The notes under the pieces were generated by a model. That model was not told where the DNA came from. It saw only the letters and a program-made list of their open reading frames with translations, and made no database searches. A DNA stretch of 64,000 bases from Dromiciops gliroides (taxonomy: Eukaryota; Chordata; Mammalia; Microbiotheria; Microbiotheriidae): assembly GCF_019393635.1 (NCBI RefSeq), contig NC_057866.1, positions 8,233,723-8,297,722 of the forward strand, read 5' to 3'. Shown one piece after another: positions 1 to 64,000 of this stretch (positions are counted from its first letter, which is position 1; each line of letters opens with the position of its first letter). The translations under genes and the position numbers were made by a program.

Positions 1-240
1 TGTTTCCTGACTGTTAGATTCATAGAGGGTAAGAGCTGAGAGGGGTCTTAACACATAAAGCATGGAGCTTCAGAGCCAGAAGGGGCCTTCAAACAGACAA
101 CATTAGGGCCGAGAGGGCCCTTAGAACCTAGAACAACCTAGACATCTGAGCTAGAAGAGGCCTTAGAACCTAGAACCTAGACTGACCCGGGAGAGGCCTT
201 AGAACACAAAGCCCAGAGCATCAGAGTTGGAAGGACCCTC
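1..240. repeat. Decayed minisatellite, 33-45 bp units
   Basis: Five or six imperfect units each carry an (A/G)GAGSYRGAAGGGGCCTT-like core followed by AGAACCTAGAACC-like spacers. The clearest sit at about 75-110, 108-150, 150-185 and 186-225. Marsupial genomes carry many repeats of this 'GGCCTTAGAAC' style. Units are too diverged to define an exact period by eye. Confidence 0.55.
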
Positions 241-790
241 TGGGGAAGCCATCTTGCCCCAGGGGTCTCAGGTCTTCATCAGCTTTCTGCTCTTCCCTGG
301 CCTGCCATCCCAGTCCGGTGTCACCTCTTCCTTCTCACAGGAACCATCTGTCTCAACACTCAGAAATATTCCTGGAACATATCCTACCTCTCTCCTAACA
401 TGCTGCTCAATGGAGTCGATAAGTCAAAGAAACATAAGGTATATGGAAACCTGTGGCAGCAAAAGTCCTCTTCCACCATCCCTCGGGAGATGACCGGCTC
501 TTCCATAGCCGTCACCCAGGAGACATCCATCACTGCCATTCTCCACTCAGAAGTCTTGGCCAAATGACCCTCCACCCCTTTTCCAAGGGCACCTCCAGAG
601 CTGGCCCGTGGCCTTCTCTTCTTCTCCACCCCCAGGCTGCCTTCTCTCTAGCAGGGAGGGGGCCTTGCATGGGCCTGAGGCACTGGGCCCCCTCCCTGCT
701 TAGCTTCCCCTGCTGCTTTGCCCAGCCCTGCCCTCTATACTGCTCTCTTTCTCCTTCCCTTGCGTTAGAGTTGCCTCTGTCCTCTCAGGC
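241..790. other. Non-repetitive stretch, no gene seen
   Basis: C/T-rich sequence with overlapping short open frames on both strands. None has convincing splice sites, a Kozak-type start or recognisable protein. I see nothing further in it. Confidence 0.5.
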
Positions 791-897
791 AAGTTCCCTG
801 AGAGCAAGGTCACATTTATCTTTATTTCTCCAACACCAAGCATCTCACCTTGCATACAGTAGGCACTTAATAAACATTTGTGGAATAAATGAACCAT
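791..897 (+). mobile_element. L2 3' end
   Basis: It reads as the conserved L2 terminus: a 'gagagcaaggtcac' segment, then 'catacagtaggcacttaataaacatttgtggaataaatgaa'-type sequence with the characteristic GGCACTTAATAAA core. Plus orientation, old and truncated. Confidence 0.75.
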
Positions 898-1675
898 GAC
901 TGACATTTTCTTTTTTTCCTTCTTTTCCAGTTAGAGTAAAATAATATTTCATTTAGATGTTAGAGTAAGGAAACCAAGAGAGAATTCCTTGGATTTCTTC
1001 TCATGGGGAAAAAGCATGGCACAGAGGTATGGCTCTGAGATACCTATCTCCTTTTTTCCTTCTTTAAAATAAGCAATAGTATCTATTTTAGTTTTCACCA
1101 TCCATTTTTGTAAGATTTTGAGTTCCAAATTTTTCTCCCTCTCCCCTCCCCAAGATGGCAAGCAATCTGATATAGGTTATACATGTTATAGATATTTTCA
1201 CATTAGTCATGTTGTGAAAGAAGAATCAGAACAGAAAGGAAAAACCACAAGAAAGAAAAAGACAACAAAATGAAAATAGTATGCCTCAATCCACATTTAG
1301 ACTCCATAGTTGTTTTTCGGGCTGGGGAGAGCATTTTCCATCATGAGTCTTGGAATTCTCTTTGATCATTGTATTGCTGAGAAGAGCTAAGTCTATCATA
1401 GATGATAATCATGCAACATTGCTATTCCTGTGTACAATGTTCTCCTTGTGAGATTTAAAATTGGATATTAGATCATAAATCTCCCCTACTTAACCTTTCC
1501 CTTAATTTATCTCCCAAACTAGTAAATGGAAGCAGGTTTTGGTTTTCTAGATAGACCTTTTTATTTATAGTTATGATAGTCACAAGGTGATGTTGGTTAG
1601 AAGGATAGGAAAGTAGAAACACAATACAAATCGTCTTAAGTCTAAGCTTAGTCTATATTCCTTATAACAACTCAC

Positions 1676-1722
1676 CAAACCGACAAGGCCACCAACCGAC
1701 AAGGCCACCAACCGACAAGGCC
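1676..1722. repeat. Three 17-bp direct repeats within the LTR
   Basis: The unit ACCGACAAGGCCACCA is repeated three times, the last copy diverging to CCTCC. It lies between the GC-rich array and the AATAAA-bearing segment of the LTR. Confidence 0.75.
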
Positions 1723-1827
1723 TCCTTTGGAGAGAGAGAGTCCGTGCCGCGCCGTCAGGAGTCCCGCCAAGCAGGCAAAAAGGCCTCTCTCTTTTTCTCC
1801 ACCCCGGAAGTCAAAAAAAAACCCGGC

Positions 1828-1940
1828 AGGCAGTCTGACATGCGCAGCAGGCGCACTGTACCTGGCAGGCAGTCTGACATGCGCAGCAGGCGGACTGTAC
1901 CCGGCAGGCAGTCTGACATGCGCAGCAGGCGGACTGTTCA
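1828..1940. repeat. Three 39-bp direct repeats within the LTR
   Basis: The unit GGCAGGCAGTCTGACATGCG plus CAGCAGGCGGACTGTACC occurs three times in a row with only one or two changes. Each copy contains a TGCGCA core that resembles half of an NRF1 site. The position matches a U3 enhancer array. Confidence 0.85.
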
Positions 1941-2345
1941 TCTCCTCCCCAAAAGGGTGGTCCTTGAAAAACTGGCGTCTTTCAGTTATCCTAACCGACT
2001 GTTAAAAACTTTCATATTTTACCACATCCTGGTTGCTCACTTCACTTTGCATCAATTCATGTAAGCCCTTCCAGGTTTTTCTGAAATCTGCAGGTTCATC
2101 AATACAGCACAATAGTATTCCATGACATTCATCTACCACAACTTGTTGAGTGATTCCCCAATTGAGGACATCCCTTCATTTTCCAATTCTTTGGCACCAC
2201 AAAGAGAGCTGCTAGAAATATTTTTGTACATGTAGGTTCTTTTCCCTTTTCTATGATCAATTTGGGATACAGATTTAGTAGTGGTATTGCTGGGTCAAAG
2301 GGCATGCACGGTTTTATCATGGCTAACATTTTCATAGCCATCTCT

Positions 2346-2790
2346 AGACATGATCTTGTTTGTTCCTTGCTGGTAGCCCTGAGTTAAAACTTTATTACCA
2401 TTTTACATATGCAGAAGTGTCCTCAGACATACTCTTTTCACTTGTTGTTTTTTTGTTTCTTCTTTCTCGCGGTTTTTCCTTTTGGTTCTGAATCCCATAG
2501 ATGAGTGAGGGAGTGAATGAAGTAATGAGTGAGTCAATGAATGAATGGCTCCAGTAGGAGTCCAGAGAGATCGATGTCTTTCTCAGGATGAGAGTCAGAA
2601 GAAAAGCTCAGGATATCCTAGGGAAGGGCAGGTGGAGCCCAGAGTGAGAATCAGCTTCTCCCTGTTAATTCTTGTGCTGCTGATGACAATTACTAAATTT
2701 GCCTGTGGGGAGCTTTGGGGATCCTGGCTAAAATATAAATTTATTGTTGTACAAGATTCTATATGTTTTGCTTTTTTTCTGTCAAGGGAG
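2346..2790. other. Unique stretch with a short GAAT/GAGT run
   Basis: No gene or clear repeat. A short degenerate run of GAGT/GAAT units lies at about 2500-2546. Confidence 0.5.
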
Positions 2791-2794
2791 GGTC

Positions 2795-3050
2795 AGTTAT
2801 GGCCTAGTGAGACTCACAGCCCTGACTGGGAGTTAAAGATTCTGGGTTCAAATGCTTCTTTCCAGGTGCTTACTATTATGTAACCCTAGGCAAGTCATTT
2901 AACATCTCTAGGCCTCAGCTTCCTCCTTTGTAAAATGAGAGGGCTGAACTTGATGGCCTCTGGGGTTCCTTCCATCTCTGGAGCCAGGATCCTATGAAAA
3001 AATTTGTTCAAGGTCACACAGGCAATAAATGACAGGAGGCACCTGAGTGA
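2795..3050 (+). mobile_element. MIR-family SINE with 3' 'ccatctctggagcc' tail
   Basis: B-box-like GGGTTCAAATGC near 2842, the CORE segment 'cctaggcaagtcatttaac', 'cttcctcctttgtaaaatgaga', and the tail 'gatggcctctggggttccttcc' are all recognisable. Old and diverged. Confidence 0.75.
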
Positions 3051-3066
3051 TAAGAGATAAGGGAGC

Positions 3067-6000
3067 AATTTTTGTCAAATACTGAATTCCTATCCCAGAA
3101 GCTGGGGTCTTTGGGTTTATCAAACAGTACATTACTAATGTCATTTACTCCAGTGTGTCCTGTGTCTAACCTATTCCATTGGTCCTCCACTCTATTTCTT
3201 AGCCAGTACCAGATAGTTTTGATGACTGCTGCTTTATAGTAGAGCTCCAGATTTGGTACAGCTAACCCACCTTTCTGTGCATTTTTTTCATTATTTCCCT
3301 TGATATTCTTGACTTTTTGTTTTTCCAGATAAATGTTGTTATTATTTTTTCTAGCTCTATAAAATAATTTTTAGGTAGTCTGATTGGTATGGCACTGAAT
3401 AAGTACATTAATTTAGGTAGAATTGTCATTTTTATTATATTAGCTTGGCCTATCCATGAGCGATTGATATCTTTCCAATTTTTTAGATCTGATTTGATTT
3501 GTGTGAAAAGTGTTTGGTAATTGTGTTCATAGAGTTCCTGGGTTTGTCTTGGCAAGTAGACTCCCAAGTATTTTATATTGTCTACCATTACTTTAAATAG
3601 AATTTCTCTTTCTATCTCTTGCTGTTGGACTTTGTTGGTCATGTATAGAAATGCTGACGATTTATGCTACTTTGCTAAAGTTATTAATCGTTTCAAGTAA
3701 TTTTTGAGTTGATTCTCTTATCATCTGCAAAGAGTGATAGTTTTGTTTCTTCCTTGCCTATTCTAATTCCTTTAATTCCTTTTTCTTCTCTGATTGCTAA
3801 AGCTAACATTTCTAGTACAATAGTCAATAATAGAGGTGATAATGGACATCCCTGTTTCACCCCTGATCTTATTGGGAAGGCCTCTAACTTATCTCCATTA
3901 TATATAATGCTTCTTGATGGTTTTAGATGGATACTGCTGATTATTTTAAGGAAAGCTCCACCTATTCCTAAACTCTCTAGTGTTTTTATTAGGAATGGGT
4001 GCTGTATTTTGTCAAAAGCTTTCTCTGCATCTATTGAGATAATCATATGATTTTGGTTAGTTTTCTTATTGATGTGGTTGATTATGTTAATAGTTTTCCT
4101 AATGTTGAACCAGCCCTGCATTCCTGGTATAAATCCCACCTGGTCATAGTGTATTATCCTGGTGATCACTTGCTGTAATCTCCTTGCTAATATCTTATTT
4201 AAGATTTTAGCATCAATATTCATTAGGGAAATTGGTCTATAATTGTCTTTCTCTGTTTTTGCTCTGCCTGGTATTGGTGTCATAAAATGAATTTGGTAGA
4301 ACTACTTCACCCATTTTTCCAAATAATTTGTATAATATTGGAATTAATTGTTCTTTAAATGTTTGGTAGAATTCACCTGTAAACCCATCTGGCCCTGGGG
4401 ATTTTTTCTTAGGGAGTTCATTAATGGCTTGTTCAATTTCTTTTTCTAATATGGGCTTATTTAAGGGTTTTATTTCCTCTTCAGTTAACCTGGGCAGTTT
4501 GTATTTTTGTAAATATTTATCCATTTCATTTAGACTGTTGAATTTATTGGCATACAGTTGGGCAAAATAGTTCCTAATTATTGATTTAATGTCCACTTCA
4601 TTGGTGGTAAGATCACCCTTTTCATTTTTGATACTGATAATTTGGTTTTCTTCTTTCTTTTTTCTTAATCAAATTAACAAATATTTTATCTATTTTATTG
4701 GTTTTTTCATAAAACCAGCTCTTAGTTTTATTGATTAATTCTATAGTTTTCTTGCTTTCAATTTTATTAATTTCTCCTTTAATTTTCAGGATTACTAGTT
4801 TAGTATCTAATTGGGGATTTCTAATTTGTTCTTTTTCTAGCTTTTTAAGTTGCATGCCCAATTCATTGATCTCCTCTTTCCCTTTTTTATGCATGTAAGC
4901 AGTTAGAGCTATAAATTTTCCCCTAAGCCCTGCTTTGGCTGTATCCCATAGATTTTGGTATGTTGTCTCATTATTTTCATTGACAAAAATTGCTGGGAAA
5001 ACTGGAAGATAGTATGGCAGAAATTAGGTATAGACCGACATCTGACACCTTATACTAAAATAAGGTCAAAATGGGTACATGATTTAGACATATGAGGTGA
5101 TACCATAGGTAAATTAGGAGAAAAAGGAATAGTCTACCTTTCAGATCTTTGGAAAGGAGAGCAGTTTATGACCAAATAAAAGATAGAGAATATTATGAAA
5201 TGCAAAATGGATGACTTTTATTACATTAAATTAAAAAGGTTGGAAGCAATGCATCCAAAATTAGAAGGGATGCAGAAAGCTGGGAAACAATTTTTATGGC
5301 CAGTACCTTTGATAAAGGCCTCATTTCTAAAATATATAGGGAACTAAATCAAATTTATATGAATCCAAGTCATTCCCCAATTGAGAAATGGTCAAAGGAT
5401 ATGAACAAGCAGTTTTCTGATGAAGAAATCAAAGCTATCTATTGCCATGTGAAAAAATGCTTTAAATCATTATTGATTAGAGAGATGCAAATTAAAACAA
5501 CTCTAAGGTACCACCTGACACCTATCAGATTGGCTAATATGACAAAAAGGAAAATAATAAATGTTGGAGAAGCTGTGGAAAAATTGGAACACTAATGCAT
5601 TGTTGGTGGAGCTGTGAACTGATCCAACCATTCTGGAGAGCAATTTGGAATTATGCCCAAAGGGCTATAAAGCTGTGCATACACTTTGACCCAGCAATAC
5701 CACTCTTGGGTCTTTTTACCAAAGAGATCATAAAAAAGGGAAAAGGACCCACATGTACAAAAAATATTTATAGCTGCTCTTTTTGTGGTGGCAAGGAATT
5801 GGAAATTGAGGGGATGTCCATTAATTGGGGAATAGCTGAACAAGTTGTGGTATATGAATGTAATGGAATTCTATTGTGCTGTAAGAAACAATGAGCAGGT
5901 GGAGTTCAGAGAAACCTGGAAGGACTTGCATGAATTGATGATGAGTGAGATAAGCAGAACCAGAAGAACATTATACACAGTATCATCAACATTATGTGTT

Positions 6001-6401
6001 GATGAACTGTGATAGACTAGATTCTTATCACCAATCCAACGGAACAAGAAAATTCCAAAGGACTCATGATGGAAAAGGCTCTCCAAATCCTGAAAAAAAA
6101 GGAACTGTGGAATATGGATGTTGATTGGACCATAATATTTCTTTTGTTTTTGGTGCTGTTGGTTTTCTGATTTGAGGTTTTTCCTTTGTGCTCTGATCCT
6201 TCTCATATAACAAGACTAATGCAGAATTATGTTTAATGTTATTATATATATATAACCTATATCAGATTGCCTGCTATCTAGGGGAGGGAGGGAGGGGACG
6301 GAGGGAGAAAAGTTTGAAATTGGTAATCTTATATAAACGAATGTTGAAAATTATTTCTGCATGTAACTGGAAAATAATAAAATTATTTTATTTTTTTTAA
6401 A
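3067..6401 (+). mobile_element. 5'-truncated, 5'-inverted L1 insertion (twin priming)
   Basis: One L1 insertion in two parts. 3067-4984 is ORF2 in minus orientation. From about 4980 to 6401 the element continues in plus orientation through the ORF2 end, 3' UTR and A-rich tail. The two parts abut at the same ORF2 point: both contain GACAAAAATTGCT, at 3066-3085 in reverse and 4980-4994 forward. A target duplication flanks the whole unit: AAGAGATAAGGGAGC (3052-3066) and AAGAGAGCTAAGGGAGC (6402-6418). This is the known twin-priming outcome. It cannot encode protein. Confidence 0.9.
3262..4894 (-). pseudogene. L1 ORF2 remnant, inverted part (reverse transcriptase)
   Basis: Translation on the minus strand gives blocks of LINE-1 ORF2. 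In order they are: pre-RT sequence (about 4894-4622), the RT thumb-side entry with [13 protein letters not shown] (near 4400), [20 protein letters not shown] (near 4230), the [15 protein letters not shown] block, [12 protein letters not shown], and the FADD catalytic motif near 3725. The post-RT part follows with QQQEIEREILFK and SWIGQANIIKMTILPKL. Several frameshifts and stops break it. It is an L1 relic, not a host gene. Confidence 0.9.
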
Positions 6402-6424
6402 AAGAGAGCTAAGGGAGCTCATGG

Positions 6425-7000
6425 TGAATGGATTTGATTTTTTTTTCTGTGAAATATGAAGCAAGGACCTCAACTGAAAGAGTGGGGAAGAGGAAGCCAT
6501 GGGAAGTTTGAGGAGGGATGAAAAGGTTTGGAAGAGCAGCTGTGGAGAGTGGAATAGTGAATTGACAGGGGAGGCGCAGTATGATTACCTCTCAGCAGTG
6601 AGGACCCAGTTGAGATCATGAAACATAGATTTTTGTAGGACTTAGAACAGTCTCATGATTTCCCCCACTTGTATTCAGCAGAATGTATAGAAGAATGGGA
6701 GTAGCGAATGGAGGTAGTGATCTGAGGCTGAGGCTTGGCTGGGAGCCATTGGTGAAATGATAAAAGGACGAGGGACTCAAGAGGACAGTCTAGAGTTGAA
6801 CTAGTTTACCAAGGGATCAAAATGTGGAAAAGAAGAAAAAACAGTTGTGTGGGGGAGGTGCCCAGGGAGAGAACTGAGGATTGGAGGTCATGATATGGAT
6901 GAAGAGGATGGTTTGGTATTGGAAGGCAGAGGTAGAGAGCAAAGGTGAAAAGCCTAGATTATGGTTGGATAAGGGAACTTTGGTATTCTTGAATTTCAAC
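6425..7000 (-). mobile_element. Antisense L2 fragment
   Basis: The stretch 'ggcaaggacctcaactgaaagagtggggaagaggaagccatggga' closely parallels 51620-51670 inside the long L2 copy at 49.5-51.8 kb, and is followed by further purine-rich L2 complement. It begins just right of the L1 target duplication. Confidence 0.6.
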
Positions 7001-7144
7001 TTTCACTGTGCCAACCACATGGCTGTGGGAAAAGGACCAGGCAAACTCTCTTCCCTGTTTAATATTTTCTTTTTCTTCATATGGTTTGAAATAATGAAAT
7101 GGAAAAAGTTAACAGGATTATTTATGGATATTCAAAGCCCCCAC

Positions 7145-7290
7145 ATCACTCAATCAATTTCAACATTTGTTAAGTGTCTACACCTGCTGTGTACCAGGCA
7201 TTGTGCTAGGCACTAGAGAAAAGAAAGGCAAAAATGAAATATCTCCTAGACCTCAAGGAGATTATATTCTATCAGTCCAAGGTCTAGATT
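7145..7290 (-). mobile_element. L2 3' end, antisense
   Basis: Contains 'tgctgtgtaccaggcattgtgctaggcac' then 'ctagacctcaaggagattatattctat', the reverse complement of the L2 terminus. Confidence 0.75.
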
Positions 7291-7479
7291 CCTCCTGCCT
7301 TGGTTGGACCCTTTACTTCTTTGGGAGAACTGCACCACTTGCTTTTAGAGGTCTCCAGTAGCAAAAAGTCACAATTGTCCATTTTATCTCCTCTGATTTT
7401 TCTCTATTATGGGTTTAGTCAGGAACTTTATCCTACTCATAGCTGAGAAAGGTCTCCCCTTCCCTGCCCCTCCAACTTA

Positions 7480-7630
7480 ACTGTTAAGTGACTTTTTATA
7501 TATGGGTCTTGTACCCATTTGGAGTTTATCTTGATATGCAGGTTGAGATGTTGGACTAACCCTAACATCTGCCATATTGCTTTCTTCCAGAAGTTCTTGT
7601 CTAACAGTGAGTCCTGCCCAATCATTAAGA
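7480..7630 (-). mobile_element. Old L1 ORF2 fragment, antisense
   Basis: Minus-strand translation gives LLDKNFWKKAIWQMLG and HIKINSKWVQDPY, which align by eye with the ORF2 C-terminal region (VFDNNCWENWKIIWQKLG, TKIRSKWIHDL) in the younger copy at 34.6 kb. Confidence 0.65.
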
Positions 7631-8421
7631 TCTTTATAACCTCTTCATTTTACAGATGAGGGAACTGAATCCCAGAGAAGGGGAGGTGACTCTTGCATGG
7701 TGGCCATTCAAAAACAGAATTTTTAACTGGGAGAATATTATGAAATGCATAATGGATGATTTTTGATTACATTAAATTTAAAAGTACAAACAGAAGCAAT
7801 GCAGTCAAAATTAGAAGGGAAGCAGAAATCTGGGAAACAATTTTTTTAGCCAGTATTTCTGATAAAGGTCTTATTTCTAAAATACATAGGAATGCAAGTC
7901 ATTCTCCAATTGAGAAACGGTCAAAAGATATGAACAGGCAGTTTTCAGATAAAGAAATCAAAGCTATCTATTGCCATATGAAAAAATGCTATAAATCACT
8001 ATTGATGAGAAAAATGCAAATTAAAACAATGCTGAGGTACCACCTCACACCTATCAGATTGGCTAATTTAAAAAAAAGAAAATAATAAATGTTGGAGAAG
8101 CTGTGGAAAAATTGGAACACTAATGCATTGTTGGTGGAGTTGTGAACTGATCCAACCATTCTGAAGAGCAATTTGGAACTATGCCCAAAGAGCTATGGGG
8201 CTGTGCATATCCTTTGACCCAGTAACACCACTACTAGGTCTGTATCCCAAAGAGATCATAAAAAAGGGAAAAGGACCCACACGTACAAAAATATCTATAG
8301 TAGCTCTCTTTGTGGTGGCAAAGAATTGGAAATTGAGAGAATGCCCATCAGTTGGGGAATGGCTGAACAAGTTGTGGTATGTGAATGTAATGGAATACTA
8401 TTGTGCTATAAGAAATGATGA

Positions 8422-8728
8422 GTATTTGAGGTTTTGCATCACTGCTCTGATTCTTTCTCTTGTAACAGGATTAATGCAGAAATAGGATTAATGTTATTAT
8501 GTGTATATATATATATGTGTGTGTGTATATATATATCTATATGTATATGTATAGAGATATATAGATATAACCTATATCAGATTACCTGCTGTCTAGGGGA
8601 GGGGGGAGGGAGGGGGGGGAGGGAGAAAAATCTGAAATTGTAAAGCATGTATAAACAAAAGTTGAGAACTATCTTTACATGTAATGGAAAAAATAAAATA
8701 CCTCATACATTAAAAAAAAAAAAAGAAA
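8422..8728 (+). mobile_element. Severely 5'-truncated L1 (3' UTR only) inserted into L1
   Basis: About 307 bp: 'tatttgaggttttgcatcac', a TG/TA microsatellite (8500-8570), the G-rich run (8597-8626), the terminal 'aaagttgagaactatctttacatgtaatgg' and a poly(A) tail. The duplicated target AAGAAATGATGAG is at 8409-8421 and 8729-8742. Confidence 0.85.
8500..8572. repeat. TG/TA microsatellite of the L1 3' UTR
   Basis: Alternating GTGTGT and TATATA tracts. Shorter versions occur at the same place in the L1s at 6.24 and 35.86 kb. Confidence 0.8.
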
Positions 8729-8743
8729 AAGAAATGATGAGCA

Positions 8744-8910
8744 GGGGGCAGCTAAGTGTCGCAGTGGATAAAGCACCGGCCCTGGATTCAGGAGGACCTG
8801 AGTTCAAAGCCAGCCTCAGACACTTGACACTTACTAGCTGTGTGACCCTGGGCAAGTCACTTAACCCTCATTGCCCTGCAAAAAACAAAAACAAAACAAA
8901 ACAAAACAAA
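8744..8910 (+). mobile_element. Young marsupial tRNA-derived SINE (first of inverted pair)
   Basis: Full head GGGGGCAGCTAAGTGTCGCAG, A-box-like and B-box-like (GAGTTCAAAGCC) promoter elements, TTGCCCTGC end and an (AAAAC)n tail. Tail-to-tail with the next SINE. Confidence 0.9.
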
Positions 8911-9048
8911 TTTTTGCAGGGCAATGAGGGTTAAGTGACTTGTCCAGGGTCACACAGCTAGTAAGTGTCAAGTGTCTGAGGCCGGATTTGAACTCAGGTC
9001 CTCCTGAATCCAGGGCTGGTGCTTTACCACTGTGCCTTCTAGCTGCCC
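8911..9048 (-). mobile_element. Young marsupial SINE (second of inverted pair)
   Basis: Reverse complement of the same family, starting at TTTTTGCAGGGCAATGAGGG and ending AGCTGCCC. There is no spacer from the tail of the plus-strand copy, so the pair forms a near-perfect palindrome of about 300 bp. Confidence 0.9.
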
Positions 9049-9610
9049 AAAAATTTTTACAAAAAGAAAAAGAAATGATGAGCAGGCAGATTTCAGAAAA
9101 ACCTGTAAAGACTTAAGTGAACTGATGCTGAGTGAAGTGAGCAGAACCAGGATAACCTTGTACATGGTTAAGAGCAACATTGTGTGGTGATCAACTGTGA
9201 TAGACTTGGCTCTTCTCAGCAATACAATGACCCAAGACAATTCCAAGGAACTCATGATGGAAAATGTTCTCCACATCCAGAAAAAGAACTGTGGATTCTG
9301 GATGCAGATTGAACCATACTGTTTTTACCTTTTTTTGTTTTTGTTTTTTGAGGTTTTTCCCTTTTGTTCTGATTCTTCTTTCACAACATGACTCATGCAG
9401 AAATATGTTTAATGTGATTGTACATATATAACCTATATTAGATTGTTTTCTTTCTTGGGGAGGGGAAAAGGAAGGGAGGGAAGGAGAAAAATTTGGAACT
9501 AGAAATCTTATGAAAAAAAATGTTGAAAACTATCTTTACATGTAACTAGAAAATAATAAAATATTTTTGTGATTAAAAAAATTAAAGAAATAAAAAAATA
9601 AAGAAATATA

Positions 9611-9755
9611 TTTTTGTTTGTTTTGCAGGGCAATAAGGGTTAAGTGACTTGCTCAAGGTCACACAGCTAGTGTTAAGTGTCTGAGACCGGATTGGAACTC
9701 AGGTCCTCCTTAATCCAGGGCCAGTGCTTTATCCACTGAGCCACATAGCTGCCCC
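9611..9755 (-). mobile_element. Young marsupial SINE
   Basis: From TTTTGCAGGGCAATAAGGG to CCACATAGCTGCCCCC. It follows the L1 tail at 9595 directly. B box and head are intact. Confidence 0.85.
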
Positions 9756-9756
9756 C

Positions 9757-10227
9757 AAAGAAGTGTGTTTTTAACAGGGATCCAAAAACATCTCCAATAG
9801 CAGCCTGGAGAAGAGAGGACTTATGGGAATCTGAAAGAAAGGGTTGAGGGGTGTTAGTCTGTAGAATAAAGATTAGTTCTGCTTGACCCAGAGAATAAAA
9901 CAGAGAACACTGGTTGAGAGTTGACAAAGAGTAGATTTTGGTCTGAAATAAAGAAATGCTTGCTAATAATGGCTGCTGTCCCAAAGTGCAACAGCTTTCT
10001 GATTCACTGCAAGTCTTAGGGGAAAGGCTGAGTGACCAGTGGCCATGGTTGAGATCAGGCGCCTTTTCAGGTGAGGCTCAGAGCAGATGGCCACCGACAT
10101 CTCTTGGAGATTCTGTGATCCGGGATCTCTGGGGAATCCCCCAGGTCCCAGCCTTTGGAATCATAGAATGATTACATCTCGGAACTCCTTGGAAGAACCT
10201 TGGAGAGCGACTGATGGACCATTGTAA
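9757..10227. other. Unique sequence with an old 'gaatcatagaat' repeat
   Basis: No gene recognised. The part at 10158-10210 resembles the diffuse therian repeat 'gaatcatagaat...ggaacctt'. The rest looks unique. Confidence 0.45.
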
Positions 10228-10950
10228 TGTTAAGATTAATGTTCGGATTCGCTCCTACAAAAATGACACTCCAACACCAGGTGAAGAAAATTAGATTTAA
10301 TTAATATTATAGTACAGGAAAAGAGATATTAGTTTTGCAGCAGCAACAAAGTAAGCAGCCTAACAATGTAACTATTAAAGCAAAGGCGACCACTATGTAG
10401 ATATTTAAAGGGAAAATACATCACCGAATCAGGGAAGCACCTGGGTCCATTGGCTTTGGGTCCTGGTACAGCCTCCCAAAGTTCCAACTGGGAATATCCC
10501 GGGCAAAGTGTCCTCTCCACGGGTGAGACTCCAAGGAGGCTGAGGCTTTATATAGGACTTTAAACAAAAGTGACTTGAAGCCACCATTAGCGGCTTGTAT
10601 GATGGACTAATTTTATGACTGACACCAAGTGAGTTCATGCAGGATCACTGCCAGAGAAGTTGGAATAAACATTAATTTCTCAGGACATACTCCTGAGGGG
10701 GAGCCAACTCCCAGGACTACTCCTGGAATAGTTTATAGTCCCTAGGAATGGCTAGTTCCTGGGACCCTTAGGCAGTTAATCAGTGAGATTTGCCTAGGAG
10801 GGATCTGGCCAGGATCCCAACAGAGTATCCTCCTTCATATTTCCCACTCTCTGTCAAAACAGGGGCAATTTCCCACATTAAGCTATAGCTAGAGTTAGCA
10901 GAAAATATCTGGGAGTTCATAGAGGGGGCACACCTGGGCAGAACTTAACA
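10228..10950 (-). mobile_element. Endogenous retroviral LTR with TATA box
   Basis: A 723-bp unit with matching inverted ends (TGTTAAG...CTTAACA). On the minus strand a TATATAAA box lies at about 10556-10549, with a promoter-like GGAGTCTCAC start region 25-35 bp further on. An ATTAAA poly(A)-like signal lies near 10300-10293. Just outside its upstream end (10951-10970) the minus strand reads AAGAAAAAGAAAA, which resembles the polypurine tract before a 3' LTR. I found no clear target duplication and no second LTR. Confidence 0.7.
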
Positions 10951-11340
10951 TTGATTTTCTTTTTCTTGATCATGACTTTCATAATCCATAGACAAACACA
11001 AACATGATGACCTGGGTTTACAAAGTAATTCAACATCCCAACAAGTGGTCTTTAACCTCCCCTTGAAGATTGCCAGAGAGTAATGGCTCCTCCCAAACAC
11101 TGGAGGCAACCCTCCAATTCATTGTCCAGAAGCCCATCTTCCTTATGTAACCCTTATTTCAACATTTCTTATGTGGCAATCATCAATGCTGAATATCCAG
11201 GCTGGAGGAGGGAGAGGATACTTCTTAACTCTCTGGCTCATTGCCCCTTCCCAGAAAATCTAGGCAACCTCATTTATATGACACTAGTCAGTAGCATGTT
11301 GTCAACAATTCCCCTTGAAAGCATATGATTCACAAATCCA
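10951..11340 (-). mobile_element. Possible residual ERV internal sequence
   Basis: This stretch abuts the polypurine-like end of the LTR and does not match the SINE/LINE families here. It has no open frame resembling a retroviral protein. It may instead be unique flanking DNA. Confidence 0.25.
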
Positions 11341-11423
11341 AAAAAAAGGGAAAAGTTTTATTTTATAAGTAGGAAAAGACAAATATAACTCAACAGGGCT
11401 CAAGGAAAAGAGCAACATCTGAA

Positions 11424-11700
11424 GGCAGCTAAGCCGTGCAGTCCTTAGAGCACTGGTCCTGGAGTCAGGAAGTCTCAAGTTCAAATCCAGTCTCAGATAC
11501 TTTACTACATGTGTGACTCCAGACAAGTCACTTAACCTCTGTTTGATTCAGTTTCCTCATCTATAAAATAGGGATAATAACAGTATCTGCCTTCCAGGGT
11601 TCTTGTGGGGATCAAATGAGATAATCGTAAAGCACTTAGCATAATTCCTGGCACAAGTATAAATGTTATCTATTATTATTATCTACATTTTATAGGCATT
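11424..11700 (+). mobile_element. Near full-length MIR-type SINE
   Basis: Head 'ggcagctaagccgtgcag', B box AAGTTCAAATCC, CORE 'gacaagtcacttaacctc', 'cagtttcctcatctataaaatagggataataa', and the L2-like 3' tail 'cttagcataattcctggcac' are all visible in order. Confidence 0.8.
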
Positions 11701-11889
11701 ATATAATTATCATATTATAATATATGATGTATATTACCAAATCTGTACACACGCAGAACCATCCCTTAGAAAAAGTATTTAAAAGAAAGGGGAAAACCCC
11801 ACAGTTCCACAAAATTGACCAGCTCATCAAAAATATCTGATATCCTATGCGGTCTTCCATACTCACAGTCTTCCATCTCTGCAAGGGAG

Positions 11890-12123
11890 GATTGTTGTTA
11901 TTCAATCATGTCCAACTCTTCATGACCCCATTTGTGGTTTTCTTGGCAGAGATACTGGAGTGGTTTGCCATTTCCTTCTGTAGTTCACTTTACAGATGAG
12001 GAAACTGAGGCAAACAGGGTTAAGTGATTTGCCCAGAGTCACACAGCTAGTATCTGGGGCTGAATTTGAACTCAGGTCTTCCTGACTCTAGGCCAGGTCT
12101 ATCCACTGCACCACCTAACTGCA
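11890..12123 (-). mobile_element. MAR1-type SINE
   Basis: Carries the module 'catgtccaactcttcatgaccccatttgtggttttcttggcagagatactggagtggtttgccatttcc' before the tRNA-type part, which is diagnostic of this marsupial family. Confidence 0.8.
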
Positions 12124-12334
12124 AAGAAGGGAGGGATATATTTTTTCATGTTTCTTCTTTGGAGTCAAGCTTCATCTTGCAAGGGCAAGAATCAAAAGGA
12201 CTTAAGGTGTTTCTGATTCAGTTTTTAAATGCATAACTAATGGAAGCCAGATGACAAAGCCAGATTCTTATACACTTTAGTTGTTTAGGATATAAAAAGG
12301 ACTAGAATTTTAGGTAGTTATTATTATATTATGC

Positions 12335-12640
12335 ATGTGAATGTAATAGAATCTTACTGTACCATAAGGGATTAGGAGAAGCATGGGAAGAGTTGTATGA
12401 ACTGATGCAGAGTGAAGTAAGCAGTCAGAAGAAAAATACACAAGACTATTATAGTGTAAAGAAGAACCATGGTAGAAGGCATTAGAATTCAGATGATACC
12501 AATGGCCAATCTCAATGCCAGAGAACTAGTGATGAAATTCCTTTCCCTACTGTTGGCAGAGAGGTGGTGGACCAATACTGGGGGATTCACTATCAGACAA
12601 GGGTAATGTGCTGGTTTGCTTTGCTAAGTTGTCTTTATTT
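12335..12640 (+). mobile_element. Ancient L1 3' UTR fragment
   Basis: Diverged counterpart of 'gaatgtaatggaatactattgtgctataag', 'gatgcagagtgaagtaagcag' and following L1 3' UTR. Confidence 0.65.
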
Positions 12641-13095
12641 CTTACAGGGAGGGTGCTCTCCTGGGCAGGGAAGAGAGTGGGGGTACTTTTCTATCAAAAG
12701 GATTCAACTTGGTCACTGAAAAGGGAAAAGATGCTCTAGAATTTCCCAGGTCAGTTCTGAGCCAGGGTCAGATAAGCAATCTGAATCCTCCAGAACTTCT
12801 CTTGCTATGGCTTCCATTGACCTTTGGGTTCAGGATAAGAAACACATTATCTGGCTCCAGGTCCTGGAGTTCATCACCAACGTCACGCTGAGATGTAGTG
12901 TATCCTAATACTGGGAATACTAGGAATCCTGAAAGGCCTGTTCATTCCCCAACGTGACTCATTGTCTCCCAATATCTAGACTCCCTTGAGACTAGAAGGG
13001 AAGCCCAGTCTCCCTCTCTCTGGTTTCCTCTAAAGCTCATACCCATCTCTCTGGGAACAAATCTAGTATGGAAGTGTTTAGGGGAGGGGAGCGGT
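12641..13095. other. Unique stretch, no gene seen
   Basis: No repeat or coding sequence recognised. A 60-codon open frame at 12709-12891 has no supporting splice or codon evidence. Confidence 0.45.
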
Positions 13096-13245
13096 GGAGT
13101 AGAGACACATGGCTCTGCCTCTGATTTGGGGCCCTTACGTCCCTTTGTCTCCCTAAGCCTCAGACTCCCCTTCAGTAAAAGGAGGAAATTGGATTAGACA
13201 ATGCTGTGGTCCCTCCCAGCTCTAAAGAACTCCAGAATTATTCCA
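13096..13245 (+). mobile_element. MIR-like fragment
   Basis: Contains 'cctaagcctcagactccccttcagtaaaaggaggaaattggattagac' followed by 'ggtccctcccagctctaaag', the CORE and tail of an old MIR. Confidence 0.6.
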
Positions 13246-13777
13246 GGCTCCAAGAGTTGATGTCTGCCACATCTGCCACATTTGGGATATAGGGAGCAAC
13301 CCCTATGATAACTCAAGGCAGGAGAAAAGTGGGGGGAAGCAATAACCGGGACGAATGATTGGGCAGAGATCCACCTATCTGGGGTTTCTTCATCATTGCT
13401 CCTGGCTCTGTCCTTGGGGATAAGACAGTACCAGCGTAACCTTCTTCCATGATGATCCTTCAGAAGCTTAAGTTTTCATCTCTCCCTCCTTTAACTGGCC
13501 TTCCTGGGACATGGTCTCCATGCCCTGTGTTGTCCTAGGTGTCCTCCCCTGGACACCCTCTAGCTCATCAGCAGGAGCAGAAAAGGGAATTGGGTCCTAG
13601 CCCCATTAGATACAAGACTGGCCGAGTCTTTTGTGGGGCAGCAAGGAGCAAGTCTGGTCTCTGAATATACCCCAACTCCCTGCTCCCTGAAGAGTTGGCC
13701 CTAAATTTGGCAAAGACATCATGACATTTAAACAGGCACTGCAATGCTATCTATGGCTCCAAGAAGCTGTAGCACTT
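13246..13777. other. Unique stretch, no gene seen
   Basis: No coding or repeat signal strong enough to name. Confidence 0.4.
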
Positions 13778-13905
13778 GCAAAGACCACACCTAGGTAAAC
13801 CATCTCAGCAGATGGGCTGAACAGGGTTGAGGATCGCTGACCAGCTGGGGAGTTGGGGAGGAGTGTCTACCCCAAACAGTTTGTTCCAATAGCCATGAAG
13901 CAGGT
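13778..13905 (+). repeat. 128-bp direct repeat, copy 1
   Basis: Runs from GCAAAGACCACACC to GCCATGAAGCAGGT. Copy 2 at 14662-14789 differs at only about three positions. The sequence resembles the 3' module of a composite marsupial SINE, which continues here to about 14150. Confidence 0.85.
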
Positions 13906-14150
13906 TCTGTGGAGCTCTTGGAGCTTGGTTAGATATCCAAGACACCAAGGTCATACACTGAATCCCAAGCCACCTCTAGTCATCTTGACTTCTGTCTTGC
14001 TACCGGACCTCAATGACTCGGGAAGAGAAAGAGAGACTGACAACTTTGCTTGACTCTGCCTCATTTAAATCCGATTCACTCACAAGTCAAGACATCACCT
14101 CTGATGCCATTGGCCCTCTTCAAAATTGAGGATGAACAACACACAACACT
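13906..14150 (+). mobile_element. 3' part of a long composite marsupial SINE
   Basis: Contains 'cttggttagatatccaagacacc', 'gcctcatttaaatccgattcac' and 'ggccctcttcaaaattgaggatgaacaac', matching the 3' half of the copy at 20811-21109. Confidence 0.65.
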
Positions 14151-14661
14151 CCCCCATAACTTGGACTGTTGCTCCTCTTTAGAGCTGGAAAGACCATCGT
14201 GTCCCAAACCAGCCTCTGAGGAAGATGTTCCATGTTAATATGGTTCCTGTAAGAAAACATCCTCTTCCTCTTGCCAATATTAGATATGCGACTGTGTCCG
14301 AGAGATTTTACACAAGAGCTCACGATTTCAGTATTGTAGAAGGATTGACTCCTAAAAGAGATGTCAGGCTCTTTTCAGCCTCAGGCCCACTGTCCCCATA
14401 TCAGCATTCAGGGGAGTCTCTAAAATAAAATTTAGGTATGGCTCATGTCTAGGGTTTCCCCTAAGAGTAGGTTAACAAGGTCCCACAAAAATGATTAAAA
14501 ATCAAAAGACTCATAGGCACATATTAACCAACAGTTAGAAGATAGAAACAACAGCCCAGCACCTACTCTACTCTCCCAGGAGGCAAAGCTATAATTCACC
14601 TTAGGTCCAGATCTGGACAGTGGAAGTAGCTTTTCATCCTTCCTATTTCAGAATCCTCCTA
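14151..14661. other. Spacer between the two 128-bp repeats
   Basis: No gene or repeat recognised. Sequence is about average in composition. Confidence 0.4.
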
Positions 14662-14789
14662 GCAAAGACCACACCTAGGTAAACCATCTCAGCAGATGGG
14701 CTGAACAGGGTTGAGGATCGCTGACCAGCTGGGGAGTTGGAGAGGAGTGTCTACCCCAAACAATTTGTTCCAACAGCCATGAAGCAGGT
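14662..14789 (+). repeat. 128-bp direct repeat, copy 2
   Basis: About 97-98% identical to 13778-13905 over the same endpoints. Homology stops abruptly on both sides, unlike an ordinary aged repeat pair. Confidence 0.85.
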
Positions 14790-15839
14790 ACCTTCTTCTC
14801 CGGGAAGCTGTTGCAGGCATCTCCTCTGGCTGGACAGCCACCACTGGACTCATGCATGAACTCATGAAGAAGCCTCCAAGGAGAGAAATGGACCCTCAGG
14901 ATCCCTATTTGGAGGCAGCCAGGGTCTTGAGGTCCAGCCTCAGGTTCACCTGGGCATGTCCATGTTCTCTCTGCAAGAAAGGAAGTGTTCTCACCCCCAC
15001 CACCCAGCTGGAAGGCCAAGAGAAAGGCTGATTGAGTCTCAACTCTCCACTCCTTTGTGTAGCTCACTGGGAGGAGCCTCCTCTTGACTCAGTCACCAGC
15101 CATCTTTGACACAGGTCCCCAGTCACCTGTACTAATAAGAAATTTATGCATCATCCCAAATATAAGTCCTTTGGTGCAGAGTGAGAACACCTGTCCATCC
15201 CCCCCTCCCCCCCCCCAGCCAGAAGTCAGGCTCCTTGAGCATGCCCCCAGGACACAGGCATGTATCAAAATTATGTGTGGCAATTGGTTTGCTATTAAAA
15301 TATGATGAAGTTTCTATTTTTCCTGCAAAATTTCTGATACTGGGCTCATTCCATACTCCCAAGTGTCTGTCTCTGAACCCAGGTCTCGATTTCTGATTCT
15401 GTCAATAGATTTCCATTGTTTCATGTGCCTGGTTGGGTAAATGTTAACCTCTTATGAGGGTGCAGCTTTTCAGTAGAAGCACTTACACCTCAGAAATCAG
15501 CAGTCTACAAGTCAGGGCTCAGTTTGCTTTGTTGTTGTTGCTGCTGATTGTCAAGACAGAAAAGTGACAGAAAAATGTTTAAAAAGCAGATTGCATCATC
15601 TACTCAGAGTTCTGTACCAAGTTCTGAGGATACACAATGAAACAAAGCATTCCTGCCTTCAAGAAGAGGAGACAAAATGCCCATCTACTTGTACATCCAA
15701 ACCATATTCATTTTGTACCTGTTCTCAGATTCTCCCTCTCCCTCCAACTCGGCACCAGCAGTTTGCAAGTTAGATGCCTTAGGAGTGACTGCTTTGGGAT
15801 CAGGATCTGACCTCCTAAAACTTTAGTTTATAAGCCCCT
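14790..15839. other. Unique stretch with a C-rich tract
   Basis: A C-rich run (15200-15218) and overlapping short frames on both strands. None shows exon structure. I see no gene. Confidence 0.45.
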
Positions 15840-16330
15840 CCTGGTACAGTTATTAAACAACAATTGGCATAGCTTAAAGCAAAAGCATTTACTAAGGTAG
15901 CTGCAAAACATTCCTCCTATAAGTGACATTGGTGGGAATAGTGAACACATGTGTAGATTACACTAGTAATGAGAGAGATACATGTAGGGGACACATGTGA
16001 CCAAGGCAACTTATACCTTTGACACTGCAGGGCCCCATGAAGCTCCCGCCTTGGCAGAGCATCTCTGCTGGGCAGGTTACTCATCTAGGCTTCCCAGGCT
16101 TCTCCATAGTTCAACTCCCAGCAGCCATGGTTGGCTCTCTGTTGCCAGAAGTCATGCTCCATGCAGCTACCTCCACCAACTCAACTTTTCCATCAACCCC
16201 TCCTCCAAAGCTATCAAAGCTAGCTTTTAAAAAGCCATCATGGATGTGGTCAATCCTCCACCCAGCCAATGGCAAGCTACCCTTCAATTCTATCACCTCA
16301 TCAGAGGTGACAAGGTAGAGACAAGTCTCT
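15840..16330. other. Possible old LTR-like interspersed repeat
   Basis: 'aaagcatttactaaggtagctgcaaaaca' recalls similar segments near 22290 and 29990-30040 ('gatgtttactacaaagatatagc'). It may be an unclassified LTR family. No ends or duplications were found. Confidence 0.3.
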
Positions 16331-16367
16331 ATTACCTGCCTCTTCTACAATTTCATTATTGTTGTTT

Positions 16368-16436
16368 GTCCTTCATTCTTTTTTTTGTCCTTTTTTTATT
16401 TTTGTTTTTTTGTTGGTTTTTGTTGTTGTTGTTTTG
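16368..16436. repeat. T-rich low-complexity tract
   Basis: Runs of T broken by G/C, ending in (TTG)n. It is probably the complement of the A-rich tail of the adjoining minus-strand SINE. Confidence 0.7.
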
Positions 16437-16734
16437 TCCTTCATTCTTATATAGAACCATGACTTGGGGTAATGTCATGATTTACAGTGACTTGGATTTA
16501 AATGAGGGAGGGCTGTACAAGGTCACCAATCTTACTCTCTCCTCCAGAGCCATCTGGGTCCAGTGGCAAGATATACATCAGTATGACTGGAGATGGCCCC
16601 GGATGTTTGAGGCAACTGGGGAGAAGTGAATTGCCCAAAGTCACACAGCTAGTAAGTGTCTGAGGTCAGATTTAAACTCAGAGCCTCCCAACTTCAGGGC
16701 CAGTGCTCTATCTACCATGTAGCTACCTCTAATT
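16437..16734 (-). mobile_element. Long composite marsupial SINE
   Basis: Reverse complement of the family at 20811-21109: 'gacttggatttaaatgagggagggctgtacaaggtcacc' and the tRNA-type head complement ending 'taccatgtagctacct'. Confidence 0.75.
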
Positions 16735-17039
16735 TCATAAATTGGTGTGGGAATATCATTACCAATTCCACTCCTTGCATAGAAAATAAATTCGAAGTAA
16801 TTTGGAAGAAAGGAGTGCAATATTGAGGGGGAGGGTAGTATCAGGAAAAGCCTTATGAAGGAGGTAGCACCTGAGTTCCTTGTGAGCAGAGGTGAAACAA
16901 GAGCCCAGGGAACATAGTTAGTGCAAAGACAGAGATGGGAAGAGCATCATGCACGAGGAGTCAGATTTTGGCCCATGCCAAGAATCCCATGGTATAACAT
17001 GATGGGACAGCACAAGTCTGGACAAAAGGGCTGGACTTG

Positions 17040-17365
17040 GCCTCAGGAGAGCAAATTAAATTCCATCTCCAACATCTACTCTCCTAGTGACCCTAGTCCC
17101 TTCTCCTCTCAGCCTCTCAGTTCCTTCATCTGTAAAATGGAAACAACCTACCACATATGGTTTCTGTGAGGCTCAAAAGAAAAAGATGTTCTAGTAGCAA
17201 GGGTACTGGAGGCCCTGAATTCAAATGCTGCCCATTCAGTAGTTCCTGGATGGCCTTGGCTGAATCCCTTGCTCTTTCTGGGCCTCAGTTTCCTGGCCTG
17301 TGAAATTAAAGGATTGGATTGTAGAGCCCAACCTAAGGGCCCTTCCACATCTGTGATTCTGTGGC
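17040..17365 (+). mobile_element. Two adjoining MIR-type fragments
   Basis: First 'cagttccttcatctgtaaaatggaaac' (about 17060-17180). Then a second copy with 'ctgaattcaaatgctgcc', 'gggcctcagtttcctggcctgtgaaattaaaggattgg' and 'gggcccttccacatctgtgattc' (17195-17365). Confidence 0.7.
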
Positions 17366-17378
17366 AGCCTGTGTAAAG

Positions 17379-17393
17379 ATGGGGGGGGGGGGG
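17379..17393. repeat. Poly(G) tract
   Basis: An uninterrupted G run at the start of a purine-rich stretch. Confidence 0.8.
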
Positions 17394-17763
17394 AGAGACA
17401 GAGGGAGGGCTGAGCATGTGGGACAGCAGGGGCTGATTTTTGTCTGGTACAACCTTTCTTAAGTAATATGTCCAGGTAGTGTGCCGAAACAGGGAGTCTG
17501 ACCCTCTCCTCTGTAAAATGAGGGGGTCACTTGATCCCTCCCAGCTCTCAATGTCAGGGAAGGGGCTTTGAAAAGCTTCAAGGGAAAAAAAAAATATGGA
17601 TTTCTGTGCTCCTTCTGGCTCCAGGGTGGGGGCTGGGCACCAAAGACACACATAACAGGCAGGCTGTGGATTCAGACATCTCATTCCCCACCGAGCATGG
17701 CTGTCGCTGTCGACGAATTCCAGCGGTTGCTAAGCAGCAGCTCCGGATGCTGCCACTGACCTT

Positions 17764-17777
17764 GTTTCCATAGCAAC
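17764..17777. promoter_or_regulatory. RFX X-box-like palindrome
   Basis: GTTTCCATAGCAAC fits the RFX dimer consensus GTTRCC-NN-RGYAAC except one base in the left half-site. A looser GGTTGCTAAGCAGC lies 40 bp upstream (17724-17737). The context is unique, non-repetitive and CpG-containing (GCTGTCGACG, TCCGG). Confidence 0.5.
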
Positions 17778-17799
17778 AGACAAATCTACTGGGACTGAC

Positions 17800-18100
17800 A
17801 ATGCCCTATTCTGGACCTCAGCTAAGGTTGCTCCCTTCATTTCCACCCTTTTCTCCTGTCTGCACATCTCTCCCTTGGGTAATTTATAAGCTTCCCAAAG
17901 GAAGGGACCCAGAGGATTTTCACCATATAAATCCTCACCCACGGTTTCCAAATTTATGGAGATGAGTGCAGCCTGTGGTTTCCCTTCTGGATAGGGAGGT
18001 CTAAGTTCTAAAATCGGCTGACTGGGCCAGCAAGGGGCCCAGACATGCCTGCATTGTGGGTGTCTCTTGTCCCCAGAAGTCTTCACCAGGAAACAAAGCT
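17800..18100. other. Unique stretch, no gene seen
   Basis: A minus-strand 118-codon open frame overlaps it, but the peptide has no recognisable features. I do not call it a gene. Confidence 0.4.
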
Positions 18101-18119
18101 GTCCTCATTTCACACTCTT

Positions 18120-18270
18120 GGGCTCACAGAAGCCAGAATTCCCAAGGCTTGTCACTGCCCTTCTCTGAGCCTCAGTTTCTCCATCTGTCAAATGAGCATA
18201 CTAAGTAAAACCTGTGGTTCTTTTCTCTCAAAGTCCTGGCAAAGCTCAAATAAGAGCTTTGTATATCTTT
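18120..18270 (+). mobile_element. MIR-type fragment
   Basis: 'ctctgagcctcagtttctccatctgtcaaatgagcatac' and 'ggcaaagctcaaataagagctttgta' mark the CORE and tail. Confidence 0.65.
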
Positions 18271-18344
18271 TAAGATGTCTCAGAAACCTGATATGATGAT
18301 AATACTACCAACCCTAATCTCAAGGGGAATAGAAAGCTGGTCTG

Positions 18345-18598
18345 TGAGGCAGGAGCAGCTGAGTGGCACATGGATAGAGGACCCAGGTCTGGAGTCAGGA
18401 AGACCCATCTTGGCAAGATCACATCCAGCCTCAGACACTGCCTGGCTGTGTGACCCTGGGCAAGTCACTTCAGCCTGTTGGCTTTGGTTTTCTCATCTTT
18501 AAAATGAGCTGGGAAAGGAAATGACAAACCACTCCAGTATCTCTACCAAGGAAACCCCGGATGGGGTCACCGACTGAACAAAAACAACAAAGTTTCCT
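18345..18598 (+). mobile_element. MAR1-type SINE
   Basis: tRNA-type head 'gcagctgagtggcacatggatag', then CORE, then the diagnostic 'gctgggaaaggaaatgacaaaccactccagtatctctacc' and 'ccccggatggggtcaccgactgaac'. Confidence 0.85.
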
Positions 18599-18604
18599 TC
18601 TGAC

Positions 18605-18790
18605 TCTAGGTCAGGGGTTCTTAAATCTAGGACCCATGAATTGTCATTTAAAAGATATTGTGGTCAGTGTATTTTGATGTAATTGGTTTCCTTTGTCATC
18701 CTATATATTTATTCAACATCATTCTGAGAAGGGACCCAGAGGCTTTGCCAGACTGACTGACCCCCAAAAGTTGAAGAAGCTTTTCCCCAG
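18605..18790. mobile_element. Ancient 'ggggttcttaa' repeat, unclassified
   Basis: 'ctaggtcaggggttcttaaatctaggacccatgaa', 'gatgtaattggtttcctttgtcatcctat' and 'cattctgagaagggacccagaggctt' form a pattern dispersed in therian genomes. I cannot place the family with certainty. Confidence 0.45.
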
Positions 18791-19150
18791 AGCTAAACCC
18801 CTCTATCTGGCTTGCCACTGCCCTTTTTGCTTCCCAGGAACTCATGACACAATCCTCCAAAAAACATCCAAATGATGCCATAGGACAATTCCTGGAGCAG
18901 CAAAACCCACAAAGGAATGTGCTGAAACCACTTTTTGCTTCCCAGCCCCCATATAGCCCTCTGATGTCTCCCCTAACTCCAATCAAGGTCAGACCAATGG
19001 GGAAGGAACTCCCCCTTTATCTCTTAGCTGCGGGGGCGGGGGGGGGGATTTAAAAAAACACACAATGGATGGATACTGTCTCCCCCACCAACTCCAAACT
19101 CTTAGCTTGGCTTTCAATGTCTTTGGAAATTCAACCCTCCTCCCCCAGAC
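18791..19150. other. Unique stretch with a G-rich run
   Basis: G-rich run at 19031-19048, no gene seen. Confidence 0.4.
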
Positions 19151-19156
19151 CTTATC

Positions 19157-19197
19157 TCCTCTTCCTCCTCCTCCTCCTCCTCCTCCTCCTCCTCCTG
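19157..19197. repeat. (CTC)n microsatellite
   Basis: About thirteen CTC units. The complement would read as a Glu run, which explains spurious open frames on both strands. Confidence 0.9.
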
Positions 19198-19455
19198 GTC
19201 AGACTTCGCTATCTCCAACCCCTGCCCCTGCTGAGTCCTACCTCTTGCCTTTGTTCCTGCCTGCCCTGCCCCCACTATCCTCCACCCACCCAAGCATTCC
19301 CTCCTCTCATCCTTCCTGGCTCCCACCCTCACTCCAGTCTCCCAGATCCAGTCCCGGAGGGGCCCCCTGCTCTGTCTTTCTGTAATTGTTTTTGCCAATC
19401 AGCCAACAAATTCAATTACCAGCAATGGCCCAAATGAGTTAGCACATTTCTTTAG
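19198..19455. other. Pyrimidine-rich stretch, possible conserved non-coding block at its end
   Basis: C/T-rich to about 19380. At 19382-19450 a balanced block (TGTAATTG, CCAATCAG, TTCAATTACC) carries homeodomain- and CCAAT-type words. Conservation cannot be judged here. Confidence 0.3.
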
Positions 19456-19759
19456 CTGTTGAGGTTCTTTCTTCACCACAAATCCTTCGAGGTAGGGAGG
19501 GGAAGGAATTTTACTCCCTTTTTTGCAGATGAGAGAACAGAGGCGGCTGAGAGGAAGGAGAGGCAGGATTACTTTAACTGTCTATGCAGCTCCCACTCCT
19601 GGCTTTTCCATCCTTGGTGTTAAGCAAAGGGGTCTAAAGACAATCGCCAGAGGCCCTGCATTGCAGCATTTGCTGGCCCTGTCAGCAGGGGAGCTTGAGT
19701 TCGAGTCCTGCTTATGGCTAGGGCCAGTGAGAGCATTCAACAGTCAGCCGGCAATAGTA

Positions 19760-19830
19760 TTCCCTATTAACAATTAAGCACTGACTGTATGCCAGGCACT
19801 GGGCTTTCAAATACAAAGCAAAAAGTCAGG
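19760..19830 (-). mobile_element. L2 3' end fragment, antisense
   Basis: 'taagcactgactgtatgccaggcactgggctttcaaatacaaag' is the reverse complement of the L2 end. A second scrap of the same kind is at 19940-19990. Confidence 0.65.
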
Positions 19831-19999
19831 GCTCTTCAAAGACCAAGGGGCGGGGGTAGAGACCATTATTTGTGAATGCAGGCTAGATAAGAAGTAAGCA
19901 CCAGCTCGGATAAAGGGTCTCCCGGCTTATCAGCCAGTCACTTGATAAACACTGGCTAAGAGCCTACTGGGTGCCGGCACTGTTCAAAAACCTTAGCAG

Positions 20000-20798
20000 A
20001 TTTGCAAGAGGCCCCAAAGCCAGGAAGCAGAACTAACCAGTCTGTGCTGGATGGCCCTTTGAATAACAGTCAGGTTCTACAACAGGCTGGAACACTGAGG
20101 TGAACGTGCTAAGAATTTCAATGGGCAGAAGCATCAGTGTCTACACCAGAGCCCCAGGTACAAGGTGGAGGAGGCTCGGCTCACACAACAGTAAGCCTGA
20201 AAACCAGCTGGGAGTTTCAGTAAACTAACACAGCTCAGTAAACCAACAACAGGACACAGCTGACCCAAAGGGGTGTGGGATTGAGGGCGTGTCTTCCAAG
20301 AGGCAGAGGGTCCAGAGCCAGAAACCAGTGGACCAGATCCAGTCAGAGGACGGTGTCAGTTGTAGGAGTCCCATTTTATCGAGGATATCATTTAACTGAA
20401 GCAGACAAAAAGCAAGGGAGCCAGGAGATTGGCATCCATGATGTATGAGGTCCTGGGGAAAAATGGGCAGGAGAAGAGAAACCTTGGGGAGCTCGAGTCT
20501 GTCCTCAAGGGTCTGCAGGACTGCCTGCCCTGTGGAAGAGGGCAATCTTTCTGCTCTACTTGGCCCCAAGAGACAGAGCTCCTATTAAACCTGGTGTTAG
20601 TGAATGCCTCCTAACACCTGGAGCTGTCCAAAACTCACTCCATTAGGAAGGAGGGAGTTCCTCATCACTAGAGGTCTGGACAAAAACTGATCCATGCCCA
20701 CCTATGTATGTGTGCAGATGAGTGTGTTGGGGCAGTTGTTCAGCTCCAGATAGGACCCTTGCCTCTTATTTCCAAGATTCTGGGGTTCAGAGAACTAT
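20000..20798. other. Unique stretch, no gene seen
   Basis: Open frames of 61 codons (plus) and 114 codons (minus) overlap, but neither peptide looks like a known family. No splice-site logic is visible. Confidence 0.4.
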
Positions 20799-20810
20799 AA
20801 TGCCCAGTAC

Positions 20811-21109
20811 TGGGGGCAGCTAGATGTTCCTATGGATAGAGCACTGGCCTTGAAGTTGGGAGGACCTGAGTTCAAATTTGACCTCAGGCACTTACTAGCT
20901 GTGTCACCGTGGGCAAGTCACTTAACCCTGATTGCCTTAAACATCTGGGACCATCTCCAGTCTTCCTGATATATATCTTGCCACTGAACCTAGATGGCTC
21001 TGTAGGAAAGAGTGAGGCTGGTGACTGTACAGCCCTCCCTCATTTAAATCCAATTCACTACAAGTCATGACATCTGTCATGGTCCTCTTCAAGAACAAGG
21101 ACAAACAAC
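20811..21109 (+). mobile_element. Long composite marsupial SINE, complete
   Basis: tRNA-type head GGGGGCAGCTAGATG, B box GAGTTCAAATTT, CORE, then a 3' module with 'ccctcatttaaatccaattcac' and 'ggtcctcttcaagaacaaggacaaacaac'. Flanked by AATGCCCAGTAC (20799-20810) and AATGCCCAATAC (21110-21121), a 12-bp target duplication with one mismatch. Confidence 0.85.
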
Positions 21110-21179
21110 AATGCCCAATACCAATCCACCCGTATGCATTGATTAAGCACCTACTGTGTGTATCACCCCCCTGTGATTA

Positions 21180-21730
21180 GCGCTGGGTCACCACTGATAG
21201 AAGTCCATTTCAGAATCACAGAATTGGAAAAGTGAAAGGGACTCTAGTGGCCAAGTAGAGTCCGAGCCACACCCAGGTGAGACCCTCAGCTGAGGAAGGG
21301 ATCAAGGGGCTGGTAATAGGACCCCCCCCCTCAGGTGAGCCCCTTAAAGTCTTGGGAAATTATGGGTCAGGAAAGATGAAGGGACTGTGGGTAGCCCAGC
21401 CAGGTTGTGTCAGAAGCAGGATCTGAATCCAGGTCTTTTTGGCTGTAGGCAGGTTCTTTGTCCTCCCCCACTCTGCCCCCCATAGCCAAAGAAAGTGTTG
21501 GTGGTCTGGGAAAGAAAGGCATTAGGGACCCGCAGTGGGGACTGGACGGCAAAGCCAGAAAGGCTTGGAGGAGGTGGCCTTCAATTCGGGCTTTGAGAAC
21601 AGGGAAAGATTCTAAGAGACAAAGGAGGGAGGGAGACAGGGAGGGGGAAGGGAGGCCACTGCGGGCCTGAGCTAATCCTCAATTTGTGTTCAGAGAACGT
21701 AGTCTGTGCCCTGCGGCTGCTGCTGCAGTG
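21180..21730. other. Mostly unique, one old repeat scrap
   Basis: 'ttcagaatcacagaattggaaaagtgaaagggactctagtgg' (21208-21250) is an old therian repeat. The remainder is purine-rich with no gene seen. Confidence 0.4.
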
Positions 21731-21744
21731 GTTGCCAAGGAAAC
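21731..21744. promoter_or_regulatory. Second RFX X-box-like palindrome
   Basis: GTTGCCAAGGAAAC has a perfect left half-site and a right half-site with one change. It lies in unique sequence after CTGCGGCTGCTGCTGCAG. In reverse complement the 17764 motif matches it at 12 of 14 bases. Confidence 0.4.
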
Positions 21745-21867
21745 CAGACACAGTCACATACAAAGTGCTTCTTCAGGCCTGATGGGAGACTCAGGTAATC
21801 AGAGTCTGAAGGAGGGAGGGCTCCTTTCAGCCCATCAGAGAAGCCCTGGCTCAAAGCATCATGTCTC

Positions 21868-22012
21868 CAATTGGAAGGGACCCGGAGGCCATGGAGTCCA
21901 ACACACTCAACTTGCCCCAAACCACACAGTCAGCATCAAAGGCAGGATTTGAATCCAGGTCCATGGACTCCAAAGCAAGCGCTCTCTCCACTATACCACA
22001 CTGCCTTGTAAA
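21868..22012 (-). mobile_element. MIR3-type fragment
   Basis: 'ccaattggaagggacccggaggccatggagtccaac', 'ggcaggatttgaatccaggtcc' and 'gctctctccactataccacactgcc' in the expected antisense order. Confidence 0.65.
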
Positions 22013-22462
22013 TCCTTGTCACGGAGTTTGACCTTTGGGGTCACTGAGCCCACCCCCTTCATTTTACATGTAGCCCATCTAAAGCATCTGATAGTCCTCC
22101 CAGCTTCCACATGGGATCCCCAGAGGGTGGCTGGAGCTCAGGCTTCCTCCTGAGCATCTGGGGGGGGGTCTTTCTAATTGTTATTGGCTCAAGTCCCCAT
22201 TCTGATTGGCTTTCCCCAATATCACTCACCCCATGCCAGTTCATGCTCTCCTTATTACCATTTATTAGCATCCCACTAACAAGTGAGCAAAGAGAGATTT
22301 ACTAAGATTTAGTGAGAACAGGCATTACAAAAACATCCTCCCCCAAGGCCTGCTTCCTTTCTCCCATGGGTGAATTCTTCACGGAGCCTCCATTTTGGGA
22401 GCTGTCTGTATTCTCTTCCATATTCTCTTCCTCCATCTCCCATCCCCGACTCTGGCACATCA

Positions 22463-22616
22463 CACACAGACACACACACTCACACATGAAGACACACACA
22501 GAGATACACACACACTCACACACGCGCACACACTCATACACACTCACACACACACACACTCATACACACTCACACACACACACACACTCATACACACTCA
22601 CACACACACACACACC
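22463..22616. repeat. (CA)n array with nested 26-30 bp units
   Basis: CACACA tracts are interrupted by TCATACACACTCACAC blocks that repeat at least three times with lengthening CA runs, giving a minisatellite built from a microsatellite. Confidence 0.9.
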
Positions 22617-22894
22617 GAGGAAGATGAAGGATGCAAAGCCAGGCTGGCTCAAAGACCACTTTATTGAGAGGGGAACAGTGGAGGCAGGGTGGGGTGAGGA
22701 TGTTAGTATTGCTTTCTTTTTAACCAAACCTCAGTACCAGCCATGTGCACTGTTCAACATAGAGGTCTGCTGTGCTTTGAGGTGGAGGCTGGACTCTTTC
22801 CCTGCCCCCAGAATGATGTTGTAGGTTTGAATCTCAGCTTCTAAGTCATCGTGGCCATCAGAGGTGACCCAAGACCAGGCCTTATCTCTTGTGA

Positions 22895-23280
22895 ATCTCC
22901 TTAGAGCCTGGGAGGTTGGGGCTATTATTAGCCTTGTTTTTCTGATGAGGAAACAGAGAGATTAAGGGGCTTCCTCCAGGTCACAGACTGGGGATTCCCA
23001 CCTCAGACCTCGATTCCAAATCCAAGGATCTTCCTGCTATACTTTGTGTCTTCTCCAAACTCTTACCCTTGATAGGCCTCAGTTTACCCAGCTATAAAAA
23101 CACTGAGTGGGTTGAACTAGCATCATAGATATGTAGCTTGAAGGAACACTAGAAGCCATTTAGCCCAAATCTCTCATTTTATAAGTTAAAACCCAGCAAA
23201 GTTAAGTGAGTTACCCAGGGTCACACAGATAGAAAATGGCAGAGTTGGGATTTGAACCCAGGGCCCCTGCCTCCAAGTCT
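22895..23280 (-). mobile_element. Two antisense MIR-type fragments
   Basis: 22895-23040 has 'ctgatgaggaaacagagagattaaggggcttcctccaggtcac'. 23120-23280 has 'ttaagtgagttacccagggtcacacagatag' and 'tgggatttgaacccagggcccctgcctcc'. Confidence 0.7.
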
Positions 23281-23300
23281 CTCTCTCTCTCCCTCTCTTT

Positions 23301-23435
23301 GTGGGGCAATGAGAGTTAAGTGACTTGCCCAGGATCATGCAGCTATTAAGTGTCAAGTGTCTGAGGCTGGATTTGAACTCAGGTCCTCCTGAATCTAGGC
23401 TGGTGCTATATCCACTGCACCGCCTAGCTTCCCCC
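23301..23435 (-). mobile_element. Young marsupial SINE
   Basis: From GTGGGGCAATGAGAG to CGCCTAGCTTCCCCC, preceded by a (CT)n run. B box and head are complete. Confidence 0.85.
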
Positions 23436-23920
23436 AGAGTGGAAGATCTCTATACCCAATGTTTAAATTTATGTTTCCACTAGATGCTATTGCAGACCAG
23501 GGTCTGGGTTTTAAGCTCCCTTGTCCCTGGAGTTGAAGATACTGCCTTGGACTGTGAACACCAAGGAAGTGATGACTTAAACCACTCTAAGCCAGCTTCT
23601 GTGGCTAGCGTAGGTACAGGGACTGGCCTGGGGCATCCAGAGCCCTGGGTGGAAGACCCACGTGTGTCCTGGAGGCTTGAACATGTTCTCCTTTGGCCTC
23701 AGGCCTATGCTAGGGGGAGTTTACAACCAGCCCAGGAAGCCGGGCCTTTCCACAGTCCTTAAAGACTCCAGCTACTCCCTTTAAGCCTGGTGGGAATGTT
23801 AATGAATATTTCATCTATTTCTACTTGCCTCTAATGATATCATTTATTATAAAAATGAACCAAACTAATCTGGGTGCGGGGCAGGGGGAGGAAGGCTCTT
23901 GGACTGGCTTGCATTTATAG
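23436..23920. other. Unique stretch, no gene seen
   Basis: A 92-codon plus-strand frame (23484-23762) has no recognised domain or signal. I see no other structure. Confidence 0.4.
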
Positions 23921-23924
23921 CCTG

Positions 23925-24185
23925 GACCACTCCCTGAGGACAGAGCACTGGACCTGGAGTTAGGGAAACCTGAATTCAAATCCTGCCTCAGACACTTACT
24001 AGCCATGTGTCCCTAGGTAAGTCCATTAACTTTGGCCCACCTCAGTTTCCTCAACTGTAAAAGGAGGATAATAATAGCACTTAGCTCCTAGGTTTTTTGT
24101 GAGGATGAACCGAAATAATATTTGTAAAACACTTGGCAAACTTTAAAGCACTTTTTAAAATACTATTTGTCATTGTCATTATTAC
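23925..24185 (+). mobile_element. MIR-type SINE
   Basis: 'cctggagttagggaaacctgaattcaaatcctgcctcagacac', 'ctcagtttcctcaactgtaaaaggaggataataatagc' and 'aaacacttggcaaactttaaagcac' in order. Confidence 0.8.
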
Positions 24186-24310
24186 AGTTCAATTCAGCAA
24201 ACATTTATTAAGCATCTACCAAGTACGAGGTCTGGGAGAGGTGCTAGCCAATGCTATTCTCAGGGAGCAGCCTCCAGGTTCTGGGCCAAACTCTCTTAAC
24301 AGAGCAGCCC
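24186..24310 (-). mobile_element. L2 3' end, antisense
   Basis: 'ttcaattcagcaaacatttattaagcatctaccaagtacgag' begins the reverse complement of the L2 terminus. It fades after about 24310. Confidence 0.7.
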
Positions 24311-24807
24311 CCGGACCCTGGCTCACTGGGTCAGCTCCCTGGGCTGGGCCCAGAGGCAGTGGGAGGTTATTTCAGTGTCCAGCTGACATTCATAGAGTGT
24401 TTGGAGGTTGGCAAAGCACGTTCTGGGTGTTATCTCCCTGGATCTTCCCAAGAAGCCTGGGAAGTGGGTGCTTTAGGCCCAGGGACCATGAAAAGGAGAT
24501 CACTGCAGCGGATGAGCAGGGCCTGGGCTGATTATTGGTTACAGGATGGAGAGAAAGGGCCAAAGGGAAGACCAAGGAGGCAGAACATGTGGGCTGAGGG
24601 TGTGGGAGGAGATAGACAGGAAGAGTGGCGGGCTCTTCAAAGAAAGAGAGAAGTTTGGATGAGGGTGGTTAGAAGGAAGAGATAATGAGTTCTGTGTGGG
24701 CCTCTTTGAGTCACAGCTATCTCAGGAACATTCCATGGAAATGTCTGATAGACAGTTGGTGAGTGGGGACTGATCCCCGGACTGGCTCTCCAGATCTGCC
24801 TGCCTCG

Positions 24808-24952
24808 GGGGGCAGTGGATAAAGCACTGGCCTTGGATTCAGGAGGACCTGAGTTCAAATCCAGCCTCAGACACTTGGCACTTATACTAGCTGTGTGACC
24901 CTAGGCAAGTCACTTAACCCTCATTGCCCTGCAAAACAAAACAAAACAAAAA
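24808..24952 (+). mobile_element. Young SINE lacking part of its head, perfect 18-bp TSD
   Basis: CCAGATCTGCCTGCCTCG flanks it exactly at 24790-24807 and 24953-24970. The head is shortened to GGGGGCAGTGG, losing about 13 bases that include CAGCTAGGTGGCG. B box, CORE and (AAAAC)n tail are intact. Confidence 0.95.
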
Positions 24953-25099
24953 CCAGATCTGCCTGCCTCGAGATGACTGTTGAACCTGTGGGAGCCTACA
25001 AGGTTGAGGCCACCTCGTCCTCAGACACTGGAGAAGAGGAGAGACTGAAGAATGATAGAGAGGGATCCTAAAATCAATGACAATAGAGTTAGAACTGGG

Positions 25100-25230
25100 A
25101 GAAGCACCCATTCTACAGGTGACAAAATTGAGGCATCGAACAACTTACTGAAGGGCACAAAGATAGACAAAATCAGAGGTGGAATTTGAACCCAGTTTGA
25201 CTCCAAGTCCAGCCCCCTTTCCTTAGCACC
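25100..25230 (-). mobile_element. MIR-type fragment
   Basis: 'ctacaggtgacaaaattgaggcatcgaacaac' and 'ggtggaatttgaacccagtttgactccaag' in antisense order. Confidence 0.6.
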
Positions 25231-25449
25231 CTGGAGATGACATTTTCTTTTTACAGAGGGAACCGAGGCATGAAGTGGGGGCGAAGAGGGAAGGAGCTCC
25301 CAATGGATGGCCCCCAATGCTTTAGGGGGCTAAGGTCCCCTACCAGCTCATCCCCCAGTGTGGAACTTTGTCCTCAAGCTGCCTCTTTCCAGCTTCAATG
25401 GGCAAAGGCTGGTAACTAGGGAAAGGTTAGAAACAGACACAGGAAGTGA

Positions 25450-26230
25450 CTCCTAAAGATACAGCCCCGCCCTCTCATCTGGAAGAGGCTGGTGCACCTG
25501 AGACCCACGTGGAGGAAGTGACTTGCCTCAGGTCACTCACTGAGTCAGTGGCTAAGGCAGGACTAGAACCTGGGGCCCCCTGGGGCTCAACTCATCCCTC
25601 CGGCCCACAGGCCCCTGCTCTCCTTCCTCATTCCTGCCACCCAAACAGGTCCCAGTCCAGTCCAGAGTCTCACAGAGCTCCAGCACAGCAGATTTTCTGA
25701 AGGGCTGGGAAAGCTTGTCCAATGAAAACATGGACTTTTCCTGGGAAAGGGCTCAATCTTGTGTGAGCCGTCAGTCTTCCGGACCTGAGTGTGCTTTCAG
25801 CACCGGCATGGTGGACAGACACCATTCATTTCTCTCTTCTTGGAATGAGCTGGAGATGCCCCGTGGGACATGCCAAGGTAGCTGAATTCAAGGCTCTCTA
25901 GGGCTGCCGTTCAATGCCGTTAAGATTTCCCCCTGGCCATTGACCTTGAAGGAGTCTCTTTGGGAGTTTGAAGGGGGTTGTTTCAAGACATTGTCTGACA
26001 CTGGGACAGAGAGCCTACTGGGCTTTCAGTCCACAACCTGGACAATAAGCCTCAAGCTACCTCTCTGGAAGGGCTGCCTCTCTGAGCTGGCTGCTGGGGC
26101 TCCATCCAGGAGCCAAATAACTCCCGAAAGGGGAGCCCCAGCCCCAGCTCCGAAGGCATGTGGAGGACCAGGGAACCACTTAGGAAGAAGGAACATTAGC
26201 ATCTCAGCAAGAACTCCTGCTTTCATCCTA
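25450..26230. other. Unique stretch with a MIR scrap
   Basis: 'ggaagtgacttgcctcaggtcactc' (25513-25540) is an antisense MIR CORE. The rest holds no gene or repeat I can support. Confidence 0.4.
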
Positions 26231-26231
26231 A

Positions 26232-26400
26232 GAGCATTTAAGAACATACTATGAGCCAAGTACTGGGCCAGGTGCTGGACAGAAAAAGCCAAATCCAGGC
26301 ACTCCCTGTCCTCTATGAGCTTATATTTCACTGGGATGGGAGGGGGAAATACCATATACACCAAGGAAGAAAAACAAATGCTAAACAAAATGAAGATAAT
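26232..26400 (-). mobile_element. L2 3' end, antisense
   Basis: 'catactatgagccaagtactgggccaggtgctggac' followed by 'cactccctgtcctctatgagcttatatttc'. Confidence 0.75.
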
Positions 26401-26401
26401 C

Positions 26402-26402
26402 T

Positions 26403-26434
<32 letters not shown>
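26402..26434. repeat. (TG)n(AG)n compound microsatellite
   Basis: It sits at the tail end of the adjoining antisense SINE and probably grew from that tail. Confidence 0.85.
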
Positions 26435-26436
<2 letters not shown>

Positions 26437-26567
26437 GCAATTGGGGTTAAGTGACTTGCCCAGGGTCACACAGCTAGTAAGTGTTAAGTGTCTGAGGTCA
26501 GAATTGAACTCAGGTCCTCCTGACTCCAGGGCCAGTGCTCTATCCACTGCACTGCCTAGCTGCCCCC
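26435..26567 (-). mobile_element. Young marsupial SINE inserted into an L1 target duplication
   Basis: From GAGGCAATTGGGGTT to CTAGCTGCCCC. The flanking AGATAATC is seen at 26394-26401 and again at 26569-26576. Confidence 0.85.
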
Positions 26568-26576
26568 TAGATAATC

Positions 26577-26805
26577 ATTTTTAAATAAAAGTATTTTATT
26601 ATTTTCCAGTTCCATGTAAGGACAGTTTTCAACATTTGTTTTCACAGGATTTTTAGTTCTAAATTTTTTTCTCCCACCCTCCCTTCCCTCTCCCCTCTTC
26701 AAGACAGAAAGCAGTCTGATATAGGTTGTATATGTACAATCACATTAAAGATATTTCTGCATTAGTCATCTGGTGAAAGCAGAATCAGAGCACAAGGAAA
26801 AACCA
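26577..26805 (-). mobile_element. 5'-truncated L1, 3' UTR only
   Basis: Reverse complement of the L1 terminus (poly-T start, 'gttttcaacatttg', C-rich complement of the G run, 'gatataggttgtat'). AAAATGAAGATAATC occurs left (26387-26401) and right (26806-26820), marking its target duplication. Confidence 0.85.
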
Positions 26806-26974
26806 AAATGAAGATAATCATTGCCAGAGAGGAGGGTGAGTAGCTCTAATAACTGGGGCAATCTGGAATCTCCAAGGGACTCCAAACCCCAGGGTGGTGC
26901 TCTGAATTAGGGGATTGAAGAGATTTCTGGGGGGAAACTGGGCCTTACCAGAGCAGTCAAGAATTGTATAAACT

Positions 26975-27002
26975 AAAAAACATTTTTTTAGTTAAAAAAA
27001 AA
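26975..27002. mobile_element. 28-bp retro-insertion with 16-bp TSD
   Basis: An A-rich 28-bp segment (A6 C A T7 AGTT A9) lies between two exact copies of AAGAATTGTATAAACT (26959-26974 and 27003-27018). This is the footprint of LINE-mediated insertion of almost nothing but a tail. Confidence 0.8.
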
Positions 27003-27249
27003 AAGAATTGTATAAACTGTTTACATCTCCCAGAAGGCCTTGGTTTTTGTTCTGTTTCATCAGTGGATTGAAATAAAGTCCATCTTGTAATGGGTAAACA
27101 GTATTACTTGAGGCACATGCATGGGAAATGCTGACTTAGCCTGGGCTTCCCAGAGGAAACTTGAGGTGAAAACAAAGTAAACTAAAGAGTGGCAACCTGG
27201 GAGGAAAGTCCAGAGTCTGGAGTGTTTGGATTACATAACAAGTGAAAAA

Positions 27250-28200
27250 CGTCTGCTCTTAAGTAGAAAGGACTTGTCTAGGTCATACTGCTGGTAACAA
27301 AGCTGGGGTTTGAACCCAAGTTTCAGACGTTGCTATGTAGATTGTAACCCCAGCCCCAAAGCCCAGAAGCATGGGACTCTCTCCCAATGGGCCAAGGTAA
27401 AGGATCTGCCCTGCTGCAGGACAGGTGTTCCAGGGTTGGCACGAGCAGGAAAAAGGAGAACTGACCAGTCTTCTTCAAGCTCTGAGTCAGTTCAGGCATT
27501 CCTGGCTTCCAGCATTGAGAGGGAAACTGGCGAGGCCAACCCCAAGGATTCAGAGTGCTTCGGGGAAGGACTCTGGGAAGGCATGGGGGGAGCTGTCCCT
27601 CTCCATCATGTCCCTCTCCCCTGCTGGCTACATTAGGCACTGCAGGGAGTTCCTGCTGGGTGGGATCTAGAACACTCTCTGAGCTTAAACTGAGTTCTCT
27701 CATTCCCAATGGGAGAACTCCTTCACTCTGCATTGTCTGGTACACTGTATTCCCTTACAGAGCCCCTCTCTGATTTCTGTTTGGATTTGGATAATTGGAT
27801 TTTCTTGGCTAGTTGCTACATGTGTTTGCATTGGGGAGCTGCTGTCTGGAGGGAAAGAGACCAAGCCTTGGATGTAGACCTTGGGGTCCCCCTCCTTCCC
27901 CTCCAAATTCAAAACCACCATCCAAAGTTGGGTTGAAGTTGAAACTCACCTCCCTTAGACTAATAAGCTTGAAGGGAGCAGAAAGATAGAATTTTAGCCT
28001 GGTCCCTCTTTCTCTCTGAGGAGAACAGAACAGCAGCCTCCGGCTCCAACCTCCTGCTTCATTTCCTGGCAGGAATTAAAGTCTCCTTTGGAGAAGACAC
28101 TAGATTTGTCTATTCTGCCTCCCCTGGGGAAACACGAAAATACCCCCATGCCATATATGGGGCATGGCCCTCTCAACTCATGGGCCCTGCCACATATATG
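27250..28200. other. Mostly unique stretch, no gene seen
   Basis: 'ggacttgtctaggtcatactgctggtaac' (27268-27297) is an antisense MIR scrap. Overlapping frames at 27310-27770 on both strands show no recognisable protein and no exon structure. Confidence 0.4.
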
Positions 28201-28202
28201 CA

Positions 28203-28226
28203 TGTGTGTGTGTGTGTGTGTGTGTA
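28203..28226. repeat. (TG)n microsatellite
   Basis: About eleven TG units immediately left of a MITE. Confidence 0.85.
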
Positions 28227-28227
28227 T

Positions 28228-28305
28228 CAGGATGTCCCAAAAGTCTTAGTGCTGTCTTATACTATTAGGGCTTTAAAGTGCACTAAGACTTTTGAGAAAC
28301 CTTTG
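28228..28305. mobile_element. 78-bp mariner-type MITE
   Basis: Inverted arms share a perfect CAAAAGTCTTAGTGC / GCACTAAGACTTTTG core around a 25-bp centre, with CAGGATGTCCCAAAAGT at the left end. The 'CCAAAAGTC' terminal style is that of mariner elements. TA dinucleotides lie just outside. Confidence 0.7.
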
Positions 28306-29095
28306 TATCCATACACAGCATATATGGATGTTTATGCACATATTTAATGCTGCTCAGATCTACAGGAGAGCTCTTCTGCCCTCTCCTTACATCAGTGATC
28401 TCATCTGTTCTTCCCAACCTCCCTGGTAACAGCGGGAGGGAGGGAATTGCTATTCCCACTCATCATGGCAGAAGCTGAAACCATGGAGAGCAAATGGCTC
28501 CGTGCGTCACTAGGAGCTCCCGGATTGGCTGGAGAGAGAGGAGGGGGAAGGCGAGACCAGTCAGCCATCTCAGGAAGCCAGGGCCTTGCTTTCTCTCTCT
28601 GTAGATGGGGATAGAAATCAAAATGGAGGTGGGCCTGGGGTGGGGTCAGGATGGAGATGGAGAGAAATGCTCACAAGAAGCAGAAATAGAGCTAGGGACA
28701 GATTGGGGGGTGGATGCTCCCAGGGAGAGATGGGGATAGAGATGGAGACAGACAGGAAGAGGGATTTCTTCCAAATTCCAGCAGCAGCCCCTCCTGACCA
28801 TCCTCCAGATGGGTGATGGTTGTTTGGGGGTAATCAGTTATGCACATCACCACCCTGAGGCCCAATCCAATCCCTTCTCTGGCACCAAAATACCCAAGAG
28901 ATGCATAAATCCAACAGCACGAGCATTTATTTAAGAGCTGGCACATGTAAGTAATGAGGAAGGGAATGAAGCTGTCAAAGCATCCCCTTAGCCCAGGAAT
29001 AGGAACAGAGCCTTTCCAGGGCAGATAGAATCCTCCTGGGGGCTTAGGGAGCCCTAGACGCTGTCTGCCTCTGCAGCTGTGTTTTGGCTAAGGCT
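28306..29095. other. Unique stretch, purine-rich centre
   Basis: 28500-28535 has TGCGTCAC and a reversed CCAAT word (GATTGGCT) close together, which is weakly promoter-like. No gene seen. Confidence 0.35.
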
Positions 29096-29099
29096 GGGT

Positions 29100-29480
29100 C
29101 TGCTTAAGCCTGGAGTCCAACTGAGGCTTAGCAATGGCATCTCCCTTCTGCAAGGTTACTCTGTGACTTTGGGTGAGTCATCTCTCAGTCTCTTATCCTA
29201 TAAAATGGGCCTAATGATGCCCAGGCTCTTTTACCTACATCACAGGGTGGCTAGAAGGCTCAAAAATGGCTGTAAAGGGGCAGCTAGGTGGCACAGTGAA
29301 TCGATAACCAGCTCTGGAGTCAAGAAGACCTGAGTTCAAATTTGGCCTCAGATACTTGGTAGCTGTGTGACCCTGGGCAAGTCACTTAGCCCCAATTGCC
29401 CTCCCCCCACCAAAAATGACTGTAAAATACTTTGCAAACTCTGAAGTTCAGTGTAAATAACAACTTTTGTTATTCTTTTT
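29100..29480 (+). mobile_element. MIR-type SINE interrupted by a young SINE
   Basis: CORE 'ctctgtgactttgggtgagtcatc' and 'tataaaatgggcctaatg' on the left, and the tail 'taaaatactttgcaaactctgaag' on the right of the insertion at 29277-29411. Confidence 0.75.
29277..29411 (+). mobile_element. Young marsupial SINE
   Basis: Head GGGGCAGCTAGGTGGCACAG. 15-bp target duplication AAAAATGGCTGTAAA (29262-29276) / AAAAATGACTGTAAA (29412-29426), one mismatch. Confidence 0.9.
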
Positions 29481-29879
29481 GATATAATTGTGTCAGTAGA
29501 TGTGTGACCTCATTTGGCACCCTCCTGCAGCTGGAAGAGACCCTACCTGAGGGTAGCCCAGAAAGTGACAGACACACACACAGAGGCAGCTGTGCGATGT
29601 GGCCTTGCAGGCAGCAACTGTCTAAGGTGGAAGGTTGGTAGGAGGAGAGGCCTTGGGGAAAGTTCAAAAACTAGGGAGAAAGTGTTATAATACAGATGCA
29701 TGTGTGTACAGAGAGAGGCTGACCTCCCCAAGTCAGAGATCCCATCCTTCAGGGCTCCTGGGGTATACCTGAAGGGTACTGGTATAGCTTTGCCTAATGT
29801 CCTGACTGGAGCCTCCCTCCAGTATATTAACTGCCCATGATTAATGCTCCAGTTCCATTTAACCAATTAATATCAATTA

Positions 29880-29998
29880 GCTTTTTGCTGTTGTTGTTTA
29901 GTTGTTTTTCAGTCTCATCTGACTCTTTTGTGACTCCTTTGGGGTTTTCCTGGCAAAGATACTGGAGTGATTTGCCATTTCCTTCTCCAGCAATTAGC
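29880..29998 (-). mobile_element. MAR1-type fragment
   Basis: 'cagtctcatctgactcttttgtgactcctttggggttttcctggcaaagatactggagtgatttgccatttcc' is the non-tRNA module only. Confidence 0.8.
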
Positions 29999-29999
29999 T

Positions 30000-30500
30000 T
30001 TGACAAAAGGATGTTTACTACAAAGATATAGCAAGGACAGAAGTACAAATGTTGGGGCGGCTAGGTGGCGCAGTGGATAGAGCATATCGGCCCTGGAGTC
30101 AGGAGTACCTGACTTCAAATCCGGCCTCAGACACTTAACACTTACTAGCTGTGTGACCTTGGGCAAGTCACTTAACCCCAATTGCCTCACTAAAAAAACA
30201 AAACAAAACAAAAAAGAAGTACAAATGTTGTACCCCAACACCCAGAGACATTCCCTGCTCACCATATCATTTTAGTTCTTGGGGAGAGTGGACTCAAACT
30301 TAAAGCAGGTCCTCCATAGCTTTAGTCCCATCAAGTTCACTTCCCAGTGTGGTCTGGCTGATGGAGGAGCCACCCTCTCAGACACCACTGGGCTGTGTCA
30401 AGCAGCCACTGTCAGACTTCTCACAAGTCCCTGCACCAACTCTAATTCCTAGAAGTCTGGTAGCTTGCTCTCCTGACCTTTCAAATTTCCAAAAGTCAGA
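30000..30500. other. Possible old LTR-like repeat carrying a young SINE
   Basis: The stretch on both sides of the SINE (29998-30038 and 30231-30500) is continuous sequence of LTR-like composition, with no terminal repeats identified. Low certainty. Confidence 0.25.
30055..30214 (+). mobile_element. Young marsupial SINE
   Basis: GGGCGGCTAGGTGGCGCAG head, TTGCCTCAC end, (AAAAC)n tail. Exact 16-bp target duplication AGAAGTACAAATGTTG (30039-30054 and 30215-30230). Confidence 0.95.
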
Positions 30501-30544
30501 GATATTTTCTATCTCCTTCCTTCATTTCAAGACATGAAAGAATA

Positions 30545-30703
30545 TAGGAGCAACTAGGTGGCGCAGTGGATAGAGCACTGGCCCTGGAGTCAGGAGTACC
30601 TGAGTTCAAATCTGGCCTCAGACACTTAACACTTACTAGCTGTGTGACCCTGGGCAAGTCACTTAACCCCAATTGCCTCACTTAAAAAAAAAATTTTTTT
30701 AAA
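30545..30703 (+). mobile_element. Young marsupial SINE
   Basis: GGAGCAACTAGGTGGCGCAG head. Exact 13-bp target duplication ACATGAAAGAATA (30532-30544 and 30704-30716). Confidence 0.95.
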
Positions 30704-30764
30704 ACATGAAAGAATAGTCACAAGAGAGATAGAAGCAATAGCAGTGATATGTTCCCATAGTCAG

Positions 30765-31000
30765 CTAAGTGGTGCTGACTCTAGAATCAGGATAGACCTG
30801 AGTTCAAATCCAGTCTCAGCTCTGTGGCCCTGGGCTAGTCACTTAATCTCTCTCTGTTTGACTCAATTTCCTCATCTGTAAAATGGAGTTGATAATAGCA
30901 TCTACCTCCCAGGGTTGTTGTAAGGATCCAATGAGATAAGAATTGGAAAGCCCTTAGCATGGTGCCCAACATATTATACGCTCTTAGCTTCATGTAGCTT
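30765..31000 (+). mobile_element. MIR-type SINE
   Basis: 'gacctgagttcaaatccagtctcagc', 'caatttcctcatctgtaaaatggag' and 'aaagcccttagcatggtgcccaac'. Confidence 0.8.
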
Positions 31001-31535
31001 TGAGTTGAAAGAGGCCTTCAGCAGCTCACCTCTTCAAATGGCATCCAGGTAGGAGTGAGCCACCCATAAGCCTCTCTGTCTTTTGAATGAGCCCCAGTCC
31101 CAGCTCCCACAGTCAAAAAAAGACCAGGTAGTGAGTGTTTATGCACGCTCCAAAGCTGAGCACAGGGTGCTTGATCAGCAGCACTCTGTTACATGGGCAT
31201 AAATACTACTGAAGTACCAAGTCTTAAGTAGAGTACAGGTCCACGGCTACTCAACCAATAGATGCTGGAGTGGGCGGATGTACATTCCCAGGGCATAGAA
31301 ATTCTCAAGGAGACTGTAGGGAGTGGAGAAGAAAAATGGCAACTAGCCATGTAGCAACTCACTCAACTCCCTTTTGTATCAGAGAGGCAGCACTGACATG
31401 ACAGAACACTGGATTTGGCATCATGAAGACCTGGGTTCTAATCCCACCACAGACACCTATGAGTATGTGGCACTGAGAAAGTCACTTAACCTCTTCTTTA
31501 TTTCCATTTTTTCAACTGTAAAATTGAATGGGGGT

Positions 31536-31693
31536 GGGGCAGCTAGGTGGCACAGTGAATAAAGCACTGGCCCTGGAGTCAGGAGGACCTGAGTTCAAAT
31601 CCGACCTCAGATACTTAAAACTTACTAGCTGTGTGACCCTGGGCAAGTCACTTAACCCCAAATGCCTCACCAAAAGCAAAACAACAACAACAA
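31536..31693 (+). mobile_element. Young marsupial SINE (first of tandem pair)
   Basis: GGGGCAGCTAGGTGGCACAG head to TGCCTCACC, with an (AAC)n-type tail. Confidence 0.9.
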
Positions 31694-31710
31694 ATGTCAG
31701 TTTAAAAAAG

Positions 31711-31846
31711 GGGGGCAGCTAGATGGCACAGTGGATAGAGCACTGGCCCTGGATTCAGGAGGACCTGAGTTCAAATCCGGCCTCAGACACTTGGCACTTA
31801 CTAGCTGTGTGACCCTGGGTAAGTCACTTACCCTTCATTGCCCCAA
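31711..31846 (+). mobile_element. Young marsupial SINE (second of tandem pair)
   Basis: GGGGGGCAGCTAGATGGCAC head to CATTGCCCC. Same orientation, 17 bp after the first. Confidence 0.9.
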
Positions 31847-32214
31847 GGCAGGGCAGGGGAGATCATATTTGTACAGTACTTAGCGCAGAGCCTGGCATGG
31901 TAGGTCCTTATTCTCTTCTCTTCCCCTTCTGGTGTCAATGTTTATCATGATGCCGATGAGCTTTGCCTTGGAAGGAGCTCTCACAGAAAGCCAAAGCTAC
32001 CTCCCCATGCACAGAAACACAGCCGGTGTGTTGCAAGATGTGGAGGTGCTCACATCCTAATACAAACATCTGCCTGTACTTGAAATGCCCCCTGCAGGGG
32101 CAGTCCCACTGTGTGGACACATGATCAGGCCCCCGGCTGACTTACCAGTCTCTTTGGATTCCAGTTTCTCCCCGTGCCCAGTGAAGGGAAGCTCTTATTG
32201 CAGGCATCACCGCC

Positions 32215-32425
32215 AACAATGTTAACTAGCATTTATTTATATAGCACTTACTATGTGTCAGGCTCTGTGCTAAGTGCTTTACAGAGATGAACTCCTTTGA
32301 TCCTCATGAAGTAGGTGCTACTCTTATTTTCTCCATTTTATAGATGAGGAAACTGAGGCAAACAAATGTGAAGTGATTTGTTCAAGGTCACACAGCTAGT
32401 TTGTGTTGGAGTTGGGACCCAAACC
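32215..32425 (-). mobile_element. MIR-type SINE, antisense
   Basis: 'cacttactatgtgtcaggctctgtgctaag', 'ccattttatagatgaggaaactgaggc' and 'ttcaaggtcacacagctag' in antisense order. Confidence 0.8.
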
Positions 32426-33604
32426 CAAGGTCTGTCCTGGGTGAAGAGAAGCTCTGCGTCCTACATGACCCCAGAGGTGAGAACTAGGAGTGATGGAGGG
32501 AAGGGACCAAGAGCCCAGTTTGGGCAGTGTGAGCTGTCCGAGGCAGAATGGCCTGAGATCTGAAAAGGCCGTGAGATCTCCCTTCTCGAAGGTCTTCAGG
32601 TAGAGGGTGGATGACCCACATGTCGAGAATTAAAGCGGGGGTTGCTTCTGTGTCTGTACTGACCTAGGTGGCGGTTGAGGCCCCTTCCAAGGCCTCAATT
32701 CTGTGATTTGGTTTCCAGACTCCAAATGGAGTATTCTTCCCATGACACCCTCCTGCATTATCCAGCAGTCTTAGAGGCAGCCAACAGACTGGATCTCACT
32801 CTCTCCTCCTCCTAGGGCTCCCATGGGGGCTGGGACACGATTGATCCCCCTGGGGTAGAATTCATCAGAATGTTTTCAGATCCGTGAAATGGAAGCTAGT
32901 ACCAACACTTGGAAGTGCTGACTTCACAGAATGTTAGGAGGATGGGGTAAGATAAGGGATACTAAAGTTACTTAACCAGTTCACAGCACAAAGTACAAAG
33001 TAACTACTCTGATTTCCCTGGGGTTGGAATGTCCCAGGAACGTTGGGGGGTGGGGGGCGGGGAGGAATTAGGGACGGGCTGTTCTGTTCTCCAGGAGGAC
33101 GCAGCCCTCTGCTCCTTTGCTCCCTGGTGAAAGGCTCCCAGAAGCAGCAGACCCACTCCTGCACCCCTGCCTCATACCCAGGAAGGCCAGCATACCTAGC
33201 TAAGCATCACAGAGGCCAAGGATGACCGAGTCTCTCTTCTGGAATATCCTCACAGGGATGCCAACGCATCCTAGCTGAGAAGGATGGGACCCTGCACCTC
33301 TTTAGTTCTGCCCCCCAGAGGAAAGGGTGCTACAACCCAATGGTCTGGAATTCCTGACAAGCAGGGGCTCCTTGTGCCAACCCTGCTCAGAACTCCTCGA
33401 AGCCTCTTCCTGAGTCTTCATGATGAAAAATATTCATCACTTTATGGTGAACCCTGAAATGAAACGTGAAACTAGCCAAAGAGGTCATCAGATTAGAGAC
33501 CCCACATCTGTCCCTGGGCCAGCCCTCGAAGCCTCAGCTCAGCTAGTGCCTGTACCCCCAAACACTGGCACTCCTGTCAAGAATCCAGACATGGAACACC
33601 AAAG
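32426..33604. other. Unique stretch with a G-rich run
   Basis: G-quadruplex-capable run at 33043-33063. Short frames at 32378-33225 and 33420-33626 lack supporting signals. No gene seen. Confidence 0.4.
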
Positions 33605-33830
33605 TAAAGTCAAAATGGGCACATGATCTAGACATAAAGGGTGATACCATAGGCAAACTAGAAAAGGAAGGAATAGTTTATTTGTCAGAGCTATGGAGAG
33701 GGGAAGAATTGATGACCAAAGATGAGATAGAGAACACTGTGAAATGCAGAGAGGATCATTTTGACTACATTAAATTAAAAAGTTTTACACAAACAAAACC
33801 AATGCAAACAAGATTAGAAGGAAAGCAGAA

Positions 33831-36028
33831 TCAGAGAAGAGAAAGGAATTAAAGGAATTAGAATAGGCAAGGAGGAAACAAAACTATCACTCTTTGCAGA
33901 TGATATGATGGTATACTTAAGGAATCCTAGAGAATCAACTCAAAAATTACTTGAAACAATTAACAACTTTAGCAAAGTAGCAGGATATAAAATAAATCCA
34001 CATAAATCATCAGCATGTCTATACATGACCAAGAAAGTCCAGCAGCAAGAGATAGAAAGAGAAATTCCGTTTAAAGTAACAGTAGATAATATAAAATAAT
34101 TGGGAGTCTATTTGCCAAGACAAACCCAGGAACTCTATGAACACAACTACCAAACACTCTTCACACAAATCAAATCAGATCTAAATAATTGGAAAGATAT
34201 CAATTGCTCATGGATAGGCAGAGCTAATATAGTAAAAATGACAATACTGCCTAAATTAATTTACTTATTCAGTGCCATACCAATCAGACTACCTAAAAAT
34301 TATTTTATAGAGCTAGAAAAAATAATAACAAAATTCATCTGGAAAAACAAAAAATCAAGAATATCCAGGGAAATAATGAAAAAAAAATCACAGGAAGGTG
34401 GGTTAGCGGTACCAAACCTGGAGCTTTACTATAAAGCGGCAGTCATCAAAACTATCTGGTACTGGCTAAAAAATAGGGTGGTAGATCAATGGAATAGGCT
34501 AGGCTCAGGAAATGCAGTAGTAAATGACACTAGTAATGTAGTGTTTGATAAACCCAAAGACTCGAGCTTCTGGGATAGGAACTCAGTATTTGACAATAAC
34601 TGCTGGGAAAACTGGAAGATAATATGGCAGAAATTAGGCATAGACCAACATCTTAGACCTTATACTAAAATAAGGTCAAAATGGATACATGATTTAGACG
34701 TAAGAGGTGATACCATAGGTAAATTAGGAGAGAAAGGAATAGTCTACCTATCAGATCTTTGGAAAGGAAAACAGTTTTTGACCAAACAAGAGATAGAGTA
34801 TATTATAAAATGCAAAATGGATGATTTTGATTACATTAAATTAAAAAATTTTTGTACAAACAAAAGCAATGCATCCAAAATTAGAAGGGAAGCAGAAAGC
34901 TGGGAAACAATTTTTACAGTCAGTTTTTCTGATAAAGGCCTCATCTCTAAAATATTTAGGGAACTAAATCAAATTTATAAGAACCCAAGTCATTCCCCAA
35001 TTGAGAAATGGTCAAAGGATATGAACAGGCAGTTTTCTGATGAAGAAACCAAAGCTATGTATTCCCATATGAAAAAATGCTCTAAATCTCTAATGATTAG
35101 AGAGATGCAAATAAAAACAACTCTGAGTTACCACCTGACACCTATCAGATTGGCTAAAATGACAAAAAAAGGAAAATAATAAATGTTGGAGAAGCTGTGG
35201 GAAAATTGGAACACTAATCAATTGTTGGTGGAGCTGTGAACTGATCCAACCATTCTGGAGAGCAATTTGGAATTATGCCCAAAGGGTGATAAAGCTGTGC
35301 ATACCCTTTGACCCAGAAATACCACTTTTCTTTTTCCCAAAGAAATCATGGAAAGGGGAAAGGAACCCACATGTACAAAAATATTTATAGCTGCTCTTTA
35401 CGTGGTGGCAAGGAATTGGAAGTTGAGGGGGTGCCCATCAATTGGGGAATGACTGGACAAGTTGTGGTATATGAATACAATGGAATACTATTGTGCTGTA
35501 AGAAATGATGAGCAGGAGGAGTTCAGAGAAACCTGGAGGGCCTTGCGTGAGCTGATGATGAGTGAGATGAGCAGAACCAGAAGAACATTGTACACAGTAT
35601 TATCAACATTGAGTGTTGATCTACTGTGATGGACTATATTCTTCTCACCAATGCAATGGCACAGAAGAGTTCCAGGGAACTTGTGATGGAAGAGGATCTC
35701 CAAATCCAAGAAAAAAAAAAGAACTGTAGAGTATAGATGCTGAATGAACCATACTATTTCTTTTGTTTTTGATGCTATTGGGTTTTTTTGAGGTTTTTCA
35801 TCATTGCTCTGATTTTTTCTCTTATAACATGACTAATGCAGAAATATGATTAATGTTATTATGTGTATATATATATATAACCTACATCAGATTACCTGCT
35901 GTCTGGGGGGGGAGGGAGGGGAGGGAGGGAGAAAAATCTGAAATTGTAAAGCTTGTATAAACAAAAGTTGAGAACTATCTTTACATGTAATGGAAAAAAA
36001 ATAAAATACTTTATTAATTAAAAAAAAA
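33831..36028 (+). mobile_element. Younger L1 nested in L1
   Basis: 5'-truncated inside the RT domain, then the ORF2 C-terminus, 3' UTR, TA microsatellite (35863-35879), G-rich run (35906-35933) and poly(A). Exact 15-bp target duplication AGAAGGAAAGCAGAA (33816-33830 and 36029-36043), which is itself outer-L1 sequence. Confidence 0.95.
33840..35179 (+). pseudogene. L1 ORF2 C-terminal reading frame, one stop
   Basis: About 447 codons in a single frame with one internal TAA at 34097-34099. The FADD catalytic motif of the reverse transcriptase is encoded near 33893-33905, followed by the ORF2 thumb and C-terminal region (SWIGRANIVKMTILPKL, WDRNSVFDNNCWENWKIIWQ, HLTPIRLAKM). It ends at the normal L1 stop. 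No endonuclease domain or ORF1 is present, so it cannot move on its own. The near-intact frame marks it as one of the youngest L1s here. Confidence 0.9.
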
Positions 36029-36525
36029 AGAAGGAAAGCAGAAATCTGGGGAACAATTTTTACAGCCAGTGTTTCACATAAAAGGCCTCAAATCTAAAAT
36101 ATCAAATATATAAATCAAATATATAATACAAGTCATTCCCCAATTGAGAAATGGTCAAAGGATATAAACAGCTATCTATTGCCATATGAAAAAAAAATGT
36201 TCACAATCACTACTGATTAGAGAAATATAAATTAAAACTACTCTGAAGTACCACCTCACATCTATCAGATTGGCTAATATGACTCAAAAAAAGGAAAATA
36301 ATAAATGTTGGAGAAGCTGTGGAAAAATTGGAACACTGATGCATTGTTGTTGGAGCTGTGAACTGATCCAACTATTTTGGAGAGCAATTTGGAACTATGC
36401 CCAAAGGGCTATGGAACTGTGCATACCCTTTGACCCAGTAACACCACTACTAGGTTTATATCCCAAAGAGATCATAAAAAAGGGAAAAGGACCCACATAT
36501 ACAAAAATATCTATAGTAGCTCTCT

Positions 36526-36683
36526 CTCTCTCTCTTTTTTTTTTTTGGTGAGGCAATTGGGGTTAAGTGACTTGCCCAGGGTCACACAGATAGTAAGTGT
36601 CAAGTGTCTGAGGCCGGATTTGAACTCAGGTCCTCCTGACTCCAGGACTGGTGCTCTATCCACTGTGCCACCTAGCTGCCCCA
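36526..36683 (-). mobile_element. Young marsupial SINE in L1
   Basis: CT-rich and T-rich complement of the tail, then GGTGAGGCAATTGGGG to CTAGCTGCCCCA. Target duplication TATAGTAGCTCTCT (36512-36525 and 36684-36697). Confidence 0.95.
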
Positions 36684-37205
36684 TATAGTAGCTCTCTTTG
36701 TGTTGGCAAAGAATTGGAAATTGAGAGAATGCCCATCAATTGGGGAGAATGGCTGAACAAGTTGTGGTATGTAAATGGAATGGAATACTACTGTGCTATA
36801 AGAAATGATGGGCAGGCAGATTTCAGAAAAAACCTGTAAAGACTTAAGTGGACTGATACTGAGTGAAGTGAGCAGAACCAGGAGAACATTGTACAAAGTA
36901 ACAGAAACATCTTGTGATAATGAACTATAATAGACTTAACTCTTCTCATCAAAACAATGATCCAAGACAATTCCAAAGGACTTATGAAGGAAAATGCTCT
37001 CCACATCCAGAAAATAAGAACTGTGGAATGTGGATGCAGATTGAACTATACTTATTCTATATTTTTTCCTTTTTTGAGGTTTTTCCCTTTTGTTCTAATT
37101 CTTCTTTGATAACATGACTAATGCAAAAATATGTTTAATGTGATTGTAATGTATAACCTATATCAGATTGCCTTCTGTCTTGGGGAGGGGGGAGGAAAGG
37201 GAGGG

Positions 37206-37845
37206 AGCTGAGCTCAGCATGGAGTAGAAAGACAACATAATTAAAATAGGAAGCTCCCAGATGTGGGGCTGGGTTGAATTCTCCTCCCCGATGCTTGTAG
37301 GACACCCTTACTGAGTCCCAACATACTCCTCCCCATCCCCAACTACTGATGGCCCACTTCATGTCACTTGCCTTGGGTATAAGAACTAGCTACATCTCTA
37401 GGAATCCCTCAATACTTTCAAGAGCCGTGATATAATTTCTGTGCATTCATCCTCTCCTCCCTCTCCCCCGACCCCAGCTCAAAGTCCCTCTGGGCCTAAG
37501 GAGAAGATTTTTATGAGTAGCTTTGACCAAAAAAGATAAAGTATCATCCTGCCAAGTCCTGAGTGATATAAGCCTTTTTCCCCATAGCTAGCTGATCCAC
37601 TGACAAAAAGCCAACAAGCCCCCAATGGCAGGCATTATGTGTAGGATTTATGAGAACTAAAGGGCCTAATGAAATTATTAACAATTTTTATCATGCTCAT
37701 GTTCTAAAAACTTTAACAAAGACCTCTTCCTGAATGAATTGTGTGATACATATACATAAATATATATGCATAATTTGCTTTATATCTGTGTGTTGCTACA
37801 TATATCACACATTTGTAAATATGTATATAATATATGAAATTATCT
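37206..37845. other. Unique, ending in an AT-rich tract
   Basis: Nothing recognised except ATATATGCATAA-type low complexity at 37745-37840. Confidence 0.4.
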
Positions 37846-37849
37846 GCTA

Positions 37850-38035
37850 TACAGTGGAAAGGGTACTGGATTTACAGTTGTAGGACCTAAGTTCAAATCC
37901 CGACTCTGCCATTTCCTACTTATTTGTGACCTTGGGCAAGTCACTTAACCTCCATGGACTTCAGTTTCCTCATTTACCAAAATGAGGGGGTGATGCTATA
38001 TGCCTTGCTCACTCTTAGTCTCTGAACCTATGTAT
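37850..38035 (+). mobile_element. MIR-type SINE
   Basis: 'gacctaagttcaaatcccgactctgcc', 'gaccttgggcaagtcacttaacctcc', 'cagtttcctcatttaccaaaatgaggg'. Confidence 0.8.
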
Positions 38036-38199
38036 ACACCCATATATGTATTTTGTGTGTTACATAGATGCATGGCAAGAATAGGCACAGTATAGACCTA
38101 AGTATATACAGGACAATCATAGTTTAGACACAAAAATGGAGAAACAGCAATGGCAATCTTTTCCCCCATAAAGTTAAAGAAATGAGCACTACTAATGAA

Positions 38200-38420
38200 C
38201 CTTTCTAAATGGTTTTTTTCCAGTGGATGCTTTTTGCTTTTATATCACATTCCTTTCTGAATTTAGCCCTCCTCCTTCTCTTACCCACCAGAATTTCCCT
38301 TAAAACAAATTTAAAAGAAACAAGAAAAGAAAGAGTTTAACAAAACTAGACAATACATCAAATCTTTCTGACTCTATCTACAATATTCTTGAGTTCGGGG
38401 TTTATTTGTTTTTGTTTTTC
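38200..38420 (-). mobile_element. Old L1 3' UTR fragment, antisense
   Basis: 'cttttatatcacattcctttctgaatttagccctcc', 'cagaatttcccttaaaacaaatttaaaagaaac' and 'caaaactagacaatacatcaaatc' fit the old L1 3' UTR complement. Confidence 0.55.
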
Positions 38421-39930
38421 CAATGCAAAATCAGGTATGTTGCTACTCAGAGAGATCTTGGATTTCATTCACATGGACGTCCCCTCTGCTGGTCTGGTGT
38501 CCCTGTCCTCTCTTCAATCCCCACCCCATGTGCTAAAGTCTCTTCTCAAGATCTATTGACATTAGGTAGGCAGCTGGATGGAGCTGTCCAACCATCAACC
38601 CTCACTGTCAATTCCACCTAGCCCCTAGCTCACCTGCCCCACTCCTTTCCTGATAACAGCCTTCTCCTTGATTTTCCACGCACTCTTGAGCGTAGACAAT
38701 GAGCTGGACCCAGGTCAGAAGAAGAGGAGAGGCAGCTAGATGACCTAAGGCTTCTCCTGGGAACAAAGGTCCACCTTGTTGATGCCAGCATTCTGCTGGT
38801 AGTGCCTCATGACAATGAGTCATGGCATGCCATGGGCTCAGAAGAATGAAAATGGAGGGTCACCCAAAGCTCAGCATGGGCATGGGCATGAGCAAGCAGC
38901 AGTGCAGGACCCAGAAAGAGCAAAATTCTCCATATTTAGAAGAATGCATCCACCCACTGGCCAAGGACATTGGAAGTGCCCCCAAGCCATGTTCAGCCCT
39001 ACCCACAACCTACCTGAGCTCACCTTCTGTTGGCAGAGCCTGTGAAAGCCAAGGTCACCCTTGTGCCAAGATGAGGCATCTCAGAAGAAAGTGTAGGAGT
39101 AACATACACAAATGAGGACTTTCAAGAGTCCTTCTCACCTTGCCTTGTTATTATAAAGGACTTGCTCAGGTTTAAAACCAAGAGTGAACTTTGAATGATC
39201 TGGAATTGAAGTTGCTGATATTTCTATTCTAGCTGTCGAGATGCCAAGGAGTCCACAGCAGCCAGATTCCAGGAAAGGGGCTGGTAATAAAACCCATGAC
39301 CTCAGATGTCTAGACAGGACTACACACGCCTGCCAGTCGAACTAGGCAGGGAGGTACATTTGAGTCAACTGATGTCACTAAAAGTTGGTGACACATCTTC
39401 ATTGGATCCATCCATGACTGGAATGTGACTTGGACAGGGCAGACCTTAGGTACTCAGGTGGTACAGTGGACTGACAGTGGGATTTACTTGGAATCAGGAA
39501 GACCCGAATTCAAATCCTGTTTCAGAGACTGGCTAAGCGGCTCTTAAGTCATTGGTTATAAAGTAGATGCCAGTCTGCCTGACAGGAAGTAGTATTCTCC
39601 CTGGGAGCTCTCTCTACAGATGTATCACAGGTTTGATACCAGTTGTCCCCCCTTTAATTAACAGGCATTTGCATTCCATAATCTCTAGGTTCATGTCTCT
39701 AGGTAAAATTTTCAGATCTGAATATCTGAAATATCTTGATTCTGGATAATCATCACGTTTGATAGGAAATTTGTCCAAAATTGTTGTGCAGCAGGAAGGC
39801 CCTTGGATCAGGAGGCCTATAGGTTAGAGGAGCAGTGGGGCCAAATTTGTGGCAGAAATCCTCCCTGGGCTCCAGGCCTCATCCCCACTGGGACCTCCTC
39901 GATGCTCTTCAAACAAAACACTCCATCTCC
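38421..39930. other. Mostly unique, one SINE scrap
   Basis: 39450-39550 holds a decayed tRNA-type SINE ('ggtggtacagtgga...gacccgaattcaaatcctg'). Two overlapping frames at 38809-39115 (78 and 97 codons) show no recognised domain. No gene called. Confidence 0.4.
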
Positions 39931-40094
39931 TGAGTAGCTGTGTGCCTAGGGATAAATCACATTAACCTCAGTCTTCCTCAGTTCCCTCATCTATAAAATG
40001 GGCACAAGAATGCCTACCTTCAGAGTTTTTGCAAAGCTCAAATGGGATCATTGGGAAGGAGGAGGTGAATCCGTGTGTAATCTAGAGCCTATGG

Positions 40095-40215
40095 CTTGCC
40101 TTCTCAAGGATGGGGAAGAGATGGGAGGAAGGAGAGAATCTGGAACTCAACTTTTTAAAAAACTAATGTTAAGAATTGTTTTTACATGTAATTGTAAAAT
40201 AAATAAATGTGTGCA
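40095..40215 (+). mobile_element. Old L1 3' terminal fragment
   Basis: 'gggaggaaggagagaatctggaactcaac' then 'aagaattgtttttacatgtaattg' and an AATAAATAAA end. Confidence 0.65.
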
Positions 40216-41050
40216 TGTGTGTGTATAAATATAGGAGAAAGAGGTCTAGCTGTGTTTGGGGCTGCGTGACATGAGACTAGCTTGACACCAAGGATGAGCC
40301 CCCTCCGAGTCAGAAGAAAAGAGAAAATTCCGAGAGAGCTCAGGAGAAATCATAGAAAGAGATGACTGACCGAACATCTCTGGCCTCCCCTTGGAGAATC
40401 AGTACCCTACAGAGCCAGGGGTGCCAGGATGCCATGCCAGTCCTCAGTGAGGATGGCAAGGGTGTGGCTCCAGGCTTCACAATCACTGGATTCAGAACCC
40501 AGATGCTGCTATTGTAGCCACCTCTCTAACGCTATCTGAGAGTGACATGCCCTACGTGCTTCTCTGGCTGTGATGCGCAGGTGGGAGCCAATACTATCTC
40601 TCCTACCACCCTAGCTCAGCCTCGCTCCTCAGAGGGTGGGGACACTGGGGACTGCATTGGTGAAAGGGTTTTCCTCAGCAGAAGTTCCCTGCGCTAACAA
40701 AACCACACGCCAGTCCAAAAGAGTTATTTTTCAAGGTCACAGGCCATAGAGGCTCCATGGGTCAGAGTTCAAAACCACGTCTGCCTGCAGGGTCAGAACT
40801 CTTGCAGCTACCATGCTTTTCTGAGCTTCTGGGAAATGAAAGGCTTGGACTAAAAGATGTTCAGAGTACTTTCCGTCCCTGACACTTTAGTATTCAGATT
40901 CTGCAAAAGGGAGAGGATGACAAGGTGTGCTCCTAGGAAAAATGCCTGGGTCGCCATCTTTGGCCACATCCCGTCTCTCTTTTGATATCTGCCTTTATTC
41001 TCAGATCTCAGAAACCCACACCTTTGAAAGGATGGCTCTACTGTTGGCCC
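40216..41050. other. Unique stretch downstream of the gene
   Basis: An antisense MIR scrap at 40728-40780, otherwise no repeat or coding signal. Confidence 0.4.
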
Positions 41051-41052
41051 AT

Positions 41053-41068
41053 GGGCGCCCTCTGGCGG
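41053..41068 (-). promoter_or_regulatory. Strong CTCF-like motif
   Basis: Minus strand CCGCCAGAGGGCGCCC fits the CTCF core (CCASYAGRKGGCRS) at nearly every position. It lies about 140 bp past the predicted poly(A) site of the minus-strand gene, in unique sequence. Confidence 0.65.
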
Positions 41069-41217
41069 AAGAAACCATGACCATCTCCCCTCACCACCCC
41101 CCCACCCCCGTCAAGCCCCACCCCTTCTCCTGGGGCATGGAAGGAAAGATAGGCGAGAGAAAGAACAGGGAGGCTGGCGCGCCTCGGGATGAGACACCTT
41201 TGAGATAGCATCTGGTT

Positions 41218-41223
41218 TTTATT
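41218..41223 (-). terminator. AATAAA polyadenylation signal of the minus-strand gene
   Basis: AATAAA on the minus strand with a G/T-rich AGGTGTCTCAT about 30 bases beyond. Cleavage would fall near 41195-41205. It is the first canonical signal I see after the stop codon at 42489. Confidence 0.65.
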
Positions 41224-41659
41224 AAAAAGATACTAAACAAATGGGTGATTCATATCCGGTACAGAGGCGAGACACCGTCACATTGTCAATGTGAATACCA
41301 GTCTGGGAGGGGCGTGGCGTGGGCTGAGGGGTGGAGGGCAGGGGCCGCGCGCACACCCCACCCCACCCCACCCCCGCCCCTGTCCTGGGTCTCTTCGGGC
41401 CAGAAGAGGGGCATCAACCGGGAGGGGAGGTCATGGAAGCAGCTTCCTCTGTCTCTCTCACCCCTCCTGGCATAGCCACACCCACTTCCAGGCTAGCCCA
41501 GGTATTGCCGAACGCCCAGTAAAGGAGTCTGTGTGGATGGATGACAATCATAGGTCCGGCATGCGGGCGGACCTCGGCCATCCCCTCAGAACAGCCAAGG
41601 AGTTGGATCCGTGCTCACACATGGAGAAATAGGCAGGGATCAGAGGCCAGGCTTTCACT

Positions 41660-42060
41660 GGCCAATCGGTCAGTCCATAAGCTTTCACTAAGTGTCTGCT
41701 ATGCGTCAGACACCCTGCTAAGCTAAGCACCGGGAAGGCCAAAGCTTCCCTTGCTGTCCCGAGAGCTCATGGTCTAATAGGGGAGACCACAGGCAAAGGG
41801 CCACGTGTGAACGTCCGTGGTAGATAGGAGGTAGTGGATACAAGGAAGACCCAGAACGGAGGGGGGTGAGGAAAGGAGGTGGCAGAATTGCAGCTGGGAC
41901 TATAGTGAGCCAGGTAGAGATGAGGAGGGAAGAGCATCCCACCGTGGCAGACAGCCAGGGAAAACACAGAAGACGAGGGTCTCAGCAAAGAGGTCTCAGA
42001 GAGAGGGCTGGAAGCCAGGGAGGGTTTCAGCCAGGAATCTGGCTTCACCAACCCTCCAGT
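41660..42060 (-). mobile_element. L2 3' region within the 3' UTR
   Basis: On the plus strand: 'gtcagtccataagctttcactaagtgtctgctatgcgtcag', then 'gctgtcccgagagctcatggtctaatag', and further L2 complement ('agcatcccaccgtggcagacagccaggga'). Confidence 0.75.
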
Positions 42061-42488
42061 CTCTGGGTCCCTCATCATAGAAACGGCAAGAGACACCTGT
42101 GACCAGCCGAGGGGCATGTCCTCCGGCCCAAGCAGCAGTCTCCTCTTCAGAGGGCAGAGCCCCAGAGAGAACAGCTGCCTCTAACTTCAGAGCCCCAGGA
42201 GGGAAGCCTGGAGGGAATGCATGATCTGCAAACAGCGTAGAAAATCTACCGATAATCTGGCCAAGCCCCACGAAGAGACCTCCTCCCGGCTGAGGAGGGG
42301 AAATGCCTGGAAATGATAAAGTTGCCAAGTGTATACATAAAGTGCCTAGAACAGAAAGGAGCCGGCCATTGGGCAGAAGCTGGAGCAGCAGTCCATACAG
42401 AGGAGTCCAGAAAAGTCCCAACAAAAGTGCCGGGTCATCACGGGCCCCAGAGGAGTCCGAGAGGGGAGGTGTCCTCCCAACATCTCCT

Positions 42489-42599
42489 TCAGCTGCTGGT
42501 GTCCAGGGAGGGACTAGGGGACATCGGGCGGCTGAGGGTCACCCCCGGGAGGTTGGCCACAAAGTTCCCCCATGTTCTTCTCAGAGCATAATTCATCTG
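42489..42599 (-). CDS. Unidentified gene, terminal coding exon
   Basis: Encodes 36 residues and a TGA stop. It begins QMNYALRRTWGNFVANLPGV and ends in a Ser/Pro-rich SPSPSLDTSS tail. The acceptor is a pyrimidine tract followed by CAGCAG, a tandem (NAGNAG) acceptor: using the first AG includes a Gln codon, using the second drops it. The exon starts on a codon boundary and the preceding exon ends on one, so the join QQYKK/QMNY is in frame. Dense aromatic and hydrophobic residues suggest a short conserved C-terminal motif. I do not recognise the family. The splice logic makes a real exon likely. Cross-species protein alignment would settle it. Confidence 0.65.
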   Translation of the reverse strand, partial: QMNYALRRTWGNFVANLPGVTLSRPMSPSPSLDTSS

Positions 42600-42699
42600 C
42601 TGGGGGACAGAAAGGTAGGGGTCAGTCAGGAGAGAGCAATTGTGTCCAAGGGGGAAACTGGGGACCTGCTGAATGTTCTGAGATGTTTTTCTCCTTAGG

Positions 42700-42714
42700 G
42701 CCACCAGGTGGTAC
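42700..42714 (+). promoter_or_regulatory. Weaker CTCF-like motif in the intron
   Basis: GCCACCAGGTGGTAC follows the CTCF core but has T where C is strongly preferred. Confidence 0.35.
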
Positions 42715-42779
42715 TAGGGAGCCAAAGCAAGGTGCTATGCTTAGCCAGATAAAATCGCCCTCCAATTCAATTCAACCTA

Positions 42780-43245
42780 GTTGAGCATCAGTTTCCTCAT
42801 CTGTAAAATGGTCCTGACAAGCCCTGTACTCCCCCTCGGAATTGTTAAGCAGTATAGAGGAAAGATTCAGGGTCAGCTTGAATGAGATCATATGTGAGAA
42901 ACACTTTGCAAACATTAGTTAAAGTGAGGTAAGAGTCAGTTGTGATTTGTCCAAACTGTTGAGAATGAACCTTCACTGGCAATGCTGCTGGGGCAGATAA
43001 TAAGGAAGATGGGAGACCTGCCCCTAAAGGACTAGAGAATTCATTAGGGGATCCAAGACACCCCCCTTAACTCCCACTAGGATAACAGTAACAATGGCTT
43101 CCATTCACAGATCATTTAACATACAGTGTATTCTGTGAGTCTAGCCTGTCTCTGAGCCTCAGTGTTCTCATCTGTGAAATGGGGAGGGTGATATTCGCTC
43201 TGCCTATTTTTCCAGGACTGTGTGAGGAAGCTTTGTATAGAGCTA
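42780..43245 (+). mobile_element. Two MIR-type fragments in the intron
   Basis: 42780-42935 has 'catcagtttcctcatctgtaaaatgg' and 'cactttgcaaacattag'. 43135-43245 has 'ctgagcctcagtgttctcatctgtgaaatgggg'. Both are antisense to the gene. Confidence 0.7.
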
Positions 43246-43431
43246 TGAGGGGACCCCTGGGAGTGGGATAGGAAGGAGATACTAGAAGACTTATTGTTCC
43301 CATTTTGAAGACAGGGAAACTAAGGACTGTGGATCTCTGTCTCATGGCCTTTTAGGGGGACTGTGGCTCTCTGAGGAAAAGGGTACCCTTCCCAGTCCCC
43401 CTCCCTTCTTATTCTTGGCCCCAACGCTTAC

Positions 43432-43883
43432 CTTCTTGTACTGTTGCATTCTCTGCTTCCCATGACTCTTGCCTTGGATCAGCTGCTCTGTGTCCCCCAG
43501 ACTCACAGTGGGGAATTCGTGAGCAGGAGTGTCCAGCCCTTCAGGGAGGCCAGAGCTGGTTTCCTGTCGCCAGGAGTGAGGCTTCTCTCTGCGGTGTCGG
43601 AAGCTAAGGGACCTCTGGAATCGGGGGGCCTTCTGGTGCCCTTTGGGGACTACAGGACTCAGCCCCTTGGATTCTAAGGGCTCCCCCCACATCTCCTGCA
43701 GTTGGTCATAGGAGGGCCGGAGGACCCTAAAGGACTGGCTGCGGGTGGTCACCATGCTTGCTGGGAGTGAATGATCAGGTCTGGGCTGGGGCTCCCTTGT
43801 AAGTAGCCTGAGTTCATACTGCTGCTCAGCCACAGGAGTCTCCACCCAACTGACAGGACACTTGGGGCCAAAGGTTGGAGCAG
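43432..43883 (-). CDS. Unidentified gene, penultimate coding exon
   Basis: 452 nt, open throughout: two bases finishing a split codon, then 150 codons. The donor is AAG|GTAAGC, a full consensus. The acceptor is CTTTGGACCTTTAG|CT with a modest pyrimidine tract. The peptide is rich in Arg, Ser, Pro and Gln and looks largely disordered. It has two similar basic motifs, TRSQSFRV (residues 46-53) and QRSLSFRH (89-96), both good basophilic-kinase or 14-3-3-like sites. Between them is an aromatic-acidic segment, RPSYDQLQEMWGEP (55-68). No in-frame ATG precedes the acceptor, so this is an internal exon. No upstream exon was found by eye. Family unknown. Confidence 0.65.
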
Positions 43884-43987
43884 CTAAAGGTCCAAAGTAC
43901 AAACCACATCATCTTCCAGGGTTAAAGGGAGCCCTGACCACCACCCTCCCCCAGCTGCCCTCCTGAATCACTCTGTACCTATAATAT

Positions 43988-44300
43988 TCTATGTCAGTCA
44001 ATAAGCATTTATTAAAAACCTACTATGTGCCAGGCACTAAGTGCTAAGGCAAAAGACAGTCTCTGCCCTCAAGGAACTTACAGTCTAATGGGGAAGCAAC
44101 ATGCCAACAACTATTTACAAATGAGAAACATATAGGAGAAATCTAGGACAATTGCAAAGGGAAGGCATTAGCATTAAGGAGGCTTCTTGTAGAAGGGAGA
44201 GATGAGGAGGGAGAGAATTCTAGGCAAGGGCCACAGCCAGTGAAAATGCCTGGAGGGGGAAATGAAGTATCCCGGGCTGGGAACAAAAGGCTTGTGTCTG
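43988..44300 (-). mobile_element. L2 3' region, antisense
   Basis: 'gtcagtcaataagcatttattaaaaacctactatgtgccaggcac', 'ctgccctcaaggaacttacagtctaatgggg', then 'gggagagaattctaggcaagggccacagcc'. Confidence 0.85.
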
Positions 44301-44499
44301 AAGGGAGTTTCGTGAAGGGTTTGCCTTGTTCTCCATCTTGCCTAGCAAAGGCCTGGGTCTTGGGTCCTTAGGAAGCTGGAAGGGAGCCCAGAAGACCTCA
44401 AGTCCTCCCCCCTTCATTGAGTGATTCTTCCCTGTTTACATAGGAACACCAGTATGCCTGTATGTTGTCATGGAAATGATAATCCCCTTGAGGGAAAGG

Positions 44500-44820
44500 T
44501 TTTGTACCAGCATGAGAGGCAGAGTGAGATTATGATAAAAGTATGGGAGTTGGAATCAGGAGACATGGCCTCAAATCTTGGCTCCAACACAAAGCAGCAA
44601 CATGACCTTGGTAAATCACTCATCTCTGACTCTGAATTTTCCCTTTTTTTTTTTTCCGTCAGGGCAATGGGGGTTAAGTGACTTGCCCAAGGTCACACAG
44701 CTAGTAAGTGTCAAGTGTCTGAGGCCGGATTTGAATTCAGGAACTCCTGAATCCAGGGCCGGCGCTTTATCCATTGCGACACCTAGCCGCCCCTACCTTT
44801 TTTTTTATCTGTAAAATAGG
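44500..44820 (+). mobile_element. MIR interrupted by a young SINE
   Basis: 'gggagttggaatcaggagacatggcctcaaatcttgg ... catgaccttggtaaatcac' on the left and 'tatctgtaaaataggataata' on the right of 44644-44793. Confidence 0.7.
44644..44793 (-). mobile_element. Young marsupial SINE
   Basis: From the T-rich tail complement and CAGGGCAATGGGGG to ACACCTAGCCGCCCC. Confidence 0.9.
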
Positions 44821-44826
44821 ATAATA

Positions 44827-45038
44827 CAGAGTGAACCGAAAGTCCTGATGTTTTAAGAATTTTTTGAAAAGAATTTTTTCTTTATTTTTTTGCCATTTAT
44901 GAGATTTGATTTTTCACATGTAATGTAAATTCATTTCTTATCTATACTGCATATAATGCCATGGTATTGTCAATTAAAAACAAAAAATAAAGGAGTTATT
45001 AAATATTGAAACCCCTTTGTGACTTTTGGACCACCCTG
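44827..45038. mobile_element. 212-bp mariner-type MITE
   Basis: Ends CAGAGTGAACCGAAAGTC and, in reverse complement, CAGGGTGGTCCAAAAGTC (14 of 18 identical). TA dinucleotides flank exactly (44825-44826 and 45039-45040), as expected for mariner/Tc1. No transposase sequence. Confidence 0.85.
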
Positions 45039-45065
45039 TATTTGCATTCTTTACTTCAAAATTTG

Positions 45066-45291
45066 GGCATCGAGGTGGCACAGCGGATAGAGTGCTGTGT
45101 CAAGAAGATTGGAGTTCAAATGTGATTTAAGACACTAGCTGTGTGGCCCTGGGCAAGTCACTTCACTCTGCCTCAGTTTCCTCCTCTGTAAAATGATCTG
45201 GAGAAGGAAATGGAAAACCACTCCAGTATCTTTGCCAACAAAACCCCAGATGGGGTCACAAAGAGTTGGGCACGACTAAACAGCAAAAGCA
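45066..45291 (+). mobile_element. MAR1-type SINE
   Basis: Head 'gaggtggcacagcggatagagtg', 'gatctggagaaggaaatggaaaaccactccagtatctttgcc', 'ccccagatggggtcacaaagagttgggc'. Confidence 0.85.
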
Positions 45292-45320
45292 CCCATTAAC
45301 TGGGTACGATATCTGCATTG

Positions 45321-45335
45321 CCCACCAGGTGGTGC
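45321..45335 (+). promoter_or_regulatory. Weaker CTCF-like motif
   Basis: CCCACCAGGTGGTGC, one strong-position mismatch. Confidence 0.35.
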
Positions 45336-45432
45336 CATACTTAAACGACCAGCCTAGTCGTACTTAGTTGTTTCTAGTATCCGAATGTTGGAGTCACAGC
45401 CCTTTCCTAAGAGACTGCAGGACCCCGTCAGC

Positions 45433-45447
45433 GCCACCAGAGGGCAC
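45433..45447 (+). promoter_or_regulatory. Strong CTCF-like motif
   Basis: GCCACCAGAGGGCAC matches the CTCF core at every constrained position. It lies in unique sequence, oriented opposite to the site at 41053. Confidence 0.65.
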
Positions 45448-45449
45448 TC

Positions 45450-46085
45450 TGACTGCAAGCATATACATTGTTTCCCCCAAGATATCAACTCACCTTGGAT
45501 TAACCCTTCACGGCACTGTCTGAATTTAATTTATGGAATGAACTGGATGGAATATTGCCCAATATATTAAACTTTCACTTATACGTCACTCAGACGCCCC
45601 TCCCACTTAATTTCTCCATTCCCTTCCCATTGTATTCCACATGTCATGATCTCATAATTTATTGGACATAAAATTAAGTGAAAAGGGAAGTAGGCCCAGC
45701 CCTCCCAGGGTTAAACAGAACCCTGGATCCCTTCCAAATGTGTGGGTGTGGAGGGGAGGATCCCTGACTGCACACACCCACATTTCTGAAAAAGAAAAGA
45801 ATGTGGAGGGTGGGTGGGTATTCTACTCCTGAACAACTTCCTGGACTAAAAGGAAGCTGATAATACCTGAGCTCACCAGGTGTCATTCACAATGGCTGGT
45901 CCTCTCAGTGAATCTGCCTTTTCTCCTCCAGCCTTAGTTTTCCTCCTCTGGCCAGCTCTGGTCTGTGTCTCTCCCTTCCGTCCTCAGTCACGCTGGCTAA
46001 CCCTTTTCTCCTTTCCTGGAATTCTGAATCACCAGGTCAGAGAATGGAAGAGACAGAGGAAAAAGGGGGCACTGAAATATACAGA
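45450..46085. other. Unique stretch, no gene called
   Basis: A plus-strand frame from an ATG near 45892 encodes a hydrophobic stretch (VFLLWPALVCVSPF), but it runs into low-complexity sequence and a SINE and has no other support. Confidence 0.4.
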
Positions 46086-46112
46086 CAGCACCCCCCCCCC
46101 CCCCCCGTGCTG
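46086..46112. repeat. Poly(C) tract framed by a short inverted repeat
   Basis: Arms CAGCAC and GTGCTG enclose a run of 15 C. Confidence 0.9.
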
Positions 46113-46188
46113 CAGCCAGGGGGGTCAGAGCAGGACGAGTTCTATGGTCAGCTCTCACTCCCAGACAGAGAGGACCAGGCTTCTTTCT

Positions 46189-46368
46189 TTTTTTTTTTTT
46201 AATTAATTAATTAATTAATTAAATTTTTTTTTTTGCGGGGCAATGGGGGTTAAGTGACTTGCCCAGGGTCACACAGCTAGTAAGTGTCAAGTGTCTGAGG
46301 CCCGATTTGAACTCAGGAACTCCCAAATCCAGGGCTGGTGCTTTATCCACTGCGCCACCTAGCTGCCC
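46189..46368 (-). mobile_element. Young marsupial SINE with (AATT)n at its tail
   Basis: TTGCGGGGCAATGGGGG to CCACCTAGCTGCCC. Target duplication CCAGGCTTCTTTCT (46175-46188) / CCAGGCTTATTTCT (46369-46382). Confidence 0.9.
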
Positions 46369-46764
46369 CCAGGCTTATTTCTAGTGGCAAATTGCACACA
46401 TTTTGCTGTGTCTCCCTCTGTGGGAGATTTTCTGGTCCCTAGGATTACCACAAAGATGAAAATGCGGATTCAGTACAGCAATACAGATGTCGTTGTGCCC
46501 ATGAGCCAATCCTCCCACTTTGCCTGCGTCTCCGGGTACAATGAAGTCTTCCTTTAAGAAAAATTTTTTAAAAGAAAGCTTCTTTGTGAAGAAAAATAAC
46601 CTGAGAAGGCTGAGGGGATACTGAGCTGGGTCTGGAGGTTATAGGCTAAAAGAAAGGGGAGAAGAAAAGACAGGCCTAGGAACACTGGGAGGTAAGTAAC
46701 AAAAATAGAATTCTCATGAGAAGGAGGAAGCAAGGCCAGGCTGGGGATGGCCACAAGTATTTCT

Positions 46765-46918
46765 CCTTTTTTTTTTTTTTTTGCAGGGCAATAGGGGTTA
46801 AGTGACTTACCCAGGGTCACACAACTAGTAAGTGTTAAGTGTCTGAGGCCAAATTTGAACTCAGGTACTCCTGACTCCAAGGTGGGTGCTTTATCCACTG
46901 CACCACCTAGCCACCCCC
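46765..46918 (-). mobile_element. Young marsupial SINE
   Basis: T-rich tail complement to CACCTAGCCACCCCC. Exact 13-bp duplication CACAAGTATTTCT (46752-46764 and 46919-46931). Confidence 0.95.
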
Positions 46919-46919
46919 C

Positions 46920-47250
46920 ACAAGTATTTCTTAAAGACCTACATGTAGGGGCAGCTAGGTGGCGCAGTGGATAGAGTACCGGCCCTGGAATCAGGAGTAC
47001 CTGAGTTCAAATTTGGCCTCAGACACTTAACACTTACTAGCTGTGTGACCCTGGTCAAGTCACTTAACCCCAATTGCCTCACTTTTAAAAAAAGACCTAC
47101 TATGTGGCAAGTACTGTGCTGAGTACTAAAGATACAGCAGAAAGACAAAAAGAGACCCTGCCCTCAAGAAGTTCCCAGTCTAACTGGGGAGACAACATGC
47201 TAGGAGCAATTATGGAGACCCACAGGTACTGTCCATTGAGATCATCACAG
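46920..47250 (-). mobile_element. L2 3' end, antisense, interrupted by SINEs
   Basis: 'aagtatttcttaaagacctac' continues after the SINE with 'tatgtggcaagtactgtgctgagtac' and 'ctgccctcaagaagttcccagtctaac'. Confidence 0.75.
46948..47090 (+). mobile_element. Young marsupial SINE
   Basis: GGGGCAGCTAGGTGGCGCAG head. Duplication AAAGACCTACATGT (46933-46946) / AAAGACCTACTATGT (47091-47105). It and the previous SINE landed in the same L2. Confidence 0.95.
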
Positions 47251-47769
47251 TGGGGGCCAGGAAGAAGGGATGAGCTTTCATTTCTTTTAGGCTTGAAGGC
47301 TTGTAAAGGGTTACATCTATTAGATATGATCTCATTTGAGCCTCACAAGTGGAGGTAATTACTGGCTCCCAGATGAGATCATGACACAAACAATAGAAAA
47401 TCTGTCTATCTCCCCAGGGCAGGTCCCCAAAACTTGACAGAACTCCCCGAGACTTGTTCAACAGAATGACTGCCAGTCATTTCTGGTAATTCACGTGGGC
47501 CCAGACAATGCTTCCAGGCAGAATCATTGCCAGCCCTTACAATTGCTTGGCCAAGAAACTGAGGACCCAGGGCACAAGTGGTATTTTCTTTGCTGTTGGC
47601 AGTAGGAGAGAGCTTTGAAAGAAAAGAGTAGATTTGAAAAGCGAGCGGTTTTTTTGAGGATAAATTATCTGAGAAAGGGATTTGAATTTCTGGATCATGA
47701 TGTAAAATGTAATATGTAACCTTCAGCTTCAATAGCCCCTCACAGAAAAGACTGTGGCTACTGTTGGTG

Positions 47770-47912
47770 TATCTTTAAGGGCACGCTGATGTATATAACC
47801 TTTATCTGTTTGCTTGCCACCTCAGGGAGGGGAAAGGGGAGGAAGAGAGGGATAGAATTTGGAACTCAAAACTTTCAATAAAAATGTTTATTAAGTTGTA
47901 AAAAAAAAAAAG
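47770..47912 (+). mobile_element. Old L1 3' terminal fragment
   Basis: 'atataacctttatctgtttgcttgcc', a purine-rich run, 'gaatttggaactcaaaac' and a poly(A) tail. Confidence 0.7.
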
Positions 47913-48204
47913 CATGTAGAATATCAGGACAGTGGATAAAATGTCTGGCCTGGACTCAAAAAGACTCATCCCTGTTCTTTATCTTCCCATCAACATTTCC
48001 TTAGAGTTCAGCTCCAAGGGAAGCCAGATTTCTCAACAGAGGAAATAGGTTCCCCAATCCTCATATTTATCATCTCTTCTTCCCACTTCATTTCCTGAGG
48101 AAAGTTGCTAATTATATTAGTGTTGCTTTTGACTCTAGACTAGGGTTTTCTCAAAGAAGAAGGGAAAGTAAAAAGATACCCAATAGAAATATGAATCAGG
48201 TATT

Positions 48205-48815
48205 TTACATTTTTATTATTTATTTTAACATTAATTTGTTAAAATGTTGAGTTCCAAATTCTCTCCCTCCCACCCCCCATGCCCACATATTGTGAAGGCA
48301 AGAAATGTAACATCAATTATACATGTGAAATCCTGCAAAACATATTTCCTTATTATCCAAATTAAGCAAGAAGAATAAAGTGAAAAAAATACACTTCAGT
48401 CAGCATTCAGACTCTTAGTTCTTTCTCTGGAGGTGGAGAGCATTTTTCATCATGAGTCCTTTGGGATTGTCTCAGATCATTGTATTGTTGAGAATTGCTG
48501 AGTCATTCTCCATTGATCATCATATGATGTTGCTGTTACTGTGGACAATGTCCTCGTGGTTCTTCCCACTTCACTCTATATCAGCTCACATAAGTCTTCC
48601 CAGGTTTTTCTGAAATCATCCCCCTCATCATTTCTTATAGCATAATAGTATTCCATCAAAATCTTAAACCACAACTTTTTCATCCATTCCCCAATGGATG
48701 GGTATCCTCTCAGTTTCCAATTCCTTGTCACCATAAAAAGAGCTGCTATAAGCATTTCTGTACATATAAATCCTTTTCCTTTTTCTTTGATCTCTTTGGG
48801 ATTTGTTGTCATTGT
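48205..48815 (-). mobile_element. L1 3' UTR and ORF2 edge, antisense
   Basis: Same order as at 1045-2345 but without an LTR: C-rich complement at 48262-48282, UTR, then 'ccattccccaatggatgggtatcctctcagtttccaattcc' and 'tttgatctctttggg'. Confidence 0.85.
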
Positions 48816-48840
48816 TATTTCAGTTAGATCACACATTGTC

Positions 48841-48981
48841 GAGGCAGCTAGGTGACACAGTGGATAAAGCGGCAGCCCTGGATTCAGGAGTTCAAATCTG
48901 GTCTCAGACACTTAACACTTACTAGCTGTGTGACCCTGGACAAGTCACTTAACCCTCATTACCCTGCAAAAAAAAAAAAAA
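48841..48981 (+). mobile_element. Young marsupial SINE
   Basis: GAGGCAGCTAGGTGACACAG head, poly(A) tail. Duplication ATCACACATTGTC (48828-48840) / ATCAGACATTGTC (48982-48994). Confidence 0.9.
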
Positions 48982-48989
48982 ATCAGACA

Positions 48990-49182
48990 TTGTCCATGGA
49001 GTTTTCTTGACAAAGTTACTGGTCTGGGTTGCCATTTCCCATTCCACTGTGTCCCCATTTTGATGAGAAACTGAGGCACATAGGGGTTAAGTGATTTGCC
49101 CAGGGTTGTACAGTTAGTAAGTGTCTGAGAGCAGATTTGAACTCAGATCTTCCTGACTCTAAGCCTGGTGCTCTACCCATCT
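48990..49182 (-). mobile_element. MAR1-type SINE
   Basis: 'gttttcttgacaaagttactggtctgggttgccatttcc' plus antisense CORE and head. Confidence 0.8.
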
Positions 49183-49977
49183 CTCCCTGGTATCTCACTG
49201 CTCTGAAAGCCATTCTCAATCCTCACCTAACCCTCCCATCCCTCTGACCTTCCAGCTTTCCCAGACCAGAACTTCTGTTCTGACTTCGCTTTGCTCCCTT
49301 CAAGATTCTGACCTTTTTGACAACCAATTCCATTTTACCTTGTCCTCAGTGCCCAAACCCCTTGTCACCTCTTTCTACCGCTGCTTCCCCCTTTCCAGAT
49401 GCCAATACAGGAAGATCCTGCCATCTGCTTTCTCAGGTGCTGCGCCTTCAATAGGGAGTCCAGGAAAAGGAAGTCACCTAACTATAGTAACTAGGCTCAT
49501 CAGCAAGGCTTTCACCTTTCCCTGGCCAACTCTCTATCACACTTAGTCAATCAACAAACATTTATTAAATGCCTTCTATGTTCTAGGCACTGTGCTAAGC
49601 ACACAGGATACAAAAAAAGGGAAAAGACAGTCCCTGCCCTCAAGGAGCTTACAATCCAATGGGGAAGACAGCATGCAAACAAATAGATAAAAAGCAAGCT
49701 ATGTACTGGATAAATAGGAAATAAATAACAGGGAAAGGAGTGGAGTTAAGAGAGGTTGGGGAAGGTTTCCTGTGGAAGGTGGGATTTTAGTTGAGTCTTG
49801 AAGGAAACCAGGGAAGTCAGGAGGAGGAACATGCGGGGAAACATTCCAGGCATAAGGGACAGCCAGAGACAATGCTGGGAGCTAAGAAATGGAGTGTTTT
49901 GTTTGCGGAACAGCGGGAGGCCAGTGTCACTGGATCAAAGACAGGCTGTGCTGGGGAGGAAGATATAAGAAGACTGG

Positions 49978-50139
49978 GGCAGCTAGGTGGCACAGTGGAT
50001 AGAGAACCGGCCCTGGAGTCAGGAGTACCTGAGTTCAAATCTGGCCTCAGACACTTAACACTTACTAACTGTGTGACCCTGGGCAAGTCACTTAACCCCA
50101 GTTGCCTCACCAAAAATAAATAAATAAAATAATAGTAAG
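49978..50139 (+). mobile_element. Young marsupial SINE in L2
   Basis: GGCAGCTAGGTGGCACAG head and (AAAT)n tail. Duplication AGATATAAGAAGACTGG (49961-49977) / AGATAAGAAGACTGG (50140-50154). Confidence 0.9.
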
Positions 50140-51103
50140 AGATAAGAAGACTGGAAAAGTGGGAGCGGGTGAGGCTAGGCTTTGGATGCCAGAGCATTTT
50201 GTATTTGCTCTTGGAGGCTACAGGAAACCACTGGGCTTTATTGAGTAGGAAGGTGATATGAAGAGACCTGTGGTTCTTCACAATTCAAATTCAAAGCACT
50301 GAGCCACTGAATGGATGGGAATAGAGAGAGACTTGAGGCCGGTAGACCCACCAGCAGCTCTTGCAATAATCTAGGTATGAGGTGATGAGGGCCTGGACCA
50401 GGGTGGGGGCAGTGTCAGACAAGAGAAGAGGAAGGACTGGAAAGATGTTGCAGAGGTGAAACTGATGGACCTTAGCAGGGGAGGGGAGTGAGAGATGATG
50501 AAGAATCCGGGATGACTACTAGGCTGTGAGCCTGGGGACGGGGAGGAGGGTGGTACCCTCTACAGTAATAGGGAAGGTGGGGTAGAGGTTGAGGGAGAAG
50601 GATAATGAGTTCTGTTTTGGACAACTGATTGGAGAAGTCTGGAACGCAATTGGAGATGCAAGATTGGACGTCAGTAGAGAGATCTGGGCAGGATGGGCAG
50701 ATTTGAGAGGCATCAGTGTGGAGATAGATCCATGGAAGCTGATGACATCACCAAGTGAAATCGTTGAGAGGGAGAAGAGACCCCAGGACAGAGCTCCGAG
50801 GCAGGCATGCCATCTATAAGCAGGCATGACCTGGAAGAGACTGCAGCAAAGGAGACAGAGGAGTGGTGGGAGAGGTAGGAGAACTGAGGACAGACAGTCA
50901 GACACACACCCCAAAACCTAGAAAGATGAGAGCATGGAGGAGGAGTGATCACCAGTGTCAAAGGCTGCAGAGAGGCCAAGGAGGAGCATGGGAAAGGGCA
51001 CTGGATTTGGGGACTTAGAGATCATTAGTAACTTTGGAGAGAGCAGTGTCAGTGGAATGAGGTCAGAAGTCAGGTTGTAAGGGGTTAAGAAGAGAGACAG
51101 AGG

Positions 51104-51241
51104 GGCAACTAGGATAGAGCACTGGCCCTGGAGTCAGGAGGACCTGAGTTCAAATCTGACCTCACACACTTAACACTTACTAGCTGTGTGACCTTGGGCA
51201 AGTCACTTAACCTCAATTGCCTCACTAAAAAAAAAAAAAAG
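51104..51241 (+). mobile_element. Young SINE in L2 with a shortened head
   Basis: GGCAACTAGGATAGAGC: part of the head is missing. Exact 17-bp duplication AAGAAGAGAGACAGAGG (51087-51103 and 51242-51258). Confidence 0.95.
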
Positions 51242-51774
51242 AAGAAGAGAGACAGAGGAGAGAAAGCGGAGGTTACTGTCAGAGGCGCCTCTGGAGGTGT
51301 TTAGTACAGAGGGCAGAAGACAAAACGGATGATAGTGGGGATGGAAGGATAGAGTGAATCTTTTGAGGATAGGGGAGACACGGGCATGTTTACAGGCTGT
51401 AGGGAGGGAGCCTGTAGAGGGAGAGCCGAAAAATCAGGGAGAGATGGGGGTCCCGGAGGGGGCAGTCTGTGGAGAGGGGGGGAGTGGGGTCACTTGAGCA
51501 GATGAGGGGTTTGCCTTGATCAGGAGTCAGGCCACCTCATCACGTGACACAGGGGTGAAGGAGGAGGGAGGGGCAGAGGGTGTTTGAGTGATGGGAGATG
51601 CGGAAGAGAAGATGGAACTCTAAAATATGAGGCAAGGACCCCAATGGAAAGAGTGGGGAGGGAGGAGCCATGGGAGGTTTGAGGTAGGAAGAGAAGGTCT
51701 GGACAGTGGGAGAGAGAGGAAATTAGGGAGGTGTAGTAGGACAGAGGCCTAGGGAAGACCCTAACTTCCTCTCC

Positions 51775-51890
51775 TCCAGTCCTCCCCCCTCCCCCCTCCT
51801 CCCTCCCCTTTCCTTTCCCCCCTCCCTTCTCCAGTCCCCCTTATCTCTCCATCCCTCCCTCTCAGCCAAGGGACTTCCCTCTTCCTTAGA
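51775..51890. repeat. Polypyrimidine tract
   Basis: More than 100 bp of almost only C and T, with mirror-symmetric CCCCTCC blocks. Capable of triplex formation. Confidence 0.8.
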
Positions 51891-53115
51891 TTAATGAGCT
51901 TCCTTTCCCTCCCAGTCCCCTCTTTAAATCATCTCCTTGTCATCCCTCACAATGAACCATTCCTTTTGAACCCCATTGGGAGGACATTCAATCCTTGAGC
52001 GAGTCCGACCCCTCCCGTCTCTCCATGACGCCCATTTTCTGAGCCCTCTTTCTTCTCGGGTTTTTCCATCTTACGCCTCTTGTTCCTTGCCCTCTGAGGC
52101 ATCCTGTGATCCGGGCATGTTTTATTCACCAAAGCTTTTCCGGGATGTCCATCTGTCCGATGGGGTTCCGACCACCTTCCTTATTAGGCCCAGGTACCGA
52201 CCTCCCACCCAGACTTCAGGAACCCCGAGAGCCGACTTTGCTCAGGGTCTTTCTCCCACAGCTGCACTGGGGCCACGGAACCCCATCCCACAGCACCCAG
52301 GGCCTGGCAGCTGCCCCAGGGTTAGGTTGAGGGCCCGGGAGTGGGCTGGCCTTGGGCTCTGTTTCCAGGAATGCTCTAAAGCCTCTCTTTCCCGAGGCAG
52401 GTTCCGACAGGCCAACGCTGCCGCTGGCGATAGGGGAAGGCTCGGACTGGGCTCTGTCTGCTGTTGCCCTTCATGGGCAGGGAGTGTCAAGCTTTAGAAT
52501 TGCCCGGTCACTCCTCTATAGCCATGGCCTCAGGGAAGGCTCCATCCTGCTAAGCCTGGGCACTGCCCAGCTCAGGCAGGAAGCTGTTGGACATCCTTCC
52601 CCCCCCCCAAACACACACACACACACACACTGACCCCCTGCCAAGGCTCCAAGGACAGCTGTCTGCCCTCTGGCCTCTGCAATTAGCTCCCAGCCTGCTT
52701 TGGAGGCCTGCCTACCAGAAGATAGTTTACTAGGTAGGAGGCTAATAAAATCAGCCCTTGTGACTAGAGGGCCAATTAAGAGGCTATGGCAGTAGCTCTG
52801 GTGGGAAGTCATGGAGGCCAGAACAAGGTTGCCAGTGGCCACGGCAGCAGAGAAGGGCACAGATGCAGGGGATGTTGGGCAGGGGGGATCAGCAGGATCT
52901 GGTACCTGGCTGGGGAGGGTGGGAGGTCTGGGCAAGAATAATTCAAGCCAGGGTGAATGGGAGGCTGCAACCTTAGGTGACTCTAAGACTGGTTGTTGGA
53001 CCCCTAAAGGAAAAGGGGCAGGAGCAGGAAGGGTGGATTTAAGGGAATGAGAAAGTTCTGCTGTGGATTCCTAGCTCGGGTGGGGAGAGAGAATTCTTTC
53101 TATAGCCTAGTTGAA
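51891..53115. other. Unique, fairly GC-rich stretch, no gene called
   Basis: A 173-codon frame on plus (51976-52497), an 82-codon frame on minus and others overlap, so none is favoured. 52740-52800 holds TAATAAAATC and CCAATTAAGAG words in a balanced block that could be regulatory. A (CA)n run is at 52608-52630. Confidence 0.4.
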
Positions 53116-53119
53116 TGGC

Positions 53120-53356
53120 CATTGTTCTTCACTTTGTGGCACCATTTGGTTTTCCTCAACAGAGATCCTGGAACGGTTTGCCATTTCTATCTCCAGCTCA
53201 TTTTACAGATGGAGAAACAGAGGCAAACGGGGTAAAGTGACTTGTCTAGGGTCACACAACTAGCAATTGTCTTGAGGTTAGAGTTGATTTTAGGAAGATG
53301 ATTCTTCCCGACCCCGGGTCTGGCACTCTATGCACTGTGGCGCCCCCTAGCTGCCC
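53120..53356 (-). mobile_element. MAR1-type SINE
   Basis: 'cactttgtggcaccatttggttttcctcaacagagatcctggaacggtttgccatttc' plus antisense CORE and head. The head has mutated to GGCGCCCCCTAGCTGCC. Confidence 0.85.
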
Positions 53357-53755
53357 AAATATCTACCCATAACTCTCTACTTTACTGGCTTATCTTGCTA
53401 CCTAAAAAATGCCCTAATCTTCCCTGTCTTTAAAACCCCCTTACCATGGTCTCCTCCAGCTATTCCTCTCTACCCCGATTTCGGCCTTGTTGCGTCTAGA
53501 GTCTCCTAATCCAGCTCCAGTCTCTTTCTTATTGATTTGTTTTCTTTTGGATTCTTCTTTATTGTGGATGCAAACACACATACACAAAGAGTGTCTCCAC
53601 ATTTAGCAGAACACAAGAGGATTGTATATGAACTTTGAGTTTCTACTTCATACTTTTTGGTTTAAAAAAGTTACTTTCTTTTCTTTTTCCCTTTTTCTTT
53701 TTTTAATCATGTTACTTTCAGAACTATCCTGCTGGTCTGTGCCTCCTGTTCTCTG
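53357..53755. other. No gene; T-rich sequence
   Basis: Possibly a decayed retroelement but not identifiable. T-rich from about 53640. Confidence 0.35.
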
Positions 53756-53759
53756 ATAT

Positions 53760-54504
53760 TTTTTTTTCTTTTTTGCAGGACAATGAGGGTTAAGTGACTT
53801 GCCCAGGGTCACACGGCTAGTAAGTGTCAAGTGTCAGTGAGAGAATTATTAATAATAGGGTGTTTTGCGGTTCTATGAGACCCAGAGAGCCTGGCCAGAT
53901 GTTTCTTGGGGCCAGCCCAGAGTCAGGAGAATTTCAAAGGAAATGCGGTTGGACCTTGGACTGTGAAAAGGGATTAAAACCAAAAGTACCTGAAGGCTAT
54001 TTCCCCTCGGAGGGCTCCGTACTCTGACATCAGCAGGACCACCCTCAAATCCAGTAAACCAATAGATTTGAATGATGCTAACCAATTAGCTTTGAGCAAT
54101 GTGTAAGGGCAGCTTCTCCTCCCCCCCACCCCCCCAAGCAAGCTTATGCAGTAACTTGCTTCCTTGGCCCTGGAACTTGGGGAGAGTAAATGCAGCCCAC
54201 TATGCTTCCCCATTCTCTCTCTCTCTCCTCTCTCCTAGCTAGACTTTCTTATCTTTCAGAGCCATGTGCTCTCTTTACTAATATTTAATATGCTTTAACA
54301 AATGTCTAATGCCCCCAAACTGGTGCAGTAGCCTCTAATTTCTAAATAACAAATATATAATAAACCCCAGCTATGTTCCCTAAACTTGGGGCAATAATAG
54401 GGCAACCACATTTAATTTTACTCACCACGTGTCTGAGGATTTGAACTCAGGTCCTCCTGAATCCTGGCCTGGTGCTTTATCCACTGTGCCACCTAGCTGC
54501 CCCA
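53760..54504 (-). mobile_element. Young SINE split by an LTR-like insertion
   Basis: Left part 53760-53835 (TTTTGCAGGACAATGAGGG ... AAGTGTCAAGTGTC). Right part 54429-54504 (GTGTCTGAGGATTTGAACTC ... CTAGCTGCCCC). Together they form one complete SINE. Confidence 0.9.
53836..54428 (+). mobile_element. 593-bp solo-LTR-like insertion in a SINE
   Basis: GTGTC is duplicated at 53831-53835 and 54429-54433, a 5-bp target duplication. Ends are imperfectly inverted (AGTGAGAGAATT / in reverse GTGGTGAGTAAAATT). AATAAA at about 54360 lies near the right end after a TATATAATA word, suggesting plus orientation. Strict TG...CA ends are not present at the duplication edge, so family assignment is open. Confidence 0.65.
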
Positions 54505-54632
54505 CTTATATGTATTTTTTAAAAGATCTCAATAGAGTCCCCCTTTTTTGGCATCATTGAGAATCTCCTTCCTATCCCCAGTGAAAAACCAAGAGAAAAA
54601 AGCCAAATCTTTCTTAGAAATAAACACAGTCA

Positions 54633-54783
54633 GGGCAGCTAGGTGGCACAGTGGATAAAGCACCAGCCCTGTATTCAGGAGGACCTGAGTTTAAATCCGG
54701 CTTCAGACACTTGACACTTACTAGCTGTGTGACCCTGGGCAAGACACTTAACCCTCATTGCTCCACAATTTTTTTTTTTTTTA
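54633..54783 (+). mobile_element. Young marsupial SINE
   Basis: GGGCAGCTAGGTGGCACAG head to CATTGCTCCAC. The tail region is T-rich rather than A-rich. Confidence 0.9.
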
Positions 54784-54905
54784 AATAGGGTGGGGGGAAT
54801 GGCAGCTTCTCAGAGTTAATAGTTATTACTGTTTGTGAATCTATATCCTTTGCCTTTTGGAATACCATGTTCCAAGATCACCTCTTTTAAAGAAGTAGAA
54901 CCTGG

Positions 54906-55037
54906 GTCAGCTAGGTGGCACAGTGGATAAGGCACTAGCCTTGGATTCAGGAGGACCGGAGTTCAAACCCAGCCTCAGACACTTACTAGCTGTGTGACCC
55001 TGGGCAAGTCACTTAACCCCCATTGCCCTGGGGGGGG
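54906..55037 (+). mobile_element. Young marsupial SINE
   Basis: GGTCAGCTAGGTGGCACAG head to CATTGCCCTG. It ends in a G run instead of an A tail. Confidence 0.9.
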
Positions 55038-55344
55038 AAGGCAAATAAGTAGGACCTGCCTTGTCTTGTGTGATTCTGACTATACTTTATTGCTTTTTAA
55101 GATTCTGCCATCTTTTTGGCTGCCTGAAGTATTTTTATTTTTATTTTGGTTATTAAATCCTGGAACTTTGGGGAACTTCTTTCTGTCTTCACTTTGTCCT
55201 TTGTTCTCATAGAACTGAGCAGTTTCATTTATGATTTCTTGAAATGGAATGTTCAGACTTTTTATAAAAAAATCATTGGTTTAAGGGAGTCCAATGATTC
55301 ATCAATGATCTCTCCTTGACCTACCTATTTTCTAGTTCATTTCT

Positions 55345-55493
55345 CTTTTTTTTTTGTTTGAGGCAATTGGGGTTAAGTGACTTGCCCAGGGTCTCACAGC
55401 TAGTAAGTATTAAGTGTCTGAGGTCAGGTTTGAACTCAGGTCCTCCTGAATCCAGGGCTGGTGCTCTATCCACTGCACCACCTAGCTGCCCCT
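55345..55493 (-). mobile_element. Young SINE, first of two at one target
   Basis: GAGGCAATTGGGG to CTAGCTGCCCC, between AGTTCATTTCT (55334-55344) and GTTCATTTCT (55494-55503). Confidence 0.95.
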
Positions 55494-55503
55494 GTTCATT
55501 TCT

Positions 55504-55660
55504 TTTTTTTTTTTTCTTTTTCTTTGCTGGGCAATGAGGGTTAAGTGACTTGCCCAGGGTCACACAGCTAGTAAGTGTCAAGTGTCTGAGGCCAGATTTG
55601 AACTCAGGTCCTCCTGAATCCAGGGCCGGTGCTCTATCCACTGCGCCACCTAGCTGCCCC
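55504..55660 (-). mobile_element. Young SINE, second of two at one target
   Basis: GCTGGGCAATGAGGG to CTAGCTGCCCC, between GTTCATTTCT (55494-55503) and AGTTCATTTCT (55661-55671). Confidence 0.95.
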
Positions 55661-55839
55661 AGTTCATTTCTTTTTGATATCAGGTATCTTACATTTTCTT
55701 TTCTTTTTTTTAATCTTTTGATTCTGTTCCAATTATTTTTTGCTGACTCATGGAGTCTGGTTTCACTTTGGTTCATTTTTCAGGGAGTCTATTTCTTTTT
55801 CCTTTTCTTCTTCTTTTTAGCATTTTTACACTGCTTTCA

Positions 55840-56035
55840 GGTGTACAAAACAGTTTACTAATATTAACTCTTTGATATCATAACAGCAACCCTGGGAAGT
55901 AGGTGCCAGTATTATCCCTATTTTTACAGATGAGGAAACTGAGGCAGAGAGATTTATCCAGGGTCACAAAGCTAGCTGGATCTTCCTGACTCCAAGCCCA
56001 ACTCTCTGTCCACTGGGGCACCTAGCTGCCTTTTG
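55840..56035 (-). mobile_element. MIR-type SINE, antisense
   Basis: 'caaccctgggaagtaggtgcc', 'tttttacagatgaggaaactgaggc', 'ccactggggcacctagctgcc'. Confidence 0.75.
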
Positions 56036-56959
56036 GCATCTTGCTCCTCATAGATATTTATTTTCCTTCTGGTCCTTTCCTCAAGAGTTTTAAATTTCAT
56101 TTTCTTTCTTTCTTTCTTCCTTTCTTCTAGGTTTTCATGTGGACCTCATAGAAAATCCCTATTTTCTTTTGAGTCTGTGGCTAATAGTTATGGCACTGTT
56201 TTCTCCTCTCAGCTTGGATTCTGTGGATTTTTCGGGACTGGCAGTAATTCTTTGCTGCATTTCTCTCTCCAGCTTTAGTTCATGTCAGGACCAAACTTTG
56301 CGACTCCCTCCCCCACTCTGCTTTTGCATGGTATAGGATTCCTGAGATGACTTCAGTCTCCCACAGTTAACCTCCCTCCCTGCCTTGATGTTCTCATCGG
56401 GTCCTCAGGGCTCTCTGTGGCATCTCAGAATGAAGTGCTGAGGACATCAGAGCTCTGTGGTGCCCTGCTCGGAGCAATGCCGGATCTAGGCTGCTCGCTG
56501 TTGCTGCAGGTGGCTTCTCAGTCCCCTGTGGTTCTGCTCCCGCTGTCTCTGAACACAGAGCCCTGCCCCATCTCTGGCCATGTTGGACAGCTACAGACTT
56601 GTAGCCTCTGCTGGTACTGGCTGGTGGCCATCTGTTATGCGACCCTGGGCTCCTGGCTGACTCTGCGGCATTCCAGAGGGTGGGTATGGTCATTTACTCT
56701 AGGTTCTCAGTGCATTTCTTGATCAATATCGAGCCTGGTGTGATTTTTTAGGGTTTTGCCAGAGTAGATTTGTGGAAACTCTTCTGTTCAGACTCTGTTT
56801 GGATGCCATTTTGGCCAGAAGTCCCTCCTCCCCCACCCAGATCCCTCCCCGCCCCAGTTTTGCTAGGCTAATTAAAATCACTCCCCTTCAAGAATTTTAC
56901 CTTCCAGTCAAACTGATCGATTTGCTGTTGTTTCTGCATATAACATCCCATCTCCCGCT

Positions 56960-57195
56960 TCCAAGCCTGTGCCCAACTCATCTCCCAAGCTTGGAATACT
57001 CTCATTCCTCCCTTTGTCCTCTCAGAACCTCCAGCTCCTTTCAAGATTCATCTCAAGTACCACTCCCTCCAAGAGGCCTTCCCTCATTGCCCCCAGGGTT
57101 GGTAGTCTCTGCTTTTCCCCATCACCGTGAATTTGTTTTGTCCAGACCTGATATTTACTGCTTTATCAACATCTCTTGTCCTCCTGGGAGAGATA
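56960..57195 (+). mobile_element. L2 fragment, sense
   Basis: 'cttggaatactctcattcctccc', 'cctttcaagattcatctcaagtaccactccctccaagaggccttccc' is the L2 region just before the 3' UTR. Confidence 0.75.
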
Positions 57196-57299
57196 GAGTT
57201 AAGCAAAACCAGCTAACCAAATGACATCTTTGGCAGTCTGTATAATAACCTTCTGTCCTTGGGGGCCTCCAGCTCTCTTCCTGGAGTAGAGCTGTTTTT

Positions 57300-57480
57300 G
57301 TTTATAGTCTTGTAAACGTGATGAATCTTGTTCTCCCGGTTCTGTTTCCTTCACCCTGTATCAGTTCATACAAGTCTTCCCATGTGTTTTAGTATTCTTC
57401 ATAGTATAATAATATTCTATTACAGTCATGTTCCCCAATTCACGCCTTTATGACTTTGTTGACTATGTTTACCGAGACTT
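57300..57480 (-). mobile_element. Old L1 fragment, antisense
   Basis: 'gttctcccggttctgtttccttcaccctgtatcagttcatacaagtcttccc' matches the L1 3' UTR complement at 48.5 kb. Confidence 0.7.
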
Positions 57481-58125
57481 TCACAAAACATCTGGGCTAG
57501 ATAATGGTACAGTGAGGTAGGTCTGAAACTGGTTGAAGGGCTGGGCATGAAGGACTGTTAAAGGTCTTTTGTCAGCTTGAGAACTCTCTGGAGAGTGCCC
57601 CAGGGCAGCCAGAACACTGGCAAACCTGAAGATCATCCTTCTGAGGACTGCTTGGAGGAAGTGATGACATTTAGCCTAGAAAAGAGAAGACTCAGGAACA
57701 TAATAAATGTGTTCCAGAATGTGCACGTCTTTCTATTAAATAGGGGCTAGACTTTTTCTGCTCATCCCCAGAACTGGAGCAAGGTTGGGGTTGGGGGGGA
57801 CAAACCAGATGCAGATTCAGGCACGATGCCTTGTAGCCCCGACATTGCTCTAGACCCTCCACCTCCACCCCACCATCTGCTCTTGACTCTGCATCTCTCT
57901 CTCTCTCTCCATTTCTGCTTGCTAGTTCATCTCAGCCTGAGATGTGTGCCCCCGCTCCCGATGGGACCAACCATGTCCCCAACTTCTCAGGGTCCAAGGA
58001 GGTAACTCCAAATATAAGGAGGAAACATTCCTGCAGTCGATCCTGAGCCCTTATTTATTGATATTTATTTATATGGTTCCCATATAAACAAAAATCTGTC
58101 CCAGAGACACCATTGACTCTACAAA
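57481..58125. other. Unique stretch, no gene seen
   Basis: Nothing recognised apart from a short (CT)n run at 57893-57910. Confidence 0.4.
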
Positions 58126-58129
58126 AACG

Positions 58130-59990
58130 TTTTTATTGATATTTTTCCTCCTTATGTCTCCATAGTGTCCCATGTATCCCTCCCAAAGGGTCAACCCATA
58201 TAACAAATGTTATTTTTTTTAGCAACAGAAAAAAAATCAGAAAACTGATTGATATACTGGAAAAAGTCAGAAAATCTATGCAATGTGTAACATCTGTGGA
58301 CCTCCTACCTCCATGAACGAGTCTCTTTTTCTAGTCCATTCGGGGGAACTACTGGATCTTTGTCATTTTATTACATTCCCTTTTGATTGTTGGGGGGGCG
58401 GTTCTCTTCATTCACATTGCTGTAGTCACAGTGTGTAGTGTTTTGCTGACTGTGCTTACTTCACTCTTCATTTTATATGGCTCTTTTCATGCTTCTCTGT
58501 ATTTATCACATGTCATTTCTTACAGCAAAGCCATATTCCATTACATTGATGCACCATCCTTTGTTAAGCCACTTCTCAACCAATGGGCATTGATTTTTAT
58601 CCAATTCTTAGCGATCACAAAAAAGGGCTGCTATAAATATCTTGGTGTATACAGAGATTTTCTTTTTATCAATGACTTCCTTGGGGTATAAGTAAGCCCA
58701 GTAGTGATGCCTCTGGTACGGATGTTTTAGTCACTTTACTTGCACAATTCCCAACTGCTTTCCAAAATGGTCTTACCATTTCATGGCTCCACCAACAATG
58801 TATTAGTGCACTTATCGTGCCACAAAACCTCCAGCATTGACTGTTGTCCCTTTTTGTCATTTTTGCCAATATGCAAGGTGTGAGGGGAAACCTCAGGATC
58901 GTTTTGATTTTCATTTCTCTTATTATTATGATTTGAAGCGTTCTTTCATATGCTTGTTAATACTTTGCAATTCTTCTTTTGAGAACTACTTGTTCATAAC
59001 CTTTGATCACTTATTTAGTGGGAAATGTCTATTAGTCATATATATTTATTGTTTACATATTGTATATACCAAACCCTAATCAGAGAAATTTGAAACTTTC
59101 TCCCCATTTGACTACTGCCCTTAACCTAGATGCATTAATGTTGTCTGTGCAGAAGCTTTTTAGTTTTGAGTAGTTATCTATTTTATCTTTTGTAATTACT
59201 TCTAACTCTCATTTGGTTAAGAATATATCTCATTTCCACAGCTGTGAGAGGTATATGATCCGTCTCTTTTCTAATTTTGTTTTAATGGTATTACCTTTGA
59301 TATTAATAATTAATATTAAGGTCAAGTATTCATTTAGACTGTATTGTGGAGTAGATTGTAAGATGTTAGTTTAAGCCTAATTTCTGCCAGGCTGCTTTCC
59401 AATTTTCCCATCAGTTTTTTTTTTAATCAGTTTAATCAGTTTTTTTAATCAGATAAGGAGTTTTTCCCTAGGTAATTTATGTTTCTCACTTTATCAAACA
59501 CTGGATTGAGTTCTTTTGTTTCTGATTCTCCTTGATCTAGTCAGTTCCAAGGATCTAGCTCTCTATTTTTAAACTAATACCATATTGTTTACTTGACTGA
59601 TAATTTGAGTTCTGGAAGTGTTATTCTCCTTTCTTCTATGCTTCTTTTCATCATTTCCATTGATATTCTAGATATTTTGCTTTTCCAAATGAATTTTGTT
59701 GTTATTTTATTAAAGTTCTGCAAAGCATCCCCTTAGTAATTTTGATTGACATGGCATTAAAAGTATAAATTAATTTTCATAGTTTTGTGATTTTTATTTT
59801 ATCAGCAGAACCTAGCCATGAGCATTTCATTTTCCTCCAGTTATTTAAGTTGTTTTTGATTTCTTTAAGGAGTACTTTGTAACTGAATCTCTACAAGTCT
59901 TTTATCTGCTTTGGTAGATCCATTCTCAGATATTTTATGCATTTTATGGTTATAGAATTGCCTCTGAAACATAAACCACTTAAAAGGTAG
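58130..59990 (-). mobile_element. Ancient L1, antisense ORF2 3' half and UTR
   Basis: In reverse it runs UTR, then 'gaccattttggaaagcagttggg' (58750-58780), then ORF2. The minus-strand frame at 58914-58669 reads FPLTPCILAKMTKRD and ALIHCWWSHEMVRPFWKAVGN, the L1 ORF2 end. Far more diverged than the L1s at 3-9 and 33-37 kb. Confidence 0.8.
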
Positions 59991-60014
59991 GGCAAAGTAA
60001 TAATAATCAATCAT

Positions 60015-60215
60015 AATGTTTAATCAATAGCCAGTCAATAAGCAATTATTAAGTGTTTACTATATACTAAGTACTGGAGATATAAGAAAAAAAGGTCAAA
60101 GATAGTCTCTTCCCTCAAAGAGCTTAGTTTAATGGCAGAGACAAGAAGCAAACAAGCTATATATGCAAAAATAATCAAACATCGCAGTTACTCAGTAGAA
60201 GGTAAAAGCAGATAT
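60015..60215 (-). mobile_element. L2 3' end, antisense
   Basis: 'gccagtcaataagcaattattaagtgtttactatatactaagtactgg' and 'cttccctcaaagagcttagtttaatgg'. Confidence 0.8.
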
Positions 60216-61210
60216 AATCAGATTATCACAGACCACCCACATAAACCTAGGTCAGGCTTTTCCATCAATGTGTGAAGCATCTGTAGGGGAAAATGATCGC
60301 GCTTTTATGAATTTAGCAGGGAGTCCAATGAGTGGGAAACCCATGTTTCCTGGTTGTTCCCAAGAAAATTTGCAACTCTGGATTCCAGGTTTTGACGTCC
60401 TGGGTTCCTTTAGGAACAGTCTATACCACATAAAGCTTCTTTGGCGCTAGCTGTTCCTGTTTTGGTCCTCATCGCTCTCCTAGGGGGCAAAGCATAGGTG
60501 AGCTTTTTTGGTTCACAGCCATCCTTAACAGGGTGTTGAGCAAGTGTTGTAGAGTCACGTATGGGCCACTGAATTCCCTTCTAGTGCCCAGATTTTGTGT
60601 GTATAAACTATAGCCTGGACCTTCTGAACCCAATGGCAATCGTCACCATACTTTCCTACCATGGGATCCTGCCTTCCCTCATCCCGGTTCTAGGTCCTAC
60701 GGGACAAACAGGCAGAGCCACTGATATCTCCAGGAAAGTGAATTGGTCAGATTTTCCAGTTACTCAGCAGGGCAGCCTGGAGAGGGCCAGGAGGTTTGAA
60801 TGGGGGAGGGCAAGGTTCAGAGGCCTCGTTGGCACAGGGACAGGGGGTACTGGGTGGTTAGGGACAATGTGAAGGGATCGAGCCCTCTTGATGACATTGT
60901 GGAGGATTTCAAAAAGAGAAGACACTGAAACCTCCTCCATCCTTTTTCCACCCAGGACTAGCTCTGATTTGCAAGCACTGGGTACTAGACTCTCAAGGCC
61001 TCAGATAATACTTGTTCGATGATAGTCTTTCATAGCACAGAGAAGAGTGACCTCAAGGTCCAAACTTCAGTGTCTGGAAGGAGAGCAGAGGCAGGACAAG
61101 GTGTGAAAGTACACAAATAGAGCAGGAATGCTGTGTCATCAGGAGGGAGGAGGCCAGCCAGGTGAGGCACAGACTGAGAACGGGGAAGGCACCTAAGTGA
61201 TCACCACTCC
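60216..61210. other. Unique stretch, no gene seen
   Basis: Short frames at 60268-60450 and 60597-60872 on plus have no recognised content or splice support. Confidence 0.4.
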
Positions 61211-61214
61211 CACC

Positions 61215-61345
61215 CCCTCCTTTTTACAGAAGAAGAAACTGATGCCAAGAGAGGAGAAATGACTTGGCCAAGGGGGCCCAGGAAGGAAGCTGTAAAGTCG
61301 GGACTGAACCCAGCATTCTGAATCGACTCCAATCCAGTACTTGTG
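61215..61345 (-). mobile_element. MIR-type fragment, antisense
   Basis: 'ttttacagaagaagaaactgatgcc', 'ggagaaatgacttggccaaggg', 'gggactgaacccagcattctg'. Confidence 0.65.
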
Positions 61346-61447
61346 CTCCTCTCTTATACCCACATGCTCTTTGAATCATACCGTGCCCTGGGCAAAAGGC
61401 CCTATGGATAGGCACCTGGCTGAGTGAAAACCTGGGTCCTGGTTTAT

Positions 61448-61450
<3 letters not shown>

Positions 61451-61531
<81 letters not shown>

Positions 61532-61720
61532 ACAGAGAGAGAGAGAACACAGAGAGAGAGAGAACAGAGAAAACAGAGAGAGAGAGAGAGAACAGAGAAA
61601 ACAGAGAGAGAGAGAGAACAGAGAGAACAGAGAGAGAGAGAGAACAGAGAGAGACACACAGAGAGAGAACAGAGAACAGAGACAGAAAGAGAACACAGAG
61701 ATAGAAAGAAAGGGGGCAGG
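61451..61720. repeat. (AG)n array decaying into GAGAACAGAGA minisatellite
   Basis: About 78 bp of pure AG, then units of (GA)n separated by AACA or AAACA at 14-25 bp spacing. The frames up to 212 codons across it on both strands are artefacts of composition. Confidence 0.95.
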
Positions 61721-61789
61721 GAAGGAGTGAGGAAGGGAGGGAGACAGAGACATAAAGGGGGTAGGGGTGTGACTGGCTGAAATGACAAG

Positions 61790-61945
61790 GGTTCACATCA
61801 CAGCTCCACCACTTCATACTTAGATGACCTTGTTCAAGTCCCTTGCCTTCTGGGGTCTGCAATTTTCTGATATGTAAAATGAGAGGATGGGCCAGAGGAA
61901 GTCTGTCCCTTCCATCTCTAAATCTCTGGTCCTTTGATCTAGACC
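61790..61945 (+). mobile_element. MIR-type fragment
   Basis: 'gggttcacatcacagctccaccac', 'gaccttgttcaagtcccttgcc', 'tgatatgtaaaatgagagg', 'ccttccatctctaaatctctg'. Confidence 0.7.
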
Positions 61946-62054
61946 TGAATCATGGACACAAGTGGGAGTGGGAGGGAGGGGGCTCCAGACAGCCCAGGAT
62001 CCAGGGCTGTTCTAAAGTGGTGATATGCTCTAGGATCTGGGAGGCCCAGGCAGG

Positions 62055-62335
62055 TACTTGAACAAAGGACAACACTTTTATGCTAAAAACCTTACACAGT
62101 ATAGGCATAAATGGACCTTTTTAAATACCATAAAAATATCTAAAAGCAAGCCTCATTTGCAATGGGGCTACACTAGAACCTTTTTCAGTAAATACAGGAA
62201 TGATGGATGCCTACTCTCCCCACTATTATTTGATAGGGTTCTGGAAATGCTACCAATAGCAGTAAGATAAGAGAAAGGAAGAGGAGATAAAATTATCCTT
62301 GTTTGCTGATGAACAATGGTTTACTTGGAAAACTG
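62055..62335 (+). mobile_element. L1 ORF2 reverse-transcriptase fragment
   Basis: Plus frame reads YRNDGCLLSPLLFDRVLEML and then LFAD-like sequence near 62300, the RT core of L1 ORF2, with frame breaks. Confidence 0.75.
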
Positions 62336-62640
62336 GACCTGAAGATGCTGGTGGTTGGGGGGCAGTCAGGACCTAGCCAGGTCCATCCTCCCCCCTTTGG
62401 GGCCCTCGCCTCATTCTTTCCTCTGCTCTTTGCCCCTCCCTGGCTCCTCCTGACTGTGCCTTGGCCCAGGATTAGCTGTATTTGTAAAACTGCCAACCCC
62501 GTGACTGAAGCAGGCTTCTGGGCAGCTGACAGGCTAATGCAAAAGGAGGGGAAAGGGGACCTAGGGCAGGGGCAGCAGAGGATTCAAGGCCAGAGCCCCA
62601 AGGGCTTCCTACCCAGCCTCCATCCACAACCCAAGAAACA
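62336..62640. other. Unique block, possible conserved non-coding element
   Basis: 62468-62550 (CAGGATTAGCTGTATTTG, GCTGACAGGCTAATGC) is balanced in composition with homeodomain-type words (GGATTA, CTAATG). Conservation is untested. Confidence 0.3.
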
Positions 62641-62745
62641 TTAGTGAAGACCTAATGGGGTCCCGGCCCTGGGCAAACAGACACAATGAACACAGTGCCT
62701 GCAACCAAGGAATCTATACTCTGCTTTCAATTCCCCGTCCCCCCA
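62641..62745 (-). mobile_element. L2 3' end scrap, antisense
   Basis: 'agacctaatggggtcccggccctgggc' and 'cagtgcctgcaaccaaggaatctatac' are a diverged L2 terminus complement. Confidence 0.45.
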
Positions 62746-62909
62746 TTCTAATGTCTAGATCCAGCACTAATGCCTAGCCCCTAGAACAACCTTTGGCAAA
62801 GAGTAGGTGCTTATTCGTATATATTGAGCTGTCAAGGCCTCTTCTCCCCTCCCCAGAAAACAAATTTACTTCAGTTATTTTGAATATACTTACACATGTA
62901 CACAGAATC

Positions 62910-63045
62910 TGGATAGAATGTAAACTTCTTGAGGGTAGGGGCTATTTTGATTTTTGTATTTGTATCTCTAGCACCCAGTACACACACACACAAAATCTGT
63001 CACATGGTAGGCACTTTAGAAATGTTGGTTGGTTGAACTGAATTG
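62910..63045 (+). mobile_element. L2 3' end
   Basis: 'aaacttcttgagggtaggggctattttg', 'ctctagcacccagtac', a small (CA)n run, then 'catggtaggcactttagaaatgttggttgg'. Confidence 0.85.
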
Positions 63046-63343
63046 GAGAACTAAGCCCTTAGCTGCCTTCCCAGCCTTATCCCCGCCCATGACTCCCCTT
63101 CTTTCCGTCACTGTTTCAGGCAAAGTGAACTAGCAGCTAATTCCAGGAGAGGACTATTCTAGGAGGAGACAGGCTGATGGAGTGGAAGGCAGCAGAGGCC
63201 CAGCCTTTGATCCCAGGGCTGATCTCTCTCAGCCTCAGGGATAAAACTGGGATAACCACAAGAGGCTCTAATTCTCCAAGTCCAAGTATTTTGGCTGCTC
63301 CTCTCCTATCTCTAAAGCCTATCTGATTCTCTTCTTTCCTTTG

Positions 63344-63592
63344 AGGGCAGCTTGGTGGCACAGTGGATAGAGTGTCTGGCATGGAATCAGACCTGAGTTC
63401 AAATCTGACTTCAGACACTTCCTATCTGTGTGACCCTAGGCAAGTCACTTAACTCTGCTTGCCTCAGTTTCCTCATCTGTAAAATGGGCTGGAGAAGGAA
63501 ATGGCCAAACATTCCTGTGTATCTTTGCCAAGAAGCCCCCAAATGGGGTCACAAAGAGATGGACACAGCTGACATGACTGAATAACAACTCT
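63344..63592 (+). mobile_element. MAR1-type SINE
   Basis: GAGGGCAGCTTGGTGGCACAG head, 'gggctggagaaggaaatggccaaacattcctgtg', 'ccccaaatggggtcacaaagagatgg'. Confidence 0.85.
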
Positions 63593-63639
63593 TCCTTGAG
63601 GAACCTCTCTGTAAAGTCTTCTGGGATACTCCACTGGAG

Positions 63640-63870
63640 TTAGTTGGTGCTGCTGGGCATGGAGTCAGAAAAACCCGAGTTCAAATCCAGCCACAGACAC
63701 AGCTGTATGACCTTGTGGGCAAGTCTCATCACTTGTGCCTCAGTTTCCTCATCTGTAAAATGGAGACAATCACAGCACCTACTTCTCAGTTGTGAGGATC
63801 AAGTGAGAAATATCTGTAAAGTTCTTACCAGACCTTACAATGCTGTACACGTTAGTTACTCTTATTACTC
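63640..63870 (+). mobile_element. MIR-type SINE
   Basis: 'gtcagaaaaacccgagttcaaatccagcc', 'gcctcagtttcctcatctgtaaaatggag', 'tgtgaggatcaagtgagaaatat'. Confidence 0.8.
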
Positions 63871-64000
63871 CTTCCCTCTCTTGAAAAAGCATTCTTTCCC
63901 TCAGCAGGTGTTCTCAGACTAATTTGTCTCTCCCCCATACCCTACCGGAAAAGAATATCATCTGTATAGCCTGTTTCCTCCTCAGCAGAATGTAGGGACT

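Follow-up and report, generated by a model that had tools for sequence, protein, structure and literature searches.

Within a 64-kb stretch of DNA, hereafter called the window, two minus-strand open frames had been singled out from their letters as spliceable exons of a protein that could not be placed. Which protein do they encode, where does its coding region begin and end, and does the locus hold a working gene? Our analysis indicated, with a probability of roughly 0.97, that the two exons constitute the whole coding region of C11orf86 (FACI) from a marsupial that is almost certainly Dromiciops gliroides. Dromiciops gliroides (Microbiotheria), the monito del monte, is a South American hibernating marsupial. 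The gene is already known: it is a catalogued, ordinary vertebrate gene, and it belongs to a Pfam family with a published function. The original prediction was right in that a real gene had escaped recognition, but the protein is not without a place, being the C11orf86/FACI homolog, a PF15464 protein found in 12 marsupial species. The parts of the locus are listed below in the direction of transcription.

43756..43908, minus strand: open stretch in frame with the ATG that follows; a possible acceptor, TTCACTCCCAG/CAAGCATGG, immediately precedes that ATG.
43432..43755, minus strand: first coding exon of the C11orf86/FACI homolog (MVTTRSQS...QQYKK, 108 codons), which ends at the donor AAG/GTAAGC.
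42600..43431, minus strand: intron of 832 nt (835 nt with the downstream AG), GT...AG, with a pyrimidine tract ahead of the acceptor.
42489..42599, minus strand (start at 42596 with the downstream AG): terminal coding exon, (Q)MNYALRRTWGNFVANLPGV...DTSS, stop TGA.
41218..41223, minus strand: candidate poly(A) signal AATAAA, about 1.27 kb past the stop, recognised by consensus only.

The family assignment was supported by each exon separately. When exon 1 was searched alone, its only Pfam match was PF15464 (DUF4633; 5.3e-17, profile positions 23-89 in the better of two stretches), and the only match of the terminal exon alone was to the same family (5.1e-4, profile positions 90-113), with a score of 20.6 bits that lies under the gathering cut-off of 27 bits, which is set for the whole protein. 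The joined protein covered positions 4-113 of the 113 positions of the model (6.8e-25), scoring 87.8 bits in its 143-residue form and 88.9 bits in its 144-residue form. That two separate stretches of DNA fit successive sections of PF15464, in the right order and on the right strand, is strong evidence that one gene is spliced here, and the two exons proposed originally are therefore real. Matches of the 144-residue form to RDD1 (E 0.059, 14 bits) and DUF7416 (E 0.1, 12.7 bits) were rejected, as both fell under the cut-offs of 27. Human C11orf86 (2010003K11Rik in mouse) was also used as a query against the window; tblastn found both exons, at 39.6% identity over 106 residues (E 5.7e-12) and 60.9% over 23 residues (E 1.2e-4).

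The 143-residue form was then used as a query against 5.8 billion proteins; of 20 candidates, 13 were matches, and all 13 carry PF15464. The best match, P0001, is named "uncharacterized protein C11orf86 homolog isoform X2 [Dromiciops gliroides]", and it equals the joined protein over its full length (100% identity over 100% of the query), exon 1 corresponding to its residues 1-108. P0001 probably derives from the annotation of the very locus under study; its identity therefore demonstrates that the gene has been catalogued and is not independent proof of expression. Independent support for the gene comes instead from the PF15464 model and from the other matches (P0002-P0013), which are 57-75% identical across 96-100% of the query length and represent 11 other marsupials: sugar glider, koala, dunnart, brushtail, agile opossum, wombat (two entries), Monodelphis, tammar, devil, bilby and antechinus. 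The frame is thus conserved in other marsupials, in 12 of the 13 matches. Among 177635 distinct chain sequences of solved structures, none matched the protein at E<=0.001. In the available main text of the Dromiciops population-genomics paper PMC13429303, which names GCF_019393635.1 as the reference assembly of D. gliroides, neither C11orf86 nor CREB3L3 is mentioned.

The 452-nt frame of the original prediction was recovered (43883-43432, with GTAAGC next), but 43883 is not the coding start. An ATG lies at 43755, and a start methionine stands at this place, alignment position 1, in 12 of the 13 rows, P0001 included; the exception is P0013, the second wombat entry, which has 117 residues. With an A at -3 and a G at +4, this ATG stands in a favoured start-codon context. 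Exon 1 counted from it has 324 nt, ends in phase 0 and joins exon 2 in frame. The frame continues open ahead of the ATG up to 43908, a TAG at 43886-43884 being out of frame; P0001 does not contain the residues of this stretch, which is probably 5' UTR. Upstream coding exons on the minus strand beyond 43.9 kb had been suggested as well; since the coding region, as catalogued, starts at 43755, no such exon is needed, and the idea was rejected, the sequence beyond 44.5 kb having been covered by the Pfam and tblastn searches. Upstream of the gene, the minus-strand sequence GTACTTTGGACCT at 43888-43900 resembles the consensus of a DR1/HNF4-type site; this candidate might fit expression in liver and gut.

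The donor AAG/GTAAGC agrees with 8 of the 9 positions of the donor consensus MAG/GTRAGT and differs in the last base only; it is strong, but the description "full-consensus" went one base too far. At the other end of the intron, a pyrimidine-rich tract, ...ACCTTTCTGTCCCCCAG, ends in CCCCCAG and precedes a terminal exon of 111 nt (42599-42489; 36 codons and TGA), so that the 36-codon length, the in-frame join and the preceding tract were all confirmed. We infer the boundaries of the intron from the equality of the joined protein with P0001. The acceptor itself is a tandem one, CAGCAG at 42597-42602 on the minus strand: use of the upstream AG gives a protein of 144 residues, and use of the downstream AG gives 143 residues, as in P0001. 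In the 13-row alignment, the extra residue at the junction (Q) is present in 8 rows and absent from 4, while P0013 is without that stretch. The 4 rows lacking Q are exactly those named isoform X2, P0001 among them, a pattern consistent with splicing at the downstream AG. A poly(A) signal had also been noted after the gene, and a candidate AATAAA does lie downstream, but the nearest is the one about 1.27 kb past the stop. A scan of the minus strand from 40000 to 42500 revealed a second AATAAA at 40999 and no ATTAAA.

The encoded protein of 143 or 144 residues is basic and probably mostly disordered. Four motifs lie within exon 1: the two RxxS motifs A and C (RSQS at residues 5-8 and RSLS at 48-51), motif B (YDQL at 16-19) and motif D (DTEQLI at 88-93), which follows the pattern [DE]xxxL[LI] and is predicted to bind AP2. 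The RxxS motifs are probable AGC-kinase sites; they coincide with the two RSxSFR motifs pointed out before (RSQSFR at residue 5 and RSLSFR at residue 48). The compact aromatic motif ALRRTWGNFVANLPGV, noted on the same occasion, is likewise present in the joined C-terminus. Across the marsupial rows, the N-terminus MV(T/I)xRSQS is common to 12 of 13, P0001 included, and the stretches invariant in all 13 are the N-terminal Q-S-x-R, Y-x-x-L (motif B), R-x-L-S, DTEQL and W-x-x-F-V-A-x-L-P-G-V-T; T89 is also invariant in all of them.

An AlphaFold model built from the 13-row alignment has low overall confidence (mean pLDDT 59.2, pTM 0.22). It contains one long helix at residues 86-122, where block pLDDT values are 71-84 (residues 91-130). 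A second helix, short and of low confidence, covers the YxxL motif at residues 16-23; no secondary structure was assigned elsewhere. The terminal exon encodes the C-terminal part of the predicted long helix (the motif E region), and residues 96-130 carry a net charge of +7. When the hydrophobic moment was calculated in windows of 18 residues, the highest value was found at residues 9-26 (0.56), and the C-terminal helix reached 0.51 at residues 107-124. As the top value lies near the N-terminus and not in the C-terminal helix, motif E does not stand out by this measure.

Could the locus be something other than a working gene? Stop-to-stop frames of 100 codons or more number 84 in the window, so the length of the exon 1 frame is unremarkable in itself, and such a frame might lie beside splice signals by chance where there is no gene at all. 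However, chance does not make each exon separately match consecutive parts of one Pfam model, nor does it supply relatives of the protein (12 entries) in 11 other marsupials; the separate-exon and joined Pfam matches, together with the protein matches, rule this explanation out for all practical purposes. A non-functional retained copy of C11orf86, either a pseudogene or a second copy, is a different proposal, and the neighbourhood could be read in its favour. In human, the gene order is PC - C11orf86 - SYT12. A tblastn search of the 64-kb window with human SYT12 and with an N-terminal fragment of PC produced nothing at E<=1 and so gave no confirmation of synteny, although these neighbours may lie outside the window. 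Against a retained copy, both frames are open, the start context is strong, and the catalogued protein of D. gliroides is identical; the intron and its splice sites are intact, and hence the locus is not a processed copy. We therefore consider a retained copy very improbable, if slightly less so than a chance frame, and read the locus as the C11orf86 (FACI) gene. The apparent unknown is thereby cleared: it is a catalogued gene, and its family has a published cell-biological role.

Other elements were observed in the window. Frames at 3014-5023 (minus strand) and 34100-35179 (plus strand) look by eye like LINE-1 reverse-transcriptase and C-terminal fragments. A tandem repeat at 55362-55675 consists of a 168-bp unit in 1.9 copies with 93% matches; the minus-strand frame of the repeat (LGGAVDRAPALDSGGPEFK...) has close counterparts among several further open reading frames and looks like a multicopy SINE. 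In a scan of the window against Rfam, no family attained its gathering score.

The role of the family is known from FACI. FACI (fasting- and CREB-H-induced) is C11ORF86 (PMC10114425), and the first paper on it is PMC8938335 (reference 22 of PMC10114425). According to the available text of PMC10114425, FACI binds the AP2 clathrin adaptor and phosphoinositides, including PIP2, localises to clathrin-coated pits and promotes the endocytosis of LDL, and its overexpression in the liver relieves diet-induced hypercholesterolaemia in mice. A marsupial, the koala, is already included in the FACI alignment of that paper. By homology, the C-terminal helix of the D. gliroides protein would bind membrane phosphoinositides, the acidic dileucine DTEQLI at residues 88-93 would be the binding site for the AP2 clathrin adaptor, with a weak contribution from YDQL at 16-19. 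Binding to AP2 and the membrane would in turn promote clathrin-mediated uptake of LDL in liver and gut. Membrane binding, AP2 binding, LDL uptake and control by CREB-H would all carry over by analogy from FACI in cell lines and mice. The D. gliroides sequence adds one more FACI, from a hibernating marsupial, for the study of this fasting-induced regulator of LDL uptake.

The AP2 motif differs in detail between the two proteins: the FACI studied in PMC10114425 has DKEQLI, and D. gliroides has DTEQLI. As described there, co-localisation with AP2M1 and clathrin was lost in the mutants D70A, K71A, L74A and I75A, was very weak in E72A and was kept in Q73A. The place of K71 is occupied by T in all 13 marsupial rows, and the AP2 behaviour of the marsupial motif therefore cannot be read directly from these mutants. 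The last residue of the motif also varies among the rows: 6 have I, another 6 have V and a single row has L. The rows with DTEQLV (P0003, P0004, P0005, P0007, P0009 and P0013) represent 5 species, namely koala, wombat (twice), dunnart, brushtail possum and tammar, while D. gliroides retains LI at the end of the motif. In PMC10114425, I75A, the change at this last place, abolished the localisation to coated pits; the mutant section of that paper names no change to valine. Should valine make AP2 binding weaker, the FACI of several marsupials may be altered or reduced in its endocytic function. The LI/LV difference among marsupials offers a natural experiment, if a small one, on the AP2 motif. 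We regard it as unlikely that the motif has drifted in the LV marsupials to a reduced or altered endocytic function while the hibernating D. gliroides has kept a strong form.

In its overall plan, the marsupial protein resembles the known one. The gene structure, the family membership, the motifs and the predicted helix are all seen in the D. gliroides locus. The protein is longer than FACI, with 143 or 144 residues vs "around 115" in PMC10114425, and its extra residues, judged against the human sequence, are placed partly between the motifs and partly at the C-terminal end. The elements RxxS, YxxL, RxxS and DxxxLI of FACI (PMC10114425) follow one another in the same order in the D. gliroides protein, which also has a predicted C-terminal helix; this predicted helix and the predicted disorder appear to match, in outline, the published two-part model of FACI.
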